Shown here: piece after piece, positions 1-64,000 of the stretch
How the letters are laid out: each line of letters begins with the position of its first letter
How positions within the stretch are numbered: the first letter of the stretch is position 1
Source: Subtercola boreus
Lineage (GTDB): Bacteria; Actinomycetota; Actinomycetes; Actinomycetales; Microbacteriaceae
Assembly (NCBI RefSeq): GCF_003399635.1
Contig: NZ_NBXB01000034.1
Coordinates: 1 to 64,000, forward strand
Length of the DNA stretch: 64,000 bases
Direction of reading: 5' to 3'
Notes under the pieces: generated by a model
The model's input: the letters and a program-made list of their open reading frames with translations, nothing else
Told to the model about the DNA's origin: nothing
Databases searched by the model: none
Position numbers and translations under genes: made by a program

Positions 1-1138
1 CGTCATCGGCGGCGTCCGGACGGTGTTGTTCGTCGCGTGGGTTGCGTGGTCGAGGTTCCGGGTCGTGATCGCTTTGCGCGACCGGACCGCACCCTCAGTG
101 TTCGCGGCCCTTGATCGCACCTTCCGGGTCCTTGGGGGTGCGCCGACGTATGTGCTGACCGATAACGAGAAAACCGTCACCGTGACCCACATCGCCGGGG
201 TGCCGGTCAGGAACCAGCAGACCGTGGACTTCGCCCGCCACTACGGCGTCACGGTGCTGACCTGCCAGCCCGCGGACCCCGCATCCAAGGGCGGTGTCGA
301 ATCATCAGTGAAACTCGCGAAGGCCGACATCGTGCCGAAAGCCACGAATCTGCTGCCCGAGTACGGTTCGTTCGCTGAGGTCGAGGCCGCCTGCCAGGCG
401 TTCATGGATCTCGTCAACAACCGCGAGCACCGCGCCACCAAGCGGAGGCCCCAGCTGATGCTGGAGGAGGAACGTCCGCGGCTGCATCGGATCCCGGACA
501 CCGCGCACACCGTCGCGTTCGGGCTGTCCCGCCGGGTACCGGACAACACCCCGATGGTCACGTTCGAAAACGGTCTGTACTCCGTGCCCGCGCAGCTGCT
601 CGGCGGGAAAGTCTTCGTCAGAACCCACGGCGCCGGCGACGGCGAGCAGGTCATCATCGTGCACCACAGCAGCGACGGGCCCATCGAGGTCGCCCGCCAT
701 GACCGCGCCCGGCCCGGTTCCCCACGGATCGACGACGATCATTTCCCCGACCACATCCCGAAACAGCCCGGCGACTATGTCATCGTGCCGAGGTCAAAGG
801 CCGAGGCCGAGTTCCTGAAGATCGGGCCCGGCGCATACGCATGGCTACAGGCAGCAGCCTCTGTTGGAACGGCGCGGATGAATCAGAAAATGGCGGAAGC
901 GGTCACCTTGTCAAAGATCGGCGCCACAGCTGATATTGATGCGGCGCTCAGTGTCGCGGCGACGCATCACCGGTTCGCGAACGGTGACCTCGCCTCGATC
1001 CTGAACACGACCACCCAACAGTCCGCCACCCACACGGCAGCCGAAGGAAAGTCCCTCGCGCAGGGCACCGGCGGGTGGGCCGCGATCAGCGCCCCACCAC
1101 CAGCTGTGATCGATGCCGGGTTGGAGGAGTCCGCGTGA
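1..1138 (+). CDS. istA: IS21 family transposase IstA, C-terminal part (5' end outside window)
   Basis: This is the integrase subunit of an IS21 element. The frame is open from base 2 onward, so the first codons and the HTH domain lie upstream of the window. The visible rve/DDE core contains VLTDNEKTV (second acidic residue) and PASKGGVESSVKLAK (the catalytic Glu), followed by the C-terminal beta-barrel region with its YSVP motif. It ends in TGA overlapping the GTG start of istB by four bases, which is translational coupling. No frameshift is seen in the visible part, so the transposase may still be functional. Confidence 0.93.
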   Translation, partial: VIGGVRTVLFVAWVAWSRFRVVIALRDRTAPSVFAALDRTFRVLGGAPTYVLTDNEKTVTVTHIAGVPVRNQQTVDFARHYGVTVLTCQPADPASKGGVESSVKLAKADIVPKATNLLPEYGSFAEVEAACQAFMDLVNNREHRATKRRPQLMLEEERPRLHRIPDTAHTVAFGLSRRVPDNTPMVTFENGLYSVPAQLLGGKVFVRTHGAGDGEQVIIVHHSSDGPIEVARHDRARPGSPRIDDDHFPDHIPKQPGDYVIVPRSKAEAEFLKIGPGAYAWLQAAASVGTARMNQKMAEAVTLSKIGATADIDAALSVAATHHRFANGDLASILNTTTQQSATHTAAEGKSLAQGTGGWAAISAPPPAVIDAGLEESA

Positions 1139-1911
1139 GCGTCACCACGAACACCGCACCTCCGCTGCCCGCGGAGCTCGAAGCGATGATGCGGCAACTG
1201 AAAATGCCCTACGCCCGGGCCCTCGCCCCCGAACTGCTCCAAACAGCGAAAACGCAGCGCTGGGACCCGGCCGAGGTCATCAAGGCGTTGTTCGTTGAAG
1301 AGATCACCGGCCGGTCGAGGTCGATGCTGAACACCCGCCGGAAGGCCGCCGGGTTCCCGACAGGTAAGACGTTCGCGACGTGGGACGAGACCGTGTCCTC
1401 GATCCCCGCACCCACCCAGCAGGCCCTCCGCACCCTCGAGTGGGTGCACCGCAGAGAGAACGTCGTCGTGTGCGGGCCATCAGGGACCGGGAAAACGTTC
1501 TTCCTCGAAGCCCTCGGCCAGCACATCGTCGAGGCCGGCATGAGGGTTGCGTGGTTCCGGCTCGAGGACCTCGGCGCGCTGATCCGTGCGCACCGCTCCG
1601 ATGACTCCGTCACCCGGGTCGTTGCCCGGATCCTCCGCGCCGACCTGATCGTCATCGACGACATCGGCCTACCCGTCGGAGCGGACGCTGCGGAAGGGTT
1701 GTACCGGCTCGTCGACGCGGCGTACGAGAAACGCTCCATCGCGGTCAGCTCGAACCTGCACCCGTCAGCGTTCGACGAGCTCATGCCCAAAACGTTGGCC
1801 ACCGCGACCGTTGACCGGCTCCTGCACCACGCCCACATCTGTCAAACCTCCGGCGACTCCATCCGCCTCACCGAAGCCCTCGCCGGCAAAGGAGTCACAC
1901 CCATGCCCTAA
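1135..1911 (+). CDS. istB: IS21 family ATPase helper IstB
   Basis: This 258-aa AAA+ ATPase assembles on target DNA and activates IstA during IS21 transposition. The Walker A motif GPSGTGKT is at about residues 114-121 and Walker B LIVIDDIG at about 171-178. Later come the sensor-like SSNLHPSAFDE and the DRLLHHAH arginine-finger region typical of IstB/DnaC-like proteins. The start is taken as the GTG at 1135, which overlaps the istA stop (GTGA). A start at 1075 would lie deep inside istA. Length is normal for the family and the gene looks intact. Confidence 0.95.
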   Translation: MSVTTNTAPPLPAELEAMMRQLKMPYARALAPELLQTAKTQRWDPAEVIKALFVEEITGRSRSMLNTRRKAAGFPTGKTFATWDETVSSIPAPTQQALRTLEWVHRRENVVVCGPSGTGKTFFLEALGQHIVEAGMRVAWFRLEDLGALIRAHRSDDSVTRVVARILRADLIVIDDIGLPVGADAAEGLYRLVDAAYEKRSIAVSSNLHPSAFDELMPKTLATATVDRLLHHAHICQTSGDSIRLTEALAGKGVTPMP

Positions 1912-1963
1912 CCAACCCACAACCCGTGGCCGGCACCACCAGAAACCAGGTGGGCAGAACTGT

Positions 1964-2045
1964 TGGCCACACACGGGCACTTTTCATGGCCACCAGCGGG
2001 CACAAACGCTGGCCACCCACGGGCACAAACCATTGGCCATTGACA
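1964..2045 (+). repeat. IS21 right-end subterminal repeats
   Basis: Four copies of a motif beginning TGGCC start at 1964, 1987, 2010 and 2034, with periods of 23, 23 and 24 bases. The first three share TGGCCAC-N3-CGGGCAC. Multiple subterminal repeats of this size are the known IstA binding sites at IS21 ends. The last copy runs into the presumed terminal TGACA. Confidence 0.8.
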
Positions 2046-2446
2046 TCGCCCGCCTCAAGGGCTCTGAGAACCCCGCCGAACTGCTTCATTCATGGATGAA
2101 CGAGCGGCAGTTGAGTGTCGTCGACGTGTCCGCGAATCCCGCGGATCTCGCCGAGATCGCACGTGACCGCCGACTTGCCCTTTCGGGGATCAGCGACGAG
2201 CGGGGCGGGCTGTCGTCGATGCACGAACTCGAGGGGTATGTGTCCGAGCCACAGCGGGAACGCTTCATCCAGGACAATCTGCTCGTCCCGTCCGAAACTC
2301 CAAATGTTCGTCTCCATATTGTCGACGACCTCCCGACCGCCCCGATCCCCCTCGGACTCGTCCTCGCCGATCTGGCCGACTGGAACCGTCCGCGAGAGGA
2401 TGCCCGGATCATCGAACTTCTCAAGGGGGTCGAATGGAGGCCATAA
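2046..2446 (+). pseudogene. 5'-truncated gene of unknown function cut by the IS21 element
   Basis: An open frame of about 130 codons continues straight out of the IS end and has no start of its own. It reads LKGSENPAELLHSWMNERQL and closes with LLKGVEWRP. The composition is ordinary and soluble, with no membrane segment. It overlaps the ATG of the next gene (2434) by 13 bases, so the two were probably a coupled pair. Because the following gene resembles an AbiEii-type nucleotidyltransferase, this could be what remains of its partner (antitoxin) gene. That role is guesswork from position only; the family is not recognised. Confidence 0.6.
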
Positions 2447-3010
2447 CGCTGCCCGCCATGACTCCGACACAGGAAGGTTCCTGGCGCGGCCTGATCGCCG
2501 TTTCCAAGATCGTCACGGGCGGGTGGTGCCTCGTCGGCGGGCAGATGGTTCAGCTGTGGTGCTGGCAGCGGGGCAGCGAGCCGAATCGGCCCACAGATGA
2601 CGGCGACGCCGTTCTCGACATCCGGGCCCGGCCGCGGATCATGAAAGAGTTCACCCGGGCACTGGTGGAATGCGGGTTCGAGCCTGATGGGCAGTCGTGG
2701 GAGGGGCACCAGCACCGTTGGACCGACGGACAGGGACAGATCGACATCCTGCTACCCGAGGGGATCGGCGCGCGCGCGGACAGGTTCGGTGTGCGAGGGG
2801 GCACGACGCCGGCACCTCGAAGACCTGGCGGTACTGTCGACCCTGATCCGCCTTTCCGATCGGGTCGGAGTCGGATTGAACAAGAGGGAATCGTCGAAGC
2901 TCTTCGGGGCATACGCAGCTGCGATTGCTGACCCGAGCGCGCGTTCACTTCCGGGGGCGGCTGAAGGCTTGGCCCGTCTGAAACAAGCCGTGTGGCCCGA
3001 GGCCCGCTGA
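2434..3010 (+). pseudogene. AbiEii/nucleotidyltransferase-like gene with internal deletion and frameshift
   Basis: The N-terminal half (frame starting at 2434) has WCLVGGQMVQLW and a downstream DGDAVLDIR, which fit the GG...D-x-D layout of minimal nucleotidyltransferases of the AbiEii/AbiGii toxin type. After about 2800 that frame turns into nonsense. The family-like C-terminal segment RHLEDLAVLSTLIRLSD resumes in another frame from about 2812 to 3010. The middle part normally found between these blocks, roughly 60-100 residues, is missing. I therefore read it as a deleted, frameshifted relic next to the IS element. Family assignment is by motif only. Confidence 0.6.
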
Positions 3011-3014
3011 CACT

Positions 3015-3611
3015 TCAGGTCGGAGTCGATCGCTGCTGCGGCGAGCGCGCAGCAGGTAGGGAGCGCGACGCCTCTTTCAGGAACTCGCTCATCGACCGGT
3101 TCCGCAGTGAGGCGAAGATGACCGCCGCGATGACCGGGCTCGCGATGCCGAGAGCTCCGAGTGCCGGCTGGAGTGCACCGGCGATGCCAGTGAGGGCGAG
3201 CACAGCGAGCGGCGACAGGAACTGCCCGAGGAAGAACGCCGACTGCCAGAGCCCCGTGCCACGGCCGCGTTCCTCGAAGCTTAGCCCGGCCACAGCCCAG
3301 GTGAGCATCGTCGGCAGCAGGATGCCCGTTCCGGTACTCGCCACGATCGCCCCGACGAGAACTAGGGCGAACGAACTGCCCGCGACCCAGATCACCACGA
3401 TGCAGGGGCCGGCGATGCGGGCCCAGAGAATCGGGGGCAGGCTGGCCCGCTGGCTCGTGGAGCGAGCGTCGCCGAGGAGGGTGGTGCAGCAAGTGATGAT
3501 CGCGGCCTCGGCCACGCCGACGGCGAGGCGGCTCACAGCGATCGCGTAGAGGGAATCGAGGTAGGGGAATGAGCGTCGCGGCGAGCACGGGCATGCGAAA
3601 TAGCGGATCAT
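3015..3611 (-). pseudogene. Degenerate MFS transporter
   Basis: The readable part covers SRLAVGVAEAAIITCCTTLLGD, the mid-protein cytoplasmic-loop region of many MFS carriers. It then jumps to a C-terminal half with VASTGTGILLPTMLTW and GTGLWQSAFFLGQFLSPL. About 200 residues fit only half a 12-helix transporter. Upstream, MPVLAATLIPLPRF (about 3557-3595) looks like further N-terminal coding in a different frame. Both the internal gap and the frameshift indicate a dead gene. Its 5' end abuts the operator/promoter of the carboxylase operon. Confidence 0.7.
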
Positions 3612-3658
3612 GCCTATCCGTGTGATCGATGGTGGTCGCCATCCATCCGATCAGTCGA

Positions 3659-3674
3659 GTGATTTCAGATTCAC
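3659..3674. promoter_or_regulatory. Putative TetR operator upstream of the carboxylase operon
   Basis: The near-palindrome GTGATTTCAGATTCAC has outer arms GTGA/TCAC and lies 43 bases before the ATG at 3717. A possible -10 (TAGACT, 3682-3687) follows. Exactly the same 16 bases recur at 9210-9225 in front of the convergent acyl-CoA dehydrogenase gene. Since the operon encodes its own TetR regulator, this is the likely binding site. Binding is inferred. Confidence 0.7.
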
Positions 3675-3716
3675 TTTTCGCTAGACTCGGCTCACCAAGG
3701 CGGTGAGGAGCGGCGA

Positions 3717-5315
3717 ATGACAGTGTTGTCGAGTCGGGTGGATGCCCGGAGTGACGAGTTCGCAGCCAACAGGGCCGCACTCCTCGACCTCATCGACCAG
3801 CTCGACGAGCAGAACGCCCTCGCGGTCGCCGGCGGGGGCGAGAAGTACGTCGCCAGGCACCGCTCACGCGGCCGCCTGCCCGTGCGGGAGCGCATCGAGT
3901 TGCTCGTCGACCCGGGATCGGCGTTCCTCGAACTCTCGAGCCTTGCCGCCTACGGCACCGAGTTCACGCTCGGCGCCGCGATCGTGACCGGCATCGGCGT
4001 CGTCTCCGGTGTCGAGTGCGTCGTGATCGCGCACGACCCGACCGTGCGCGGCGGGTCGATGAATCCGTACACGCTCCGAAAGAACCTCCGGGCCCTCGAA
4101 ATCGCCCGCGTGAACAGACTCCCCGTGCTCTACCTCGTCGAGTCCGGCGGCGCCGACCTGCCGACACAGGCCGACCTCTTCATTCCGGCGGGGCGCATCT
4201 TCCACGAACTGACCGCTCTCTCCGCTCTGGGCATCCCGTCGATCGCGCTCGTCTTCGGCAGCTCGACGGCCGGCGGCGCCTACGTTCCCGGCATGAGCGA
4301 CTACGCAGTGCTCGTCGACAACCAGGCCCAGGTCTTCCTCGGCGGCCCACCGCTGGTCAAGATGGCGACGGGAGAGGATGCCGACGCCGAGGCTCTCGGC
4401 GGAGCATCCATGCACTCCCGGGTCTCCGGCCTCAGCGACTTCTTCGCTGTCGACGAGCACGACGCGATCCGGATCGGCCGCCAGATCGTCTCCCGGCTGA
4501 ACTGGGTGAAGGCGGGCCCGGCGCCCGGCCGGGTGCCGCTGCCACCGCGGTACCCGGCCGAGGAGCTGCTCGGCATCGTCTCGGCCGACCAACGCGTGCC
4601 GTTCGACCCGCGCGAGGTGCTGGCGCGTATCGTCGACGACTCGGACTTCGACGAGTACAAGGAGCTGTACGGTACCTCCCTCGTCACCGGCTGGGCGAGC
4701 ATCCACGGGTACCCGATCGGGGTGCTCGCCAACCATCGGGGCGTGCTGTTCGGTGAGGAGGCCAAGAAGGCGACCGAGTTCATCCTGCTGGCGAACGAGT
4801 CGAACACACCGCTCGTGTTCCTGCAGAACACCACGGGCTACATGGTCGGAACCCGGTACGAGCAGGCGGGCATCATCAAGGACGGCGCGAAGATGGTCAA
4901 CGCTGTCACCAACAGCACGGTTCCGCACATCACGGTGAACATGGCCGCTTCGTTCGGTGCAGGCAACTACGGGATGTCGGGGCGGGCGTTCGACCCGCGG
5001 TTCCTGTTCAGCTGGCCCAACATGCGGCAGGCCGTGATGGGCGCCGCGCAGCTGGCCGGGGTGATGTCGATCCTCGGCCGGGCCTCGGCCGAGAACGCCG
5101 GCCGCGAATTCGACGAAGAGGCAGACGACCTGCAGCGACAGAAGGTCGAGCGGCAGATCGAGGCGGAGTCGGAGGCGTTCTTCATGTCGGGCAAGATCTA
5201 CGACGACGGGATCATCGACCCCCGGGACACCCGTGATGCTCTCGGTATCGCGCTTTCCGCCGCCCACTCCGCTCCCGTCGCCGGTCGTACCGGCTTCGGC
5301 GTCTTCCGGATGTGA
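3717..5315 (+). CDS. Acyl-CoA carboxylase carboxyltransferase (beta) subunit, AccD1/MccB-like
   Basis: This 532-aa carboxyltransferase transfers CO2 from carboxybiotin to an acyl-CoA. The N-terminal crotonase-like domain has SSTAGGAYVPGMSD at about residue 182. The C-terminal domain has FLQNTTGYMVGTRYEQAG at about 367 and SFGAGNYGMSGRAFDPRF at about 410. These blocks match methylcrotonyl-CoA carboxylase-type subunits such as mycobacterial AccD1 better than propionyl- or acetyl-CoA types. The ATG at 3717 has a GAGGAG Shine-Dalgarno. The stop overlaps the next gene (GTGA). An acyl-CoA dehydrogenase nearby fits leucine/isovalerate breakdown, but the substrate is inferred. Confidence 0.88.
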   Translation: MTVLSSRVDARSDEFAANRAALLDLIDQLDEQNALAVAGGGEKYVARHRSRGRLPVRERIELLVDPGSAFLELSSLAAYGTEFTLGAAIVTGIGVVSGVECVVIAHDPTVRGGSMNPYTLRKNLRALEIARVNRLPVLYLVESGGADLPTQADLFIPAGRIFHELTALSALGIPSIALVFGSSTAGGAYVPGMSDYAVLVDNQAQVFLGGPPLVKMATGEDADAEALGGASMHSRVSGLSDFFAVDEHDAIRIGRQIVSRLNWVKAGPAPGRVPLPPRYPAEELLGIVSADQRVPFDPREVLARIVDDSDFDEYKELYGTSLVTGWASIHGYPIGVLANHRGVLFGEEAKKATEFILLANESNTPLVFLQNTTGYMVGTRYEQAGIIKDGAKMVNAVTNSTVPHITVNMAASFGAGNYGMSGRAFDPRFLFSWPNMRQAVMGAAQLAGVMSILGRASAENAGREFDEEADDLQRQKVERQIEAESEAFFMSGKIYDDGIIDPRDTRDALGIALSAAHSAPVAGRTGFGVFRM

Positions 5316-7387
5316 CCGGCGTGACCCGCATCCGAACGCTGCTCATCGCCAACCGGGGCGAGATCGCCTGCCGCGTCATCCGCACCGCCCGGGAGATGGG
5401 CATCAGAACCGTCGCCGTCTTCTCGGATGCCGACGAAGACGCCCTGTTCGTCAGGCAGGCCGATCGCGCGGTCAGGCTGCCGGGCGTCACACCGGCCGGG
5501 ACCTACCTGCGGGGCGAGCTCATCATCGAGGCCGCGCTTCGAACCGGGGCGGATGCTGTGCACCCGGGCTACGGATTCCTGTCGGAGAACGCCGGGTTCG
5601 CCGAGGCCGTGGGCGAGGCTGGCCTGATCTTCGTCGGACCGACCCCGGAGGCGATCCGAGCGATGGGGTCGAAAATCCGCGCGAAGGAGCTGATGGCCGC
5701 GGCGGGCGTGCCCGTGCTGCAGGGCCGGGCAGTCACGGGCGAGTCGAGCGAAGCCGAGGTGGTTGCTGCGGTGGCCGACATCGGCTATCCGCTGCTCGTG
5801 AAGGCATCGGCCGGAGGCGGTGGCCGCGGGATGCGCATCGTCATGGAGCCTTCAGAGCTGGCCGAATCCGTGGCATCGGCCAGGCGCGAGGCCGGCTCGG
5901 CCTTCGGCGACGATGCGGTCTTCGTCGAGAAGTACATCACCGCGCCGCGGCACGTGGAGGTGCAGATCTTCGGGGACACCCACGGCACCGTGGTGCACCT
6001 GTTCGAGCGTGAGTGCTCGATCCAGCGCCGGTACCAGAAGGTCATCGAGGAGGCCCCCTCCCCCGTCGTCTCAGCGGCGCTCCGGGAGGAGCTCGGCGCC
6101 GCGGCGGTCGCGGCCGGCACCGCGCTCGGATACGTGGGGGCGGGGACCGTCGAGTTCATCCTCGACCAGGAGGGGGGGTTCCACTTCCTGGAGGTCAACA
6201 CGCGGCTCCAGGTCGAGCATCCGGTCACCGAGCTGATCACCGGGCTCGACCTGGTGCGGTTGCAGCTGCTCGTCGCACAGGGCGACCCGCTGCCGCCTGA
6301 GGCGCTGACCGCGACGATCACCGGCCATGCCGTCGAAGTGCGCCTCTACGCCGAGGACCCGTCGGCCGGGTTCCTGCCCACGTCGGGCCGGCTCCGCGAA
6401 TTCTCGGTGCCGTCGTCGGTGCGCACCGACACGGGCTTCGCCTCCGGCGACGCGGTGAGCATCCACTACGACCCGATGCTCGCGAAGGTCATCGCGTATG
6501 CGCCGACCCGCACCGAGGCGGCGCTGAAACTGTCGGCCGCGCTCCGCGAGGCCCGGCTCCACGGGGTGCGCACCAACCGCGACCTGCTGGCGGGCATCCT
6601 CTCGGAACCCGAGTTCCTCGCCGCCCGCATCGACACGGCCTATCTCGAGCGCCATCCGGTCGAGGAACTCAGCGTCACCCCCTCTGCCGATCAGCACCGC
6701 CGGGCGGTCGCGGCAGCCGTGCTTGCGCTCCGGGCCCGCCAGCGGGACCGCGCGACCGTTCAGGCAGCCGTGTCGCCCGGCTGGCGGAACGTGGTCTCGG
6801 CGCCGGCGCGCCTCACACTGGCTGACGACTCCGGCCGGTCGGTCGACATCCGGTACCGGATCGACGCCCGGCACTCCCAGCTCACGATCGATGGCGATCC
6901 GCTCGGCGACGCGTTCGTCTTCGGTGTCGCGGCCGAGGGCACCGACAGCTACCGGGTGACTCTCGAGGTCGATCGGCTGCGCGAGGAGTTCAGGATCGTC
7001 TTCACGGGCGAGACGATCGACGTCGACGGGCCGTGCGGCGGCACCGAATTCACGCAGGTCGACCCCCTGCCCGCGCCGGGTTCGACCGCTCTGGCCGGTT
7101 CGCTCTCCGCGCCGATGCCCGGCTCTGTGGTTCGCGTGGAGGTCGGAGCGGGCGCACACGTCGTCACCGGGCAGACGATCGTCATCCTCGAGGCGATGAA
7201 GATGGAGCACGCCGTGAGGGCTCCGCACGACGGCATTGTGGAGTCCGTGCCGGTGGCGGTCGGCGACCAGGTCGACATCGGCCAGGTTCTGGCGGTGGTC
7301 GGCCTCGCGGTCGACAACCCCGCGGACGTCGACCCCCTGGTCGCCGATCGCGCCGACGCCGGCAGCGATGAGGCGCAGGATGGATGA
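5312..7387 (+). CDS. Biotin carboxylase / biotin carboxyl carrier (alpha) subunit, AccA1/MccA-like
   Basis: This 691-aa partner of the upstream beta subunit carries an ATP-grasp biotin carboxylase and a carboxyl carrier domain. Visible are the N-terminal LLIANRGEIACRV, the glycine-rich ATP loop GGGGRGMRIV at about 168, the EVNTRLQVEHPVTE catalytic block at about 294, and the biotin attachment motif EAMKMEH with the modified Lys at about 630. The start is GTG 5312, overlapping the beta-subunit stop. GTG 5321 is an alternative three codons in. The stop overlaps the TetR gene by four bases. Length and domain order are normal for MCC alpha-type subunits. Confidence 0.92.
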   Translation: MTGVTRIRTLLIANRGEIACRVIRTAREMGIRTVAVFSDADEDALFVRQADRAVRLPGVTPAGTYLRGELIIEAALRTGADAVHPGYGFLSENAGFAEAVGEAGLIFVGPTPEAIRAMGSKIRAKELMAAAGVPVLQGRAVTGESSEAEVVAAVADIGYPLLVKASAGGGGRGMRIVMEPSELAESVASARREAGSAFGDDAVFVEKYITAPRHVEVQIFGDTHGTVVHLFERECSIQRRYQKVIEEAPSPVVSAALREELGAAAVAAGTALGYVGAGTVEFILDQEGGFHFLEVNTRLQVEHPVTELITGLDLVRLQLLVAQGDPLPPEALTATITGHAVEVRLYAEDPSAGFLPTSGRLREFSVPSSVRTDTGFASGDAVSIHYDPMLAKVIAYAPTRTEAALKLSAALREARLHGVRTNRDLLAGILSEPEFLAARIDTAYLERHPVEELSVTPSADQHRRAVAAAVLALRARQRDRATVQAAVSPGWRNVVSAPARLTLADDSGRSVDIRYRIDARHSQLTIDGDPLGDAFVFGVAAEGTDSYRVTLEVDRLREEFRIVFTGETIDVDGPCGGTEFTQVDPLPAPGSTALAGSLSAPMPGSVVRVEVGAGAHVVTGQTIVILEAMKMEHAVRAPHDGIVESVPVAVGDQVDIGQVLAVVGLAVDNPADVDPLVADRADAGSDEAQDG

Positions 7388-7992
7388 TCATGGGAGACTC
7401 GATCGACATGACCAGTTCGAAATCGGCCCGCACCCGTGAGCGGCGCGAACTCATCCTGCGCTCCGCCGCGACCCTGATGGCGGAGCGCGGCTACCCGGCC
7501 GTGAGCATGTCCCAGATCGGTGCCGCCGCGGGGATCGTTGGTTCGGCGGTCTACAGGCACTTCGACTCGAAGTCGACGATTCTCGGCACTCTGATCGGCG
7601 GCGTGATCGAGGTGATGCTCAGGGGAACGCGGGAGGTCGTCTCGACGGGCCAGACCGGCCTGGACCTGCTCGATGCGATGATCCTGACCCAGACCCGTCT
7701 CACGATCGAGAACCGCTCGGTGGTGGCCGTCTACCTGCGCGACGCCGGCAACCTGCCCATCGACGATCTGCGGAGCCTCCGCCGCCAGCAACGCCTTCTC
7801 ATCGAGGAGTGGGTCTTCCAGTGCGAGGCGATCTCCCTGTACGCGAGCGAGGCCGAACTCCGCACGGTGGTGCAGGCTGTGCTCGCGCTGATCAACTCGG
7901 TGTGCACCTACGACAACCCGCTCCCTGCCGAACAACAGATCGACTCGCTCTCACGAATCGCCTGTGCGGCACTCCGCGCAGGGTTGGGATGA
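7384..7992 (+). CDS. TetR family transcriptional regulator
   Basis: A 202-aa regulator. The N-terminal HTH spans about residues 17-63, with ILRSAATLMAERGYPAVSMSQIGAA and then the recognition-helix region GSAVYRHFDSKSTIL. The all-helical remainder is a ligand-binding/dimer domain. Its ATG overlaps the stop of the carboxylase alpha gene (ATGA), so it is the last gene of the operon it probably controls. A close TetR neighbour is also found at the mycobacterial accD1/accA1/fadE19 locus. The ligand is probably an acyl-CoA, inferred from context. The shared 16-bp near-palindromes at 3659 and 9210 are candidate operators. Confidence 0.9.
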   Translation: MIMGDSIDMTSSKSARTRERRELILRSAATLMAERGYPAVSMSQIGAAAGIVGSAVYRHFDSKSTILGTLIGGVIEVMLRGTREVVSTGQTGLDLLDAMILTQTRLTIENRSVVAVYLRDAGNLPIDDLRSLRRQQRLLIEEWVFQCEAISLYASEAELRTVVQAVLALINSVCTYDNPLPAEQQIDSLSRIACAALRAGLG

Positions 7993-8006
7993 ACATCCCT
8001 CCTGCC

Positions 8007-8048
8007 CCCCAGCTCGTTCCCCTTCAGCCCCAGCTCGTTCCCGTTCAG
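8007..8048 (+). repeat. Two 21-bp direct repeats between convergent genes
   Basis: Two tandem copies of a CCCCAGCTCGTTCCC-type unit (8007-8027 and 8028-8048) differ at one base. The second copy covers the stop codon of the acyl-CoA dehydrogenase gene. No hairpin typical of a terminator is formed by them. Confidence 0.75.
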
Positions 8049-9196
8049 TAGGAGCGCGGCAGCTGCAGGCTGTGCTGCGCGATGAAGTTCAGGATCATCT
8101 CGCGGCTGACCGGCGCTATGCGGAGGAGCCTGGCCATGCCCCAGTAGGGCATCAGCCCGTACTCGTGGGCGAGCCCGTTGCCACCGTGGGTCTGGATGGC
8201 CGCATCGATCGCGTTCAGTGCCGCCTCGGCCGCCGCGTACTTGGCCGTGTTCGACGCCTCACCGGCGGGGAGTCCGTTGTCGTGCAGCCAGGCCGCCTTG
8301 CGCGTCATCAGGGCGGCGAGCTCGGTCTCCATGCTCGCTCTGGCGAGCGGGTGAGAGATCCCCTGGTGGGTGCCGATGGGAACGCCCCAGACCTCCCGCT
8401 CGCGCGCATACCCGGCCGCCCGGCCGAGGGCGAACCGGGCGATCCCCACGAGCAGGGCGGCGCCCGTGATCCGTTCGGGGTTGAGACCGTGGAAGATCTG
8501 CAGGAAGCCGTTGCCCTGCTCGCCGACGAGGGCGTCTGCTGGAAGCCGCACGTCGCTGAAGAACACGGTGAACTGCTTCTCGGGCAGCGCGATGTCCATC
8601 TCGATGCGGGTGTACTCGAGCCCCGCGGCATCCGTCGGCACGACGAAGAGCGACATCAGCGGCTTGCCGGCAGCATCCCGGCCGGTGCGCGCAACGACGA
8701 GCACCGCGTCGGCCTCGTCGACGCCGGAGATGTAGTACTTCGAGCCGTTCAGCAGCCAGCCCTCGCCGCACTGCACGGCATTCGTCGAGATCTTGTGCGT
8801 GTTCGAGCCTGCATCAGGTTCGGTGACGGCGAACGACATCCTCGACGTTCCGTCGGCCAGGGCCGGCAGCCAGCGCTCCTTCTGCCCGTCGGTGCCGAAC
8901 GTCGAGATCACCTCGGCGCAGATGGCCGCCGAGACCAGCAGGAGCAGGAGCGGAACACCCTGGGCGGCAGACTCCTCGGTGACCAGCGCCAGCTCCAGCA
9001 TGCCGGCGCCGCCTCCCCCATACTGCTCGGGAATGTTGACTCCGATGAATCCTGCGTCACCCAGGGCGCTCCACACCTCAGCGCACGGCTTACGATCGCG
9101 CGCGTGCTCGCGGTAGTAGGAACCGCCGAACGGGGCGACGATCGCGGCGACACCGCGGGTCAGATCGGCGAGTTCTGCAGAGACGGAAAAGTCCAC
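8045..9196 (-). CDS. Acyl-CoA dehydrogenase
   Basis: This 383-aa flavoprotein of the acyl-CoA dehydrogenase family forms the alpha,beta double bond of an acyl-CoA, passing electrons to ETF. Recognisable are MSFAVTEPDAGSNT (FAD/substrate signature 1), the middle beta domain, and HGGNGLAHEYG near the C terminus. The latter places a Glu at the catalytic-base position of short/medium-chain enzymes; classical isovaleryl-CoA dehydrogenases place it elsewhere. The start is GTG 9196 with GGAG five bases before it. The upstream 16-bp site at 9210-9225 is shared with the carboxylase operon, so joint control by the TetR is likely. The exact substrate is unknown. Confidence 0.9.
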   Translation of the reverse strand: MDFSVSAELADLTRGVAAIVAPFGGSYYREHARDRKPCAEVWSALGDAGFIGVNIPEQYGGGGAGMLELALVTEESAAQGVPLLLLLVSAAICAEVISTFGTDGQKERWLPALADGTSRMSFAVTEPDAGSNTHKISTNAVQCGEGWLLNGSKYYISGVDEADAVLVVARTGRDAAGKPLMSLFVVPTDAAGLEYTRIEMDIALPEKQFTVFFSDVRLPADALVGEQGNGFLQIFHGLNPERITGAALLVGIARFALGRAAGYAREREVWGVPIGTHQGISHPLARASMETELAALMTRKAAWLHDNGLPAGEASNTAKYAAAEAALNAIDAAIQTHGGNGLAHEYGLMPYWGMARLLRIAPVSREMILNFIAQHSLQLPRSY

Positions 9197-9209
9197 ATCG
9201 ACTCCAAGT

Positions 9210-9225
9210 GTGATTTCAGATTCAC
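9210..9225. promoter_or_regulatory. Putative TetR operator upstream of the acyl-CoA dehydrogenase gene
   Basis: This is an exact second copy of GTGATTTCAGATTCAC, 14 bases before the GTG start of the dehydrogenase gene. A TAGAGT hexamer read on the minus strand (9229-9224) could be the -10, so a bound repressor would cover the promoter. Confidence 0.7.
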
Positions 9226-9272
9226 TCTAGTCGCTACCCGGACCACAAATCCAGAGCGTGATTGGTGATCCG

Positions 9273-9947
9273 TCAATCACCGGGCGGCACGGCCGGCAGG
9301 CGGCTCGCCGCGATCAGAGCTGCCGAGACGGCCAGGATCACGCCCGCGAGGATGGCCGCGTAGACGCCCACCGCCGAGTAGCTGCCCGCCCAGGCGGGGT
9401 CGAGGAAGATGTAGGGATACCAGCCCACGGCCGGCCCCCGCACCAGGGTGTAGACGCCGTAGACCAGCGGGAAGAGAAGAGACACCCACACCGTGTTCCA
9501 GTGCAGGCGTCGGCGACCCGGCGCGAAGACGAAGTCGAGGATCGCATACGAGGGCACCGCGAAGTGCAGCACCTTCTCCGAGGTCGGCACGAGAAAGACG
9601 TAGTCGGCGAGCCCGGCGTTGACGATCAGCGCCACAAAGGTGACACCCGAGACGACGAGGTAGGCGGTGATCAGAGCACGGAGCGCCGTCAGCCATTCCC
9701 GCTCCGGGCGTCGCAACCCGCGGGCGAGCATCAGCACCAGCAGCGCCACGAACGCGATGTTGCTCTCGATGGTGAAGTAGCTGAGCAGATTGGATGCCCG
9801 GCAGCCGCCGCTCGCGAAGACACAGTCGGCCCGTGAGACCAGCGCCACGGCGGTGGTGACAAGCGCCGCAATGCGCAGAACGACGAACAGGACCTTCACG
9901 AAACCCCCGGCACGATCGAGCGGGCTGAGCTTCAAGGCTACGTGCAT
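9273..9947 (-). CDS. Pr6Pr-like integral membrane protein
   Basis: About 224 residues with six probable membrane helices. It has the layout of the 'Pr6Pr family membrane protein' group: FTIESNIAF after the first helix pair, then FLVPTSEKVLHFAVP and HWNTVWVSLLFPLVYGVYTLVRG, ending in a final helix. The substrate and role of this family are not known to me. The start is uncertain. ATG 9947 is used here because the frame extends much further upstream without conserved features; GTG 9899, preceded by a G-rich stretch, is a good alternative. It is divergent from the lipoprotein gene at 10045. Confidence 0.8.
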   Translation of the reverse strand: MHVALKLSPLDRAGGFVKVLFVVLRIAALVTTAVALVSRADCVFASGGCRASNLLSYFTIESNIAFVALLVLMLARGLRRPEREWLTALRALITAYLVVSGVTFVALIVNAGLADYVFLVPTSEKVLHFAVPSYAILDFVFAPGRRRLHWNTVWVSLLFPLVYGVYTLVRGPAVGWYPYIFLDPAWAGSYSAVGVYAAILAGVILAVSAALIAASRLPAVPPGD

Positions 9948-10044
9948 CCGAGCGCCGAGGTTCACATCGTGGCAGAGTGACCGTACGCTGGGGGCCAGGC
10001 GCGGCCGCCGGATCGAGCGGCGGAAGAGAGGTGGGGAACGACTG

Positions 10045-10614
10045 ATGGTTCGCCTTTCCCGTGCGGTGCTCGTGGCCTGTGTCGTCGCGCTGGCGTTCGG
10101 GTTCGCGGGCTGTACGAGCGCCGTGCCGTCGCCGACGGGCATCCAGAGCCCCAGCGCCAGCCCGAGCCCGAGTGCAGACGCGAACCCGGAGTGGGGCTCC
10201 TACGGCACCAAGGAGGACGCGTGCGCGGCGGTCGCCGGGGATGTCCTGACCCTCGCCCTCGCACCGAAGAACCTGGCACTGGCGGATCCGGGCAGCGGGG
10301 TCGACGACATCGACGACACGATCCGGAGTGCAGCGGCCGCCGCTCCGCCGGCCATCGCACCGAACTACACGCAGCTGTCGGCGATCGTGCGCACCTTCGG
10401 CCAGGCTCTCGCGGAGTGGGACGCGGCAGTGAAAGCGGAGGCTCCCGGCAGTTCGGTGAGCGCCACCGCGACGCCCGGGTCCTCCGGCCCAGCCCCGGCA
10501 CCCACGCCTTCTCAGACTCCCGCGGGAGTTCCCGAACGCCCCGAGTTCGTCGCCACCGCCTTCAACGCTCAGCTCGATCACATCAAGGCCTGGCTGTCGG
10601 ACACCTGCAGCTGA
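10045..10614 (+). CDS. Putative lipoprotein, Pro/Ser/Ala-rich
   Basis: A 189-aa exported lipoprotein of unknown function. The signal peptide runs from MVRLSRAVLVACVVALAFGF into AGC, giving a lipid-anchored Cys at about residue 23, followed by a Ser/Pro-rich linker. The mature part has a conserved-looking core, WGSYGTKEDACAAVAGDVLTL, a Pro/Ala/Thr-rich spacer at about 143-163, and a final helix ending DTCS. Two Cys in the mature part could form a disulfide outside the cell. ATG 10045 follows GTGGGG. No family is recognised. Confidence 0.8.
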   Translation: MVRLSRAVLVACVVALAFGFAGCTSAVPSPTGIQSPSASPSPSADANPEWGSYGTKEDACAAVAGDVLTLALAPKNLALADPGSGVDDIDDTIRSAAAAAPPAIAPNYTQLSAIVRTFGQALAEWDAAVKAEAPGSSVSATATPGSSGPAPAPTPSQTPAGVPERPEFVATAFNAQLDHIKAWLSDTCS

Positions 10615-10785
10615 GGTCTCCGGCCGGCTCCCCCGTTCTGCCGCGACGTTCCCAGCTGTTCACTGCGCACCCACAGCGCGCAGGCAGCTGACACAGGGCA
10701 TTCGTGCAGACGGGGAGCGCACAGTCGTTGTGAGAGCTCATCCGAGTCTCACCCTGATGCGAGAATGCACAACCGAGGAGACGCC

Positions 10786-10923
10786 GTGCCTGACCTGATC
10801 AGCGACACCATCCAGAGCGCAGCTGTCGTCGCCGCCGCGTGGGTGGCACTGTCGGTGCCCGTTGCCCTGCTGCTGGGGCGCATCCTGCACGCCCGCAACG
10901 TTCGCGAGACCACCTCGAGCTGA
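10786..10923 (+). CDS. Small single-pass membrane protein, 45 aa
   Basis: GTG 10786 is preceded by a strong GAGGAG at 10775-10780 with five-base spacing. The product starts MPDLISDTIQSAAVVAAAW, continues with a hydrophobic segment up to LLLGRIL, and ends in a short charged tail, HARNVRETTSS. That is one transmembrane helix with a positive flank on the C-terminal side. It lies alone between a lipoprotein gene and a small hypothetical gene. The evidence is the Shine-Dalgarno plus a coherent membrane peptide. No family is recognised. Confidence 0.6.
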   Translation: MPDLISDTIQSAAVVAAAWVALSVPVALLLGRILHARNVRETTSS

Positions 10924-11086
10924 GCGTCCACGCCTCGCCACTGCGCCTTCTTCCGCAGCAGCGTGACGGATGTGGGAGAACGTGCAGACGCGAGCCCTTC
11001 TCCGGGATGGTTCACGCGCCCTACGCTGGGTACCGACCTCAGCGACGCCGCTCGGGGCTCCGCGACACGGAAAGAGCAGGGAAGCT

Positions 11087-11332
11087 ATGACCGACAAAAG
11101 CACGTACCAGGCAGAACTCATCGGGCCGGGGGTCATCGGCAACAACGAGGTCGTCGAACTCTCGTATGTCGAGGGCGCCTACCAGGACCTCGTCGAACTG
11201 ACCTTCGAGGTCGCGGGAGCGACGTCGGTGCGAACGTGGGCACTCGGTGAGGTCGGGCCCGACACGCTCGAACCGATCCCGTACACGTTCCTCAGCGAGG
11301 TAGACCAGACGCCGCCCAACGTCGAGAACTAG
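11087..11332 (+). CDS. Conserved-looking small acidic protein, 81 aa, function unknown
   Basis: The ATG at 11087 is preceded by GAGCAGGGAAG. The product is 81 residues, acidic, with no membrane segment. It has alternating hydrophobic strands (AELIGPGVIG, VVELSYVEG, LVELTFEVAG, VRTWALGEVG), which suggests a small beta-sheet fold. It is followed by the convergent aldose epimerase gene. I do not recognise the family. The frame is open well upstream, but this start has the best ribosome site. Confidence 0.6.
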   Translation: MTDKSTYQAELIGPGVIGNNEVVELSYVEGAYQDLVELTFEVAGATSVRTWALGEVGPDTLEPIPYTFLSEVDQTPPNVEN

Positions 11333-11369
11333 AGTCAGCCCTGCCGGGCATCCGGCGCGCGGTCTCCCG

Positions 11370-12314
11370 TCAGGAGGCGCGGTGCCGGATGCCCCACTGC
11401 AGTCGCCACGTCTCGCCGGGCTGGAGCCAGCGGAGGCCCTCCCCCGTGTTGAACGCGTTGGCCGGCGCGGTCATCGGCTCGATGGCCACGGCCTGACCGA
11501 GGCCTGCGGCACGAGGGAAGTTCCGGGGAGTGTAGAACTGCACGTAACGGAAGTTCTCATCACCCCACACCTCGGTGGCCGAGCCGTCGGGCGCGGTCAC
11601 AGAGTGCACGGCACGGCCGTCATGGATGCCCACACCGCCGAATCCGCTGTCGATGTCGAGCTCCCCGACCGGTCTGCCCGCGCGGAGGTCGAAGCCTGTG
11701 CCGTCGACCTGCACCTCACGCGTCGGGATGGCCACGGCATCCACCTCGAACCGTGTCGACGCGTCGACCCTCGCCACCAGCTGCTCGACGGCTACCGTAC
11801 CGACGCGGAAGTACGGGTGGGCGCCGACGGCCACGGGTGCAGCGGCTGAGGACTCGTTCGTGAGCTCGTGGATGACCGTGAGCCCGTTCTCGTCGAGCAC
11901 GTACTGCACGCTCGTGTCGACACGGAACGGGTAGCCGTGCTGCGGGAAGACCGTCGCCTCGAGCGTCACGGAACTCGTCGTGCGCTCCCTCAGCCGGTAC
12001 GCAGTGTTCCGCAGCAGCCCGTGTGTGGCGTTGCCCGTGGCGGGCTCTGTGCGGTCGATCTGCTGCGGCTTGCCGTCGAGCTGCCACCGGGCATCCGCGA
12101 TGCGATTGGGCCACGGCACGAGGATCAGCCCGGCGCCCATCGGCGGCAGCTCGTTCTCGGAGTGCGGTTCGACGCTCTCCACCCCGTCGAGGAACAGCTC
12201 GCGAAGAGCCGCCGCGAGTTCAGTGACAATGGCCGAGGATCGGATCGCGCCCGCACCCTCGTCGCCCGGCCGCTCGAAGCTGATCGCGAACTGTTCTCCC
12301 GTCAGGGCCTTCAT
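11370..12314 (-). CDS. Aldose 1-epimerase family protein
   Basis: A 314-aa galactose-mutarotase-like enzyme that interconverts alpha and beta anomers of free aldoses in the cytoplasm. Family landmarks are GAGLILVPWPNRI (about 80), THGLLRNTAY with a conserved His (about 118), VAVGAHPYF with the catalytic His (about 183), and EPMTAPANAFNTGEGL with the catalytic Glu near the C terminus. The ATG at 12314 lies just after the glyA stop on the same strand (10 bases), so the two may be cotranscribed. Sugar specificity cannot be read from the sequence. Confidence 0.9.
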   Translation of the reverse strand: MKALTGEQFAISFERPGDEGAGAIRSSAIVTELAAALRELFLDGVESVEPHSENELPPMGAGLILVPWPNRIADARWQLDGKPQQIDRTEPATGNATHGLLRNTAYRLRERTTSSVTLEATVFPQHGYPFRVDTSVQYVLDENGLTVIHELTNESSAAAPVAVGAHPYFRVGTVAVEQLVARVDASTRFEVDAVAIPTREVQVDGTGFDLRAGRPVGELDIDSGFGGVGIHDGRAVHSVTAPDGSATEVWGDENFRYVQFYTPRNFPRAAGLGQAVAIEPMTAPANAFNTGEGLRWLQPGETWRLQWGIRHRAS

Positions 12315-12324
12315 GTCTGGTGCG

Positions 12325-13608
12325 CTACCAGTTCTCGAGGCCGTCGTAGAGCGGGAAGCCGTCGGTGAGCTTCAGCACCCGGGCGCGGAGAGCCCCGACA
12401 TCCGGAGCCGGCTTCAACGCGCTGGCGATGATGTCTGCCACCTCGGTGAACTCCTCGTCGCCGAAGCCGCGGGTCGCGAGCGCGGGAGTTCCGATGCGGA
12501 GGCCCGAGGTCACCATCGGGGGGCGCGGGTCGAACGGGATCGAGTTGCGGTTCACGGTGATACCGACCTCATGCAGCAGGTCTTCGGCCTGCTTGCCGTC
12601 GATCGCCGCATTCCGGAGGTCGACGAGAACGAGGTGCACGTCGGTGCCGCCGGTGAGAACGCTGATGCCCTCGGCCACGGTGTCGGCGCCCATCAGACGG
12701 TCGGCGACGATCTTCGCGCCCGAGATGGTGCGCTCCTGGCGGTCCCGGAATTCGGGCTCGGCCGCAAGCTTGAACGCCGTGGCCTTCGCGGCGATGACGT
12801 GCATGAGCGGGCCGCCCTGCTGGCCGGGGAAGACGGCGGAGTCGACCTTCTTGGCGTACTCCGCCGTGCTGAGCACCACACCGCTGCGGGGGCCGGCGAG
12901 GGTCTTGTGCACCGTCGACGTCACAACGTCGGCGTAGGGAACCGGTGACGGGTGCAGGCCCGCCGCCACGAGGCCGGCGAAGTGCGCCATGTCGACCCAG
13001 AGCTTCGCGCCGACCTCGTCGGCGATCGAACGGAAGGCCGCGAAGTCGAGCTGGCGGGGGTAGGCCGACCAGCCGGCGATCAGAACGGTCGGACGCTCGG
13101 CGAGGGCCTTCTCGCGCACGATGTCCATGTCGACGAGGTAGGTCTGAGGATCGACGCCGTAGCTGGTGGGGTGGTAGCTCTTGCCCGAGAAGTTCAGCTT
13201 CATGCCGTGGGTGAGGTGCCCACCGTGGCTGAGTTCCATACCGAGGATGGTGTCGCCGATCGTGGCGAGAGCCATCAGAGCGGCGGCATTGGCCTGGGCG
13301 CCAGCGTGCGGCTGCACGTTCGCGTGCTCGGCGCCGAAGAGCGCCTTCGCTCGGTCGCGGGCGAGATTCTCGGCCACGTCGACGAACTCGCAGCCGCCGT
13401 AGTAACGACGGCCCGGGTAACCCTCGGCATACTTGTTGGTCAGAACGGACCCCTGCGCCTCGAGCACCGCACGGGAGACGAAGTTCTCACTGGCAATCAT
13501 CTCGAGCGTGCCGCGCTGGCGGCCGAGTTCGTTCCGCAGCACGTCGGCGATCTCGGGATCGACGCTCGCGAGGGCATTGTTGAAGGTCGAGGGCAGTTGG
13601 CTGGGCAT
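12325..13608 (-). CDS. glyA: Serine hydroxymethyltransferase
   Basis: A 427-aa PLP enzyme that converts serine and tetrahydrofolate to glycine and methylene-tetrahydrofolate, the main one-carbon source for purines and thymidylate. It contains [19 protein letters not shown] near the N terminus, [10 protein letters not shown], and the PLP lysine motif [17 protein letters not shown] 13608 follows AGGAGAG with normal spacing; the longer upstream frame runs through the riboswitch and is not used. Control is probably by the ZTP riboswitch in its leader, so expression would rise when purine precursors signal folate shortage. Confidence 0.97.
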
Positions 13609-13654
13609 CGGGGCTCTCCTTGTATCGACAGGACGGAATAGTGGTCGTGCGGTT

Positions 13655-13740
13655 CCGTAACGACCCAGGCGAGCGGCCGAATCCGTGTCAGTCGCTTCCC
13701 GATGGTGACCATCTGAACGCCAGTTGTGACGAGCCCAGCA
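13655..13740 (-). promoter_or_regulatory. ZTP (pfl) riboswitch in the glyA leader
   Basis: The minus-strand leader of glyA shows the conserved ZTP aptamer pieces in order: GGGCTCGTCACAACTGGCG, a small ATGG/CCAT hairpin, GGGAAGCGAC, a variable linker, then GGCCGCTCGCCTGGGTCG. The ACTGGCG, GGGAAGCGA and CCG-N-TCGCCTGGG elements match the known pfl motif, which senses ZTP/ZMP and commonly precedes glyA and purine genes. A possible -10, TATGCT (13742-13737), sits directly upstream. Boundaries are approximate. Confidence 0.85.
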
Positions 13741-13823
13741 TAGCAGCATTGCTTTTCTCCTACGTGATGAGTATTGTTCAGAGACTGCGGTTTAGTGAAT
13801 CATGCTCAGGAAGAGTGGCGGCA

Positions 13824-16088
13824 ATGAGTGAGCCGATCGGTGCGCACGCCGTGCCCGACGACGAGACGGGTCCGAGTGATCTCGACCTCGTCGAGCGCAC
13901 CCGGGCAGGTGATTCGCGTGCATTCGCCGAGCTCTGGAACCGGCACTCCCGCGCGGGTCGCACCGTGGCACGCAGCTTCACAGCCGACGCCGATGACATC
14001 GTCTCCGAGAGCTTCGCGAAGGTTCTGCAGGCCATCCGGAACGGCGGTGGGCCGACGAGTGCGTTCCGGCCCTACCTCTTCAGCACCATCCGCAACGTGG
14101 CGATGCAGCTGAAACGGGGCGCCCCGATCGACACGAGCGACGAACTCGACACCCTCGCAGATCCGACCAGCGAGGAGGCCGAGACCCTGCTCGCGCTCGA
14201 CAAGAGCCTCACCGCGCAGGCGTTTCGCAGTCTGCCCACCCGCTGGCAGGAGGCGCTCTGGTACAGCGAAGTCGAGCAGCTCGCCTCACACGAGATCGCA
14301 CCCCTGCTCGGTATGACCTCGAATGCCGTGTCGGCGCTCACCTTCCGTGCGCGGGAGGGCCTCCGGCAGGCTTGGATCCAGGCCCATCTGGTGCGCGCTG
14401 CCGACACCGAGTGCGCCGCAGTGATCGAGAAGCTCGGCTCCTACACCCGCGGCAGCCTCGGAGCCCGCGAGGCGCGGAAGGTACAGCAGCACCTCGCTGC
14501 CTGCACGTCGTGCAGCATCGTGGGCGAAGAGGCACGCGATGTCGGATCCCGGCTCGCGCTGGTGCTCCTGCCCCTGGTGGCCGGCATCGCCGGGGCGGCC
14601 GCCTACACGGTGTCGATGCAGGGCGGCGGAGCAGCAGCTGTCGCGAACGCGTCGGCGACACTGGGGCACGCTGCTGCGACGGGTGCCGGTATCGGCGCAC
14701 CGGCCGTGACCCCTGTGGCCCCTGCCGTGTCGCTGGCGCCGAGTGTGCCCACCCCGGTGCCGACCCACATCGTTGCCGCGACAGCCCGCGTGACGCAGCT
14801 GCCGCGACCGGCGGCCGTGACGGGGCGCGGTGTCGCATCGGCCGTGAACGGTGCGCGGCGCGCTCTGGTCACCGCGTTTCCCAAAGCGAGCAACGCCGCC
14901 TGGTTCGCGCTCGCCACCGCGGCCGCCGTCGGCGCGGCCTTCCTCGTTTCCCCGCTGCTCAGCAGTTCGCCGCACGCCGTCGAGGCGGCCCCCAGCACAA
15001 CCACCTCAGCAGCAGGCGGCGCGGAACGCGGCCTCGCTCCGATGTCCCGCCAGGACGAACCGGCCGGCGCACCCTCCGTCACCACCGCAGGCGCGGGCAC
15101 AGCGGGGTCGGGCACAGCGGGGTCCGGCACTGGCGGCACGTCTTCCTCGGCCGGAGCGTCGAGCGTCACTGCAGCCGCGAATCCGAGCGCCGGTTCCGGC
15201 TCCTCCGCAGCCGCAAACTTCGGCACGCGGGAGGTATCACCGGCCCTCACCCGTCTTGCTGAGCCGACAGCGCCCGCAGCCGGCTCAGCCGGGACGACGC
15301 CGGCACAGGCACCGACCCCGGCACAGACGCCACCGACTGGCTCCCCCGCTGTTCCTCCCACGGACCCGGCCCCCACGCCGCAGCCGACATCCGATCCGCC
15401 GCCCACTCCCACACCGACTCCGACCGCTCCGCCACCGGCCCCGACCGGGCCCGCAGCCCCCACCTTCGATCTCACGGCAGACCCCGACGGCCTGCTCTTC
15501 CCGCTTGTGTCGGGCCGGGCGGAACCCGGCGCGACAGTCGAAGTGTTCGACCTGGGCGACACAACCCCGATGAGAGCACTTTCCGGCGCGATGGACGACT
15601 TCCTGGCCTTCTCCGAAGGCGCGCCGAACGAGTCCGTGTCGACGGGTGCGCTTGTGGCCCGGGTTGCCGCCGATCCGCAGGATGGCACCTTCACGCTCTC
15701 CGACTACCCCCGTCTCGGGTTCGGCGCGCACCGCCTCGCGCTCCGGCAGGTCACGACAACGGGCCTCCGCTCGCCACTGAGTGGGGGCGCCCCTGTCACG
15801 CTGGCCCCGATCACCCTCGTCACTCCGCAGCCCGGGGGCACCCTGGGCAACCCGGTCTATACGGTTGAGGCCCGGGGCGTTCCGGGGGCCTTCTTCGAGC
15901 AACTCCTCGACGGCAGGAGCGATCCGCGCACTTTCGCGATGAACCCCGACGGAAACTTCCGGCAGGAATTCCCGATCTACGGCGGAAGGGCTCCGGGAAG
16001 CCAGGCCACGATCTCGATCCGCTATTCCGACCCCGACAACGGTCGCCACGGTCCCGAGGCCCGGGCGGAGGTCATCCTCGGCGGCTGA
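13824..16088 (+). CDS. ECF sigma factor fused to zinc-finger anti-sigma-like, transmembrane and Ig-like domains
   Basis: A 754-aa multidomain protein. Sigma region 2 is at about residues 28-98 and region 4 at about 130-190 (HEIAPLLGMTSNAVSALTFRAREGL). A putative zinc-finger anti-sigma motif H-x3-C-x2-C is at about 223-230. Hydrophobic helices lie at about 244-262 and 358-379. After a long Pro/Ala/Ser/Thr linker to about 600, the C-terminal region has beta-rich Ig-like repeats such as SGRAEPGATVEVFDL and GAHRLALRQVT. ATG 13824 follows AGGAAG; GTG 13815 is too close to it. One chain thus appears to join transcription initiator, inhibitor-like segment and surface sensor. It is divergent from glyA. 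Confidence 0.85.
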   Translation: MSEPIGAHAVPDDETGPSDLDLVERTRAGDSRAFAELWNRHSRAGRTVARSFTADADDIVSESFAKVLQAIRNGGGPTSAFRPYLFSTIRNVAMQLKRGAPIDTSDELDTLADPTSEEAETLLALDKSLTAQAFRSLPTRWQEALWYSEVEQLASHEIAPLLGMTSNAVSALTFRAREGLRQAWIQAHLVRAADTECAAVIEKLGSYTRGSLGAREARKVQQHLAACTSCSIVGEEARDVGSRLALVLLPLVAGIAGAAAYTVSMQGGGAAAVANASATLGHAAATGAGIGAPAVTPVAPAVSLAPSVPTPVPTHIVAATARVTQLPRPAAVTGRGVASAVNGARRALVTAFPKASNAAWFALATAAAVGAAFLVSPLLSSSPHAVEAAPSTTTSAAGGAERGLAPMSRQDEPAGAPSVTTAGAGTAGSGTAGSGTGGTSSSAGASSVTAAANPSAGSGSSAAANFGTREVSPALTRLAEPTAPAAGSAGTTPAQAPTPAQTPPTGSPAVPPTDPAPTPQPTSDPPPTPTPTPTAPPPAPTGPAAPTFDLTADPDGLLFPLVSGRAEPGATVEVFDLGDTTPMRALSGAMDDFLAFSEGAPNESVSTGALVARVAADPQDGTFTLSDYPRLGFGAHRLALRQVTTTGLRSPLSGGAPVTLAPITLVTPQPGGTLGNPVYTVEARGVPGAFFEQLLDGRSDPRTFAMNPDGNFRQEFPIYGGRAPGSQATISIRYSDPDNGRHGPEARAEVILGG

Positions 16089-16103
16089 GCCGCAGGGCTC
16101 GGC

Positions 16104-17360
16104 TCAGCTGAGGGTCGCCGCGTGGCGACGGTGCGACACGATGACCGAGATCCAGAGCAGCGCACCCGACACGAGGAGCAGCAGAAGATAGGCGACCGGC
16201 AGGGATTCCAGCCCGAACTCGCTGAGCAGCAGCCCGCCGACGAGCGCACCGCCGCCGATCCCGATGTTGAACGCCGTCGAGTAGAACGCCGCGGCCGTGT
16301 CGGTGATGGCCGGCGACGCGACATGGAGAACCCTCGCCTGCATGAGCGTCGGAATGACGCCCAGCGCGATGCCCCAGAGCGCAAAGGCCGGGATCGAGAG
16401 CCAGGGGTTCGACGCCCAGACCGACAGCACGAGCACGGAGGCACCCGTGACGACGAGGGCGATGCCCACGCCGAAGGTCGGACGCTGCCCGAACAGGAAC
16501 CCGGCCACGAGCAGTCCGAGCGCACCGGCGATGCCGTACACGAAGAGCATTGCCCCGACGTTTCCGATCGGAACACCCATCTGCCCGATCAGGAACGGAG
16601 TCACGTAGGTGTAGAGCGAATAGTGACCGACCATCAGGAGGCCCACCACGACGCAGAGCACGGCGACCCCCGGCACGGTCGGATCCATGCGCTTCCGCCG
16701 GCCCGGCTGCTGACGCACATCAGCCGTGGCCCGGGCACGCGGAACGCGCGGCGCTCTCACCTGAGCGGCCATCCGCGGAAGCCGCTTGGCGATCAACAGG
16801 GATGCACAGAGCGACAGGACGGCGATGGCGAGAAAGGGGACGCGCCAGCCGAACGCGTGGCCGACGATCGTCGCAGCCGGAACCCCGAGCACGAAGGCCA
16901 GTGTGCCGCCGCCGGTGGTGATCGCGACTGCCCGGGCGATCTGGTGACGCGGAACGAGGTGCGCGGCATAGACGCCCACGACGGCCCAGAACAGTCCGTG
17001 CGCCGTTCCGCCCAGCACGCGGGCGACGGCCAGCAACCCGTACGTCGGCGCCAGCGCCGAGAATGTGCTCGTCGCGGCCACCGCCAGCAGCACCCCGACG
17101 ATCACCGTGTGCCGGGAGAACCGGCGAGTGAGTGCCGACAGCGGCACCGCGGTGATCACGACGGCCACCGCGAAGAGGGTGACGAGCAGCCCGATCTGCG
17201 ATTCGGTGACACCGAGTTCGGCGCTCATCTCCGGCAGCAGACCGGTCGGCATCATCTCAGCCGTGACCGACATGAAGACCGCCGTGGCGAGCACGAACAG
17301 CGCCACGTACGGGAAAGGAGCGGACTCCGCAGCAGTAGGAGTCTTGACGGAATTCGTCAC
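16104..17360 (-). CDS. MFS transporter, DHA1-type drug/solute exporter
   Basis: About 418 residues with 12 predicted helices. Family marks are the N-terminal AEMMPTGLLPEMSAELGV, the loop 2-3 motif PLSALTRRFSRHTVIVG, the helix-4 ARVLGGTAHGLFW, and the antiporter-like TGGGTLAFVLGVPAATIVG in helix 5. These are typical of proton-driven exporters related to YdhP/AraJ-like carriers. A basic loop separates the two halves. The start is uncertain: GTG 17360 is used, and ATG 17393 is possible. It is divergent from the YrdB gene. The substrate is unknown. Confidence 0.88.
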   Translation of the reverse strand: MTNSVKTPTAAESAPFPYVALFVLATAVFMSVTAEMMPTGLLPEMSAELGVTESQIGLLVTLFAVAVVITAVPLSALTRRFSRHTVIVGVLLAVAATSTFSALAPTYGLLAVARVLGGTAHGLFWAVVGVYAAHLVPRHQIARAVAITTGGGTLAFVLGVPAATIVGHAFGWRVPFLAIAVLSLCASLLIAKRLPRMAAQVRAPRVPRARATADVRQQPGRRKRMDPTVPGVAVLCVVVGLLMVGHYSLYTYVTPFLIGQMGVPIGNVGAMLFVYGIAGALGLLVAGFLFGQRPTFGVGIALVVTGASVLVLSVWASNPWLSIPAFALWGIALGVIPTLMQARVLHVASPAITDTAAAFYSTAFNIGIGGGALVGGLLLSEFGLESLPVAYLLLLLVSGALLWISVIVSHRRHAATLS

Positions 17361-17514
17361 GAGGGAACAGACCACATTTCGAGGGTGCGACATTCGGCGA
17401 GTACGCAACCGATCATGTCCGCGCTCGGGGCAGTGCGACATCCGCCCGCCACTGACCATGGTACCGGCTGGGCGGCGGGAAGCGGCGGCGGATCGGCACA
17501 GTACGATTGCAGGC

Positions 17515-17871
17515 GTGAATACCGACCAGGGCGCTCTACCGCGATTCGGCCCGAACGACGTGCTCCGCTTGCTGCTCGAATTGTTCGCCTTCTTCTCGAT
17601 CGGGCTCTGGGGCTTCCTGGCCTGGCCCCCGCTCTGGAACTGGGCGTTCGGGATCGGCGCCCCGCTCTTCGCCATCGTGCTCTGGGGGCTGTTCCGCTCA
17701 CCCCGCGCCGTCTTCCACCTCGACGCGTTCGGCAAGGCACTCGTCGAGATCGTGATCATGGGCTCGGCCGCCCTGGCCTGGCTCGTCATCGGCCAGTGGA
17801 TCGTGGCCGTGCTGTTCGGCATCCTCGCCGTTGTCAGCGGCGTTGTCTCCGGCCGCAAGGAGTTCGCATGA
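17515..17871 (+). CDS. YrdB family (DUF2568) membrane protein
   Basis: A 118-aa protein with four membrane helices. The pattern LLLELFAFFSIGLWGFLAW ... WNWAFGIGAPLFAIVLWGLFRSPRA matches the DUF2568/YrdB family, whose role is unknown. The start is GTG 17515 with only a weak AGG before it. The stop overlaps the ATG of nagA (ATGA), and the nagA Shine-Dalgarno AAGGAG lies inside this gene's last codons, so the two are translationally coupled. Confidence 0.85.
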   Translation: MNTDQGALPRFGPNDVLRLLLELFAFFSIGLWGFLAWPPLWNWAFGIGAPLFAIVLWGLFRSPRAVFHLDAFGKALVEIVIMGSAALAWLVIGQWIVAVLFGILAVVSGVVSGRKEFA

Positions 17872-19028
17872 CCGTCGTCATCCATTCCGCCACGAAAGTC
17901 GACGCCGACGGGGTCGTCGAAGACTTCTGGCTCGCCTTCTCGGGCGCCACGCTCGCCGCCACCGGCACCGGCACCGGCTGGCACGGCTGGTCCACCGCCG
18001 ACAACGCCGTCGTCGTGAATGCCGGCGGCCGCTGGCTCACACCGGGCTTCATCGATGTGCACAGCCACGGCGGCGGCGGGTTCTCTTTCGACGATGGAAC
18101 CGACGCCATCCAGGGTGCACTCGCCATGCACCGCGCCCACGGCACCACCCGTTCGGTGATCAGCCTCGTCGCCAATCCGGTCGAACAACTCTGCGAGAGC
18201 CTCGCCCTGATCGCCGACCTCACCGAGACCGATCCGTTGGTGTTGGGCTCGCACCTCGAGGGGCCCTTCCTCGCACGGAACCACCGCGGTGCACACAATC
18301 CCGCGTACCTGTGCACCCCGACCGCGGAGCTCGTCGACGCGTTCCTGGCGGCGGGCCGCGGCACCATCCGCCAGGTCACCCTCGCTCCCGAACTGACGGG
18401 AGCGCTCGACGCAATCGATCGGTTCGTCGCCGCCGGGGTCACCGTGGGCGTCGGTCACACCGATGCTGACTTCGAGCTCACCAGAGAGGCCTTCGACCAC
18501 GGCGCAACGCTGCTCACGCACGCCTTCAATGCGATGCCCGGTATCAAGCACCGCGAGCCCGGCCCTGTGACGGCGGCCCTCGGGGATCCGCGCGTGGCAC
18601 TCGAACTCATCCTCGACGGGTTCCACGTTCATCCGGAGGTCGCCCGGGTCGCATTCTTCGCAGCCCCCATGCGCATCCTGCTGATCACGGATGCCATGGC
18701 CGCAGCCGGCTCTGTCGACGGGCACTACAAATTGGGCGACCTGAATGTGTCGGTCTCGGATGGCCGGGCCATGCTGTCGGGAACGACCACCATCGCGGGC
18801 TCCACGCTGACCCAGGATGTCGCGCTCCGCTCGGCGATCTTCGACTCGGAGACCGACCCCGTGCTGGCGGTGCGCGCGATGACAGCGTCGCCTGCGCGTG
18901 CCCTCGGGCTCGACGAAACCCTCGGCTACCTCGCGCCCGGCTTCGCCGCCGACGTGGTGCTGCTCAGCACGGACTGGACCGTGGACGCAGTGTGGGCCGC
19001 CGGAAAACCGACGACCCACACCGACTGA
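17868..19028 (+). CDS. nagA: N-acetylglucosamine-6-phosphate deacetylase
   Basis: A 386-aa cytoplasmic metal-dependent amidohydrolase that deacetylates GlcNAc-6-phosphate to glucosamine-6-phosphate, feeding amino-sugar use and cell-wall recycling. Motifs are FIDVHSHGGGG (metal-binding HxH), HLEGPFL (metal-bridging Glu), GVGHTDAD and THAFNAM (metal-binding His), and LITDAM with the catalytic Asp. The closing GYLAPGFAADVVLL is the usual beta-sandwich end. ATG overlaps the YrdB stop. No nagB or PTS gene is nearby. Confidence 0.94.
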   Translation: MTVVIHSATKVDADGVVEDFWLAFSGATLAATGTGTGWHGWSTADNAVVVNAGGRWLTPGFIDVHSHGGGGFSFDDGTDAIQGALAMHRAHGTTRSVISLVANPVEQLCESLALIADLTETDPLVLGSHLEGPFLARNHRGAHNPAYLCTPTAELVDAFLAAGRGTIRQVTLAPELTGALDAIDRFVAAGVTVGVGHTDADFELTREAFDHGATLLTHAFNAMPGIKHREPGPVTAALGDPRVALELILDGFHVHPEVARVAFFAAPMRILLITDAMAAAGSVDGHYKLGDLNVSVSDGRAMLSGTTTIAGSTLTQDVALRSAIFDSETDPVLAVRAMTASPARALGLDETLGYLAPGFAADVVLLSTDWTVDAVWAAGKPTTHTD

Positions 19029-19040
19029 CGATCGAACCCG

Positions 19041-20261
19041 TTACGCCAGGCGCGTCTTCAGGTTCTCGGCCAGCGTCGCGAGGAACTCCTCGGTGGTCTG
19101 GTACGCCTGGTCGGGCCCCACAAGCAGCGCGAGGTCCTTCGTCATGGCGCCCGACTCGACCGTCTTGATGACGACATCTTCGAGGGTGTCGGCGAACGTG
19201 GCCAGCTCGGCGTTGTCGTCGAGCTTCGCGCGGTGCGCGAGCCCCCGGGTCCACGCGTAGATCGAGGCGATCGGGTTCGTCGAGGTGGGCTTGCCCGCCT
19301 GGTGCTGGCGATAGTGGCGCGTCACGGTGCCGTGAGCGGCCTCGGCCTCGACGGTCTTGCCGTCGGGGGTGAAGAGCACGCTGGTCATGAGCCCGAGCGA
19401 TCCGAAGCCCTGGGCGACCGTGTCGCTCTGCACGTCACCGTCGTAGTTCTTGGCGGCCCACACGTAGCCACCCTCCCACTTGAGCGCCGCGGCGACCATG
19501 TCGTCGATCAGGCGGTGCTCGTAGGTGATGCCGGCCTCGGCGAAGGCAGCGGCGAACTCGTCGTCGAAGACCTCCTGGAACAGGTCTTTGAACCGGCCGT
19601 CGTAGGCCTTCAGGATCGTGTTCTTCGTCGACAGGTACACCGGGTACTTGCGGCTGAGGCCATAGCTGAGCGAGGCCCGGGCGAAGTCGCGGATCGAGTC
19701 GTCGAGGTTGTACATCGCCATCGCAACACCCGATCCGGGCGACTGGAAGACCTCGAACGACTGCGCCTCGGCGTCGCTGCCCTCTTCGGGCTGGAACGAG
19801 ATGGTCAGCGTTCCCTTGCCCTCGAAGCGGAAGTCGGTGGCCTTGTACTGGTCGCCGAACGCGTGGCGACCGACGATGATCGGCTTGTTCCAGCCCGGCA
19901 CGAGGCGCGGGATGTTCGAGATGATGATCGGCTCACGGAAGATGGTTCCGCCGAGGATGTTGCGGATGGTGCCGTTCGGGCTCTTCCACATCTTCTTCAG
20001 GCCGAACTCCTCGACGCGGGCCTCATCGGGCGTGATGGTGGCGCACTTCACGCCCACGCCGTGCTTCTGGATGGCGTGCGCTGCGTCGATCGTGACCTGG
20101 TCGTCGGTCGCGTCACGGTGCTCGATGCCGAGGTCGTAGTACTCGAGGTTCACATCGAGGTAGGGGTGGATGAGTGTGTCCTTGATGGCCTGCCAGATGA
20201 TGCGGGTCATCTCGTCGCCGTCGAGCTCGACGACTGTTCCCTCTACGTGGATCTTCGACAT
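19041..20261 (-). CDS. icd: NADP-dependent isocitrate dehydrogenase, homodimeric type II
   Basis: A 406-aa TCA-cycle enzyme converting isocitrate to 2-oxoglutarate with NADPH formation. It is of the eukaryote-like dimeric class: [15 protein letters not shown] at the N terminus, [20 protein letters not shown] (substrate Ser loop), [30 protein letters not shown] (metal Asp residues), and [19 protein letters not shown] (NADP specificity). ATG 20261 follows AGGAG. A short GGCCC/GGGCC hairpin is present in the leader (about 20294-20308). It converges with nagA. Confidence 0.97.
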
Positions 20262-20397
20262 TCAAACTCCTGTTCCGTCACGTGCAATTCTTCGGCCCAA
20301 AGGGCCAGGGACCAGCCTACTCGCATTCCGAACTGTCTTGACGTAGAGACACTTTGTGCTGTGGCGTGTTCGGGGGGTCAACCACTACCCTGAGACC

Positions 20398-20853
20398 ATG
20401 GGCGACATGAGACTCGAAGAATTGTCGGCGACCAACATCGTCGCTGCCAACACCCTGACGTTGAAGCCGGGCCAGGAGCAGTTCGTCGCACCGGTCTCGC
20501 ACTCGATCGCCGAGGCCTACGTGAACCCGGCGACCGCGTGGCCGCGAGTGGTGATCGATGACGACGACGTCGTCGTGGGTTTCATCATGGGAAACTTCGA
20601 CCCCGACAGCCCGCACGACGAGTTCCGCGGGTGCATCTGGCGGATGAATGTCGCTGCGGATGCCCAGGGTAAGGGTGTCGGCCGGTTCGCCGTCACCGCG
20701 CTGGCCGACGAGGCCCGGTCGCGGGGCTTCGACCGGCTGACCGTCATGTTCGAGCCCGGTGAACTCGGGCCCGAGGCGTTCTTCACCGCGGTGGGATTCG
20801 AGCCGATCGGCGAGACGCAGTTCGGCGAGACGATCGCCGCCCTGACCCTGTGA
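20398..20853 (+). CDS. GNAT family N-acetyltransferase, spermidine/diamine acetyltransferase-like
   Basis: 151 residues with the GNAT fold. The N-terminal QEQFVAPVSHSIAEAYVNP is characteristic of the BltD/PaiA-like polyamine acetyltransferase branch. The acetyl-CoA loop is WRMNVAADAQGKGVGRFAVTAL (Q-x-x-G-x-G type) at about residue 80. The last strand contains FFTAVGFEPIGE. ATG 20398 is used; ATG 20407 is equally possible. The next gene starts two bases after its stop, so they form an operon. The polyamine substrate is inferred from family resemblance. Confidence 0.82.
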   Translation: MGDMRLEELSATNIVAANTLTLKPGQEQFVAPVSHSIAEAYVNPATAWPRVVIDDDDVVVGFIMGNFDPDSPHDEFRGCIWRMNVAADAQGKGVGRFAVTALADEARSRGFDRLTVMFEPGELGPEAFFTAVGFEPIGETQFGETIAALTL

Positions 20854-20854
20854 T

Positions 20855-21178
20855 GTGACCGCTCCGTCCGGCGAAGACTTCGGGGCGGCCGTGCTGGAGG
20901 TCGTCGACGCGATCCCGCCCGGGCAGGTGCTCACCTACGGGGATGTCGCGGCCCTGCTCGGTTCGCGTGCTGCGCGAGCTGTCGGCACGGTGATGGCGCG
21001 GTCGGGCGGCCGTCACCCGTGGTGGCGTGTGGTGCGTTCGGGCGGGCATCCACCGCGCGGCCTCGAAGCCGACGCCCGCCCGCACTACGAGGCTGAGAAT
21101 ACGCCGCTGGCCAGCGCTTCGACGGAGTGCGGCTACCGCGTCCACTACGCTGTGGCAAGGTGGAATGTGAATTCCTGA
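20855..21178 (+). CDS. Alkyltransferase-like protein (ATL), catalytically Cys-less MGMT homolog
   Basis: A 107-aa DNA-binding protein of the Ada/MGMT C-terminal fold: VLEVVDAIPPGQVLTYGDVAALLGSRAARAVGTVMA followed by HPWWRVVRSGG. In true O6-alkylguanine transferases the active site reads PCHRV. Here the Cys is Trp, which defines the ATL group that flags alkylated bases for nucleotide excision repair rather than removing the alkyl group. The start is GTG 20855, one base after the preceding stop. Confidence 0.88.
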   Translation: MTAPSGEDFGAAVLEVVDAIPPGQVLTYGDVAALLGSRAARAVGTVMARSGGRHPWWRVVRSGGHPPRGLEADARPHYEAENTPLASASTECGYRVHYAVARWNVNS

Positions 21179-21224
21179 CCCACCCCTGTACCTGTTCACC
21201 CCTCGACAATCAACGGGAGAAGCT

Positions 21225-21665
21225 GTGAAGCGTCGCTTGCTGGTTGCTCTGCCGATTGTTGCCGTGAGCGTTTCGCTGCTCTCGGGCTGCGGCGTTGCCA
21301 ACGTGATCTCTCCCCCTTTCGCCTCCGCGATCTACGCGACCACCGCAGACGGGGCCGACGCAGACTCCTCTGTGGCGATTCCGGCCTGGGTGCCCGCTGA
21401 CGCCACGTTCATCCGGGTGAAGACCGACCAGACCCGGGGCGCGAGCATCCTGATGTTCTCGCCCACCGCGACCCCGCCGGTGTTCACCGGGTGCGATGCG
21501 GCGTCCGACCCCGAGGTCGACCAGGCCCAGAGCACCGGTGCTCTGACCAACCAGCTCGCCGAGACCTGGTGGCCGCAGGCGCTCAACGCGGGCGTCGGCG
21601 TCGTCTGCGCCGGAAAATGGCACCTCTTCGCCCAGGACGGCCACTACTACGGCTGGACGCCGTAG
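21225..21665 (+). CDS. Putative lipoprotein of unknown function
   Basis: A 146-aa exported protein. The signal peptide MKRRLLVALPIVAVSVSLLSGC ends in a clear lipobox (LLSGC). The mature part carries IPAWVPADATFIRVKTDQT and WHLFAQDGHYYGW, with two further Cys (FTGC, VVCAGKW) that may pair outside the membrane. GTG 21225 follows GGGAGAAG. It resembles small actinobacterial lipoproteins without assigned function. Confidence 0.82.
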   Translation: MKRRLLVALPIVAVSVSLLSGCGVANVISPPFASAIYATTADGADADSSVAIPAWVPADATFIRVKTDQTRGASILMFSPTATPPVFTGCDAASDPEVDQAQSTGALTNQLAETWWPQALNAGVGVVCAGKWHLFAQDGHYYGWTP

Positions 21666-21722
21666 CGCCCTCTGCCTGCGCCCGATCGTCGCCCGCGCCC
21701 GCCTGGGGCGAGGCGCGGCGGG

Positions 21723-23537
21723 CTAGACGAGCGACTGCCGCCAGGAGGCGTGCAGCTGGGCGAACCGCCCCGTTCCGCCGATCAGGTCGGCCGGGGTACC
21801 GTCTTCGATGATCACACCATGCTCCATCACGAGCACCCGGTCGGCGATCGCCACGGTCGACAGCCGGTGGGCGATGATGATGGCCGTGCGGTCGGCGAGC
21901 AGGGTCTGCAGGGCATCCTGCACCTGCCGTTCGCTCGGGATGTCGAGGGACGCCGTCGCCTCGTCGAGGATGAGCACTGCGGGGTCGGCGAGGAAGGCCC
22001 GCGCGAACGACACCAGTTGGCGCTGGCCGGCGGAGACCCGCCCGCCCCGCTTGTTCACGTCGGTGTCGTAACCGTCGGGGAGGCTGTCGATGAAGGCGTG
22101 GGCACCCACGGCCTTCGCAGCCGCGACGATCTCCTCGCGGGAGGCGCCCGGTTTTCCGATCGCGATGTTGTCGGCGACGGTGCCCGAGAAGAGGTAGGCC
22201 TCCTGCGTCACCATCACGATCGCGCGCCGCAGGTCTTTCGGATGGAGCTTCCGGAGGTCGATGCCGTCGAGCGTGACCTGCCCCGTGGTCGGGTCGTAGA
22301 ACCGTGAGATGAGTTTCGCGAGCGTCGACTTGCCTGCGCCGGTGGAGCCGACGAGGGCGATGGTCTGCCCGGCGGGCACGGCGAGGCTGAACTCGGGGAG
22401 CACGACCCGCCCGTTCTGGTAGGAGAACTCCACGTCGTCGAACGAAATGCCGCCCTTCGCCGTCCAGAGGTCGATCGGTTTCACCGGATCGGGCACGCTC
22501 AGTTCTTCTTCGAGCACACCGGAGATCTTCTCGAGCGCTGCCGCCGCCGACTGGTAGGAGTTGTAGAACATCGCCATCTCCTCCATCGGGTCGAAGAAGC
22601 GCCGCGTGTAGAGCACCGCAGCGAGCAGCACACCGATGGCGACCTGGCCATCGATCACCCGGAACGCACCGACGAGCAGCACCACCGCGACCGTGACATT
22701 GCCGATCAGCACAAGCCCCGGATCGAAGATGCCGAACAGGCGGATCACCTTGGCATTCGACTCCCGGTACTGCTCGACCAGCCCGCTGAACTCGGTCGAG
22801 TTGCTCTTCTCCGTGCGGAACGCCTTGACGGCCCGGACGCCCGTCATGGTCTCGACGAACTTCACGATCAGCTTCGCCGAAGCCGTCCGCGTGGTGCGGA
22901 AAAGCTTCTGCGAGCGCAGCTGGAACCAGCGGGTCAGGACGACCAGCGGCACCAGCGAGACCACCAGGATGAACCCGCTCGCCACATCGAGCGAGAACAG
23001 CGCGATGCCGATGAAGAACATGTAGAGCAGCCCCTGCACGAGCTGGTTGATGCCCGAGTCGAGCAGTTCCCGGATCGAGTCGAGGTCACTGGTCTGCCGA
23101 GAGATGATGCGCCCCGAGGTGTAGGTCTCGTGGAACTCGAGGCTCAGCCGCTGGGTCTGCAGGAAGACCCGCTTGCGGAGATCGAGCAGGATCGCCTGCG
23201 AGATCCGTGCGGTGAGCACGGTGAACCAGGAGATGAGAACCGCACCGACGACCCCGGTGACCAGGTAGATCACGCCCACCGAGGCGATCGGGATCCAGTC
23301 GTGGTTCACCAGCGCGGGCAACCCGATGTCGATCCCGTACGCGATCAGCGCCGGGCCGGCCACCTGGGCGGCGGTGCTGATGATCACCACGATGAGCCCG
23401 ATCACGAGCTTCGACTTCTCGGGGCGCAGCAGCGAACCGAGCAGGGCAGTGGATCGCCTGCGGATCTGCCGGCTCTCGGCACGGGTGAAGTCGTTGCGCT
23501 CCTCACCCTCGACACCGGTCACGGTCGTCTCGCTCAT
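21723..23537 (-). CDS. ABC exporter half-transporter (TMD-NBD), subunit with degenerate signature motif
   Basis: A 604-aa export ABC protein with six N-terminal helices and a C-terminal ATPase. Walker [10 protein letters not shown] is at about 395, Walker [12 protein letters not shown] with the catalytic Glu at about 522, and the signature reads VSAGQRQL instead of LSGGQ at about 499. Together with the partner gene (23534-25303), whose Walker B lacks the Glu, this gives one canonical and one degenerate ATP site. It overlaps the partner's stop by four bases (ATGA). The substrate is unknown; lipid or drug export is typical of the class. Confidence 0.92.
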
Positions 23538-25303
23538 GCGGTCACCTCCTCATCGTCGAAACTCGAGATCACATATCTGTAGTGGTCGTTGCCGGCCAGC
23601 AGCTCGGCGTGCGTGCCGACGGCGGTCACACGCCCGTTCTGCAGCAGCGCCACCCGGTCTGCGAGCGCAACCGTCGACGGCCTGTGTGCCACGATCAGCG
23701 CCGTTGTCGAGGCGAGCACCGTGCGAAGCGCGGCCTCGACGAGTGCCTCGGTGTCGACATCGAGGGCGGAGAGCGGATCATCCAGAACCAGTACCCGGGG
23801 CTTGGCCGCGACCGCCCGCGCGAGCGCGAGACGCTGGCGCTGGCCGCCCGACAGGCTGAGACCCTCCTCGCCGACGCGGGTCGCGAGGCCGTCGGGCAGG
23901 TCGTGGACGAACCCCGCCTGTGCGATCGAGAGGGCCTCGGCAACCTCCTCGTCGCTGGCCTCTGGCCGACCGAGCACCACGTTCTCCCGCACAGAGGCGC
24001 TGAACAGGGTCGCGTCTTCGAAGGCCATGGCGATCTCGGTGCGCACGGTGTCCCGCGGCAGGTCGCGGATGTCGATGCCGTCGAGAAGCACCCGCCCACC
24101 GGTCACGTCGTAGAGCCGGGTGGTGAGGGAAGTGAGGGTGCTCTTGCCCGAGCCGGTCAGCCCGACAAGCGCCATGGTCTCCCCCGGCTCGATCACGAGG
24201 TCGATACCGTCGAGCAGGTCGGCGTGGGTGAGCGGCGCATCCTGGTAGCGGAAGTGCACGTCATCGAAACTCAGCTGCCCACGGGGTGACCGGATGCTCT
24301 GCGGAGCGGCGGGGTCGACGATGGTGTTCTCCGAGTCGAGCACGTCGAAGAACCGCGTCGTGGCGGTTCGGGCATCGAACGTCATGGCAAGGAAGTAGCC
24401 CATCGACTCCACCGGGAACAGCAGCACCGTCGCGGTGGCGAAGAAGGCCACGAGGTCACCGACGGTGGCCTGCCCCTCTGAGGCGAGCCAGACCCCGACG
24501 ACGAGGCACACCGCGAACGCGACATCCGGAACCAGCAACAGCCACAACCAGATGTTGGCGACGGCCTTGGCCTTCTCGATCTCGGTGCCCCGGAGCTTCT
24601 CGGCCTGGCGTTCGAACTTCTTCAGCGCGAACGGGCCGCGCCCGAAGGCCTTGAGCACGCGGATGCCGTGCACCGACTCCTCGACGCTGGTTGCGAGGTC
24701 GCCGACCTGGTCCTGGCTCCGACGGGCGGCGTCGGAGTACTTGCCCTCGAAGACGTAGCTGTAGGCCAGAACGGGAATGGAGGCAACCGCGAAGATCAGG
24801 CCCAGCACCCAGTTGAGGCTGATCAGGATGGCGAAACCGATGAAGATCGTCACGACATTGACCACCATGATCACCACGCCGAACGAGAGCCAGCGGCGGA
24901 TCAGGTTGAGGTCGCTGACCGCACGCGAGAGCAGTTGCCCGCTCGGCCAGCGGTCGTGGAACTCCACCGGCAGCTCCTGCAGGTGATCGTAGAGGCTGTT
25001 GCGCATGCGCGCCTCCACGTGGGTTCCCGGGGTGAGCACCAGCACGCGGCGGAGGGCGATCAGCAGAGCCTCGAAGACTCCGAGGGCCAGGATGACCAAC
25101 ACGACGGGCCAGATCTGGGACGAGTCGCCGTCGGCGAGCGGGCCGTCGATCAGCACCTGCAGCACCTGCGGGATCGCCAGCGACACGAGGCTCGCCAGCA
25201 AGGAGACTCCGATGGCCGTGTAGATGCGCGGCATCGCGGGTTTCGCATAGACGTACAGTCGGGCGAGCGTCTGCAACGTCGACTGCTCTTCTGGGGCAGG
25301 CAT
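23534..25303 (-). CDS. ABC exporter half-transporter (TMD-NBD), subunit with Asp in place of catalytic Glu
   Basis: A 589-aa export ABC protein. Walker [10 protein letters not shown] is at about 381 and the signature [11 protein letters not shown] at about 481 is canonical. Walker B reads [11 protein letters not shown] (about 504), with Asp where hydrolysis needs Glu. It is the first gene of the two-gene operon, and the ATG at 25303 is followed by [20 protein letters not shown] before helix 1. With the 604-aa partner it should form a heterodimer of the TM287/288 or TmrAB kind. Confidence 0.92.
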
Positions 25304-25360
25304 GTGTGTGGGTTTCCCTTGTGAGGTGTTTTCAGGCAGCCTCCCAGCCTACCCCACGGG

Positions 25361-26596
25361 TCACCTCACCCGCACCGACAGGCAGGTCACGCAGCCCTCG
25401 AGCTTCTCGTACTCGCTGATGTCGACCGAGATCACCCGGTAGCCGAGGTTCTCGATCAGCTGGGCCGACTCAGGGGCCGATGCCGCCATCAGCACCGTGT
25501 CGTCGCTGAGCTTCACCACGTGGGCGCCGCCCTCTTCGGGCATGCTCAGGAACCGGTCGAAGATCTGGGGATCATCCACCAGCGGCAGGTAGCCGATCAC
25601 CGTGCCGTCGGGCAGCGCCGTGACGGCACTCTTCAGGTGCAGCACCTTCGTCAGCGGCACGGCCACGACCGTGTAGCCGAGCGCGGAGACGATGTGACGC
25701 AGCTGGTGGATGCCCTCGGCATTCGTTCGGCCGCTCCGCCCGACGTAGACGGTCGTTCCGACTTTCAGTACATCGCCGCCGTCGAGTGTTCCGGGCTGGG
25801 CGATGTGCGCGACCTTCAGTCCGAGCTCCCGCACGGTCACCTCGACGGCCTCCGTCTCGGCGACGCGGTGCTCGCTGCCCGGGCTGGTGATCACCGCGAC
25901 ATCGCCGAAGATGATCACGGCGTCTTCGACGAAGACCGAGTCGGCGAGGTCGTCGGCCTGGTCGACCTCGATCGTCGTCCAGCCGGCCTTCTCGAGCACG
26001 TTGACGTACGACTCCCACTGTTCGTCGGCCAGCTCGAGGTCGACGGGGCTCTTCTCGATGTGGGTCACGTGTCCGTCGGCGAGAGTCGCCGCAGGTCTCC
26101 GGATGATCGCCACCCGTCGCTCGGAGACGGCACCCCGGGCATCCGGAGCACCGAGCACGACACCCGCGTAGACCCGTCGGCCCACCGTGGCGGAGGCGAG
26201 GATGACGGCCAGCACGAAGACCAGATTGATGCCGACGAGGGTGCCGACCAGATAGGAGAGAACATCGCCGTCGAGACCCTGGCCCGCGACGAGGAGGGGA
26301 AGGGCCGTGCCGACCAGGGCGCCGAACAGGGCGGCGACCAGCCCGCTGACCAGCGAGAGGTACCAGCTGCCATAGCCGCCCACAGCCGCGAGGATGGCGA
26401 CGAACACGAGCGTGAAGAGCGTCTGGGGCAGAAAGAAAGCGTTCGCGTCGCCGAAGTACTGGGGTTTGAAGCCCTGCACCATGAAGAACGCGAGCAGGAC
26501 GACGAGATGGGCGATCGCCGCGACGACCACGGCCGTGAGGGCCGAGGCGAGAAGCGGACGGGCGCCGAACAGCGGCGGGGTGGGGTCGAGAGGCAT
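25361..26596 (-). CDS. Dimethylarginine dimethylaminohydrolase (DDAH) fused to an N-terminal four-helix membrane domain
   Basis: About 411 residues. The first 150 form four hydrophobic helices (about 16-40, 56-73, 78-104, 115-138). Residues 160-411 are a complete amidinotransferase-fold DDAH: RRPAATLADG, SVFVEDAVIIFGDVAVITSPGSEHR, GTLDGGDVLKVG, VLHLKSAVTALPDGT (catalytic His), and a terminal EGCVTCLSV holding the catalytic Cys. DDAH converts methylated arginines to citrulline plus methylamine. The start is taken as ATG 26596 after an AGGG; GTG 26623 is possible. A membrane anchor is unusual for DDAH, which is normally soluble and about 255 residues. The helices could instead be a transport-like or sensing module. 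Confidence 0.82.
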   Translation of the reverse strand: MPLDPTPPLFGARPLLASALTAVVVAAIAHLVVLLAFFMVQGFKPQYFGDANAFFLPQTLFTLVFVAILAAVGGYGSWYLSLVSGLVAALFGALVGTALPLLVAGQGLDGDVLSYLVGTLVGINLVFVLAVILASATVGRRVYAGVVLGAPDARGAVSERRVAIIRRPAATLADGHVTHIEKSPVDLELADEQWESYVNVLEKAGWTTIEVDQADDLADSVFVEDAVIIFGDVAVITSPGSEHRVAETEAVEVTVRELGLKVAHIAQPGTLDGGDVLKVGTTVYVGRSGRTNAEGIHQLRHIVSALGYTVVAVPLTKVLHLKSAVTALPDGTVIGYLPLVDDPQIFDRFLSMPEEGGAHVVKLSDDTVLMAASAPESAQLIENLGYRVISVDISEYEKLEGCVTCLSVRVR

Positions 26597-26710
26597 GCCT
26601 CCGACCCTAGCGGCTCCCGCCACGGCCGGGCATCAGCCGCAATTCAGGCAGGAGCGGCCGCCGAGGTGGACCCGTCGATGGCTGCCCGCCCTGCCTGAAA
26701 TACTGCCGCC

Positions 26711-26785
26711 CGCCGCCGGCCGCCCGCTGCCCGCTGCCCGCCGCGCGCCGCCGGCCGCCCGCTGCCGGCCGCCGCCGGCCGCCCG
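26711..26785. repeat. GC-only tandem-like repeats between purH and the DDAH gene
   Basis: This stretch is almost purely G and C. The 21-mer that begins CGCCGCCGGCCGCCCG occurs identically at 26711-26731 and 26746-26766. Its first 16 bases occur again at 26770-26785, separated by CCCGCTG-like units. It lies directly after the purH stop on the minus strand, where it could form strong structure. No ORF is convincing here. Confidence 0.8.
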
Positions 26786-26807
26786 CCGCCCGCTGCCGGC
26801 TGCCGGC

Positions 26808-28451
26808 TCAGTGGAAGAAGTGCCGCTCCCCGGTGAAGTACATCGTGACGCCCGCGTTCTGCGCGGCCTCGATGACCTCGGAGTCGCGCACGGAGCCGCC
26901 CGGCTGCACGACGGCGCGCACCCCGGCGTCGAGCAGCACCTGCAGGCCGTCGGCGAAGGGGAAGAACGCGTCACTCGCGGCGACGGAGCCGGCTGCACGC
27001 GTGCCCGCCCGGCTCACCGCGAGATGGCAGGAGTCGACCCGGTTGACCTGTCCCATGCCGACACCGACGGAGGCGCCGTTCTGCGCCAACAGGATCGCGT
27101 TGGACTTGACCGACCGGCAGGCCTTCCATGCGAAGACCAGGTCGCTCAGGGTGTCGGCATCGGCTGGCTCGCCGGAGACGAGCTGCCAGGCGTCGGTGGT
27201 GTAGTCGACGAAACCGTCGGAGGTCTGCATCAGCACACCCCCGCTGATCTGCTTCAGCTCCACAGCGGGCCGCGCGTATTCGGCTGGCAGACGGAGGATG
27301 CGGAGGTTCTTCTTCGTCTGGAGGAGCTTCAGGGCATCCGGTTCGAAATCCGGTGCGACCAGCACCTCGGTGAAGATCTCCTGCACGGTCTCGGCCATGC
27401 CGAGCGTCACCGTGCGGTTGGCCGCGATGACCCCGCCGAACGCCGAGACCGGGTCGCACTCGTGCGCTCGGAGGTGCGCAGAAGCGATCGGATCGAGCGC
27501 TGTGGACGAGGAGACTGCTATTCCACAGGGGTTCGCGTGCTTGATGATGGCGACGGCCGGCTCGGCGAAATCCCAGGCTGCCCGAACCGCAGCGTCAGCG
27601 TCGACGAAGTTGTTGTACGACATCTCCTTGCCGTTCAACTGCTCGGCCTGGGCGATTCCGTGGCCGTGCGGCTCGAGGTAGAGCGCCGCCCGCTGGTGCG
27701 AGTTCTCCCCGTAGCGGAGGGTGTGGGCGAGCGAGACGCTCCGCTCGACGAGCTTCGGAAAGCCGCTCTCGGGCAGCGGGGCGGCCGGGTCGAACACGCC
27801 ATCCGACGGCAGCGCACTGGCACCGAGCTGCTCAGCGAACCACGTCGCCACTCCGGTGTCGTAGGCCGCGGTGTGGGCGAAGGCTGTGGCCGCGAGGCGT
27901 CGGCGCGTTTCGAGCGAGGTGCCGCCCGAGGTGAGAGCCTCAACGATCTGCGGGTAGGTGTTCGGCGACACGGCGATGGCCACATTGGCGTGGTTCTTGG
28001 CCGATGCCCGCACCAGCGCGGGGCCGCCGATGTCGATCTGTTCGATGACGTCGTCGGGAGCTGCACCGCTCGCGACCGTCTCGCTGAAGGGGTAGAGGTT
28101 CACGACCACCAGCTGGAACGCCTGGATCTCGAGCTCCTGCAGCTGCGCGATGTGCGACTCAAGCCGAAGGTCGGCGAGGATCCCGGCATGCACCGAAGGG
28201 TGCAGCGTCTTGACCCGGCCGTCGAGCGACTCGGGGAATCCGGTGATCGAGGAGACCTCGGTGACGGCGAACCCCGCTGCAGCGATGGTCTTCGCCGTCG
28301 AACCGGTCGAGACGATCTCGACGCCTGCCGCACTGAGCGCCCCGGCGAATTCGACGAGGCCCGACTTGTCGCTCACCGAGACGAGCGCGCGCCTGATCTC
28401 GATCTGGTCGCGGTGGTGGAAATCGGCGGGGTCGTGGCGTGGGCCGCTCAT
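26808..28451 (-). CDS. purH: Bifunctional AICAR formyltransferase / IMP cyclohydrolase
   Basis: A 547-aa enzyme performing the last two steps of de novo IMP synthesis. The N-terminal MGS-like cyclohydrolase domain has [17 protein letters not shown] and [13 protein letters not shown]. The AICAR formyltransferase part has [25 protein letters not shown] (catalytic Lys-His) and [13 protein letters not shown] 28451 overlaps the purN stop (ATGA). The full-length product ends TGERHFFH, typical for the family. ZMP, its substrate, is the metabolite linked to the riboswitch at glyA. Confidence 0.97.
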
Positions 28452-29062
28452 GGTGTCGTGGCACTCCTGTTGGTGTGATGGATGGCGGCCAGACGGATCC
28501 GGTCGGTGGCGATGTCGAGCACGGTCTGCACCAGCAGGTCGCGTTCGATGGTCTTGATGCGCTCCTGGAGCACGTGCTCGGTGTCGCCCGCCAGCACGGG
28601 AACGGCGCGCTGCACGAGAGTGGGCCCGGTGTCGACGCCTTCGTCGACGATGTGCACGGTGACACCCGTCTCACGGGCACCGGCGGCCAGGGCATCCCGA
28701 ATCGCGTGCGCACCGGGGAACAGCGGCAAGAGTGCGGGATGCGTGTTGATCAGGTTCGGCGACAGCGCGGCGACCACCCGCGGGGGCAGGATGCGCATGA
28801 ACCCTGCACAGACCACCAGATCGGGCGACCACTGCCGGATCTCGGCCAGCAGCTCGTCACCCCACTCGGCCCGGTTCGTGAAGGCCGACGGCAGCACGGT
28901 GAAACGCGGCACGCCGAAGTGCTCGGCGTGCTCGAGGCCCGGCGCCTCGGTGTCGGAACCCACGGCCACGATGCGGGCCGGGAAGTCGGCGTCCGAGGTC
29001 GCTTCGAGCAGCGCACGGAGGTTCGAACCCCCGCCGGAGATCAGAACGACAATCGACAGCAC
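28448..29062 (-). CDS. purN: Phosphoribosylglycinamide formyltransferase
   Basis: A 204-aa folate-dependent GAR transformylase. It shows [17 protein letters not shown] at the N terminus, [19 protein letters not shown] with the catalytic Asn/His pair, and [18 protein letters not shown] with the catalytic Asp. The start is GTG 29062. The stop overlaps purH. It lies nine bases after the perM-like gene on the same strand, the same sucD-perM-purN-purH order as in mycobacteria. Confidence 0.96.
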
Positions 29063-29071
29063 TCAGACAGA

Positions 29072-30475
29072 CTAACGCAGCGGCGCGCTGCCCGATGGTG
29101 ATGCGGGCGGCGCGGAGCTCGCGGAGCTGCTGGCCGTGGGGGTGCTGGTGGCCTTGCCGTTGTTGGTGCTGGTGCCGCGGGTGTCGCTGCCGCGAGCGCT
29201 GCCGTTCGTCCGTCGCCCCGGAAGCTCGACGCCGCTGGCCAGCAGCCCCACCGTGGCCGAGACGCCGAACACGATGAACGACCAGAGCCAGACCGCACCG
29301 GGATCCGGGCCGACTACAGCGAGGCGCCCGGGGCCCGCTGCGCCGCCCGACCAGAGGGCGAGCACGGCGAGGATGCTCGCCGCGACGATCCCGATGCCGA
29401 AACCTGTGCCGATCATCCGTGCCGCCGAGGTTCCGGCACTGGCACCGGCCTTGGCACCGGCACCGGCACCGTGAGGCTGCCCACCGGCGCCCGCACCGGG
29501 GGCAACGAGCCGCGGCCGAAGCGCCACAGCGATGACGAACCCGATCGCGACCGGCAGCACGAGAACGGCGTAGCCGAGCGGTGACGACTGCGGCAGCGCT
29601 CCGAACAGCGGAAGCGACGGCAGGAGGCCCACGTCAGTGCCGAGCGGAGAGATCGATGACCCGGCTCCCAGCGCGAAACCGGGACCGACGAACCAGCTGG
29701 CCGCCCACACCACGGCGTTCGGCAGCAGGGCGAGCTGGCCGAGCGTGAGCGCGGCTCCCCCGCCGATACCCGATCCGAGGGATTCGTAGAGCGAGATCAC
29801 GCTCGAGTAGTGCACCAGCAGCCCCGCGGTCACCGCCAGCGCACCGACGGCGACCATCGCAGCGACCACGATCGCTCCGCCGCGGAGGGCAACGGCCACG
29901 AACGGCCGGGCCGCCGCGGCCATCCGCTCCCACTGCCGCAGGAACCACCCCGCGAGAGGACTCTGCTGCCGGGTGAGGCTCGCCGCAGCGCCGATGACCA
30001 TGCCGAGCCCGTAGACCGCCGGCACGAGGAGCACGGCCTGCCAGAACGATGGCACGGCCCCCGGGGTCTCTGCACTCAGCCAGGCGAGCGCGCCCAACAC
30101 TCCGACCGTGGCGACGCCGACGACCAGCCCGAGTACAGGATGCGGGGAGAAGCCGAGCCGGAGCCCGGAACGACGGCCGAGGAAGGCGGTCAGCACGGCG
30201 AACCCGAGTGGGGCGATACCCACCACGAACGGTGTCGCCGCGCCGTCGAGGGCGAGCCGGGCCGCGAGCGCAGGGTCGAGGGCGAGCTGCAGGTCGACAC
30301 CGTTGCCGAGCATCCAGAGGTCTGCGGATGCTCGCCAGAACACGGTCCAGTCGATGCTGAGGTCGAACTGGGTCGCCCAGAGGATCGTGAGCATCACGAG
30401 CGGGATTCCGATGCCGATTGCGACGGCGATCAGCGCATCGAGCGCGGCGAGGAGTGCGGTGGTGGGGCGGTTCAT
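29072..30475 (-). CDS. DUF6350 (PerM-like) integral membrane protein
   Basis: A 467-aa polytopic membrane protein with roughly ten helices and a disordered Gly/Ser/Ala-rich C-terminal tail (about 425-467). An Ala/Gly-rich loop with GAGAGAKAGASAGTSA lies near residue 350. Its place between sucD and purN is the conserved position of DUF6350, represented by PerM in Mycobacterium tuberculosis, a protein linked to cell division and persistence. The ATG at 30475 follows the preceding stop by a single base (TGATATG), so it is translationally coupled. The biochemical role is unknown. Confidence 0.82.
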   Translation of the reverse strand: MNRPTTALLAALDALIAVAIGIGIPLVMLTILWATQFDLSIDWTVFWRASADLWMLGNGVDLQLALDPALAARLALDGAATPFVVGIAPLGFAVLTAFLGRRSGLRLGFSPHPVLGLVVGVATVGVLGALAWLSAETPGAVPSFWQAVLLVPAVYGLGMVIGAAASLTRQQSPLAGWFLRQWERMAAAARPFVAVALRGGAIVVAAMVAVGALAVTAGLLVHYSSVISLYESLGSGIGGGAALTLGQLALLPNAVVWAASWFVGPGFALGAGSSISPLGTDVGLLPSLPLFGALPQSSPLGYAVLVLPVAIGFVIAVALRPRLVAPGAGAGGQPHGAGAGAKAGASAGTSAARMIGTGFGIGIVAASILAVLALWSGGAAGPGRLAVVGPDPGAVWLWSFIVFGVSATVGLLASGVELPGRRTNGSARGSDTRGTSTNNGKATSTPTASSSASSAPPASPSGSAPLR

Positions 30476-30476
30476 A

Positions 30477-31070
30477 TCAGTGGAACACGATCTTCAGAAG
30501 GATGACGACGAGACCGAGCAGGCCCGTCAGGAAGCCCGCGAGGAGCTTCGCGTGCCAGGCGCCGCCGCGGTCGCCGATGGCGAACCAGCCGAGGGCTCCG
30601 AGCAGGAACACGGGGATGAGCAACGAGAACGCGTAGGCGACGTCCTCCTCGAGCAGCCCGACGGCGCCGACGAGGAGCAGTCCGCACGGAATGATACCGG
30701 CGTAGAGCAGCCCCGACGAGAACCCGATGCTGAACTTCAGCGCTTCGCGCAGGGTGATGCGATCGCGGCCGTGCTTGCCGTAGTGCGCGATGGCCTCGGC
30801 GAAGACATGGGCCGTCCAAAAGACGAGGAGCGTCGGAACAGTGGTTCGCAGGATCTCGAAGTCGGTCTCACCGTCTTCGGCGGTGCCGATGATCGCGCTC
30901 ACCAGCAGGGTGCCGTAGATGGCCTGCGGGGTGACAATGCGGTGCCGGATGCTCTCCCACCGTGTCGGCGGGCGTTTCTCCTCGGCGGCGGCGATGTCGG
31001 CGGCGCGGAGGTCGTCGTCCGCGGCGGCGCGGCTCGCATCAGCTCCCGCTGTCTCCGGCTCAGTCGTCAC
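30477..31070 (-). CDS. Integral membrane protein of unknown function, 197 aa
   Basis: It has an Ala/Glu-rich N-terminal 40 residues, then five likely helices. These begin with IVTPQAIYGTLLVSAIIG and include a charged loop AHVFAEAIAHYGKHGRDRITLREAL followed by FSIGFSSGLLYAGIIPCGLLL. The start is GTG 31070 after GGGAGGGAG. The next gene (DUF6350) begins one base after its stop. I recognise the style as a small VIT-like or DUF membrane protein common next to perM, but cannot name it. Confidence 0.75.
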   Translation of the reverse strand: MTTEPETAGADASRAAADDDLRAADIAAAEEKRPPTRWESIRHRIVTPQAIYGTLLVSAIIGTAEDGETDFEILRTTVPTLLVFWTAHVFAEAIAHYGKHGRDRITLREALKFSIGFSSGLLYAGIIPCGLLLVGAVGLLEEDVAYAFSLLIPVFLLGALGWFAIGDRGGAWHAKLLAGFLTGLLGLVVILLKIVFH

Positions 31071-31177
31071 GCGTCAGGCTCCCTCCCGTTCGGCTGCTTA
31101 AACGTAACGGACGGATGCCCGCCCACCCGTCACGCCTCGCGCGCGCTACCCGATCCGAAGCGTTTCCATCAACAACG

Positions 31178-31210
31178 AAAGGGCCCGCCACCACGAACGG
31201 TGACGGGCCC
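31178..31210 (-). terminator. Terminator after sucD
   Basis: On the minus strand GGGCCCGTCACC and GGTGGCGGGCCC pair over 12 positions (one G-U) with a short loop. They are followed by TTTCGTTGTTG, 15 bases after the sucD stop. Confidence 0.8.
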
Positions 31211-31224
31211 CGGATGCTGCGTGG

Positions 31225-32115
31225 CTAGAGCGCCGCGTAGACCTCGCGCAGCAGCGCAGCAGTCTCGCTCGGCGTCTTGCCGACCTTGACGCCGGCGGCC
31301 TCGAGGGCCAGCTTCTTGCCGTCGGCCGTGCCTGCACCGGAGGAGACAATCGCACCCGCGTGGCCCATCGTCTTGCCCTCGGGGGCGGTGAAGCCGGCGA
31401 CGTAGCCGACGACCGGCTTCGTTACGTGGGCCTTGATGTAGTCCGCCGCACGCTCCTCGGCGTCGCCACCGATCTCGCCGATCATCACGATCGCCTTCGT
31501 CTCGGGGTCGGCCTCGAACGCGGCGAGCGCGTCGATGTGCGTCGTCCCGATGATGGGGTCGCCGCCGATGCCGATCGCGGTCGAGAAACCGAGATCCCGC
31601 AGCTCGTACATCATCTGGTAGGTCAGGGTGCCCGACTTCGAGACCAGGCCGATGGGGCCCTTGCCGGTGATCGTGGCGGGCGTGATGCCGACCAGCGACT
31701 CGCCCGGCGTGATGATGCCGGGGCAGTTCGGGCCGATGATGCGGGTCTTGCCGCCCTTGGCCTTCGCGGTCGCCCAGAACTCCGCGGAGTCCTGGATCGG
31801 GATGCCCTCGGTGATCACGACGACGAGCGGGATCTCGGCCTCGACGGCTTCGAGCACAGCGTCTTTGGCGAACGCCGGCGGGACGAAGACGATCGACACG
31901 TCGGCGCCGGTCTCCGCGATGGCCTCGGCGACAGTGCCGAACACGGGCAGCGAGACGCCGCCGTCGTGCTCGACGGTGGTGCCGGCCTTGCGCGCGTTCA
32001 CGCCGCCGACGATCTTCGTGCCGGCCTTCAGCATGAGGGCGGTGTGCTTGGTGCCCTCACCGCCGGTGATGCCCTGCACGATGACCTTGGAGTCTTTGTT
32101 GAGGAAGATCGACAT
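31225..32115 (-). CDS. sucD: Succinate-CoA ligase, alpha subunit
   Basis: A 296-aa TCA-cycle subunit that binds CoA and carries the phosphohistidine. It has [15 protein letters not shown], the [12 protein letters not shown] loop, [13 protein letters not shown], and [21 protein letters not shown] with the phosphorylated His. ATG 32115 lies 16 bases after the sucC stop; the longer upstream frame overlaps sucC and is not used. It forms a heterodimer with SucC. Confidence 0.97.
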
Positions 32116-32131
32116 TCTTGTTCTGTTCCCT

Positions 32132-33295
32132 TTACTTCGAAGCCAGTTCGGCGGCCTTGGCGGCGCCTTCGTCCATGGTGTCTGCGAGCGAGACGAGCGG
32201 GTTGGCTGCATCGCGGAGGATCTGGCGACCTTCCTCGACCTTGTTGCCGTCGAGACGCACGACGAGGGGCTTCGTGGCGGCGCCCCCCAGGATCTCGAGC
32301 GCCTTCACAATGCCGTTGGCCACAGCGTCGCACGCGGTGATTCCGCCGAAGACGTTGACGAACACGCTCTTGACCTGCGGGTCGCCGAGGATCACGTCGA
32401 GGCCGTTGGCCATCACCTCAGCGGATGCTCCACCACCGATGTCCAGGAAGTTGGCCGGCTTCACACCCTTGAAGTTCTCGCCGGCGTAACTGACGACATC
32501 GAGCGTCGACATGACGAGTCCGGCACCGTTTCCGATGACACCGACTTCGCCGTCGAGCTTGACGTAGTTCAGACCGAGCTTCTTGGCCTTCGCCTCGAGG
32601 GGGTCTTCGGCATCCTGGTCGACAAGCGCTTCGTGGTTCGGGTGGCGGAAGTCGGCGTTCTCGTCGAGCGAGACCTTGCCGTCGAGGGCCACGATGTCGC
32701 CCTCCTCGGTGAGCACGAGCGGGTTGACCTCGACGAGCGTCGCATCCTCGCCCTTGTAGACCTCGTACAGCTTCACGAAGACCGGAGCGACCTTGTCGAC
32801 GAGGTCGGCCGGGAACTTCGCAGCGATCGCGATCTCGGTGGCCTTGGCCAGGTCGACACCCTGCAGCGGGTCGACCTCGATGCGGGCGAGAGCCTCGGGG
32901 CGCTCCACAGCGAGTTCCTCGATCTCCATGCCGCCCTCGAAGCTCGACAGACTGAGGTAGGAGCGGTTCGCGCGGTCGAGCAGCACCGAGAAGTAGTACT
33001 CGCTCTTGATGCGGGCGCCACCGGCGACCATCACGCGCTTGACGGTGTGTCCCTTGATGTCGAGCCCCAGGATCGCCTTCGCGGCCTCCTCGGCCTCGTC
33101 GGGGTTCTTCGCGACCTTGACGCCGCCGGCCTTTCCGCGGCCACCGACCTTCACCTGCGCCTTGACGACCGTCACGCCGCCGAGCTTCTCCGCTGCGGCG
33201 CGCACCTCTTCAGGGGTGTCGGCGATGATTCCCGGAAGGACCGGTACGCCGTAGCTCTCGAAGAGGTCTCTGGCCTGATATTCAAATAGATCCAC
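32132..33295 (-). CDS. sucC: Succinate-CoA ligase, beta subunit
   Basis: A 387-aa ATP-grasp subunit. Marks are the N-terminal [35 protein letters not shown], the ADP-binding region, [19 protein letters not shown], and [17 protein letters not shown] near the CoA-ligase domain. The start is GTG 33295. A possible -10, TATCAT, lies at about 33365-33360 on the minus strand, and a palindrome at 33385-33402 overlaps the corresponding -35 region. Confidence 0.97.
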
Positions 33296-33384
33296 GCTTG
33301 CTCATCCCATCAGCATGCGAAGCTCCCGCCACGCACGCGTTGCCTGGTTTCCGTCGAAAATGATAGCCGGATGCCCTGCTCATG

Positions 33385-33415
33385 TGTCTTGAGATCGAGA
33401 CATCTGGACCGTCTC
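33385..33415. promoter_or_regulatory. Operator-like nested palindromes between sucC and the surface-protein gene
   Basis: TGTCTTGAGATCGAGACA (33385-33402) is an imperfect palindrome with five-base perfect outer arms. GAGAC (33397-33401) also pairs with GTCTC (33411-33415) nine bases on. It sits in the 217-bp divergent intergenic region, close to the predicted -35 of sucCD. No regulator is known; the assignment is inferred from symmetry and place. Confidence 0.4.
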
Positions 33416-33512
33416 AAAGCCTACCCCTCCACAAGGGCGCGGTTTGGCGAACTGTCCACAGATCCCGTCGCGGCGCCGCGCAGGCGTCGGCAGGCACGGC
33501 AGTCTTTCCGGC

Positions 33513-35225
33513 ATGAACCGACTGAAACGACTCATCGCCCTCTCCCTGACCGCACTCGTGGCGGCCGCGCTCACCCTCACCGGTGTCCTCATCCTTGCCC
33601 CTCCTGCGAATGCACTGCCCGTCGTCGGGCACGGCTTCGGGCACACGTGGAGGGTCGACGGCCGCTCCTGGCTCGGTTCGCACCGGCTCTCCGACGGCAA
33701 TCTCGGTCTCTGCCTGCAGGTGCAGAACGCGCCGCCCGAGGGTACCGACGTGCAGTACCAGCTGGGCAACAGCCAGGGCTGGGTTTCCGCCGACGACGCA
33801 GCCCGACTCGCCTACATCGCCCGCCGGTGGTCGACCGAGCCCTACGGTGACGTCGCAGCCGCGGCGCAACTCGCCACGTGGGCCATCACGGGGCTGGGCG
33901 CCCATGACATGGGTTGGTACGCCCAACGGGCGAATGAAGACGCGGGGGTGGTGCTCGCCCGTGCCACCCACATGCGGGAGACGATGGATGCTCCGTTCGG
34001 AGCGTCCCGCGGTGTGACCGCCAAGCTGACCCTCGCCCTCTCCGATGCTACCGCGGGCTCGGTCCGGAGCGACGTGGTGGTCGACTACCTGAACGGCGGA
34101 CCGACGCGCCTTCCCTCGGGCACCCGCACCGGCACCCTGACGCTCACCGGGGCGAGCTTCGCTGACGGGTCCACCGTGAAGCAGGTGCGGAACGGCCAGA
34201 CCCTCCCCCTCACCCCGTCGGAGGGAACCGCGCTGAGCGACGTGACCGCCGACGTCGTCTACACAGACCTCGGCTACGGTGACGCGTTCTACGTAGCGAA
34301 GGCGCCGGCAGGTGTGCAGAGCCTCCTGGTACCGCCGCCCGGCGGCCTCACGGCTGGGGCGCACGCCCACGGGGGTGAGATCTCACCGCTGCCGTTCGCC
34401 CCGGCGGTGCAGACCCAGACGAGTTCGACGGAGGCCCTGGTCGGGGCGCACCTGTTCGATTCACTGGAGCTCGGTCTTGCGAAGGTGCCCAAGCTGACTG
34501 CCGATGACACGTCGACCGCTGATGACATGCCGGTCTCTGCCGGAACGCTGCCCGCCGACGAAACGCCACCTGCTGACGAACCCCTCCTGCCGACGACCCT
34601 CTCGGAGTGGGGCGTCTACCGCGATGAGGAGGGCGCACTCCAACCTGTGCCCGTCACTGTACGGAGCACACTGTGGGGGCCGTTCCGCGAGCAGCCGACG
34701 CTGCAGGCAGCGGTACCACCGGGCGCCGCAGCCGTCTGCACGGTCGCCGTGCTCGCCGACAATGGCCCGGGGAGCTATCGCACGCCTGACTGCATTCTGC
34801 CCGCCGAAGGTTTCTACGTCTGGACGGAGACGATCGACCCAGCGGACACTCCCGTGTCGAAGGGCGGCGGCCGCATCCGGCCCTGGTCATCACCCTTCGG
34901 AGCTGCCACGGAGGTGACTCTCGCTGTCACTCCACCTCCGCCGCCCGTCGTCACCGAGACTCCCCCTCCGGTTCCGCCGCTGCCGCCGGTCGCTCCGACA
35001 CCGTCTGGCACGGCGCCGCCGACGGCGACTCCCGGGCCTCCGAGCCCGAAAGCAACACCTCCGATGCCAGGCAGCGGCCGGGACGCCGACGCGACGCTCG
35101 CATCCACGGGGCGGCAGGCTGACGCTGTGACCCCGTGGCTCGCTGGCGGTCTTGCCTTCGTCGTGCTCGGTGCAGCGGCCGTCGGAATGCTCGCGCTCCA
35201 GAGTGCTCGCAGGCGTCGCCTCTAG
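33513..35225 (+). CDS. Cell-surface protein with thioester (TQXA-like) domain and LAxTG sortase signal
   Basis: A 570-aa exported protein. The signal peptide MNRLKRLIALSLTALVAAAL ends near ANALP. The mature start contains GHTWRVDG, then NLGLCLQV with a lone Cys and AAQLATWAITG, resembling the Cys and TQxA blocks of thioester domains that attach covalently to surfaces. A variable middle follows, then a Pro-rich wall spacer (about 480-530). The C terminus is LASTG, a hydrophobic helix and RRRR, the LAxTG signal preferred by actinobacterial sortase E. It is likely cell-wall anchored. The second thioester residue is Gln but the motif reads AQ, not TQ, so reactivity is uncertain. The start is ATG 33513. 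Confidence 0.8.
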   Translation: MNRLKRLIALSLTALVAAALTLTGVLILAPPANALPVVGHGFGHTWRVDGRSWLGSHRLSDGNLGLCLQVQNAPPEGTDVQYQLGNSQGWVSADDAARLAYIARRWSTEPYGDVAAAAQLATWAITGLGAHDMGWYAQRANEDAGVVLARATHMRETMDAPFGASRGVTAKLTLALSDATAGSVRSDVVVDYLNGGPTRLPSGTRTGTLTLTGASFADGSTVKQVRNGQTLPLTPSEGTALSDVTADVVYTDLGYGDAFYVAKAPAGVQSLLVPPPGGLTAGAHAHGGEISPLPFAPAVQTQTSSTEALVGAHLFDSLELGLAKVPKLTADDTSTADDMPVSAGTLPADETPPADEPLLPTTLSEWGVYRDEEGALQPVPVTVRSTLWGPFREQPTLQAAVPPGAAAVCTVAVLADNGPGSYRTPDCILPAEGFYVWTETIDPADTPVSKGGGRIRPWSSPFGAATEVTLAVTPPPPPVVTETPPPVPPLPPVAPTPSGTAPPTATPGPPSPKATPPMPGSGRDADATLASTGRQADAVTPWLAGGLAFVVLGAAAVGMLALQSARRRRL

Positions 35226-35234
35226 GCTTCAACA

Positions 35235-36140
35235 ATGAAGCCCGACACCGAGCGTCTGTTCACCGACATCGCCGCAGAAGCCGTGCTGCTCGCCGGCGGC
35301 GGGCGGGCGATCCTCCTGCAGATCGCGAACCCCGCCGTCGGCTCTGGAGTCGCCGCGCACAGCGACTTCGCGAATCGGCCGCTCGAGCGCCTGGCGAACA
35401 CGGTGACGTATGCGTACGCCACTGTGTTCGCCTCGCCCGACGAGCTGGCCGCGGTGGTGTCCCGCGTGAACCACGCGCACGGCCCGGTGGTCAGCCGCCC
35501 CGCCGAGCGGGACGAACTCGGCGAGCCGCTGGCTCCGCACGCTGCTGCTGCTGCTGGTGGCGGCGGCGGAAACGAGGGTGGCAGCGGGACCGAGGGTGGT
35601 ATCCACGCTGGCGGCGGCGAGCGGCCCGGCGCGGCCTACAACGCCTTCGACCATCGGGCGCAGCTCTGGGTGGCCGCCACGCTCTATCAGACCGCGCTCA
35701 CCGTCTACGAGAAGGTCTTCGGGGAGCTGGCTGAGGCAGATGCCGAGTACGTGTACCAGCGGTACGGAGTACTCGGATCCGCTCTCCAGATGCCGGCGCA
35801 GCTGTGGCCCGTCGACCTGGCAGCCTTCCGGGCCTACTGGGCGACGGCGGTGGCTGCACTCGAGGTCACCGACCCGGCGCGGCGCGTGGCGCACGACCTC
35901 CTGCACCCGCACACGGCGCCGCTGTGGCTGAGGGCCCTGATGCCCATTGTCAGACTCGTGACGTGTGGGCTGCTCGGCGACGACCTGCGCCGCGCCTTCG
36001 TGCTGCCGTGGAGCCCCCGCTCCCAACGCCGCTTCGACCTGCTCTTCGAGGTCGCGGCGGCCGTCTACCCGCGCCTGCCACCGCGCATCCGGCACCTGCC
36101 GCGCGATCGCTACCTGCGCGCGCTCCGCGCCTCTCTCTGA
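35235..36140 (+). CDS. Oxygenase MpaB family protein (DUF2236)
   Basis: A 301-aa helical protein of the DUF2236/MpaB group, whose studied members (latex-clearing protein, MpaB) are heme-containing oxygenases. Typical pieces are AVLLAGGGRAILLQIANPAVGSGVA, RLANTVTYAYATVFA, VNHAHGPV, and NAFDHRAQLWVAATLYQTAL. A Gly/Ala-rich insert of about 30 residues (AAAAAGGGGGNEGG onward, residues 107-135) interrupts the fold between two conserved blocks and looks like simple-sequence expansion. The gene starts 9 bases after the surface-protein stop. The substrate is unknown. Confidence 0.85.
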   Translation: MKPDTERLFTDIAAEAVLLAGGGRAILLQIANPAVGSGVAAHSDFANRPLERLANTVTYAYATVFASPDELAAVVSRVNHAHGPVVSRPAERDELGEPLAPHAAAAAGGGGGNEGGSGTEGGIHAGGGERPGAAYNAFDHRAQLWVAATLYQTALTVYEKVFGELAEADAEYVYQRYGVLGSALQMPAQLWPVDLAAFRAYWATAVAALEVTDPARRVAHDLLHPHTAPLWLRALMPIVRLVTCGLLGDDLRRAFVLPWSPRSQRRFDLLFEVAAAVYPRLPPRIRHLPRDRYLRALRASL

Positions 36141-36212
36141 CGGCGGCACACCGAGCGCGCCAGCACTGCCCAGCGTGCCGCCGGAGCACAACACCCCGCG
36201 TCACCTGCGCCA

Positions 36213-36279
36213 CCGGAACGGCCGCGTCACCCGCCCCGCCGGAACGGCCGCGTCACCCGCGCAGCCCGTACAGCCCGTA
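36213..36279 (+). repeat. Short tandem repeats in the 291-bp gap before pcrA
   Basis: A 22-base unit starting CCGGAACGGCCGCGTCACCC occurs at 36213-36234 and 36239-36260 (26-base period). It is followed by two copies of AGCCCGTAC (36262-36279). The rest of the 36141-36431 gap shows no convincing gene or terminator. Confidence 0.75.
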
Positions 36280-36431
36280 CAGCACCATTGACCGTGCCAA
36301 GCCGACACGAACGGGCGGCGCTGGCACCGCACGACCTCAAACACGTCGCCGTCTCGGCTCAGCTCCGACGGTTCGCTCTGGCAGCACTCGACAATCCTCG
36401 ACCCTGCGAGTATCGACAGGGGCGGGTACGG

Positions 36432-38936
36432 TCAGAGTTTCTCGATCGGCGCGATCTTGATCAGCAGCTTCTTGGCCCCCGCGGAGTCGAACTGCACATG
36501 CGCCACACGCTTCGTGCCTTCGCCGGTGACAGCGTTGACTCGCCCCTCGCCGAAGTCGACGTGACGAATGCGGTCGCCGGCCTGCAGCTCGAGGTCACCG
36601 TTGTCGCGAACCTGTGCCGTCACGCGGTTCGGCCACTCGGCCTTCGGGCGCGACGCGGCGGCATCGGCGTCCCGGAACGACAGCGAATCACTCGCCCGAA
36701 CCGCGCTCCGACCGTTGAACCCGCCGCCCGGGCGTGAGGCGTTGAGCGCGCGTGGCTGCGTCCCGCCGCGCGAGGTCGCCATGCCGGGCGACTGCCGCCA
36801 GTCGATGAGTTCGGCCGGAATCTCCTGCAGGTACCGGCTCGGCATCGCGACGGCGGTCTCGCCGAACTGGGCCCGCGTCATCGCCAGCGAGAGGTACAAG
36901 CGTTTGCGGGCACGGGTGATGCCGACGTAGAACAGCCGCCGCTCCTCCGCCGGGCCCCCGGGTTCGGTCGCCGCCATGCGGTGCGGCAGCAGATCCTCTT
37001 CGACACCGGTCAGGAAGACTGCCTCGTACTCCAGTCCCTTCGCCGTGTGCAGGGTCATCAGCGAGACCGTTCCACTCGAGTCGTCGAGCTCGTCGGCCGC
37101 CGCCACGAGCGACACCTCGGTGAGGAAGTCGACGAGACTGCCGCCGGGGTTGTTCTTCTGGAACTCCTTCGTCACGGCAACGAGCTCCTCGACGTTCTCG
37201 GCGCGCGCCTCGTCCTGCGGATCGCGCCCCGCGCGGAGTGCTGTCACGTAGCCGCTCCGGTCGAGCAGCATCGTGAGAACCTCTGCGACCGACACGACGG
37301 TGCCGACCGATCCGTCGTCGTCGGGCTGCTCGGGATCGAGCATCCCTGTCGCCTCGTCGAGCATCTTCGCCAGGTCGACGATCGCCGCGGTGACCTTCGG
37401 GCCGAGGCCCAGCTCACGCGCCCGGCGCATCGCCTCGCGATAGGTGACCTCGTTCGTCTCGGCGAACACGGCGAGGGCCGTCTCAGTCGCCGGACCGATT
37501 CCGCGCTTGGGTGTGTTCAGGATGCGGCGAAGGGCCATCGCGTCGAACGGGTTCGCTACCGCGATGAGGTAGGCCAGCACATCCTTGATCTCGGCCCGCT
37601 CGTAGAATCGCGTGCCGCCGAGCACCCGGTAGGGCACGGCGGATCGGATGAGGATCTCCTCCAGCGCACGGGTCTGCGCGTTGGTGCGATAGAAGACGGC
37701 CACATCCTTGTAGGGCGTGCCCTGCTCATGCAGCTTCGTCACCTCGTCGGCCACGAACTGGGCCTCGTCGTGCCCGCTGTAGCCCGTGAAGCCGACGATC
37801 TTCTCCCCGTTGCCCACATCGGTCCAGAGCTTTTTGTCTTTGCGGTCGAAGTTGTTCGAGATCACCGCATTCGCCGCGGTGAGGATGTTCTGGGTCGAAC
37901 GGTAGTTCTGCTCCAGCAGGATGACCTTGGCACCGGCGAAGTCGCGCTCGAACTCCACGATGTTGCGGATGTCGGCACCCCGGAAGGCGTAGATCGACTG
38001 GTCGGAGTCGCCGACCACCGTCAGCGAGGCACCCGGCAGGGACGCCGTGCGCTGGTCGAAGCCGGGCTCCTCCTCGACGGGCAGGGTCAGCTCGCGGATG
38101 AGCGCGTACTGGGCGTGGTTCGTGTCCTGGTATTCGTCGACCAGGATGTGCCGGAACCGCCGCCGGTAGGTTGCCGCCACATGCGGGAATGCACGGAAGA
38201 GGTAGACCGTCTGGCCGATCAGGTCGTCGAAGTCGAAGGCGTTCGCCGCGCTGAGGCTCCGGGTGTAGTGCCGGAAGATCTCGACGAAGAGCCGCTCCTG
38301 CGGGTCGTCGAAGTTCGCACTGCGTGCATAGCTGTCGGCGTCGGCCAGCTCGTTCTTCAGCTTCGAGATCTTTCCGGCGACGCCCGACACGGTGAAGCCG
38401 AAGGTGTCAGCCTGCAGCTCTTTGATGATGCGCTTGATGAGCGTGCGCGAGTCGTGCGAGTCGTAGATCGTGAAGGCCTTCGTGAATCCGAAGTTCTCGG
38501 CCTCGCGGCGGAGGATGCGCACGCAGGCCGAGTGGAACGTCGATATCCACATGCCGTCGGCCGCCTGGCCGAGCAGTGCGCCGACACGTTCGCGCATCTC
38601 GGCCGCTGCCTTGTTCGTGAACGTGATGGCCAGGATCTGGCTCGGCCACGCTTCCCGGCTGTCGATCAGGCTCGCAATGCGACGCGTCAGCACACTCGTC
38701 TTGCCCGAACCGGCGCCGGCCACGATGAGGAGGGAGGGGCCGCGGTACTCGACGGCCTCCTTCTGCGGCGGGTTCAACCCATCGAGCAGAGCGTCATTGA
38801 ACGAGGAACCCGATCCCGAGCCGCCCGATCCCGAACCACCCGAAGCCGAGCCTGCCCCACCGATCGCGCGGGATCGTGGGTTGTCGACGATCAGCGGCAC
38901 GGACGAGGCGTCGGTCTGGGAAGAAGTGGGTGTCAT
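36432..38936 (-). CDS. pcrA: ATP-dependent DNA helicase PcrA (UvrD family)
   Basis: An 834-aa superfamily 1 3'-5' helicase acting in repair and replication restart. It has a disordered Ser/Gly-rich N-terminal 50 residues, then the Q-motif LNPPQKEAVEY, Walker A VAGAGSGKTSVLTRRIA, motif II DEYQDTNHAQYAL, motif III VVGDSDQSIYAFRGADIRN, motif IV LEQNYRSTQNIL, motif V TLHTAKGLEYEAVFL and motif VI YVGITRARKRLYL. The C terminus is a Tudor-like fold (DRIRHVDFGEGRVNAV), the RNA polymerase-binding module of PcrA. ATG 38936. PcrA near sucCD is also the mycobacterial order. Confidence 0.96.
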   Translation of the reverse strand: MTPTSSQTDASSVPLIVDNPRSRAIGGAGSASGGSGSGGSGSGSSFNDALLDGLNPPQKEAVEYRGPSLLIVAGAGSGKTSVLTRRIASLIDSREAWPSQILAITFTNKAAAEMRERVGALLGQAADGMWISTFHSACVRILRREAENFGFTKAFTIYDSHDSRTLIKRIIKELQADTFGFTVSGVAGKISKLKNELADADSYARSANFDDPQERLFVEIFRHYTRSLSAANAFDFDDLIGQTVYLFRAFPHVAATYRRRFRHILVDEYQDTNHAQYALIRELTLPVEEEPGFDQRTASLPGASLTVVGDSDQSIYAFRGADIRNIVEFERDFAGAKVILLEQNYRSTQNILTAANAVISNNFDRKDKKLWTDVGNGEKIVGFTGYSGHDEAQFVADEVTKLHEQGTPYKDVAVFYRTNAQTRALEEILIRSAVPYRVLGGTRFYERAEIKDVLAYLIAVANPFDAMALRRILNTPKRGIGPATETALAVFAETNEVTYREAMRRARELGLGPKVTAAIVDLAKMLDEATGMLDPEQPDDDGSVGTVVSVAEVLTMLLDRSGYVTALRAGRDPQDEARAENVEELVAVTKEFQKNNPGGSLVDFLTEVSLVAAADELDDSSGTVSLMTLHTAKGLEYEAVFLTGVEEDLLPHRMAATEPGGPAEERRLFYVGITRARKRLYLSLAMTRAQFGETAVAMPSRYLQEIPAELIDWRQSPGMATSRGGTQPRALNASRPGGGFNGRSAVRASDSLSFRDADAAASRPKAEWPNRVTAQVRDNGDLELQAGDRIRHVDFGEGRVNAVTGEGTKRVAHVQFDSAGAKKLLIKIAPIEKL

Positions 38937-39081
38937 GACACCTCAAGTTTAGGCGACGCCACTGACACCGGAGCCGAGGCGTTCCGGCTGCTGGCTGGAG
39001 GCTTGTCCGGAGCGAACATCCAGCCAATCTGCGGCCCGCACCGATAGATTGGTCGAAGCATCCACACGACACGAGGAAATC

Positions 39082-39897
39082 ATGGCATCGGCTTCGAACA
39101 ATCCCGCGTTCTCCCGGCTCCCGGTCTTCAACGGCAAGGGTCTGGAGAAAGATCCCACCTCGAAGGTGGCGACTCCCAGCGCCGACGGACTGCAGCAGAT
39201 GTTCGATGGCCCCACGGCAACGGCCTCCGACACCAACCGGATGAGCTACGACGACGTGATCGTCAAGACGGGCGTGAGCTTCGTCGTGTTGCTCGCCTTC
39301 GCCGTCGTCGGCTGGCAGTTCCCTGTGCTCGCACTCCCCGCGGCCCTGGTCGGCTTCGCCCTGGCGCTCGTGAACATCTTCAAGAAGAAGCCCTCGCCTC
39401 CTCTGGTGCTCGCGTACGCCGCGGCCCAGGGCCTCTTCATCGGTGCGATCTCCGGTGTCTTCGAGACGCTCTACCCGGGTGTCGTGGTGCAGGCTGTCAT
39501 CGCAACCGTCTGCGTCTTCGCTGTGACGCTCGCTCTGTTCGCGAGCGGCAAGATCCGCGCCTCGAAGCGCGCCACCAAGATCTTCCTCATCGCGATGATC
39601 GGCTACATGGTCTTCTCCGTCGTGAACCTGGTGCTGATGGCCACCGGCCTGCAGAGCACCGGCTTCGGGCTGAACAGCACCGTGCACATCCTCGGAATCC
39701 CGCTCGGGCTCATCATCGGTGTGGTCGTGACACTGCTCGCGGCGTACTCGCTCGTGCTCGACTTCGACGACATCAAGCGCGGTGTTGTCGCGGGCGCCCC
39801 TCGCATCTACGGCTGGTCCGCCGCGTTCGGCCTGGTCGTCACCGTCGTGTGGCTCTACCTCACGCTGCTCCGCACGTTCGCGATCGCCCGCAACTAA
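39082..39897 (+). CDS. Bax inhibitor-1/YccA family membrane protein
   Basis: A 271-aa protein with a soluble N-terminal 65 residues and seven helices. The arrangement matches the actinobacterial 'Bax inhibitor-1/YccA family' group: NPAFSRL near the start, MSYDDVIVKTGVSFVVLLAFAVVGW, YAAAQGLFIGAISGVFE, and a closing LDFDDIKRGVVAGAPRIYGWSAAFGL with the paired Asp typical of the pH/Ca-sensing family. ATG 39082 follows GAGGAAAT. A terminator hairpin follows at 39950. Confidence 0.9.
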   Translation: MASASNNPAFSRLPVFNGKGLEKDPTSKVATPSADGLQQMFDGPTATASDTNRMSYDDVIVKTGVSFVVLLAFAVVGWQFPVLALPAALVGFALALVNIFKKKPSPPLVLAYAAAQGLFIGAISGVFETLYPGVVVQAVIATVCVFAVTLALFASGKIRASKRATKIFLIAMIGYMVFSVVNLVLMATGLQSTGFGLNSTVHILGIPLGLIIGVVVTLLAAYSLVLDFDDIKRGVVAGAPRIYGWSAAFGLVVTVVWLYLTLLRTFAIARN

Positions 39898-39949
39898 CGC
39901 GGCCAGCGCTGCCGCTTCGCGCTGGCAGCGCACTCCGGTCCTCCGAAGG

Positions 39950-39974
39950 GCGGGTCCGTCACAGACGGGTCCGC
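39950..39974 (+). terminator. Terminator after the Bax inhibitor-like gene
   Basis: GCGGGTCCGTC-ACA-GACGGGTCCGC forms an 11-bp stem with two G-U pairs and a 3-base loop, followed by TCTTCGTCGTT. On the opposite strand the two wobble pairs become A-C mismatches, so it is directional for the plus strand. Confidence 0.7.
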
Positions 39975-40065
39975 TCTTCGTCGTTCCCGGACCTCGTTCC
40001 CGCCTTGCCTTCCGAACTCCCGCTCGCCGCACGCCTCGCGGGCGCAGGCGCAGGCGCAGCCCGCG

Positions 40066-42075
40066 TTACTCCGACGCGGTCGCGCCCGCGAACTGCGCGT
40101 TGTAGAGGTTCGCGTAGGCGCCGCCCGCGGCAAGCAGCGTGTCGTGGGTGCCCTGCTGCACGATGCGCCCCGACTCCATGACCAGAATCAGGTCGGCGTC
40201 GCGGATGGTCGACAGCCGATGGGCGATCACAAAACTCGTGCGCTCCGCCCGCAGCGCCGACATCGCGCGCTGCACCAGCACCTCCGTGCGCGTGTCGACC
40301 GACGAGGTCGCCTCGTCCAGGATCAACACCGACGGCGCCGCGAGGAACGCCCGCGCGATCGTGATCAGCTGTTTCTCACCGGCGCTCACGTTGTCGGCCT
40401 CGTCGTTCAGCACCGTGTCGTACCCGTCGGGCAGCGAGTGCACGAATCGGTCCACGTAGGTGGCCTGCGCCGCAGCGAGGATCTCCTCCTCCGTGGCATC
40501 CGGCCGACCGTAGGCGATGTTGTCGCGGATCGTGCCACCGAACAGCCACGTGTCCTGCAGCACCATCCCGGTGCGGCCGCGGAGGTCGTCCCGGGTCATC
40601 GAGGCGATGTCGGTGCCGTCGAGGGTGATCCGCCCGGAATCGAGCTCGTAGAACCTCATGATGAGGTTCACCAGAGTGGTCTTGCCGGCGCCGGTCGGCC
40701 CGACGATCGCCACAGTCTGCCCCGGCAGTGCGACCAGCGACAGGTTCTCGATCAGGGGGACGTCGGGCAGGTAACGGAACGAGACGTCCTCGAACACAAG
40801 CCGGCCAGCCGTGGCACCCGGGGTCGCGGCGGGCACCGGGTCCGGTGTCTGATCCTCGGCATCGAGCAGTTCGAACACCCGCTCGGCCGACGCGACGCCC
40901 GACTGCAGCACGTTGGCCATCGAACCGAGCTGGGTGAGCGGCTGGGTGAACTGCCGGGCGTACTGGATGAACGCCTGCACATCCCCGAGGCTCAGAGACC
41001 CGCTCGCCACCATCAGCCCGCCGACCACCGCGATCGCGACGTAGACGAGGTTTCCCACGAACATCATCGCCGGCATGATGATGCCCGAGATGAACTGCGC
41101 CCCGAAGCTCGCCCGGTAGAGCTCCTCGTTCTTCTGCCGGAACACCTCGTTGATCTCGCGGTGACGGCCGAACACCTTCACCAGCGCGTGACCGCTGTAG
41201 CTCTCCTCGATCCGTGCGTTCAGAGTGCCCGTGTGCTTCCACTGGGCTACGAACAGTTTCTGCGAGCGCTTCGCCACGACCGCAGTGATCAACAGGGTGA
41301 GGGGGATCGTGACCAGCGCGATGAGCGCGAGAAGCGGCGAGATCACGAACATCATGGTGATGACGCCGATCACGGTGAGAAGCGACGTCATGATCTGAGA
41401 GAGCGACTGCTGCAGGCTCTGCGAGACGTTGTCGATGTCATTCGTCACCCGACTCAGCAGTTCGCCCCGGGGCATCCTGTCGAAGTAGCCGAGCGGAAGA
41501 CGGTTGATCTTGTCCTCCGTCTCGGCCCGCAGCCGGAACACTGTGCGCTGCACGACCCCGTTCAGCAGGTAGGACTGGCCCCAGCTGAACACCGACGAGA
41601 ACACGTAGATCGTCAACACCATCATCAGCACCATGCCGAGCTGGGGGAAGTCGATGCCCGACCCGGGCGTCAACGTCACACCGCCGAGCAGGTCGGCCTG
41701 CGCGTTGTTGCCGGCCGCCCGCAGCCCCGCGATGACCTCGGCCTGCGTCTCGCCCCCCGGAACCTGCTTCGACAGGATGCCCGCGAAGATCAGGTTCGTC
41801 GCCGTTCCGAGCAACTTGGGGCCGAGCACGGAGAGCGTCACGCTGATGACAGCCAGCAGCGCAACGACGGCAATGAGCATCCGTTCGGGGCGCAACCTCC
41901 CGACCAGGCGCTTCGCGGAGGGGCCGAACGACTTCGACTTCTCGGCGGGCATCCCCGCACCGCCGAACGGGCCACCACCGCCCGGGCCCCGGCGCACGGG
42001 TGGACGGGGCACTGCAGCAGTGTCGTCGTCAGGAGCAGTAGAGACTGCGCCGGGACCCTTCCTCACGTCACTCAT
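40066..42075 (-). CDS. ABC exporter half-transporter, subunit with degenerate signature motif
   Basis: 669 aa with a long basic/Gly-rich N-terminal extension (about 50 residues, PRPPVRRGPGGGGPFGGAG) before the six-helix domain. The extracytoplasmic loop between helices 1 and 2 is enlarged (about 75 residues). Walker A GPTGAGKTT is at about 457. The signature is VSAGEKQL instead of LSGGQ, and Walker B LILDEATSSVD is intact. It is the second gene of an operon with 42072-43808 (four-base overlap). The asymmetric motifs mirror the first exporter pair at 21723-25303. Confidence 0.92.
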   Translation of the reverse strand: MSDVRKGPGAVSTAPDDDTAAVPRPPVRRGPGGGGPFGGAGMPAEKSKSFGPSAKRLVGRLRPERMLIAVVALLAVISVTLSVLGPKLLGTATNLIFAGILSKQVPGGETQAEVIAGLRAAGNNAQADLLGGVTLTPGSGIDFPQLGMVLMMVLTIYVFSSVFSWGQSYLLNGVVQRTVFRLRAETEDKINRLPLGYFDRMPRGELLSRVTNDIDNVSQSLQQSLSQIMTSLLTVIGVITMMFVISPLLALIALVTIPLTLLITAVVAKRSQKLFVAQWKHTGTLNARIEESYSGHALVKVFGRHREINEVFRQKNEELYRASFGAQFISGIIMPAMMFVGNLVYVAIAVVGGLMVASGSLSLGDVQAFIQYARQFTQPLTQLGSMANVLQSGVASAERVFELLDAEDQTPDPVPAATPGATAGRLVFEDVSFRYLPDVPLIENLSLVALPGQTVAIVGPTGAGKTTLVNLIMRFYELDSGRITLDGTDIASMTRDDLRGRTGMVLQDTWLFGGTIRDNIAYGRPDATEEEILAAAQATYVDRFVHSLPDGYDTVLNDEADNVSAGEKQLITIARAFLAAPSVLILDEATSSVDTRTEVLVQRAMSALRAERTSFVIAHRLSTIRDADLILVMESGRIVQQGTHDTLLAAGGAYANLYNAQFAGATASE

Positions 42076-43808
42076 GCCGCCTCCTCCGCCGACAGCTGCG
42101 ACTCCACGATCTCCCGGTAGGTCTCAGACATCTCGAGCAGCTCCGTGTGCGTGCCCCGGTCGACGATCCTGCCGTCTTCGAGCACCAGGATCTGGTCGGC
42201 GTCGATGATGGTCGACACCCGTTGGGCGACGATGATCATCGTGGCCCCGGCAACGTCACGCCGGAGGGCCGCCCGCAACCGGGCATCCGTCGCCAGGTCG
42301 AGCGCAGAGAAGGAGTCGTCGAACACGTAGATCTCGGGCCTCTTCACCAGGGCCCGCGCGATGGCGAGCCGCTGGCGCTGCCCGCCGGACACGTTGGTGC
42401 CGCCCTGCGCGATGGACGACTCGAGCCCGAGCTCCATCTCGGCGACGAATCCGCGCGCCTGCGCCGTCTCCAGTGCCGCCCAGAGCTGTTCGTCGCTGGC
42501 GTCGGGCCGGCCGTACCGCAGGTTCGAGGCGACGGTGCCCGAAAACAGGTAGGGCTTCTGCGGCACCAGGCCGATGCGCCCCCAGAGCAGGTCGGGGTCG
42601 AGGTCTCGCACGTCTACGCCGTCGACGCGCACCGAACCCGATGACGCATCGAACAACCGGGGCAGGAGGTTCACGAGGGTGGTCTTGCCCGACCCGGTGC
42701 TTCCGATGATCGCCGTGGTCTGCCCCGGGGCCGCCACGAACGTCAGGTTGCTCAGCACCGGCTCCTCGGCCTTCGGATAGGCGAAGCTCACACCGTCGAG
42801 TTCGACCAGGCCGTGCTCGGCGACAGAAAGAACGGGCGATGCCGGCAGAACGACCGACGACGGTGTCTGAAGTACTTCGGTGATGCGGTCGGCGCAGACG
42901 GATGCCCGAGGGATCAGGATCGCCATGAACGTCGCCATCATCACCGCCATCAGGATCTGGATGAGGTAGGTGAGAAAGGCCGTGAGCGTGCCGATCTGCA
43001 TCGACCCTTCGTCGATCCGGAACGCCCCGAACCACAGCACCGCGACGCTCGACACGTTCATCACGAGGAGCACGAGCGGGAACATCAGCGCGAACAGCCG
43101 CCCGGCCCGAAGTGCGGTGTCGGTGACATCCCGGTTGGCGACCGCGAAGCGTTCGGTCTCGATGCGCTCACGAACGAATGCCCGCACGACACGGATACCC
43201 GTCAGCTGCTCTCGCAACACCCCGTTGACCCGGTCGATGCGCTGCTGCATCAGCCGGAAGAGCGGCACCATCCGAACGATGATGAGCGACAGGGCGACCA
43301 GGAGCACGGGCACGGCGACGCCGATGATGCCCGACAGCGGCACGTCGAGCGACAGCGCCATGATGACCCCACCGATCGCGAGGATGGGCGCGGACACCAG
43401 CAGCGTGCAGGTGAGCAGCACGAGCATCTGCACCTGCTGCACGTCGTTCGTGGTGCGGGTGATGAGCGAGGGGGCACCGAACTGCGACACCTCGCGTTCG
43501 GAGAAGTCGCCGACGTGGGTGAACACCGCCTGACGGAGGTCGCGGCCGAGTCGCATCGCGAGCTTCGCCCCGAAGTACACGGCCACGATGGCGCAGACGA
43601 CCTGAACCAGCGTGATCGCCAGCATCAGACCACCGATGGCGAGAATGTACCCCGTGTCGCCGGTGGCGACCCCGAAGTCGATGATGTCGGCGTTCAGCGT
43701 CGGAAGATACAGCGACGCGATCGCCTGCGCGAGCTGGAACACCACGACACCCACGATCAACCGCCAATGCGGTCTCACAAAGGCGCCGATGAGCCGGATG
43801 AGTTTCAT
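42072..43808 (-). CDS. ABC exporter half-transporter, subunit with Asp in place of catalytic Glu
   Basis: 578 aa. Six helices begin directly with MKLIRLIGAFVRPHWRLIVGVVVFQ. The ATPase domain has Walker A GSTGSGKTT at about 366 and a canonical VSGGQRQRL signature at about 468. Walker B ends FDDSFSALD, where Asp replaces the catalytic Glu. It should pair with the 669-aa protein to give one active and one degenerate ATP site. The substrate is unknown; multidrug or peptide export is typical. Confidence 0.92.
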   Translation of the reverse strand: MKLIRLIGAFVRPHWRLIVGVVVFQLAQAIASLYLPTLNADIIDFGVATGDTGYILAIGGLMLAITLVQVVCAIVAVYFGAKLAMRLGRDLRQAVFTHVGDFSEREVSQFGAPSLITRTTNDVQQVQMLVLLTCTLLVSAPILAIGGVIMALSLDVPLSGIIGVAVPVLLVALSLIIVRMVPLFRLMQQRIDRVNGVLREQLTGIRVVRAFVRERIETERFAVANRDVTDTALRAGRLFALMFPLVLLVMNVSSVAVLWFGAFRIDEGSMQIGTLTAFLTYLIQILMAVMMATFMAILIPRASVCADRITEVLQTPSSVVLPASPVLSVAEHGLVELDGVSFAYPKAEEPVLSNLTFVAAPGQTTAIIGSTGSGKTTLVNLLPRLFDASSGSVRVDGVDVRDLDPDLLWGRIGLVPQKPYLFSGTVASNLRYGRPDASDEQLWAALETAQARGFVAEMELGLESSIAQGGTNVSGGQRQRLAIARALVKRPEIYVFDDSFSALDLATDARLRAALRRDVAGATMIIVAQRVSTIIDADQILVLEDGRIVDRGTHTELLEMSETYREIVESQLSAEEAA

Positions 43809-43852
43809 GCGCTCACTCTAAACCCGGCCCCCGACATCGGGGTGAGGTTAGC

Positions 43853-45409
43853 TCACTCCCATTCGATGGTTCCCGGCGGCTTCGACGTGACGTCGAGCAC
43901 GACCCGGTTGACCCCGGCCACCTCGTTCGTAATGCGATTCGAGATGCGAGCCAGCAGGTCGTACGGCAACCGTGTCCAATCTGCTGTCATCGCGTCTTCC
44001 GACGACACCGGACGCAGAACGATCGGATGCCCGTAGGTACGACCGTCGCCCTGAACGCCGACCGACCGCACATCCGCGAGCAGCACCACAGGGCACTGCC
44101 AGATCTCGCCGTCGAGGCCGGCCGCTGTCAGCTCGGCGCGAACGATCGAGTCGGCCGCGCGCAGCAACTCGAGGCGCTCGAACGTCACCTCGCCGACGAT
44201 GCGGATGCCGAGCCCGGGGCCTGGGAAGGGCTGTCGCCCGACGATGACCTCGGGCAGGCCGAGCTGTCGCCCGACAGCCCGAACTTCGTCTTTGAACAGA
44301 GCGCGGAGCGGTTCGACCAGCGCGAACTGCAGGTCTTCGGGCAGGCCTCCCACATTGTGGTGGCTCTTGATGTTCGCCGTTCCCGTGCCGCCGCCCGACT
44401 CCACCACATCCGGGTAGAGCGTGCCCTGCACGAGGAACTTGATCGGTTCGCTCGACGAGTCCGCCGCTGCTTCGAGCACGAGCGCCTCTGCGGCGCCCTC
44501 GAAGCTCCGGATGAACTCCCGGCCGATGATCTTGCGCTTCTGCTCAGGGTCGGTGACCCCGGCGAGAGCGTCGAGGAACTGCTGTTGTGCATCCACCGTC
44601 ACGAGGCGCACACCCGTCGAGGCGACATAGTCCACCTCGACCTGCCGGCGCTCGTCGGCGCGGAGCAGACCATGGTCGACGAAGACGCACGTGAGCTGGT
44701 CGCCGACTGCCTCGTGCACAAGAGCGGCAGCGACCGCCGAGTCGACCCCGCCGGACAGCCCGCAGATGACCTTGCCGGTTCCGACCTGCTCGCGGATGAG
44801 CGCGATCTGGTCGGCGATGACGTTGCCGCTGTTCCAGTCGGCCGGGATGCCCGCGGCCGTGTGCAGGAAGTTCTCGAGAACATCCTGTCCGAACGCCGAG
44901 TGCTTGACTTCAGGATGCCACTGCACGCCGTAGAGGCGCGAGGTGTCGTTCGCGAAGGCCGCAACGGGCGTGGATGCACTGCTCGCGACGACCGTGAAGC
45001 CCTCCGGTGCCTTGGAGACCTGGTCGCCGTGGCTCATCCACACCGTCTGGTCGCCGGGCTGGCCGTCGAGCAGCACCCCGCCGTCGCCGGTGACCTGCAT
45101 GTCGGTGGCGCCGTACTCGCGGAGCCCGCTGTGCGCGACCTCGCCGCCTAGTGCCTGCGCCATGACCTGGAAGCCGTAGCAGATGCCGAGCACCGGCACA
45201 CCGAGGTCGAAGATGGCCGGGTCGAGGCCCGGCGCTCCCTCTTCGTAGACGCTCGACGGGCCACCGCTCAGAACGATGCCCACCGGCGACTTGGCTGCCA
45301 CCTCTGCAGCGGTGATGTTGTGCGGCACGATCTCGGAGTAGACGCTCGCCTCGCGCACGCGCCGGGCGATCAGTTGGGCGTACTGCGCCCCGAAGTCGAC
45401 GACGAGCAC
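43853..45409 (-). CDS. guaA: GMP synthase (glutamine-hydrolysing)
   Basis: It amidates XMP to GMP. The class I amidotransferase domain has the nucleophile elbow GICYGFQ (Cys) and GVQWHPE (His-Glu). The PP-loop is SGGVDSAV, and the C-terminal dimer domain ends KPPGTIEWE. Coordinates use GTG 45409 (518 aa), the only standard start in frame. However, that start has no ribosome site and trims the first strand ([10 protein letters not shown]). The frame continues upstream to an ATC at 45466, six bases after GGAGG and overlapping the DUF3817 stop, which would give a normal N terminus beginning [11 protein letters not shown]. The true start may therefore be this ATC. Confidence 0.93.
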
Positions 45410-45458
45410 CGGGCGGGAGCGGCTGGCCTCGGCGGCCTCGACTCCGTCTGCGACAGTG

Positions 45459-45926
45459 TTAGTGATGGGATGCCTCCACGGGTGGTTGGGTCGATGCTGA
45501 GGGGTCTACGGGCTGAGCCTCACGCCGGGCCAGGTACGCCGTGACCTCCCGCGCGATGCGGCCTTCGAGAAAGTACGACAGCAGCGGGATGACGCCGCCG
45601 AGTGCGAGCACGATGAACCGGGTGAAGCCCCAGCGCATGCGGCTCCAGAGCTGGAAGCACGAGAACAGGTAGACGACGTAGAACCAGCCGTGCACGATGA
45701 GGATGATCGTGGAGAGGTTCACCGCGGTCACGGTGCCATCGGGAACGAGGGCAAGGAACCCGTGCGGGCCGCCCAGCTCGATCTCCACGCCGATGGGTGT
45801 GTACTTCAGGAGCATCTCCGCGCAGAGCAGCAGGAGGAACGTTCCCGTGATGATCGAACAGACCCGGTAGAACGTCAGGGCCGATCGGATGCGCCCGAAG
45901 TCGGCGCGTTTGGGCTCAAGTGGCAT
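45459..45926 (-). CDS. DUF3817 domain-containing membrane protein
   Basis: 155 residues with three helices in the DUF3817 (YP_-type, LctP-like) arrangement: [30 protein letters not shown], then [25 protein letters not shown], and [25 protein letters not shown]. This family is common in Actinobacteria beside SURF1 and guaA. Its ATG lies 11 bases inside the SURF1 gene. Its role is unknown. Confidence 0.85.
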
Positions 45927-46764
45927 GGGTCGATTCTACGTCCGCCTCTTCGCGTTCGCGTTCCCAGGCGTCTCTCACCAGGCGGTACCAGAAGAAGATC
46001 GCAAAGCCGGCGAAGATGACCCATTCGACCGCGTAGAAGATGTTCAGCCAGTTCAGTTCGGTGGTGCGCTGCGGGATCGGCGAGTCGATGGCCGCGAGAC
46101 CGGCCGCCGGGGCGGACGCCACGATGTACCCCCCGTAGACCGTGGCCGTGTCGGGGAAGTCGGTCCAGACGTTGATGAGGGAGGCGATCGACAGGGTCGA
46201 CATGATGCGATCACCGGGCAGCTTGCCTTCCGAGTCCTTGATGTCGGGTCCGTCGGATCCGACGTAACGACCCAGCAGTTCCTCGGTGGGGAAACCCGAC
46301 GTCTGGGTGAGAGTGCGGGCGGCGGCCTCGGCCTTCGACCGGTCATCCGACCAGCCGAGAGCGACGGCGACGGATGTCTGTGAGCCGCCCGACTGGGCAG
46401 CGGAGAGGTCGAACCGGCCGACCACCCAGTAGCCGAGCACTCCCCCGTTCAGCCGGTTCGAGACGATCGTGAAGTCCGGCGCGACCAGCGAGCCGTCGGC
46501 AATGACCATCTGGCCGTCCTCCGCCTCCTGTACGGGCGCACCGGCCGTCGCCGCCTCCTCGAGGGGCTTCGCGATCTCGGTGGTGGCGTTCGGGTTCGGC
46601 CCGTTGGAGGTGACGGCACGGCTCAGCTGCCACTGGCCGAGGGCCGCGAAGATGGCGGCGACGACCAGGGCCAGCACGAGGGCCCAGATCCACTTCGGGC
46701 GCCGCATGACGCTGAACACCGAGACCGGTGCGTCCGTGACGGGTGGTTCGCTGGTGCGCGTCAA
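45916..46764 (-). CDS. SURF1 family cytochrome oxidase biogenesis protein
   Basis: 282 residues with the SURF1 layout of one N-terminal helix (WIWALVLALVVAAIFAALGQWQLSRA), a large external domain, and one C-terminal helix (IFYAVEWVIFAGFAIFFWYRLV). LGQWQLSRA and ELNWLNIFYAVEWVIFAGFA are the family signatures. SURF1 helps heme a insertion into cytochrome c oxidase. The start is TTG 46764, overlapping the antiporter stop (TTGA). Confidence 0.9.
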   Translation of the reverse strand: MTRTSEPPVTDAPVSVFSVMRRPKWIWALVLALVVAAIFAALGQWQLSRAVTSNGPNPNATTEIAKPLEEAATAGAPVQEAEDGQMVIADGSLVAPDFTIVSNRLNGGVLGYWVVGRFDLSAAQSGGSQTSVAVALGWSDDRSKAEAAARTLTQTSGFPTEELLGRYVGSDGPDIKDSEGKLPGDRIMSTLSIASLINVWTDFPDTATVYGGYIVASAPAAGLAAIDSPIPQRTTELNWLNIFYAVEWVIFAGFAIFFWYRLVRDAWEREREEADVESTHAT

Positions 46765-48254
46765 TACTCGCTGTCTTCCTGGCGTTCGGCGCCGGTCTGC
46801 CTGTCGCCGGCGGCATCGGTCTGCACCGAGGCCTGTTCGGCGATGCGATCACGATACTCCGGGATCGCTGGGGGAACGCCGGGCGGTTGACGGGGAACAG
46901 ACACAGGAGCGGTGACGGGAGAGGTGCTGGGAGCCAGCTCCGCACCGGGCGCCGTCGCAGCCTCGACCAGCGCGATGCCCTCGAGGAGCATCGGATCGCG
47001 CTCCCGCTTGACGCGTTTCGCCGCCGCAGCCGCCGCCGCCTTCCTGGCCCGCGACGACCGCAGCAGCCGGGCACCGATCTTCTCAGAATTCGCCGCGAGG
47101 ATCGGGCCCGCCACCGCCATCACGAGCACGTAGAGCCCTGCGAAAGCCTGCAGCCGGTCATCCAGACCCGCAGCTAGCGCAAGCGTGGCCAGAATGAGCG
47201 CGAACTCACCCCGATTCTGCAGGATGACCGTGGTATTGATGCCCGCCTGCACCCCCAGACCGTTCAATCGTGCCACCAGCTGCCCGGCGACGATGTTCAG
47301 CACCATGGTCATGACCACCGCGCCGAGCACCGGCCAGATGACCTCGGGGAACTGGGCCGGGTTCAGCCCCAGCCCGAAGTTCAGGAAGAAGAACGCGCCG
47401 AACACGTCGCGGAGCGGGATCGCGATGTGCTCGATCTTGTTGCGGTACCGCGTCGCGCCGAGCACCAGCCCGATCAGGAAGGCCCCGATCGCGTCGGTCA
47501 CGCCGAGCAGCTCGCCGATTCCGCCGAAACCGATCGCCAGGCCGAAGAAGAGAACCGTGAACAGTTCGTCGTCTTTCGTGCGGAAGAGTTTTGACACCCA
47601 CTTGCCGCCGAACCTGGCGACCGTGAACATGACCACGAGGAACAGGAACGAGATGCCCAGCTTCGCGATCACCGGCCAGACGGCCGTCTCCCCACTGAGC
47701 ACGACTGAGACGATCGCCAGGTAGATCGCGATGAAGATGTCCTCCACCACGGTCACCCCCAGGATCATCGGGGTCTCGGGGTTCGCGAGGCGGTTCAGTT
47801 CGATCAGCAGCTTCGTGACGATCGCGCTCGAGGATGTCGCGGTGATACCCGCGATCACCAGCGCCTCGCGCGTACCCCAGCCCACAAGGAACCCGAACGC
47901 GAAGCCGGCGACCATGTTGATGGCGATGTACGAGCCGCCGGACACAATCAGCTTGCCCGCGTTGCCGAAGAATTCGTCCTGGTCGAACTCGAGCCCCAGG
48001 TTGAACAGCAGCAGCACCAGCCCGAACACGGCGATGAGCGCGATGTAGTCCGAGTTGATGAAGTTCAGCGGGAACAGATGGAAGTTCGGGCTCGCGAGGA
48101 GGCCGACCACCATGTAGATGGGGATGGCCGGCAGCCCGACGGCCTTGCCGAGACGCCCGAGGATGTAGGCGATGACGAAGAGGATGCCGAGAACCAGCAG
48201 GTCACCACCGAGATGTGTGGTGTCGCCCCCGGTGGCTGCGAGAACGAGCTGCAT
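46761..48254 (-). CDS. CPA2-type cation (K+):proton antiporter, KhtU-like
   Basis: A 497-aa membrane antiporter with about 12 helices: IPIYMVVGLLASPN, FNLGLEFDQDEF, GITATSSSAIVTKLL, TDAIGAFLIGLVLGATRYRNKIE (the conserved Asp region) and INTTVILQNRGEFALIL. The cytoplasmic tail of about 100 residues is Ala/Pro-rich and lacks an RCK domain. That domain is supplied by the separate upstream gene at 48258. ATG 48254 follows GGAGG. Confidence 0.9.
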   Translation of the reverse strand: MQLVLAATGGDTTHLGGDLLVLGILFVIAYILGRLGKAVGLPAIPIYMVVGLLASPNFHLFPLNFINSDYIALIAVFGLVLLLFNLGLEFDQDEFFGNAGKLIVSGGSYIAINMVAGFAFGFLVGWGTREALVIAGITATSSSAIVTKLLIELNRLANPETPMILGVTVVEDIFIAIYLAIVSVVLSGETAVWPVIAKLGISFLFLVVMFTVARFGGKWVSKLFRTKDDELFTVLFFGLAIGFGGIGELLGVTDAIGAFLIGLVLGATRYRNKIEHIAIPLRDVFGAFFFLNFGLGLNPAQFPEVIWPVLGAVVMTMVLNIVAGQLVARLNGLGVQAGINTTVILQNRGEFALILATLALAAGLDDRLQAFAGLYVLVMAVAGPILAANSEKIGARLLRSSRARKAAAAAAAKRVKRERDPMLLEGIALVEAATAPGAELAPSTSPVTAPVSVPRQPPGVPPAIPEYRDRIAEQASVQTDAAGDRQTGAERQEDSEY

Positions 48255-48257
48255 CGC

Positions 48258-48788
48258 CTAACCTCCGGGCGGCGCGTCGACGGCGGTCTTGGCCTTGTAC
48301 TGGCCGCTGCGGAAGAAGTTGAAGACCTTCGCGACCTTCTCCGGTGTGCCCGCCACCACGAGGGTGTCGCCCGGGAAGACGCGGAAGTCGCTGGCCGGGG
48401 CCGGGTTCGCCGAACCGTTCCGCACGACGGCGACGACGGTGACTCCGACGACACCGCGGTCGGCAGGATCACCGAGCTCCTGACCGGCGATGTGGTCTTC
48501 GTAGTCGACGGTGAACCAGTCGATCGAGAGCCCGGGGATCTGGTCGAGCTGGGTGAGCGACTCGGTGATCTGCGTGCCGCCGAGCAGCTCGGCGAGCGTG
48601 TGCGCCTCGTCTTCGCTGAGACGGAGGGAGACCTTGTTGGACTCCGCGCCGTCTTCTTCGTCGGCGAAGGTGATCAGGTCGCTGTGGCCGGAACGGTGGG
48701 CGATGACGCCGACCTTGCCGCCGTCGTCGGTGATGAACGTGTGCAGAACACCGACTCCCGGGAGCTTGACCCGTCGTACATCAACCAT
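48258..48788 (-). CDS. Antiporter regulatory subunit with RCK_C (TrkA-C) domain, KhtT-like
   Basis: 176 residues. The N-terminal alpha/beta part (VDVRRVKLPGVGVLHTFITDDGGKVGVIAHRSG) resembles KhtT. The C-terminal half is an RCK_C domain, VVGVTVVAVVRNG ... SDFRVFPGDTLVVAGTPEKVAKVFNFF, a nucleotide-sensing module that gates K+ antiporters. ATG 48788 follows GGGAG; an upstream frame without conserved residues is ignored. It lies three bases before the antiporter gene. Confidence 0.9.
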   Translation of the reverse strand: MVDVRRVKLPGVGVLHTFITDDGGKVGVIAHRSGHSDLITFADEEDGAESNKVSLRLSEDEAHTLAELLGGTQITESLTQLDQIPGLSIDWFTVDYEDHIAGQELGDPADRGVVGVTVVAVVRNGSANPAPASDFRVFPGDTLVVAGTPEKVAKVFNFFRSGQYKAKTAVDAPPGG

Positions 48789-48869
48789 GACTGATCTCCC
48801 TGGTGTGCTGGTCTGTCGAACTTCGAGTCTACCCGCGGGTGGGGGTGGACCCACCCGGCCAGGGTGCGC

Positions 48870-49994
48870 TCAGCGCGCTGCGTACGGGGCCACGACGACC
48901 TCGATGCGCTGGAACTCCTTGAGGTCGGAGTAGCCGGTGGTCGCCATCGAACGCCGGAGCGCGCCCATCAGGTTCGCCGTTCCGTCGGCGACGGGAGACG
49001 GCCCGAAGAGGATCTGCTCGAGCGGCGCAACGGCCCCGACACGCACCCGATTTCCGCGCGGAAGCTGGCTGTGGTGAGCCTCAGGGCCCCAGTGGTAGCC
49101 ACCGCCCGGCGCATCCGTGGCCCGGGCGAGAGCCGTGCCGAGCATGACGGCGTCGGCGCCCACCGAGATCGCCTTGACGATGTCGCCCGACGTTCCGAGG
49201 CCACCATCGGCGATGACGTGCACGTAACGCCCGCCTGACTCGTCGAGGTAGTCGCGGCGTGCTCCCGCGACATCCGCCACAGCCGTCGCCATCGGCGCGT
49301 GGATGCCCAGGGTCGCCCGTGTCGTGGAGGCCGCTCCCCCACCGAAACCGACGAGCACACCGGCGGCACCCGTTCGCATCAGGTGGAGCGCGGCGGTGTA
49401 GGTGGCGGCTCCGCCCACGACGACGGGAACGTCGAGGTCGTAGATGAACTTCTTGAGGTTCAGCGGCTCGACGGTCTTCGAGACGTGCTCAGCCGACACG
49501 GTCGTACCGCGGATGAAGAACAGGTCGACCCCGGCTGCGACGACGGTCTCGTAGAGCTCCTGCGTGCGCTGCGGCGACAGAGAGCCTGCGACGGTGACTC
49601 CGGATGCCCGGATCTCGGCCAGGCGGGCCGTCACCAGCTCGGGCTTGACCGGCTCAGCGTAGATCTGCTGCATGCGCACGGTGGCTGCGCCCTCGGGTAG
49701 CTCCCGGATCTCGGCGAGCAGAGGCTCGGGGTTCTCATACCGCGTCCAGAGGCCCTCGAGGTCGAGCACGCCGAGACCGCCGAGCCGCCCCATCGCGATG
49801 GCGGTGGCGGGCGACACGACGGAGTCCATCGGGGCCGCGAGCACGGGGATGTCGAACTGGTACGCGTCGATGCTCCACGTTGTGGAGACATCCTGCGGGT
49901 CGCGGGTGCGCCTCGACGGTACGACAGCGATGTCGTCGAACGCGTAGACCCTGCGGCCTCGTTTGGACCGGCCGATTTCTCTTTCCATACTCAC
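48870..49994 (-). CDS. GuaB3 family IMP dehydrogenase-related protein
   Basis: A 374-aa TIM barrel of the IMPDH/GMPR superfamily without CBS domains. It has YAFDDIAVVPSRRTRDP, DIPVLAAPMDSVVSP, VVVGGAATYTAALHLMRTGAAGVLVGFGGG, and IADGGLGTSGDIVKAISVGADAVMLG. At the loop where IMPDH has GSICTTR it reads GAASTTR, so the catalytic Cys is absent. Its enzymatic activity is therefore doubtful or different. It lies downstream of guaB on the same strand, the mycobacterial guaB2-guaB3 order. Confidence 0.9.
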   Translation of the reverse strand: MSMEREIGRSKRGRRVYAFDDIAVVPSRRTRDPQDVSTTWSIDAYQFDIPVLAAPMDSVVSPATAIAMGRLGGLGVLDLEGLWTRYENPEPLLAEIRELPEGAATVRMQQIYAEPVKPELVTARLAEIRASGVTVAGSLSPQRTQELYETVVAAGVDLFFIRGTTVSAEHVSKTVEPLNLKKFIYDLDVPVVVGGAATYTAALHLMRTGAAGVLVGFGGGAASTTRATLGIHAPMATAVADVAGARRDYLDESGGRYVHVIADGGLGTSGDIVKAISVGADAVMLGTALARATDAPGGGYHWGPEAHHSQLPRGNRVRVGAVAPLEQILFGPSPVADGTANLMGALRRSMATTGYSDLKEFQRIEVVVAPYAAR

Positions 49995-50031
49995 CCGGCA
50001 AGCCTATCGGTCAGCCGACCGGGCTCCCGGT

Positions 50032-51582
<1,551 letters not shown>

Positions 51583-51715
51583 CTAACGAGCCGAAAGGCG
51601 TGCCTATTCCGCACGCACCCGAAACACGCATGACACAAACCGTGTATAACGTAAGCTCACTTGCAACTCGCTCGCAGCGTCCAAAGATGCGCGCTCGTCC
51701 TGGAGGAATTGAAAC

Positions 51716-53113
51716 TTGACGACACTGACCGTGCCGAAAAGGCCCGAGGGCCGCGTGAGGGTCTGGCGACTCGCTGCGATGATCACGATGGCGATCACCG
51801 CGGTGCTGCTGCTGGTGGGCCTCGGCACCACTCCCGCCTTCGCCACCACCACCCCGCCACCCACAGCGGCTGCCGCCTGTGCGACGAGCGATACGACCGG
51901 CTGCCTCCAGGGCACCATCAAGCTGCCGAGCGGCGACCCTGCCGTCGGGATCAAGCTGGAGATCAAGGGCGGCGACCTCGACACCGTCGCCACGACCGGG
52001 TCCGACGGCAAGTGGAGCCAGGCGATCACCGTCGCAGGGCCCTACACGATCAACCTCGACACGTCGTCGATCCCGGATGGCGCCGTGCTCGACTCGGCCG
52101 CCAAGAACCCGGCGACCGTGAACGGTGCGCTCAAAAAGAACGTCGGCTTCGTGTTCAAGATCGTCGGCGGCACCACCGCCGACGACGGCACCACGACGCA
52201 GACTCCGACCACGGATGTGTCCACAGGGGTCTCGTTCGAGCGCTTCCTGCAGCAGCTCGTCTCGGGCATCCGGCTCGGCCTGCTGCTCGCCCTCGCGGCC
52301 GTCGGCCTCTCGCTGATCTTCGGCACAACCGGGCTCTCCAACTTCGCCCACGGCGAGCAGGTCACGCTCGGCGGTCTGCTGGCCTATCTCTTCGCGAATG
52401 TGCTGGGGCTGAACCTGATCCTCGCCGCGGTGATCTCGGTCGCGATCTGTGCGGCGACCGGGTACTTTCAGGACGCGGCGATCTGGAAACCCCTGCGCAG
52501 GCGGGGGCTCGGCACGACCCAGCTGATGATCGTGACCATCGGGCTCTCGATCGCGCTGCAGTATGCGTTCCAGTACTTCCTGGGAGCTTCGACCGTTCGT
52601 ATCGACATGGCCAACCCCGTGACGGTGCAGCTCGGCCCGGTCGCCCTCTCCCAGCAGTCTCTCGTCTCGATGGCCATCGCCATCGTCGTGATCGCGCTGG
52701 TCGGCTTCGTGCTGGTCAAGACCCGCATCGGCCGGGCAACGCGTGCCGTCTCCGACAACCCGTCGCTTGCGGCGGCGTCGGGCATCGACGTCGACCGCAT
52801 CATCCGTCTCGTCTGGACGAGCGCCACGGCCCTCGCCGGCCTCTCTGGCGTGCTGCTCGGGCTGGTGCTGAACGGCGTCAATTGGCAGACCGGTCTGCAA
52901 CTGCTACTGCTCATGTTCGCCGCGATCACCCTCGGTGGCCTCGGCACGGCATTCGGCGCTCTCGCCGGTGCCATGATCATCGGTCTCGTCGTGGAGCTCA
53001 CGAACCTCGTTCTGCCGGGCGACTTCAAGTACGCCACGGCACTCGTCATCCTGATCCTCGTGCTGCTGGTCAGACCACAGGGAATCTTCGGGCGCCGAGA
53101 GCGCATCGGTTAG
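51716..53113 (+). CDS. livH: Branched-chain amino acid ABC permease LivH with N-terminal extracytoplasmic domain
   Basis: 465 residues. The C-terminal 290 are a regular LivH permease: GLLLALAAVGLSLIFGTTGLSNFAHGEQVTLGG and LAGLSGVLLGLVLNGVNWQTGLQLLLLMFAAITLGGLGT. In front lies a signal-like helix (about 18-44), a Thr/Pro segment, and about 100 residues that read as a small beta-sandwich of the carboxypeptidase-regulatory/Cna-B kind (CLQGTIKLPSGDPAVGIKLEIKGG, DGKWSQAITVAGPYTINL), with two Cys. LivH is normally about 290-300 aa, so this is a fusion. The start is TTG 51716 after GGAGG. Confidence 0.9.
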   Translation: MTTLTVPKRPEGRVRVWRLAAMITMAITAVLLLVGLGTTPAFATTTPPPTAAAACATSDTTGCLQGTIKLPSGDPAVGIKLEIKGGDLDTVATTGSDGKWSQAITVAGPYTINLDTSSIPDGAVLDSAAKNPATVNGALKKNVGFVFKIVGGTTADDGTTTQTPTTDVSTGVSFERFLQQLVSGIRLGLLLALAAVGLSLIFGTTGLSNFAHGEQVTLGGLLAYLFANVLGLNLILAAVISVAICAATGYFQDAAIWKPLRRRGLGTTQLMIVTIGLSIALQYAFQYFLGASTVRIDMANPVTVQLGPVALSQQSLVSMAIAIVVIALVGFVLVKTRIGRATRAVSDNPSLAAASGIDVDRIIRLVWTSATALAGLSGVLLGLVLNGVNWQTGLQLLLLMFAAITLGGLGTAFGALAGAMIIGLVVELTNLVLPGDFKYATALVILILVLLVRPQGIFGRRERIG

Positions 53114-53126
53114 AAGGGCTGCACTC

Positions 53127-54116
53127 ATGGATCAATTCCTCACCACTCTGGTCGCCATCCTCAACTCGGCGATCTCGCCCCAGACCGCGGCACTCGCGAT
53201 CGCAGCCATCGGCCTGAACATCCACTTCGGCTACACGGGCCTGCTGAACTTCGGCCAGGCCGGGTTCATGCTGATCGGGGCCTACGCCTTCGCGATCTCG
53301 ATCATCGGTGGCCTGCCGATCATCCTCGCCTTCCTCATCGCCCTCGTCGCTGCGGTGCTCTTCGCGCTGATCCTGGGTATCCCCACCCTGAAGCTCCGTG
53401 GGGACTACCTGGCGATCGTCACCTTGAGCGCGGCGGAGATCGTGCGGATGGTCGGGCGGTCCTCCCTGCTCACGAACATCACCGGCGGCTCGAACGGCAT
53501 CACCGGCAACGAGTACCGTGGCCCCTTCACCGATCTGTCGTTCTTCGGCGACGGCCGGATCGACTTCGGCCCGTGGAACTACGACGCGACCGGCTCGAAC
53601 GGCTGGTGGTTCATCGCTACGGCCTGGTTCGTGGTGGCCCTCCTCTGCCTCTTCGTCTGGGCGATCATGCGGAGCCCCTGGGGCCGTGTGCTCCGCGGCA
53701 TCCGCGAAGACGAGGACGCCGTGCGCGCGCTCGGCAAGAACGTCTACAGCTACAAGATGCAGGCCCTCATCCTGGGCGGCGTCATCGGCGCCATCGCCGG
53801 CATCGTGTACATCCTGCCGGCATCGCTCCAGGCCGACAGCATGGGCCGATCGATGACCTACTTCATCTTCACCGCCCTGTTGCTCGGCGGTGCAGCGACG
53901 GTCTTCGGCCCGGTGCTCGGTGCGATCGTGTTCTTCGCACTGCGCCTGCTGGTGCAGGGGCTGGCGGGCCAGTTCGTGCCCGGCACCATCATGAACGGGC
54001 AGCAGACGGAACAGTTCGCCTGGATCGTCATCGGCATCACACTGATGCTCGTCGTGATCTTCAGACCGCAAGGTATTCTCGGCAACAAGAAGGAGCTGAG
54101 CTTCGATGTCAAGTGA
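53127..54116 (+). CDS. livM: Branched-chain amino acid ABC permease LivM
   Basis: 329 residues with the LivM signature: AIAAIGLNIHFGYTGLLNFGQAGFMLIGAYAFA, LKLRGDYLAIVTLSAAEIVR, NITGGSNGITG, and the EAA-like RGIREDEDAVRALGKNVYSYKMQAL coupling loop. ATG 53127 lies 13 bases after livH. The stop overlaps livG by 11 bases. It forms the membrane channel with LivH. Confidence 0.95.
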   Translation: MDQFLTTLVAILNSAISPQTAALAIAAIGLNIHFGYTGLLNFGQAGFMLIGAYAFAISIIGGLPIILAFLIALVAAVLFALILGIPTLKLRGDYLAIVTLSAAEIVRMVGRSSLLTNITGGSNGITGNEYRGPFTDLSFFGDGRIDFGPWNYDATGSNGWWFIATAWFVVALLCLFVWAIMRSPWGRVLRGIREDEDAVRALGKNVYSYKMQALILGGVIGAIAGIVYILPASLQADSMGRSMTYFIFTALLLGGAATVFGPVLGAIVFFALRLLVQGLAGQFVPGTIMNGQQTEQFAWIVIGITLMLVVIFRPQGILGNKKELSFDVK

Positions 54117-55104
54117 CGTCCCCACCACCACAGCCACCATCACGGCGGCGGGCGCGGCAGCGAAGGCGAGTGTCGCCGATGTGCCCCACGAGCCCGGAGT
54201 GGCAAAGCCCGATGCGATCCTGACGGTCGATCACGTCACACGCCGCTTCGGCGGCGTGACCGCGGTCGACGTGCAGCACCTCGAGGTGCAGCGCGGCATC
54301 ATCACCGCCCTGATCGGCCCCAACGGTGCCGGCAAGACCACGTTCTTCAACCTGATCACCGGATTCGACAAGCCGAGCTCGGCGCCGAAGCTCATCGGTG
54401 GCCCCAAGGCCGGCGAGGCGGCGAAGTCGTCGTTCAACGGCAACGAGGTCGGCAACATCGGCGCCACCAAGGTGGCCAAGCAGGGCATGGTGCGCACCTT
54501 CCAGCTCACCAAGGCGCTGTCGAAGCTAACCGTGCTCGAGAACATGCGCCTTGGCGCGAAGGACCAACCCGGCGAGAATCTGTTCGTCGCGATGATCAAG
54601 CCGCTCTGGGCCAAGCGCGAAGCTGAGATCACGCTGAAGGCCGAAGACCTCCTCGCCCGGTTCAAGCTGCTCGAGAAGAAGGACGACATGGCCGGCAGCC
54701 TGTCGGGCGGCCAGAAGAAGCTGCTCGAGATGGCCCGCGCGCTGATGAGCGACCCCGTCATGATCATGCTCGACGAACCGATGGCCGGGGTCAACCCCGC
54801 GCTCACGCAATCCCTGCTCGGGCACATCCAGGCTCTCCGGGACGACGGGATGACCGTGCTCTTCGTCGAGCACGACATGCACATGGTGCGTCACATCTCC
54901 GACTGGGTCGTCGTCATGGCCGAGGGCCGCGTCGTCGCCGAAGGGCCCGCAGGCACCGTGATGGATGACCCCGCCGTCATCGACGCCTACCTCGGCGCAC
55001 ACCACAACACCGACCTCGGCGACGACTCGCTCCTGACCGACGAGGTGGCCGAAGAACTGGCGGCCGAAGTCACTGCCGAAGAGACCGCGGAGGGCAAAGC
55101 CTGA
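54106..55104 (+). CDS. livG: Branched-chain amino acid ABC ATP-binding protein LivG
   Basis: 332 residues, longer than the usual 255 because of an Ala/Thr-rich N-terminal extension of about 40 residues and an acidic Glu-rich tail (about 300-332). Walker A GPNGAGKTT is at about 68, followed by LITGFDKPSSA. The signature reads GSLSGGQKKLLEMARAL, and Walker B MIMLDEPMAGVNP, is canonical. The H-loop lies in FVEHDMHMV. Confidence 0.95.
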   Translation: MSSDVPTTTATITAAGAAAKASVADVPHEPGVAKPDAILTVDHVTRRFGGVTAVDVQHLEVQRGIITALIGPNGAGKTTFFNLITGFDKPSSAPKLIGGPKAGEAAKSSFNGNEVGNIGATKVAKQGMVRTFQLTKALSKLTVLENMRLGAKDQPGENLFVAMIKPLWAKREAEITLKAEDLLARFKLLEKKDDMAGSLSGGQKKLLEMARALMSDPVMIMLDEPMAGVNPALTQSLLGHIQALRDDGMTVLFVEHDMHMVRHISDWVVVMAEGRVVAEGPAGTVMDDPAVIDAYLGAHHNTDLGDDSLLTDEVAEELAAEVTAEETAEGKA

Positions 55105-55106
55105 TC

Positions 55107-55889
55107 ATGGCCGAAACGACCGAAACCCGAGTACCCGTGATGCAGGCGTCGAACCTCGTCGCCGGCTACCTGCCCGGGATCAACATCCTGAACGGCTGCA
55201 ACCTCGACGTCTACCCCGGCGAGCTGATCGGCATCATCGGCCCGAACGGCGCCGGCAAGTCGACGCTGCTGAAGGCCCTCTTCGGGCTCGTCAATGTGCG
55301 TTCCGGCTCTGTCACGCTGAAGGGCGAGGACATCACCGGGCTCAAGGCCAACAAGCTCGTGCAGGCCGGCGTGGGCTTCGTGCCGCAGACCAACAACGTC
55401 TTCCCCTCGCTCACCATCGAGGAGAACCTGCAGATGGGGCTGTTCCTGCGGCCGAAGATGCTGAAGGAACGCCTCGAGGCGATCTTCGACCTCTTTCCCG
55501 TGCTCGCGGATCGCCGCCAGCAGCGCGCGGGTTCGCTCTCCGGTGGTGAGCGCCAGTCCGTGGCTATGGCCCGGGCCCTGATGATGGACCCGTCTGTGCT
55601 GCTGCTCGACGAGCCCTCCGCCGGCCTCTCCCCTGTGCGCCAGGACGAGACTTTCATCCGCACCCGCCGCATCAACAAGACCGGCGTCTCGATCATCATG
55701 GTGGAGCAGAACGCCCGCCGCTGCCTGCAGATCTGCGACCGCGGCTACGTGCTCGACCAGGGCCGTAACGCCTACACCGGCACCGGCCGGGAGCTTGCCG
55801 ACGACCCCAAGGTCATCGAGCTCTACCTCGGCACCCTCGCCAATGACGTGGAGAACGAAGAGGGCGCGAACGCCCCCGGCGTCATCTGA
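55107..55889 (+). CDS. livF: Branched-chain amino acid ABC ATP-binding protein LivF
   Basis: 260 residues. Walker A GPNGAGKSTLLKALFGL, then GVGFVPQTNNVFPSLTIEENLQMG, the signature GSLSGGERQSVAMARAL, Walker B LLLDEPSAGLSP, and the H-loop position, which reads MVEQNARRCLQ (Gln rather than His, as usual in LivF). It starts two bases after livG and completes the LivHMGF importer. Confidence 0.95.
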   Translation: MAETTETRVPVMQASNLVAGYLPGINILNGCNLDVYPGELIGIIGPNGAGKSTLLKALFGLVNVRSGSVTLKGEDITGLKANKLVQAGVGFVPQTNNVFPSLTIEENLQMGLFLRPKMLKERLEAIFDLFPVLADRRQQRAGSLSGGERQSVAMARALMMDPSVLLLDEPSAGLSPVRQDETFIRTRRINKTGVSIIMVEQNARRCLQICDRGYVLDQGRNAYTGTGRELADDPKVIELYLGTLANDVENEEGANAPGVI

Positions 55890-55919
55890 CCCACCGCGCC
55901 AGCCTCACGGCGCCCTCCA

Positions 55920-55950
55920 GGCCCCGCCCCGGTCCCCCGGTGGCGGGGCC
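55920..55950 (+). terminator. Hairpin after livF
   Basis: GGCCCCGCC and GGCGGGGCC form a perfect 9-bp stem around a 13-base loop, 30 bases after the livF stop. Only TTA follows instead of a T run, so termination strength is uncertain. Confidence 0.6.
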
Positions 55951-56030
55951 TTATGCGTCCCCCTCGCAGTCCGAGAACGCCAAGGGGCCGTGGCCGGCAC
56001 GAAATCCGTCCCCAACCCTCCGCTCAGGGC

Positions 56031-56088
56031 CCCAAGGGACCCATATCGCTCTTCCGGTCATCCGTAACCGCGATTTGGGTCCCTTCGG
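56031..56088. repeat. Long imperfect inverted repeat between livF and livJ
   Basis: The arms at 56031-56048 and 56071-56088 match in inverted orientation at 16 of 18 positions (CCCAAGGGACCCATATCG against the complement of CGATTTGGGTCCCTTCGG), around a 22-base spacer. It lies in the 338-bp gap between the convergent livF and livJ genes, apart from the two terminator-like hairpins. No gene is seen in this gap. Confidence 0.75.
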
Positions 56089-56104
56089 CGGGCCGGGTGC
56101 ACGC

Positions 56105-56142
56105 AGAAGCCCCCCGACCGGCGAACCGAGCGGGGGGCTTCT
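56105..56142. terminator. Bidirectional terminator hairpin between livF and livJ
   Basis: AGAAGCCCCCCG and CGGGGGGCTTCT form a perfect 12-bp stem with a 14-base loop. The stem end gives CTTCT on both strands, suiting it to stop transcripts from both convergent genes. Confidence 0.75.
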
Positions 56143-56190
56143 GTCGAACTGAGGTGGCTGAGACTTCTTCTAAGCTCGTGCCGCGCTTGG

Positions 56191-56219
56191 GGCGGGATGC
56201 CCGTTCAGGGCGTCCCGCC
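56191..56219. terminator. Hairpin just downstream of livJ
   Basis: GGCGGGATGCCC and GGGCGTCCCGCC form a 12-bp stem (one G-U on the plus strand) with a 5-base loop, nine bases after the livJ stop. It lacks a T run. Confidence 0.55.
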
Positions 56220-56227
56220 GCGCTCAC

Positions 56228-57559
56228 TTAGTAGGAGGTCTGTCCCTCGATGGCCGACTGGAACGTGTAGGTGTTGTCAGCGTTGTACTTGTAGATGCCG
56301 ATGTACGCGCTGGAGGGCTCGTTCTTCTCGTTGAACGGGCCGATGCCCGACTGGCCCGTGTACTGGATGTCGGTGCCGGCGGAGACGAGCGGCGCGCACT
56401 CCTTGTACGAGGCGCACTTGGTGCCACCGTTCGCACCGGAGACGGCTGCCAGTTCCTTGTTCAGGTCGGCGGAGACGTTCGACTTGGCCTTCAGCGCTGC
56501 GAGAGCGGTGAGGGTGGTCGCGTCGTAGGCCTCAGGAGCGTAGGAGAAGTCCTTGAGGTCTGCGTTCTCTGCACCCTTGTACCAACTGACCAGCGACGCC
56601 TTGAAGTCGGGGTTCGCATTCGCGCCCGGGATCGTGCCCTGGGCGTTCTCCAACGTTCCGGCCTGGAAGTCCTTGCTGTAGTCGGCAGTGTTGCCGTCAG
56701 AGAGGTAGGTCTTCGGCATCGTCCAGCCCTGAGCGACGAGCTCGGGGATGATCGACTTGGTCTCGTCGAAGGCGAGGATGACGATCGCGTCGGGCTTGGC
56801 AGCGAGCGCCGCGGTCACCTCAGCCGAGAACGTGGTCTGGCCGGGAGGGAACTCCTGGCCTGCACCCTTGGCGCCATAGACGACGGTTCCGCCCGAGGAC
56901 TCGATCGAGGCCTGGGTGAAGTCGCGGAGACCGGTTCCGTAGGAGTCGTTGAAGACGAGGAACGCGACCTTCGAGTTGCCGTCACCCGTGATGAGCGATC
57001 CGAGCGCCGAGCCCTGGACCGAGTCCGGCGGTGCAGTGCGGTAGTAGAACGGACCGTAGCCACTGAGCTTCGCCGACGTGTTGGCCGGGGAGATCTCGGT
57101 GATCTTCGCTGAGGCGAACGAGTCGACGACGTTCAGCGAGACGCTCGAGGAAGCGGCACCGATGGCGACCGAGACCTTCGCAGCGATCAGCTTCTGGGCG
57201 CTCGCGGTCGAGACGCTGAGGTCGGTCGAGTCACCCGAGTCTGCAGCGAGCACGCATGCCTGCTTGCCGTCGACTCCGCCAGCAGCGTTGATGTCGGAGA
57301 CGGCCAGGCCGACACCCGCCTGCTCCGGCGGGTTGAGGTACGCGAGGCTGCCCGTGACGGGAAGGATCGTACCGACGACGAGGTTGTTCGCGGTCGTGGC
57401 GTCGCTCGCGCAGTCCGCCGACGTCGCCGAAGCTGTCGAGGAAGCGGAGGAGGTCGAAGTAGTAGTGCTGCCACCGGAGGCACAGCCGGAGAGCATGACG
57501 GCGATGATGCCAGCTCCAGCCAGAACGGACGTCCGGAGGGCGTACTTGGATTTGATCAT
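56228..57559 (-). CDS. Branched-chain amino acid ABC substrate-binding lipoprotein (LivJ-like)
   Basis: A 443-aa periplasmic-binding-fold lipoprotein. Signal MIKSKYALRTSVLAGAGIIA leads to lipobox MLSGC, followed by a Ser/Thr-rich linker. The binding domain starts LVVGTILPVTGSLAYLNPPEQAGVGLAVSDINAAGG and contains AAKVSVAIGAASSSVSLNVVD and FNDSYGTGLRDF, the type I branched-chain amino acid receptor pattern. ATG 57559 has GGG nine bases before it. It is encoded opposite to livHMGF and converges on it, so receptor and permease are separate transcription units. Confidence 0.93.
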   Translation of the reverse strand: MIKSKYALRTSVLAGAGIIAVMLSGCASGGSTTTSTSSASSTASATSADCASDATTANNLVVGTILPVTGSLAYLNPPEQAGVGLAVSDINAAGGVDGKQACVLAADSGDSTDLSVSTASAQKLIAAKVSVAIGAASSSVSLNVVDSFASAKITEISPANTSAKLSGYGPFYYRTAPPDSVQGSALGSLITGDGNSKVAFLVFNDSYGTGLRDFTQASIESSGGTVVYGAKGAGQEFPPGQTTFSAEVTAALAAKPDAIVILAFDETKSIIPELVAQGWTMPKTYLSDGNTADYSKDFQAGTLENAQGTIPGANANPDFKASLVSWYKGAENADLKDFSYAPEAYDATTLTALAALKAKSNVSADLNKELAAVSGANGGTKCASYKECAPLVSAGTDIQYTGQSGIGPFNEKNEPSSAYIGIYKYNADNTYTFQSAIEGQTSY

Positions 57560-57625
57560 CCTGTGGAACCCTTTCATAGTGCTCGCGAGTCTGGAGCCCC
57601 CACAGCGACGGCCCCTCGCGTTCAT

Positions 57626-57638
57626 TAGGTACAACCTA
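57626..57638. promoter_or_regulatory. Small palindrome in the livJ leader/promoter region
   Basis: TAGGT-ACA-ACCTA is a perfect 5-bp-arm palindrome 67 bases upstream of the livJ start, just after the rarD stop. It could be half of an operator for the receptor gene. No second copy was seen at livH. Confidence 0.3.
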
Positions 57639-57644
57639 GGGTCG

Positions 57645-58604
57645 TTATGTTTCGAGGATGTTTTCTGAACGTGCCGTGGGGATATCGTTAGCAATTCGTA
57701 ACCGGGATGCACGGCTCGCGCGAATGAGGTCGATGGTCAGCACCAGCAGTGCGAGCCATACGATCCCGAACCCGACCAGTCGCTCGGGCGGCATCGGTTC
57801 CCCGAGGATGAACACCCCGGTCAACAGCTGCATGATGGGGGTCAGGTACTGCACGAACCCCATGTGCACCAGCGAGAGCCGCTTTGCCGCCGAGGCGAAC
57901 AGCAGCAGCGGGATCGCGGTCACCGCACCGGCAGCGACGAGCCCGACGGTGTGCCAGCCACTCCCCTGCCCGAAGGTGATCCCTGTCGTCGTTCCCACGA
58001 CGGCGAGTTGGATGATCATCAGAGGTGCGAGCCACATCGACTCGAGCGTCAGACCGTTCACCGCGTCGATGCGGGGGCCGACCTGCTTCTTGACCAGGCC
58101 GTACAGCCCGAACGAGAACGCGATGATGAGCGAGATCCACGGCACGGCGCCGTAGCCGATGGAGATCACGAGCACCGCGATGGCACTGATGCCGAGCGAC
58201 ACCCACTGCAGGGGCCGGAGCCGCTCGCGCAGGAAGAAGACGCCGAGCAGGATCGTGACGATCGGATTGATGAAGTAGCCGAGCGACGACTCGACGATCT
58301 GGCCGCCCGTCGCGGCGATCACGAAGGTCTGCCAGTTGATGTAGATCAGCACGCCGGCCAGACCCATCACGAGCACGAGCCGGGGCTGCCGGAAGACGGC
58401 GAAGAACTGGCGCCAGCGGCGGAGGGCGACGATGACCAGCAGGCAGAAGACCAGCGAGAAGAGCACCCGCCAGGCCACGATCTCGAAGGGCCCAGTGGGT
58501 GCCAGCAGAACGAAGTAGATCGGCAGCAGCCCCCACAGAAGGTACGCGCCGAGGGCATAGAGAAGCCCGGACCGCGTCGGCCCGGGCTTCTCTGAAGAAC
58601 TCAC
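57645..58604 (-). CDS. rarD: EamA family transporter RarD
   Basis: A 319-aa ten-helix drug/metabolite-type transporter. The N-terminal GLLYALGAYLLWGLLPIYFVLL, INWQTFVIAATGGQIVESSLGYFINPI, FLRERLRPLQWVSLGISA and FVQYLTPIMQLLTGVFILGEPM are the RarD signature. Named for chloramphenicol resistance, its substrate is unknown. The start is GTG 58604, overlapping the groS stop by one base (TAGTG). A perfect 12-bp inverted repeat lies within codons 4-16. Confidence 0.93.
   Translation of the reverse strand: MSSSEKPGPTRSGLLYALGAYLLWGLLPIYFVLLAPTGPFEIVAWRVLFSLVFCLLVIVALRRWRQFFAVFRQPRLVLVMGLAGVLIYINWQTFVIAATGGQIVESSLGYFINPIVTILLGVFFLRERLRPLQWVSLGISAIAVLVISIGYGAVPWISLIIAFSFGLYGLVKKQVGPRIDAVNGLTLESMWLAPLMIIQLAVVGTTTGITFGQGSGWHTVGLVAAGAVTAIPLLLFASAAKRLSLVHMGFVQYLTPIMQLLTGVFILGEPMPPERLVGFGIVWLALLVLTIDLIRASRASRLRIANDIPTARSENILET
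58559..58593. terminator. Perfect hairpin inside the first codons of rarD, just after groS
   Basis: AGAGAAGCCCGG (58559-58570) and CCGGGCTTCTCT (58582-58593) are perfectly complementary around an 11-base loop. On the minus strand this begins 10 bases after the groS stop and ends in TTCTCTATG. It may terminate or attenuate groS readthrough, or protect the groS 3' end, while still coding for RarD residues 4-16. Confidence 0.55.
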
Positions 58605-58900
58605 TATCGAACGATAACAGCCAGAACGTCGCGAGCTGAGAGCACGAGGTACTCTTCGCCGTTGTACTTGACCTCGGTTCCGCCGTACTTGGAGTACAGG
58701 ACCTTGTCGCCGACGCTCACATCGAGGGGAACGCGGTTTCCGTTGTCGTCGATGCGGCCGGGGCCGACAGCTTCGACGACGCCCTCCTGCGGCTTCTCTT
58801 TGGCCGTGTCAGGAATGACGAGACCCGACGCAGTGGTCGTCTCGGCTTCGACCTGCTTGATAACGATGCGATCCTCGAGCGGCTTGATGGAGACCGACAC
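58604..58900 (-). CDS. groS: Co-chaperonin GroES
   Basis: 98 residues. The full-length GroES has [17 protein letters not shown], the mobile loop [20 protein letters not shown] with the GroEL-binding IP, and [23 protein letters not shown]. The start is GTG 58900 after AAGAGG; nine extra upstream codons are ignored. No groL follows; rarD does. Two CIRCE operators upstream imply HrcA control. Confidence 0.97.
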
Positions 58901-58938
58901 AGTTGACCTCTTCTTTCTTCGATTCAAAAGTCATGTTT

Positions 58939-58965
58939 TTGGCACACTCACACTGAGAGTGCTAA
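58939..58965 (-). promoter_or_regulatory. CIRCE operator (proximal) of groS
   Basis: The sequence fits the HrcA consensus TTAGCACTC-N9-GAGTGCTAA. Here the minus strand has TTAGCACTC, nine bases, then GTGTGCCAA, i.e. a perfect half-site plus one with a mismatch and a C-A variation. It lies around the expected transcription start. Confidence 0.85.
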
Positions 58966-58969
58966 CTCC

Positions 58970-58999
58970 ACTTTAGGGGTGCTGCTGGCACTCGGTCAA
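58970..58999 (-). promoter_or_regulatory. Predicted groS promoter between two CIRCE sites
   Basis: Reading the minus strand, TTGACC (58999-58994) and TAAAGT (58975-58970) are separated by 18 bases. The -35 lies within the spacer of the distal CIRCE, and the -10 is just before the proximal one. Confidence 0.65.
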
Positions 59000-59011
59000 C
59001 CTGAGTGCCAG
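58985..59011. promoter_or_regulatory. CIRCE operator (distal) of groS
   Basis: CTGGCACTC-N9-GAGTGCCAG is a perfect 9-bp inverted repeat with the 9-base spacer of CIRCE. It covers the -35 of groS and lies 32 bases before the divergent methyltransferase gene. Confidence 0.88.
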
Positions 59012-59042
59012 CGCTCTGCACCCCCGCCTCTAAACTTGGCCC

Positions 59043-60233
59043 ATGCAGAGAACTGAGCTCGAACAGCTGATGACGGCCGAGGGGCTGAACCTGCTCGACT
59101 CGCTCCCGCCCTACACGAACGGGGCGAACATCGTCCGCTCGGTGGCCGATCTCCGAAAGCGTGGCTACTCCGCAGCCCTGGTCGGCGCCGTCATGACCCA
59201 GGCCCGCCTCCGGGCGAAGGCGACGGCCAAGTTCGGCGACTTTGCCGACCGGATGCTCTTCACCGAGGCCGGGCTCGAACAGGCCACCCGCCTGAACGTC
59301 GCGGCCCTGCACGCCGGCCGTTTCCGCGCTGCCGGCATCGCCCGCGTCGCCGACCTCGGCTGCGGCATCGGAGCGGACGCCCTCGCCTTCGCGGGCCTCG
59401 GCCTCGACGTCACGGCAGTCGACCGGGACGAGGTCACCGCCGCCATCGCCTCCTACAACCTCGCCCCCTTCGACACCGCCACGGTCGAACACGGCGACGC
59501 GGAGTCGTTCGACGCCTCCCGGGTCGACGGCCTCTACTTCGACCCGGCCCGCCGCACCGCCGGCCACACCAACACCTCGCGCCTCACCGACCCCGCCGAC
59601 TACAGCCCGTCGCTCGATCATGTCTTCGGCCTCGGCGAGCGGATGCCCGTGGGTGTGAAACTCGGCCCCGGGCTCGATCGCGACCTGCTGCCGCCAAACG
59701 CGGAGGCTCAGTGGGTCTCGGTCGACGGGCATGTGGTGGAGACGGGGCTCTGGTTCGGCCCTCTGGCGCGGGAGGGCATCCGCCGCTCCGCGCTTGTCAT
59801 CGCGAAGGGGCGGAGCGACGAACTACACGCCGCGGGAGACTCCGACGACGTCGACGCCGGCGAGCTCGGGGAGTACCTCTACGAGCCCGACGGGAGCGTC
59901 ATCCGGGCCCGTCTGATCGGAGACCTCGCCCGGAGCATCGGCGCCCGGATGGTGACTGAACAGATCGCCTATCTGACCGCCGACAGCCTGCTCGAGACGC
60001 CGTTCGCATCAGCATTCCGGGTGCGGGAGGTGTTCCCGTTCGCCATTCCCGCGCTGAAGAAGGAGCTGAAGGCCCGCGGGATCGGCCGCCTCGAGATCAA
60101 GAAGCGGGGGGTGGACATCGACCCGGCGACGCTCCGCCCGAAACTGGCCCTGCAGGGTTCCGAGGAGGCGACCCTGTTTGTCACGCGGGTGGCGGGAAGG
60201 CACACGGCGATCCTCGCCGACCGGCTGGGCTGA
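59043..60233 (+). CDS. Class I SAM-dependent methyltransferase, THUMP-like domain protein
   Basis: 396 residues. The N-terminal helical segment is TAEGLNLLDSLPPYTNGANIVRSVADLRKRGY. A Rossmann domain follows, with SAM motif I VADLGCGIGADALAFAG at about 102, acidic motif II VTAVDRDEV, and YFDPARR at about 166 in the NPPY-like position. The C-terminal THUMP-like part ends VDIDPATLRPKLALQGSEEATLFVTRV. The target is unknown; a nucleic acid base is plausible. There is no Shine-Dalgarno: TAAACT at 59031-59036 puts the likely transcription start at the ATG, suggesting a leaderless mRNA. Confidence 0.88.
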   Translation: MQRTELEQLMTAEGLNLLDSLPPYTNGANIVRSVADLRKRGYSAALVGAVMTQARLRAKATAKFGDFADRMLFTEAGLEQATRLNVAALHAGRFRAAGIARVADLGCGIGADALAFAGLGLDVTAVDRDEVTAAIASYNLAPFDTATVEHGDAESFDASRVDGLYFDPARRTAGHTNTSRLTDPADYSPSLDHVFGLGERMPVGVKLGPGLDRDLLPPNAEAQWVSVDGHVVETGLWFGPLAREGIRRSALVIAKGRSDELHAAGDSDDVDAGELGEYLYEPDGSVIRARLIGDLARSIGARMVTEQIAYLTADSLLETPFASAFRVREVFPFAIPALKKELKARGIGRLEIKKRGVDIDPATLRPKLALQGSEEATLFVTRVAGRHTAILADRLG

Positions 60234-60258
60234 GACGCGGCGCCGGCCCCGTCACACG

Positions 60259-60293
60259 CAGGAGGGCGCCCGGCCGAAGCCGGACGCCCTCCT
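60259..60293. terminator. Bidirectional hairpin between convergent genes
   Basis: AGGAGGGCGCCCGGC and GCCGGACGCCCTCCT pair over about 15 positions around CGAA. The one mismatch on the plus strand becomes a G-U pair on the minus strand. It separates the methyltransferase and DUF4190 genes. Confidence 0.7.
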
Positions 60294-60307
60294 GAGACGA
60301 CAGGGTC

Positions 60308-60916
60308 TCAGTACGTGTAGTTGCTGCTGTCGTTCACGCTCATCGCGATGGCGATGATGAAGACCACGACGAGAACGATCGACAGCAGAACGCCGACGAA
60401 CCCGACGATGATCGCCGTCAGCCAGAAGCCCTTGGCCGCAGGCTCCTTGCGCCGACCGATGAAGCCGAGAACGACGCCGGCGACGGAGAAGATGAATCCG
60501 CCGATACCGATGCTGATCGCGGAGATCAGGATGCCCACGATCGCCGCGATGAAGCCGATCAGGCTGAGGACAGCCGTCTTCGTGGGGGCCGGAGCACCGT
60601 AGGCCGTTGCACCCGGTGCACCGTATCCGGGAGCGCCCGGAGCGCCGTACGCGGGAGCCGCGGGCGGTGCGGGGGCGACCGGTGCGTAGGCAGGGGGTGC
60701 CGGCGGAACGTCCTTCGCGAGCGGCACGCCACCAGACGCTGCCGGAGCCGAGTAGGCCGGCGCCACAGGGGGCGCGGGCGGAGCGGTCGGCGGGGCCGGC
60801 GGCGCAGTCGGCGCCTCGCTCGGAGTGGGCGCCGGCGGGGGCGTGTCCGAGCCCTGGACGGGCGGCACAGCCGGGTGGGAGGTACCCTCGCCGGTGGGGT
60901 TCTGGGGATCGGTCAT
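60308..60916 (-). CDS. DUF4190-type membrane protein with long Pro/Ala-rich N terminus
   Basis: 202 residues. The first 125 are a disordered Pro/Ala/Gly/Tyr-rich segment (APPAPPTAPPAPPVAP, then YGAPGAPGYGAPGATAYGAP repeats). Two helices follow in the DUF4190 pattern, AVLSLIGFIAAIVGILISAISIGIGGFIFSVAGVVLGFIGRRK and FWLTAIIVGFVGVLLSIVLVVVFI. The start is ATG 60916 after GGAAGGA. The function is unknown; the tail may interact with surface or division proteins. Confidence 0.8.
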   Translation of the reverse strand: MTDPQNPTGEGTSHPAVPPVQGSDTPPPAPTPSEAPTAPPAPPTAPPAPPVAPAYSAPAASGGVPLAKDVPPAPPAYAPVAPAPPAAPAYGAPGAPGYGAPGATAYGAPAPTKTAVLSLIGFIAAIVGILISAISIGIGGFIFSVAGVVLGFIGRRKEPAAKGFWLTAIIVGFVGVLLSIVLVVVFIIAIAMSVNDSSNYTY

Positions 60917-61032
60917 GGTGACGGTTCCTTCCGGTTGTTCGTTCGTCAGTTGTGAGAACTGCTCCGAGCCTAGCGAGAAGCCCCTGGCCTGGGGCACCAC
61001 GCGCCGCCCGGGGCGATGTCTTGCGCGGGCTG

Positions 61033-61311
61033 TTAGTAGTTGCTCGACACCGAAGCGGCCCCGACGACCGCCACGACGAAGATGATGTAGATGATCAGCA
61101 GCGCCAGCTCGACGAAGCCGATGATGATCGCCGCGATCGCGAGCCCTCGGCCGGCCTCCCCGGTCTTCTTGACCTGGTTGAGCCCGATGAAGCCGAGCAC
61201 GATCCCGATGACCGTGAAGCCGATGATCGAGACGACAAGCGCCACGATCGAGATGACATTCGTCTTACGAGCGGGAGCTCCGGAAGCGGAATACGAGGCG
61301 GGTGTGGACAT
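61033..61311 (-). CDS. Small DUF4190-type membrane protein, 92 aa
   Basis: A 92-residue paralog of the preceding gene without the Pro-rich extension. It has two helices, NVISIVALVVSIIGFTVIGIVLGFIGLNQVKKTGEAGRGLAIAAIIIGF and ALLIIYIIFVVAVVG, with the conserved LGFIGLNQ-K turn. ATG 61311 follows AAGGAG at good spacing. The gene pair probably arose by duplication. Confidence 0.82.
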   Translation of the reverse strand: MSTPASYSASGAPARKTNVISIVALVVSIIGFTVIGIVLGFIGLNQVKKTGEAGRGLAIAAIIIGFVELALLIIYIIFVVAVVGAASVSSNY

Positions 61312-61377
61312 GGCGGATCTCCTTCGTTGGTGCTTCATCGTGGCAGGAACGCTGAGCGGCTGTCAACGACGAGCCGC

Positions 61378-62508
61378 TCAGACGACCTGGATGTCGGTCA
61401 CGGGCAGCGTGGAGTCCGCCCCGAAGTCGAGCCCCGACGGCGCGTGTCCGCGGAGGATCAGCTGCGCGCCGAGCGCCGCGATCATCGCCCCGTTGTCGGT
61501 GCAGAGCGAGAGCGGCGGGATGCGGAGCGCCACCCCGGCCGCCGCGCTCCGTTCCATCGCCAGTTCACGCACCCGGGCGTTCGCCACGACGCCGCCACCC
61601 AGCAGCAGTCGGGGCACGCCGAGGTCGGCGCACGCCGCAAGGGCCTTCGACACCAGCACATCGGCGACGGCCTCACGGAAGCTCGCCGCGACGTCCGCCA
61701 CCGGCACCTCCTCGCCCCGGTCGCCGCGCGCCTCGACCCAGCGGGCCACAGCCGTCTTCAGCCCCGAGAACGAGAAGTCGTAGCGGTGCTTCTCGCGGTC
61801 CTTCGGCAGGCTGAGACCGCGCGGGAACCGGATCGCCTTCGGGTTGCCACCGATTGCAACCCTGTCGATGTGCGGCCCGCCGGGGTAGGGCAGCCCCAGC
61901 ACCCGCGCCACCTTGTCGAACGCCTCGCCAGCCGCGTCGTCGATGGTCTCACCGAGCAGCTCGACGTCGGCGACCAGGTCGCGCACGAGCAGCAGCGAGG
62001 TGTGCCCGCCCGACACCAGCAGCGCGACGGTGGGGTATTCCAGCGGTTCGGAATCGGGCGTGACGAGATCCACTCCCACATGTCCGACGAGGTGGTTCAC
62101 CGCGTAGAGCGGCCTGCCGGTCGAGAGCGCCAACGCCTTCGCTGCGGCCACGCCCACCATGAGTGCGCCCGAGAGCCCCGGCCCGCAGGTGACCGCGATC
62201 GCGTCGATGTCGTCGAACGTGAGCTGCGCTTCGGCAAGTGCGGCATGGATGGTCGGGGTGAGCGCCTCGAGATGGGCCCGTGCGGCGATCTCGGGTACCA
62301 CTCCCCCGTAGCGGGCGTGTTCGTCCATCGACGATGCGATCGCGTTGGCGAGCAGCGTGGTGCCGCGCACGATACCGATGCCGGTCTCGTCGCACGAGGT
62401 CTCGATGCCGAGCACGACGGGCTCGCGGCCTCCCGCGCCGAAGGCGCCCGGGCCGAAGGCGGCCGGGTCGAAGGCGGCCGCGCCACGGCCGGGATTCTCA
62501 GCACTCAT
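61378..62508 (-). CDS. tsaD: tRNA N6-adenosine threonylcarbamoyltransferase
   Basis: A 376-aa Kae1/TsaD ATPase transferring threonylcarbamoyl to A37 of ANN-decoding tRNAs. It shows [40 protein letters not shown] (metal-binding His pair), [33 protein letters not shown], and [12 protein letters not shown]. An Ala/Gly-rich N-terminal extension of about 28 residues precedes the fold. ATG 62508 overlaps the rimI stop. Confidence 0.97.
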
Positions 62509-63038
62509 GCGGCACCTCCAGCGGGCAGGTCGAGCCGCATGACGACCGCGTCGACGTCATCGGGCTGGTAGTAGCCGCGACGTACTCCGATGGGCAGGAA
62601 CCCGAGATTCTCGTACAGCGTCTGGGCACCCGGGTTGTCGGCGCGCACCTCGAGGAACAGCCGCCTGGCACCCCGCGAGACCGCCTCGGCGATCAGGGTG
62701 GTCATCATCAGCCGCGCGAGGCCGCGCCGCCGCGCATCCGGAGCAACGGCGATGGTCTGGATGTCGGCATCCACCGCTCCCCGCGCACTCATCAGCCCGG
62801 CGTACCCACTGAGCGCGGTCGTCGGGCCGTCGCCTGGCCGCGTGGCGACGAGGTAGTGGCAGTACGTCTGCGACAGGTCGCCGAGCATCATCGCCCGGGA
62901 CCACGCGTCGTTCTCGAACGTCGCGGTCTCGAGCTGCATGATGGCATCGACATCGTCGGGGGTGGCAACGCGCAGCACGAACTGCTCGATCATGGGCTCC
63001 TCGCTCACAGGCTCCGCGCTCACTGGCTCCTCGCTCAC
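62505..63038 (-). CDS. rimI: Ribosomal protein S18-alanine N-acetyltransferase
   Basis: 177 residues of GNAT fold: [32 protein letters not shown], the acetyl-CoA loop [23 protein letters not shown], and [36 protein letters not shown], the RimI hallmark. The N terminus starting at GTG 63038 (GTGA overlap with tsaB) is a 5-residue repeat [10 protein letters not shown] encoded by a 15-bp tandem array. A later ATG at 62993, with GGAG three bases upstream, would give the usual length. Confidence 0.93.
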
Positions 63039-63039
63039 T
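62995..63039. repeat. 15-bp tandem repeat at the tsaB/rimI junction
   Basis: Three units of GGCTCCTCGCTCACT (second unit with a G at position 7, first with final A) at 62995-63009, 63010-63024 and 63025-63039. They encode repeated VSEEP at the start of RimI and contain the tsaB stop/rimI GTG overlap. Confidence 0.85.
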
Positions 63040-63679
63040 GGGTCACCCGCTTCACTCCGGTCGGAACAGTCACGTCGGGCGAGCGGAGGTAGAGCGCTTC
63101 GTCGGGGGCGAAGGGTCCGTTCGAATCGAGCAGGCCGAGAGCGACGACACCGAGCTGCCCGGCCGAGACGTGCGCGCCATCGGTTCTGCGGGCGTGCGGG
63201 TGCGGGAGGTCATCCGGCTTCGACAGGCCCGGCCCCCCGAGCCTCACCGGCACCGTGCCGAGGTCGTAGAGCGACCAGTAGACCTCGTGCCGCCGGGCAT
63301 CCGTCACCACCAGCAGCTCGCCGGTACGGCCATCGGATGCCTCGGCGAACGCGATCGCGTCGTGACTGACCACCGGCAGCACCGGCACGCCCGCCCCCAG
63401 CGCGAACACCCGCGCCGCGGCGATGCCGACCCGGAGCCCGGTGAACGGGCCGGGGCCCATCCCTGCGACGACACCGGTGAGCTCCCGCACCTCGACTCCG
63501 GCCTCCGCGAGCGCCCGTTCGATCAACCGCCCGATCACCTCGGCATGCTTCATCGTGTCGAATCCGTCGGCCTGGCTGAGCACCTGCGGGTTCTGGATGC
63601 CCGCCCCACCCCGCACGACAGCCACGCTGGTGCCTGCCGACGTGTCGATCGCCAGCAGCAGCTCGGATCGGCCGGTCAA
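63035..63679 (-). CDS. tsaB: tRNA threonylcarbamoyladenosine biosynthesis protein TsaB
   Basis: 214 residues. A TsaD-like fold without full catalytic residues: LLLAIDTSAGTSVAVV, TGVVAGMGPGPFTGLRVGIAAARVFALG, and the last conserved block around PDEALYLRSPDV. It scaffolds TsaD and TsaE in t6A synthesis. The start is TTG 63679, overlapping the tsaE stop (TTGA); the longer upstream frame is out of family. GTGA overlap with rimI. Confidence 0.93.
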   Translation of the reverse strand: MTGRSELLLAIDTSAGTSVAVVRGGAGIQNPQVLSQADGFDTMKHAEVIGRLIERALAEAGVEVRELTGVVAGMGPGPFTGLRVGIAAARVFALGAGVPVLPVVSHDAIAFAEASDGRTGELLVVTDARRHEVYWSLYDLGTVPVRLGGPGLSKPDDLPHPHARRTDGAHVSAGQLGVVALGLLDSNGPFAPDEALYLRSPDVTVPTGVKRVTQ

Positions 63680-64000
63680 CTGCGTGCTTCCGTGCCGTCG
63701 AGCGTGCCTCGCCGGTACAGGGTGAGGTGGCGCGGTTCGATGGGCTCGTCGACGTCGGTCTCGCCGGAGTCGGTCTCGCCGGAGTCGGAGTCGCCGGAGC
63801 CCACCGCGGCCCCGTGCGGCCGTTCGATCACGATTTCGAGGTACCCGTCCACCAGGCGTTCGACCATGCCCGAACCCCATTCCACGACCACGATCGAATG
63901 CGCGAAGTCGATGTCGAGGTCGTCGAGCTCCGCCGCGCTGCCGAGCCGGTAGGCGTCGACGTGCACCAGCGGAACCCCGGTCGCCCGATTCGGGTGCGTC
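63676..64000 (-). CDS. tsaE: tRNA threonylcarbamoyladenosine biosynthesis ATPase TsaE, C-terminal part (5' end outside window)
   Basis: The frame is open to the window end and reads THPNRATGVPLVHVDAYRLGSAAELDDLDIDF...SIVVVEWG, the C-terminal half of TsaE, including the conserved HVDAYRL and VVVEWG. The P-loop part is outside. A Gly/Ser/Asp/Glu insert (GSGDSDSGETDSGETD), encoded by a 15-bp tandem repeat, separates the fold from the last strand. TTGA overlap with tsaB. Confidence 0.93.
   Translation of the reverse strand, partial: THPNRATGVPLVHVDAYRLGSAAELDDLDIDFAHSIVVVEWGSGMVERLVDGYLEIVIERPHGAAVGSGDSDSGETDSGETDVDEPIEPRHLTLYRRGTLDGTEARS
63754..63798. repeat. 15-bp tandem repeat inside tsaE
   Basis: Three units based on GTCGGTCTCGCCGGA (63754-63768, 63769-63783; third, 63784-63798, with AG for TC at positions 6-7). 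In frame they give repeated acidic pentapeptides of the SGETD type. Confidence 0.85.

Follow-up and report, generated by a model that had tools for sequence, protein, structure and literature searches.

In the 64,000-nucleotide stretch of Subtercola boreus DNA analyzed here (the window), one gene joins a DDAH domain to a set of hydrophobic helices. The question that it raises is whether the fusion is genuine and, if so, what the membrane part does for the enzyme. The reading we favor, at a probability of about 0.62, is that of an inner-membrane-tethered and catalytically competent DDAH (TM-DDAH), probably with a second, non-catalytic role. This second role is the bold part of the reading, and a plain anchored enzyme is its plain alternative; the confidences expressed below for the competing explanations are not mutually exclusive.

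Features of the TM-DDAH locus, in window coordinates (helix boundaries by eye)
Feature	Coordinates	Strand	Basis
TM-DDAH gene, 411 aa, ATG at 26596	25361..26596	-	ORF list, NF045660 match, relative comparison
N-terminal membrane domain, residues 1-150, family-specific	26147..26596	-	hydrophobicity, profile searches
TM helix 1, residues about 14-38	26483..26557	-	hydrophobicity, charges
TM helix 2, residues about 57-74	26375..26428	-	hydrophobicity, charges
TM helix 3, residues about 81-103	26288..26356	-	hydrophobicity, charges
TM helix 4, residues about 114-136	26189..26257	-	hydrophobicity, charges
DDAH domain, residues 163-410	25367..26110	-	NF045660 402.8 bits; PDB 3rhy/1h70
Asp272, aligns with acid of DDAH triad (GTLDGGD)	25781..25783	-	PDB and family alignment
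His320, catalytic His (LHLKSAV)	25637..25639	-	PDB and family alignment
Cys405, catalytic nucleophile (GCVTC)	25382..25384	-	PDB and family alignment
purH, upstream neighbor	26808..28451	-	neighbor comparison
ABC transporter half (membrane and ATPase), downstream neighbor	23534..25303	-	neighbor comparison
Second ABC transporter half	21723..23537	-	overlaps first half by 4 bases

The initial annotation had recognized the marks of a DDAH in the C-terminal 250 or so residues and four hydrophobic helices in the first 150, and both parts of this description hold. The C-terminal 248 residues score 402.8 bits against the model of the Streptomyces-type dimethylargininase (NF045660), above the curated cut-off of 340. 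Cys405, His320 and Asp272 are in place, together with F222, E224, D225, R244, D275 and R290. The best matches among solved structures are to the DDAH of Pseudomonas aeruginosa (3rhy, E = 4.5e-41; 1h70, E = 1.1e-39), which, like 3bpb, aligns over residues 164-409. Cys405 aligns with a Ser of 1h70 and His320 with a Gly of 3bpb; we take these entries to be the C249S and H162G mutants, so that the mutated sites match Cys405 and His320. Thus, the Cys and His sites of the two proteins coincide, whereas the acid of the triad is Glu in the Pseudomonas enzyme and Asp in the window protein.

The crystallized Pseudomonas chains comprise 254-255 aa and hold no counterpart of the membrane domain. The NF045660 model likewise covers the DDAH part only (249 positions), whereas the window protein carries a membrane domain of some 150 residues in front of it. 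With 411 aa and four helices, it departs from the free single-domain architecture of about 250-285 aa; the DDAH filing applies to the domain and not to the whole protein, architecture being no formal criterion of NF045660. For arginine deiminase, the outcome is split: the domain exceeds the cut-off of the broad superfamily model PF02274 (24.8 vs 22.8) but stays below that of TIGR01078. A search of the same genome with PF19420 gave no match (0/1), which is uninformative since the model suits eukaryotic DDAH. The genome contains a second DDAH, of the Mtb type (NF045659; 366.1 bits, cut-off 300), at G000:C4:3578-4309 (L250 3578-4309). It belongs to the same superfamily and shares about 31% identity with the window domain but, unlike TM-DDAH, it is devoid of a membrane domain and overlaps an aminotransferase ORF (L250 4285-5541) that is read as rocD. 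Because of this arrangement, catabolism of this compound class may be covered elsewhere in the genome.

Helices and DDAH domain lie in one 411-aa open reading frame, and the fusion proposed initially is real. The ATG at 26596 is common to the window gene and its nearest relative (L002). A GTG at 26623 represents an alternative upstream start that would add 9 aa to the window protein; L002 has no start codon at this site. Among the named relatives, S. boreus P27444 ranks first, with 97% identity. A different matter is an internal start that would drop the helices, which the initial annotation had named as a way in which the fusion could fail. An in-frame GTG codon is indeed found at residue 161, immediately in front of the DDAH domain, and translation from there would yield a soluble DDAH. 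We regard such an annotation artefact as highly improbable: ten live pairs show purifying selection on the helices (dN/dS 0.06-0.19), the charges alternate regularly between inside and outside, and the joined frame recurs in 125 genomes. A sequencing join, also envisaged at the outset, is excluded by the identical joined frame in 125 genomes read. That the fusion is no artefact follows as well from the strong matches to the membrane part in 220 of 398 Microbacteriaceae genomes and from dN/dS values well below 1 in both halves.

The membrane part consists of four Kyte-Doolittle hydrophobic segments (at about 14-136), which are lacking in the soluble relatives. Averaged over 95 fused rows, the number of K and R residues alternates between higher values for the N-tail (1.06, counted over residues 10-13 only), loop 2 (1.27) and the C-tail (1.85) and lower ones for loop 1 (0.26) and loop 3 (0.15). 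Read with the positive-inside rule, this pattern suggests that both termini, hence the enzyme domain, are cytoplasmic; the GRRVY sequence after helix 4 would then lie on the same side. As for the descent of this domain, a Pfam scan of 15 members yielded no convincing match but scattered weak ones, the best being DUF2754 (E = 0.0041, one member) and DUF5518 (two members). The domain of the window protein matched no NCBIfam model at E <= 1, and a profile search found no PDB sequence at E <= 10. Two candidates were rejected. The ECF S-component was matched by L016 alone (E = 0.0046, 16.6 bits vs a cut-off of 180). The four-helix family DUF6121, considered because one member matched it at 0.91, reached an hhalign probability of 0.4% over 26 columns (A5, only 3 sequences); stand-alone DUF6121 genes occur in 5 of 24 genomes of relatives.

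The fusion is common within Microbacteriaceae and not peculiar to this genome. The full-length profile (A1) finds matches in 269 of 398 genomes of the family and in 61 of 85 genera (E <= 1e-3, anchorless DDAHs included). The remaining 129 genomes have no A1 match, and the family is thus not uniform. The profile of the membrane part (A2) matches 234 of the 398 genomes at E <= 0.1; with 14 matches of E 7.5e-5 or weaker set aside, 220 strong ones are left (E 2.6e-10 or better). Among the A2 matches listed, the open frames measure at least 398 aa, except in G266 (345 aa, split by a frameshift). At this locus (L217, G266:C1:856033-857239), the gene occupies two frames, with the split near model position 260, and is excluded from the counts. 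At 1e-10, the sample of the order (297 genomes) contains 43 genomes with a match, and all 8 places that reach the membrane part belong to the window's family; in the phylum sample (55 of 396 genomes at 1e-20), the same applies to all 3. Outside Microbacteriaceae, these samples gave matches to the DDAH part only; within them, the fusion is confined to one actinobacterial family, a point that the initial annotation had proposed to check. The best match of the membrane profile outside the family has E = 4.1e-4 and partial coverage. No description of a membrane-fused DDAH was found in the literature searched, in which few subscription journals and preprints are represented. The plain annotation "dimethylargininase" given to these genes hides a membrane protein.

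The genomic setting distinguishes the fused genes as well. Of 95 fused loci, 87 have a co-directional purH upstream and 68 a co-directional ABC transporter half downstream; neither gene adjoins the DDAH gene in any of 70 named loci, nearly all of which are from outside the family and all of which are anchorless. Among 22 in-family rows counted anchorless (two of them cut by contig ends), purH is present in 5 and the ABC gene in 8. The ABC neighbor is absent from g20 and g17, two lineages with a dead enzyme (see below), and also from 17 live fused loci, some of which are short-flanked.

Most fused copies retain the machinery of an enzyme. Ten sites were checked (222, 224, 225, 244, 272, 275, 290, 320, 323 and 405), with Asp or Glu allowed at 272 and Ser or Thr at 323. 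Among 95 fused rows, 84 are complete, one is altered (G118: E224Q, S323A) and 10 are dead; 30 more fused genes, taken from lower-scoring matches, comprise 29 complete ones and one dead (G402). In total, 113 of 125 fused genes read are complete, 1 is altered and 11 are dead, and His320 and Cys405 are both kept in 114. The dead set consists of the 9 g20 genomes read, without exception, of G027 (g17) and of G018 (g8), and its members retain frame and anchor. Glu224, His320 and Cys405 occur in all of the 95 rows counted anchorless, with Thr290 in 13 and Asp323 in one. The resulting 11/125 vs 0/95 gives no rate, because both sets are biased: the 70 named rows were taken as best matches of a live query, and some genera of the fused set were chosen for low scores.

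The dead domains differ in their degree of divergence. Against the NF045660 cut-off of 340, G018 scores 237.5, G030 194.6 and G027, whose DDAH domain is degenerate, 61.1 bits; Cys and His are replaced in these copies, while the dead row G321 has kept its His and lost Cys and Glu. Within g20, the replacements are conserved. All eight aligned rows share G273P, G295A, an Asp or Glu at position 323 and a changed Glu224; C405R is found in seven (the eighth has a gap), and Arg290 is changed in seven; D225, D275, N292 and R300 are kept. As part of the two-function proposal considered below, Arg405 and the acid at 323 of g20 might pair in the former guanidinium pocket, as a salt bridge internal to the protein.

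On a tree of 87 rows of the neighboring purH, three changes are required to explain the dead state, and well supported branches force each of them; such counts on this tree do not tell gain from loss and are compatible with gene transfer between lineages. G018 is sister to the live G123 of the same genus g8 (100*), and G027 is placed beside the live genera g2, g3 and g54. The DDAH tree joins the dead rows. Because we suspect long-branch pull in this grouping, the count relies on the purH tree.

The dN/dS estimates are plain Nei-Gojobori values, obtained without a control gene or GC-bias correction, and dS may be GC-biased. In ten live pairs, they amount to 0.061-0.192 for the membrane part and to 0.013-0.087 for the DDAH part; in four dead pairs, all from g20, the respective ranges are 0.131-0.481 and 0.126-0.298. 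The dead copies are less constrained than the live ones, yet not free. A weaker constraint is, however, also expected under slow decay.

The anchor, in turn, is missing in places. DDAH copies without it occupy the same locus in G075, G117, G308, G074 and G131, so it is dispensable in these genomes. Five changes are needed for the anchorless state on the purH tree, where the sister of G117 is the fused G273 and that of G075 the fused G201 (each 99*). A stand-alone membrane gene beside the soluble DDAH was sought in 12 such loci, none of which matched the membrane profile. The gaps examined in G117 and G308 hold one gene on the opposite strand and one gene of 406 aa, presumably an FAD oxidoreductase and a mechanosensitive channel, respectively. 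As to a single origin of the fusion, a first DDAH tree scattered the soluble rows among the fused ones. With the long rows removed, a clade of fused rows and suspected losers was not rejected (p-AU 0.935), and neither was a clade of fused rows alone (p-AU 0.571). The purH-linked anchorless DDAHs of G131 (L166/L245) and G074 (L230) group with soluble forms outside the family, while their purH falls among the fused genera; their anchorless state may reflect loss or replacement.

What is more challenging is to explain what the anchored protein does. On our preferred reading, the four helices, with both ends inside as judged from the charges, would fix the DDAH domain on the cytoplasmic side of the membrane. 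There, as the family suggests, Cys405, His320 and Asp272 probably serve to release citrulline and an amine by hydrolysis from methylated arginine or from a closely related guanidine compound. The anchor probably keeps the enzyme next to a partner in the membrane, which may be a transporter, and the joined protein probably also acts in a way that is independent of catalysis. We consider this second role probable because fused copies lost their catalytic residues in three places of the purH tree with the domains still in frame and with dN/dS below 1, the latter in one genus. The plain alternative is possible, if rather unlikely: the helices would do no more than hold DDAH in place at the membrane, the protein would serve catalysis alone, and the dead copies would be relics in the course of being lost. 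This view accounts well for the 114 of 125 fused copies that keep His320 and Cys405 (113 with all checked sites), for the faster evolution of the dead copies and for the intact active site of anchorless copies at the same locus. Less easily reconciled with relics are the full joined frame in 9 of 9 g20 genomes read, the dN/dS below 0.5 for both parts in four pairs and the conserved g20 replacements (of 8 aligned rows, 7 have C405R and all have G273P). A more specific proposal appears doubtful to us: a two-function protein, in which an enzyme is combined with a ligand-binding or scaffold DDAH fold through which a partner, perhaps a transporter, is controlled, so that the dead lineages would be the second function laid bare.

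The initial annotation had conjectured that methylarginine or a related guanidine compound might be delivered through the membrane or sensed at it. In a membrane sensor or receptor, a guanidine ligand bound to the DDAH fold would trigger a signal to the helices or to a partner, hydrolysis being secondary or serving to end the signal. Catalysis was lost with both domains retained in three places of the purH tree, and among the membrane-profile matches listed this part is tied to the DDAH domain, as a sensor would have it. We nevertheless judge a sensor distinctly unlikely: the protein lacks an output domain, the majority of copies have a complete catalytic set, and the dead copies also change binding residues (Arg290 in 7 of 8 g20 rows, Glu224 in all). 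The substrate, finally, could be arginine or another guanidine instead of methylarginine. Methylarginine is backed by family scores only, the second, Mtb-type DDAH of this genome overlaps the ORF read as rocD, and a gene of the Glu/Leu/Phe/Val-type dehydrogenases adjoins the DDAH gene in 13 of 95 fused loci (8 genera), as opposed to none of 95 anchorless loci. Yet the arginine deiminase model (TIGR01078; 18.4 vs a cut-off of 489.1) and the arginine dihydrolase model (NF052232; 30 vs 450) are far from being reached, and we think a different substrate unlikely.

Whether a DDAH-fold protein can have a non-enzymatic role is a question also posed by human DDAH2. In this DDAH homologue, another residue stands in place of the catalytic Cys273 of DDAH1, and ADMA is not hydrolyzed (PMC10256801). 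That protein is eukaryotic and is not described there as carrying a membrane domain, whereas the bacterial dead copies sit in a membrane-fused family and presumably arose separately. The three dead branches amount to a natural separation of function, with live fused, dead fused and anchorless forms at one locus. Even single genera combine such states: g8 has live and dead copies, and g63 and g105 have copies with and without the anchor. The question of a role beyond catalysis thereby becomes directly testable in bacteria.

Some further observations concern the surroundings of the gene. The dehydrogenase neighbor (L185, L173, L196, L191, L150-L152 and others) lies upstream of the DDAH gene in seven genera, whereas in g78 it lies downstream. 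A divergent gene near the locus in g8 and g90 resembles an Lrp/AsnC regulator. The gap between purH and TM-DDAH holds a GC-rich imperfect tandem repeat (26703-26805) of period 31 and 3.4 copies, also readable as period 7. A DUF6350 membrane protein is encoded at 29072-30475, by the second gene before purH in the direction of transcription.
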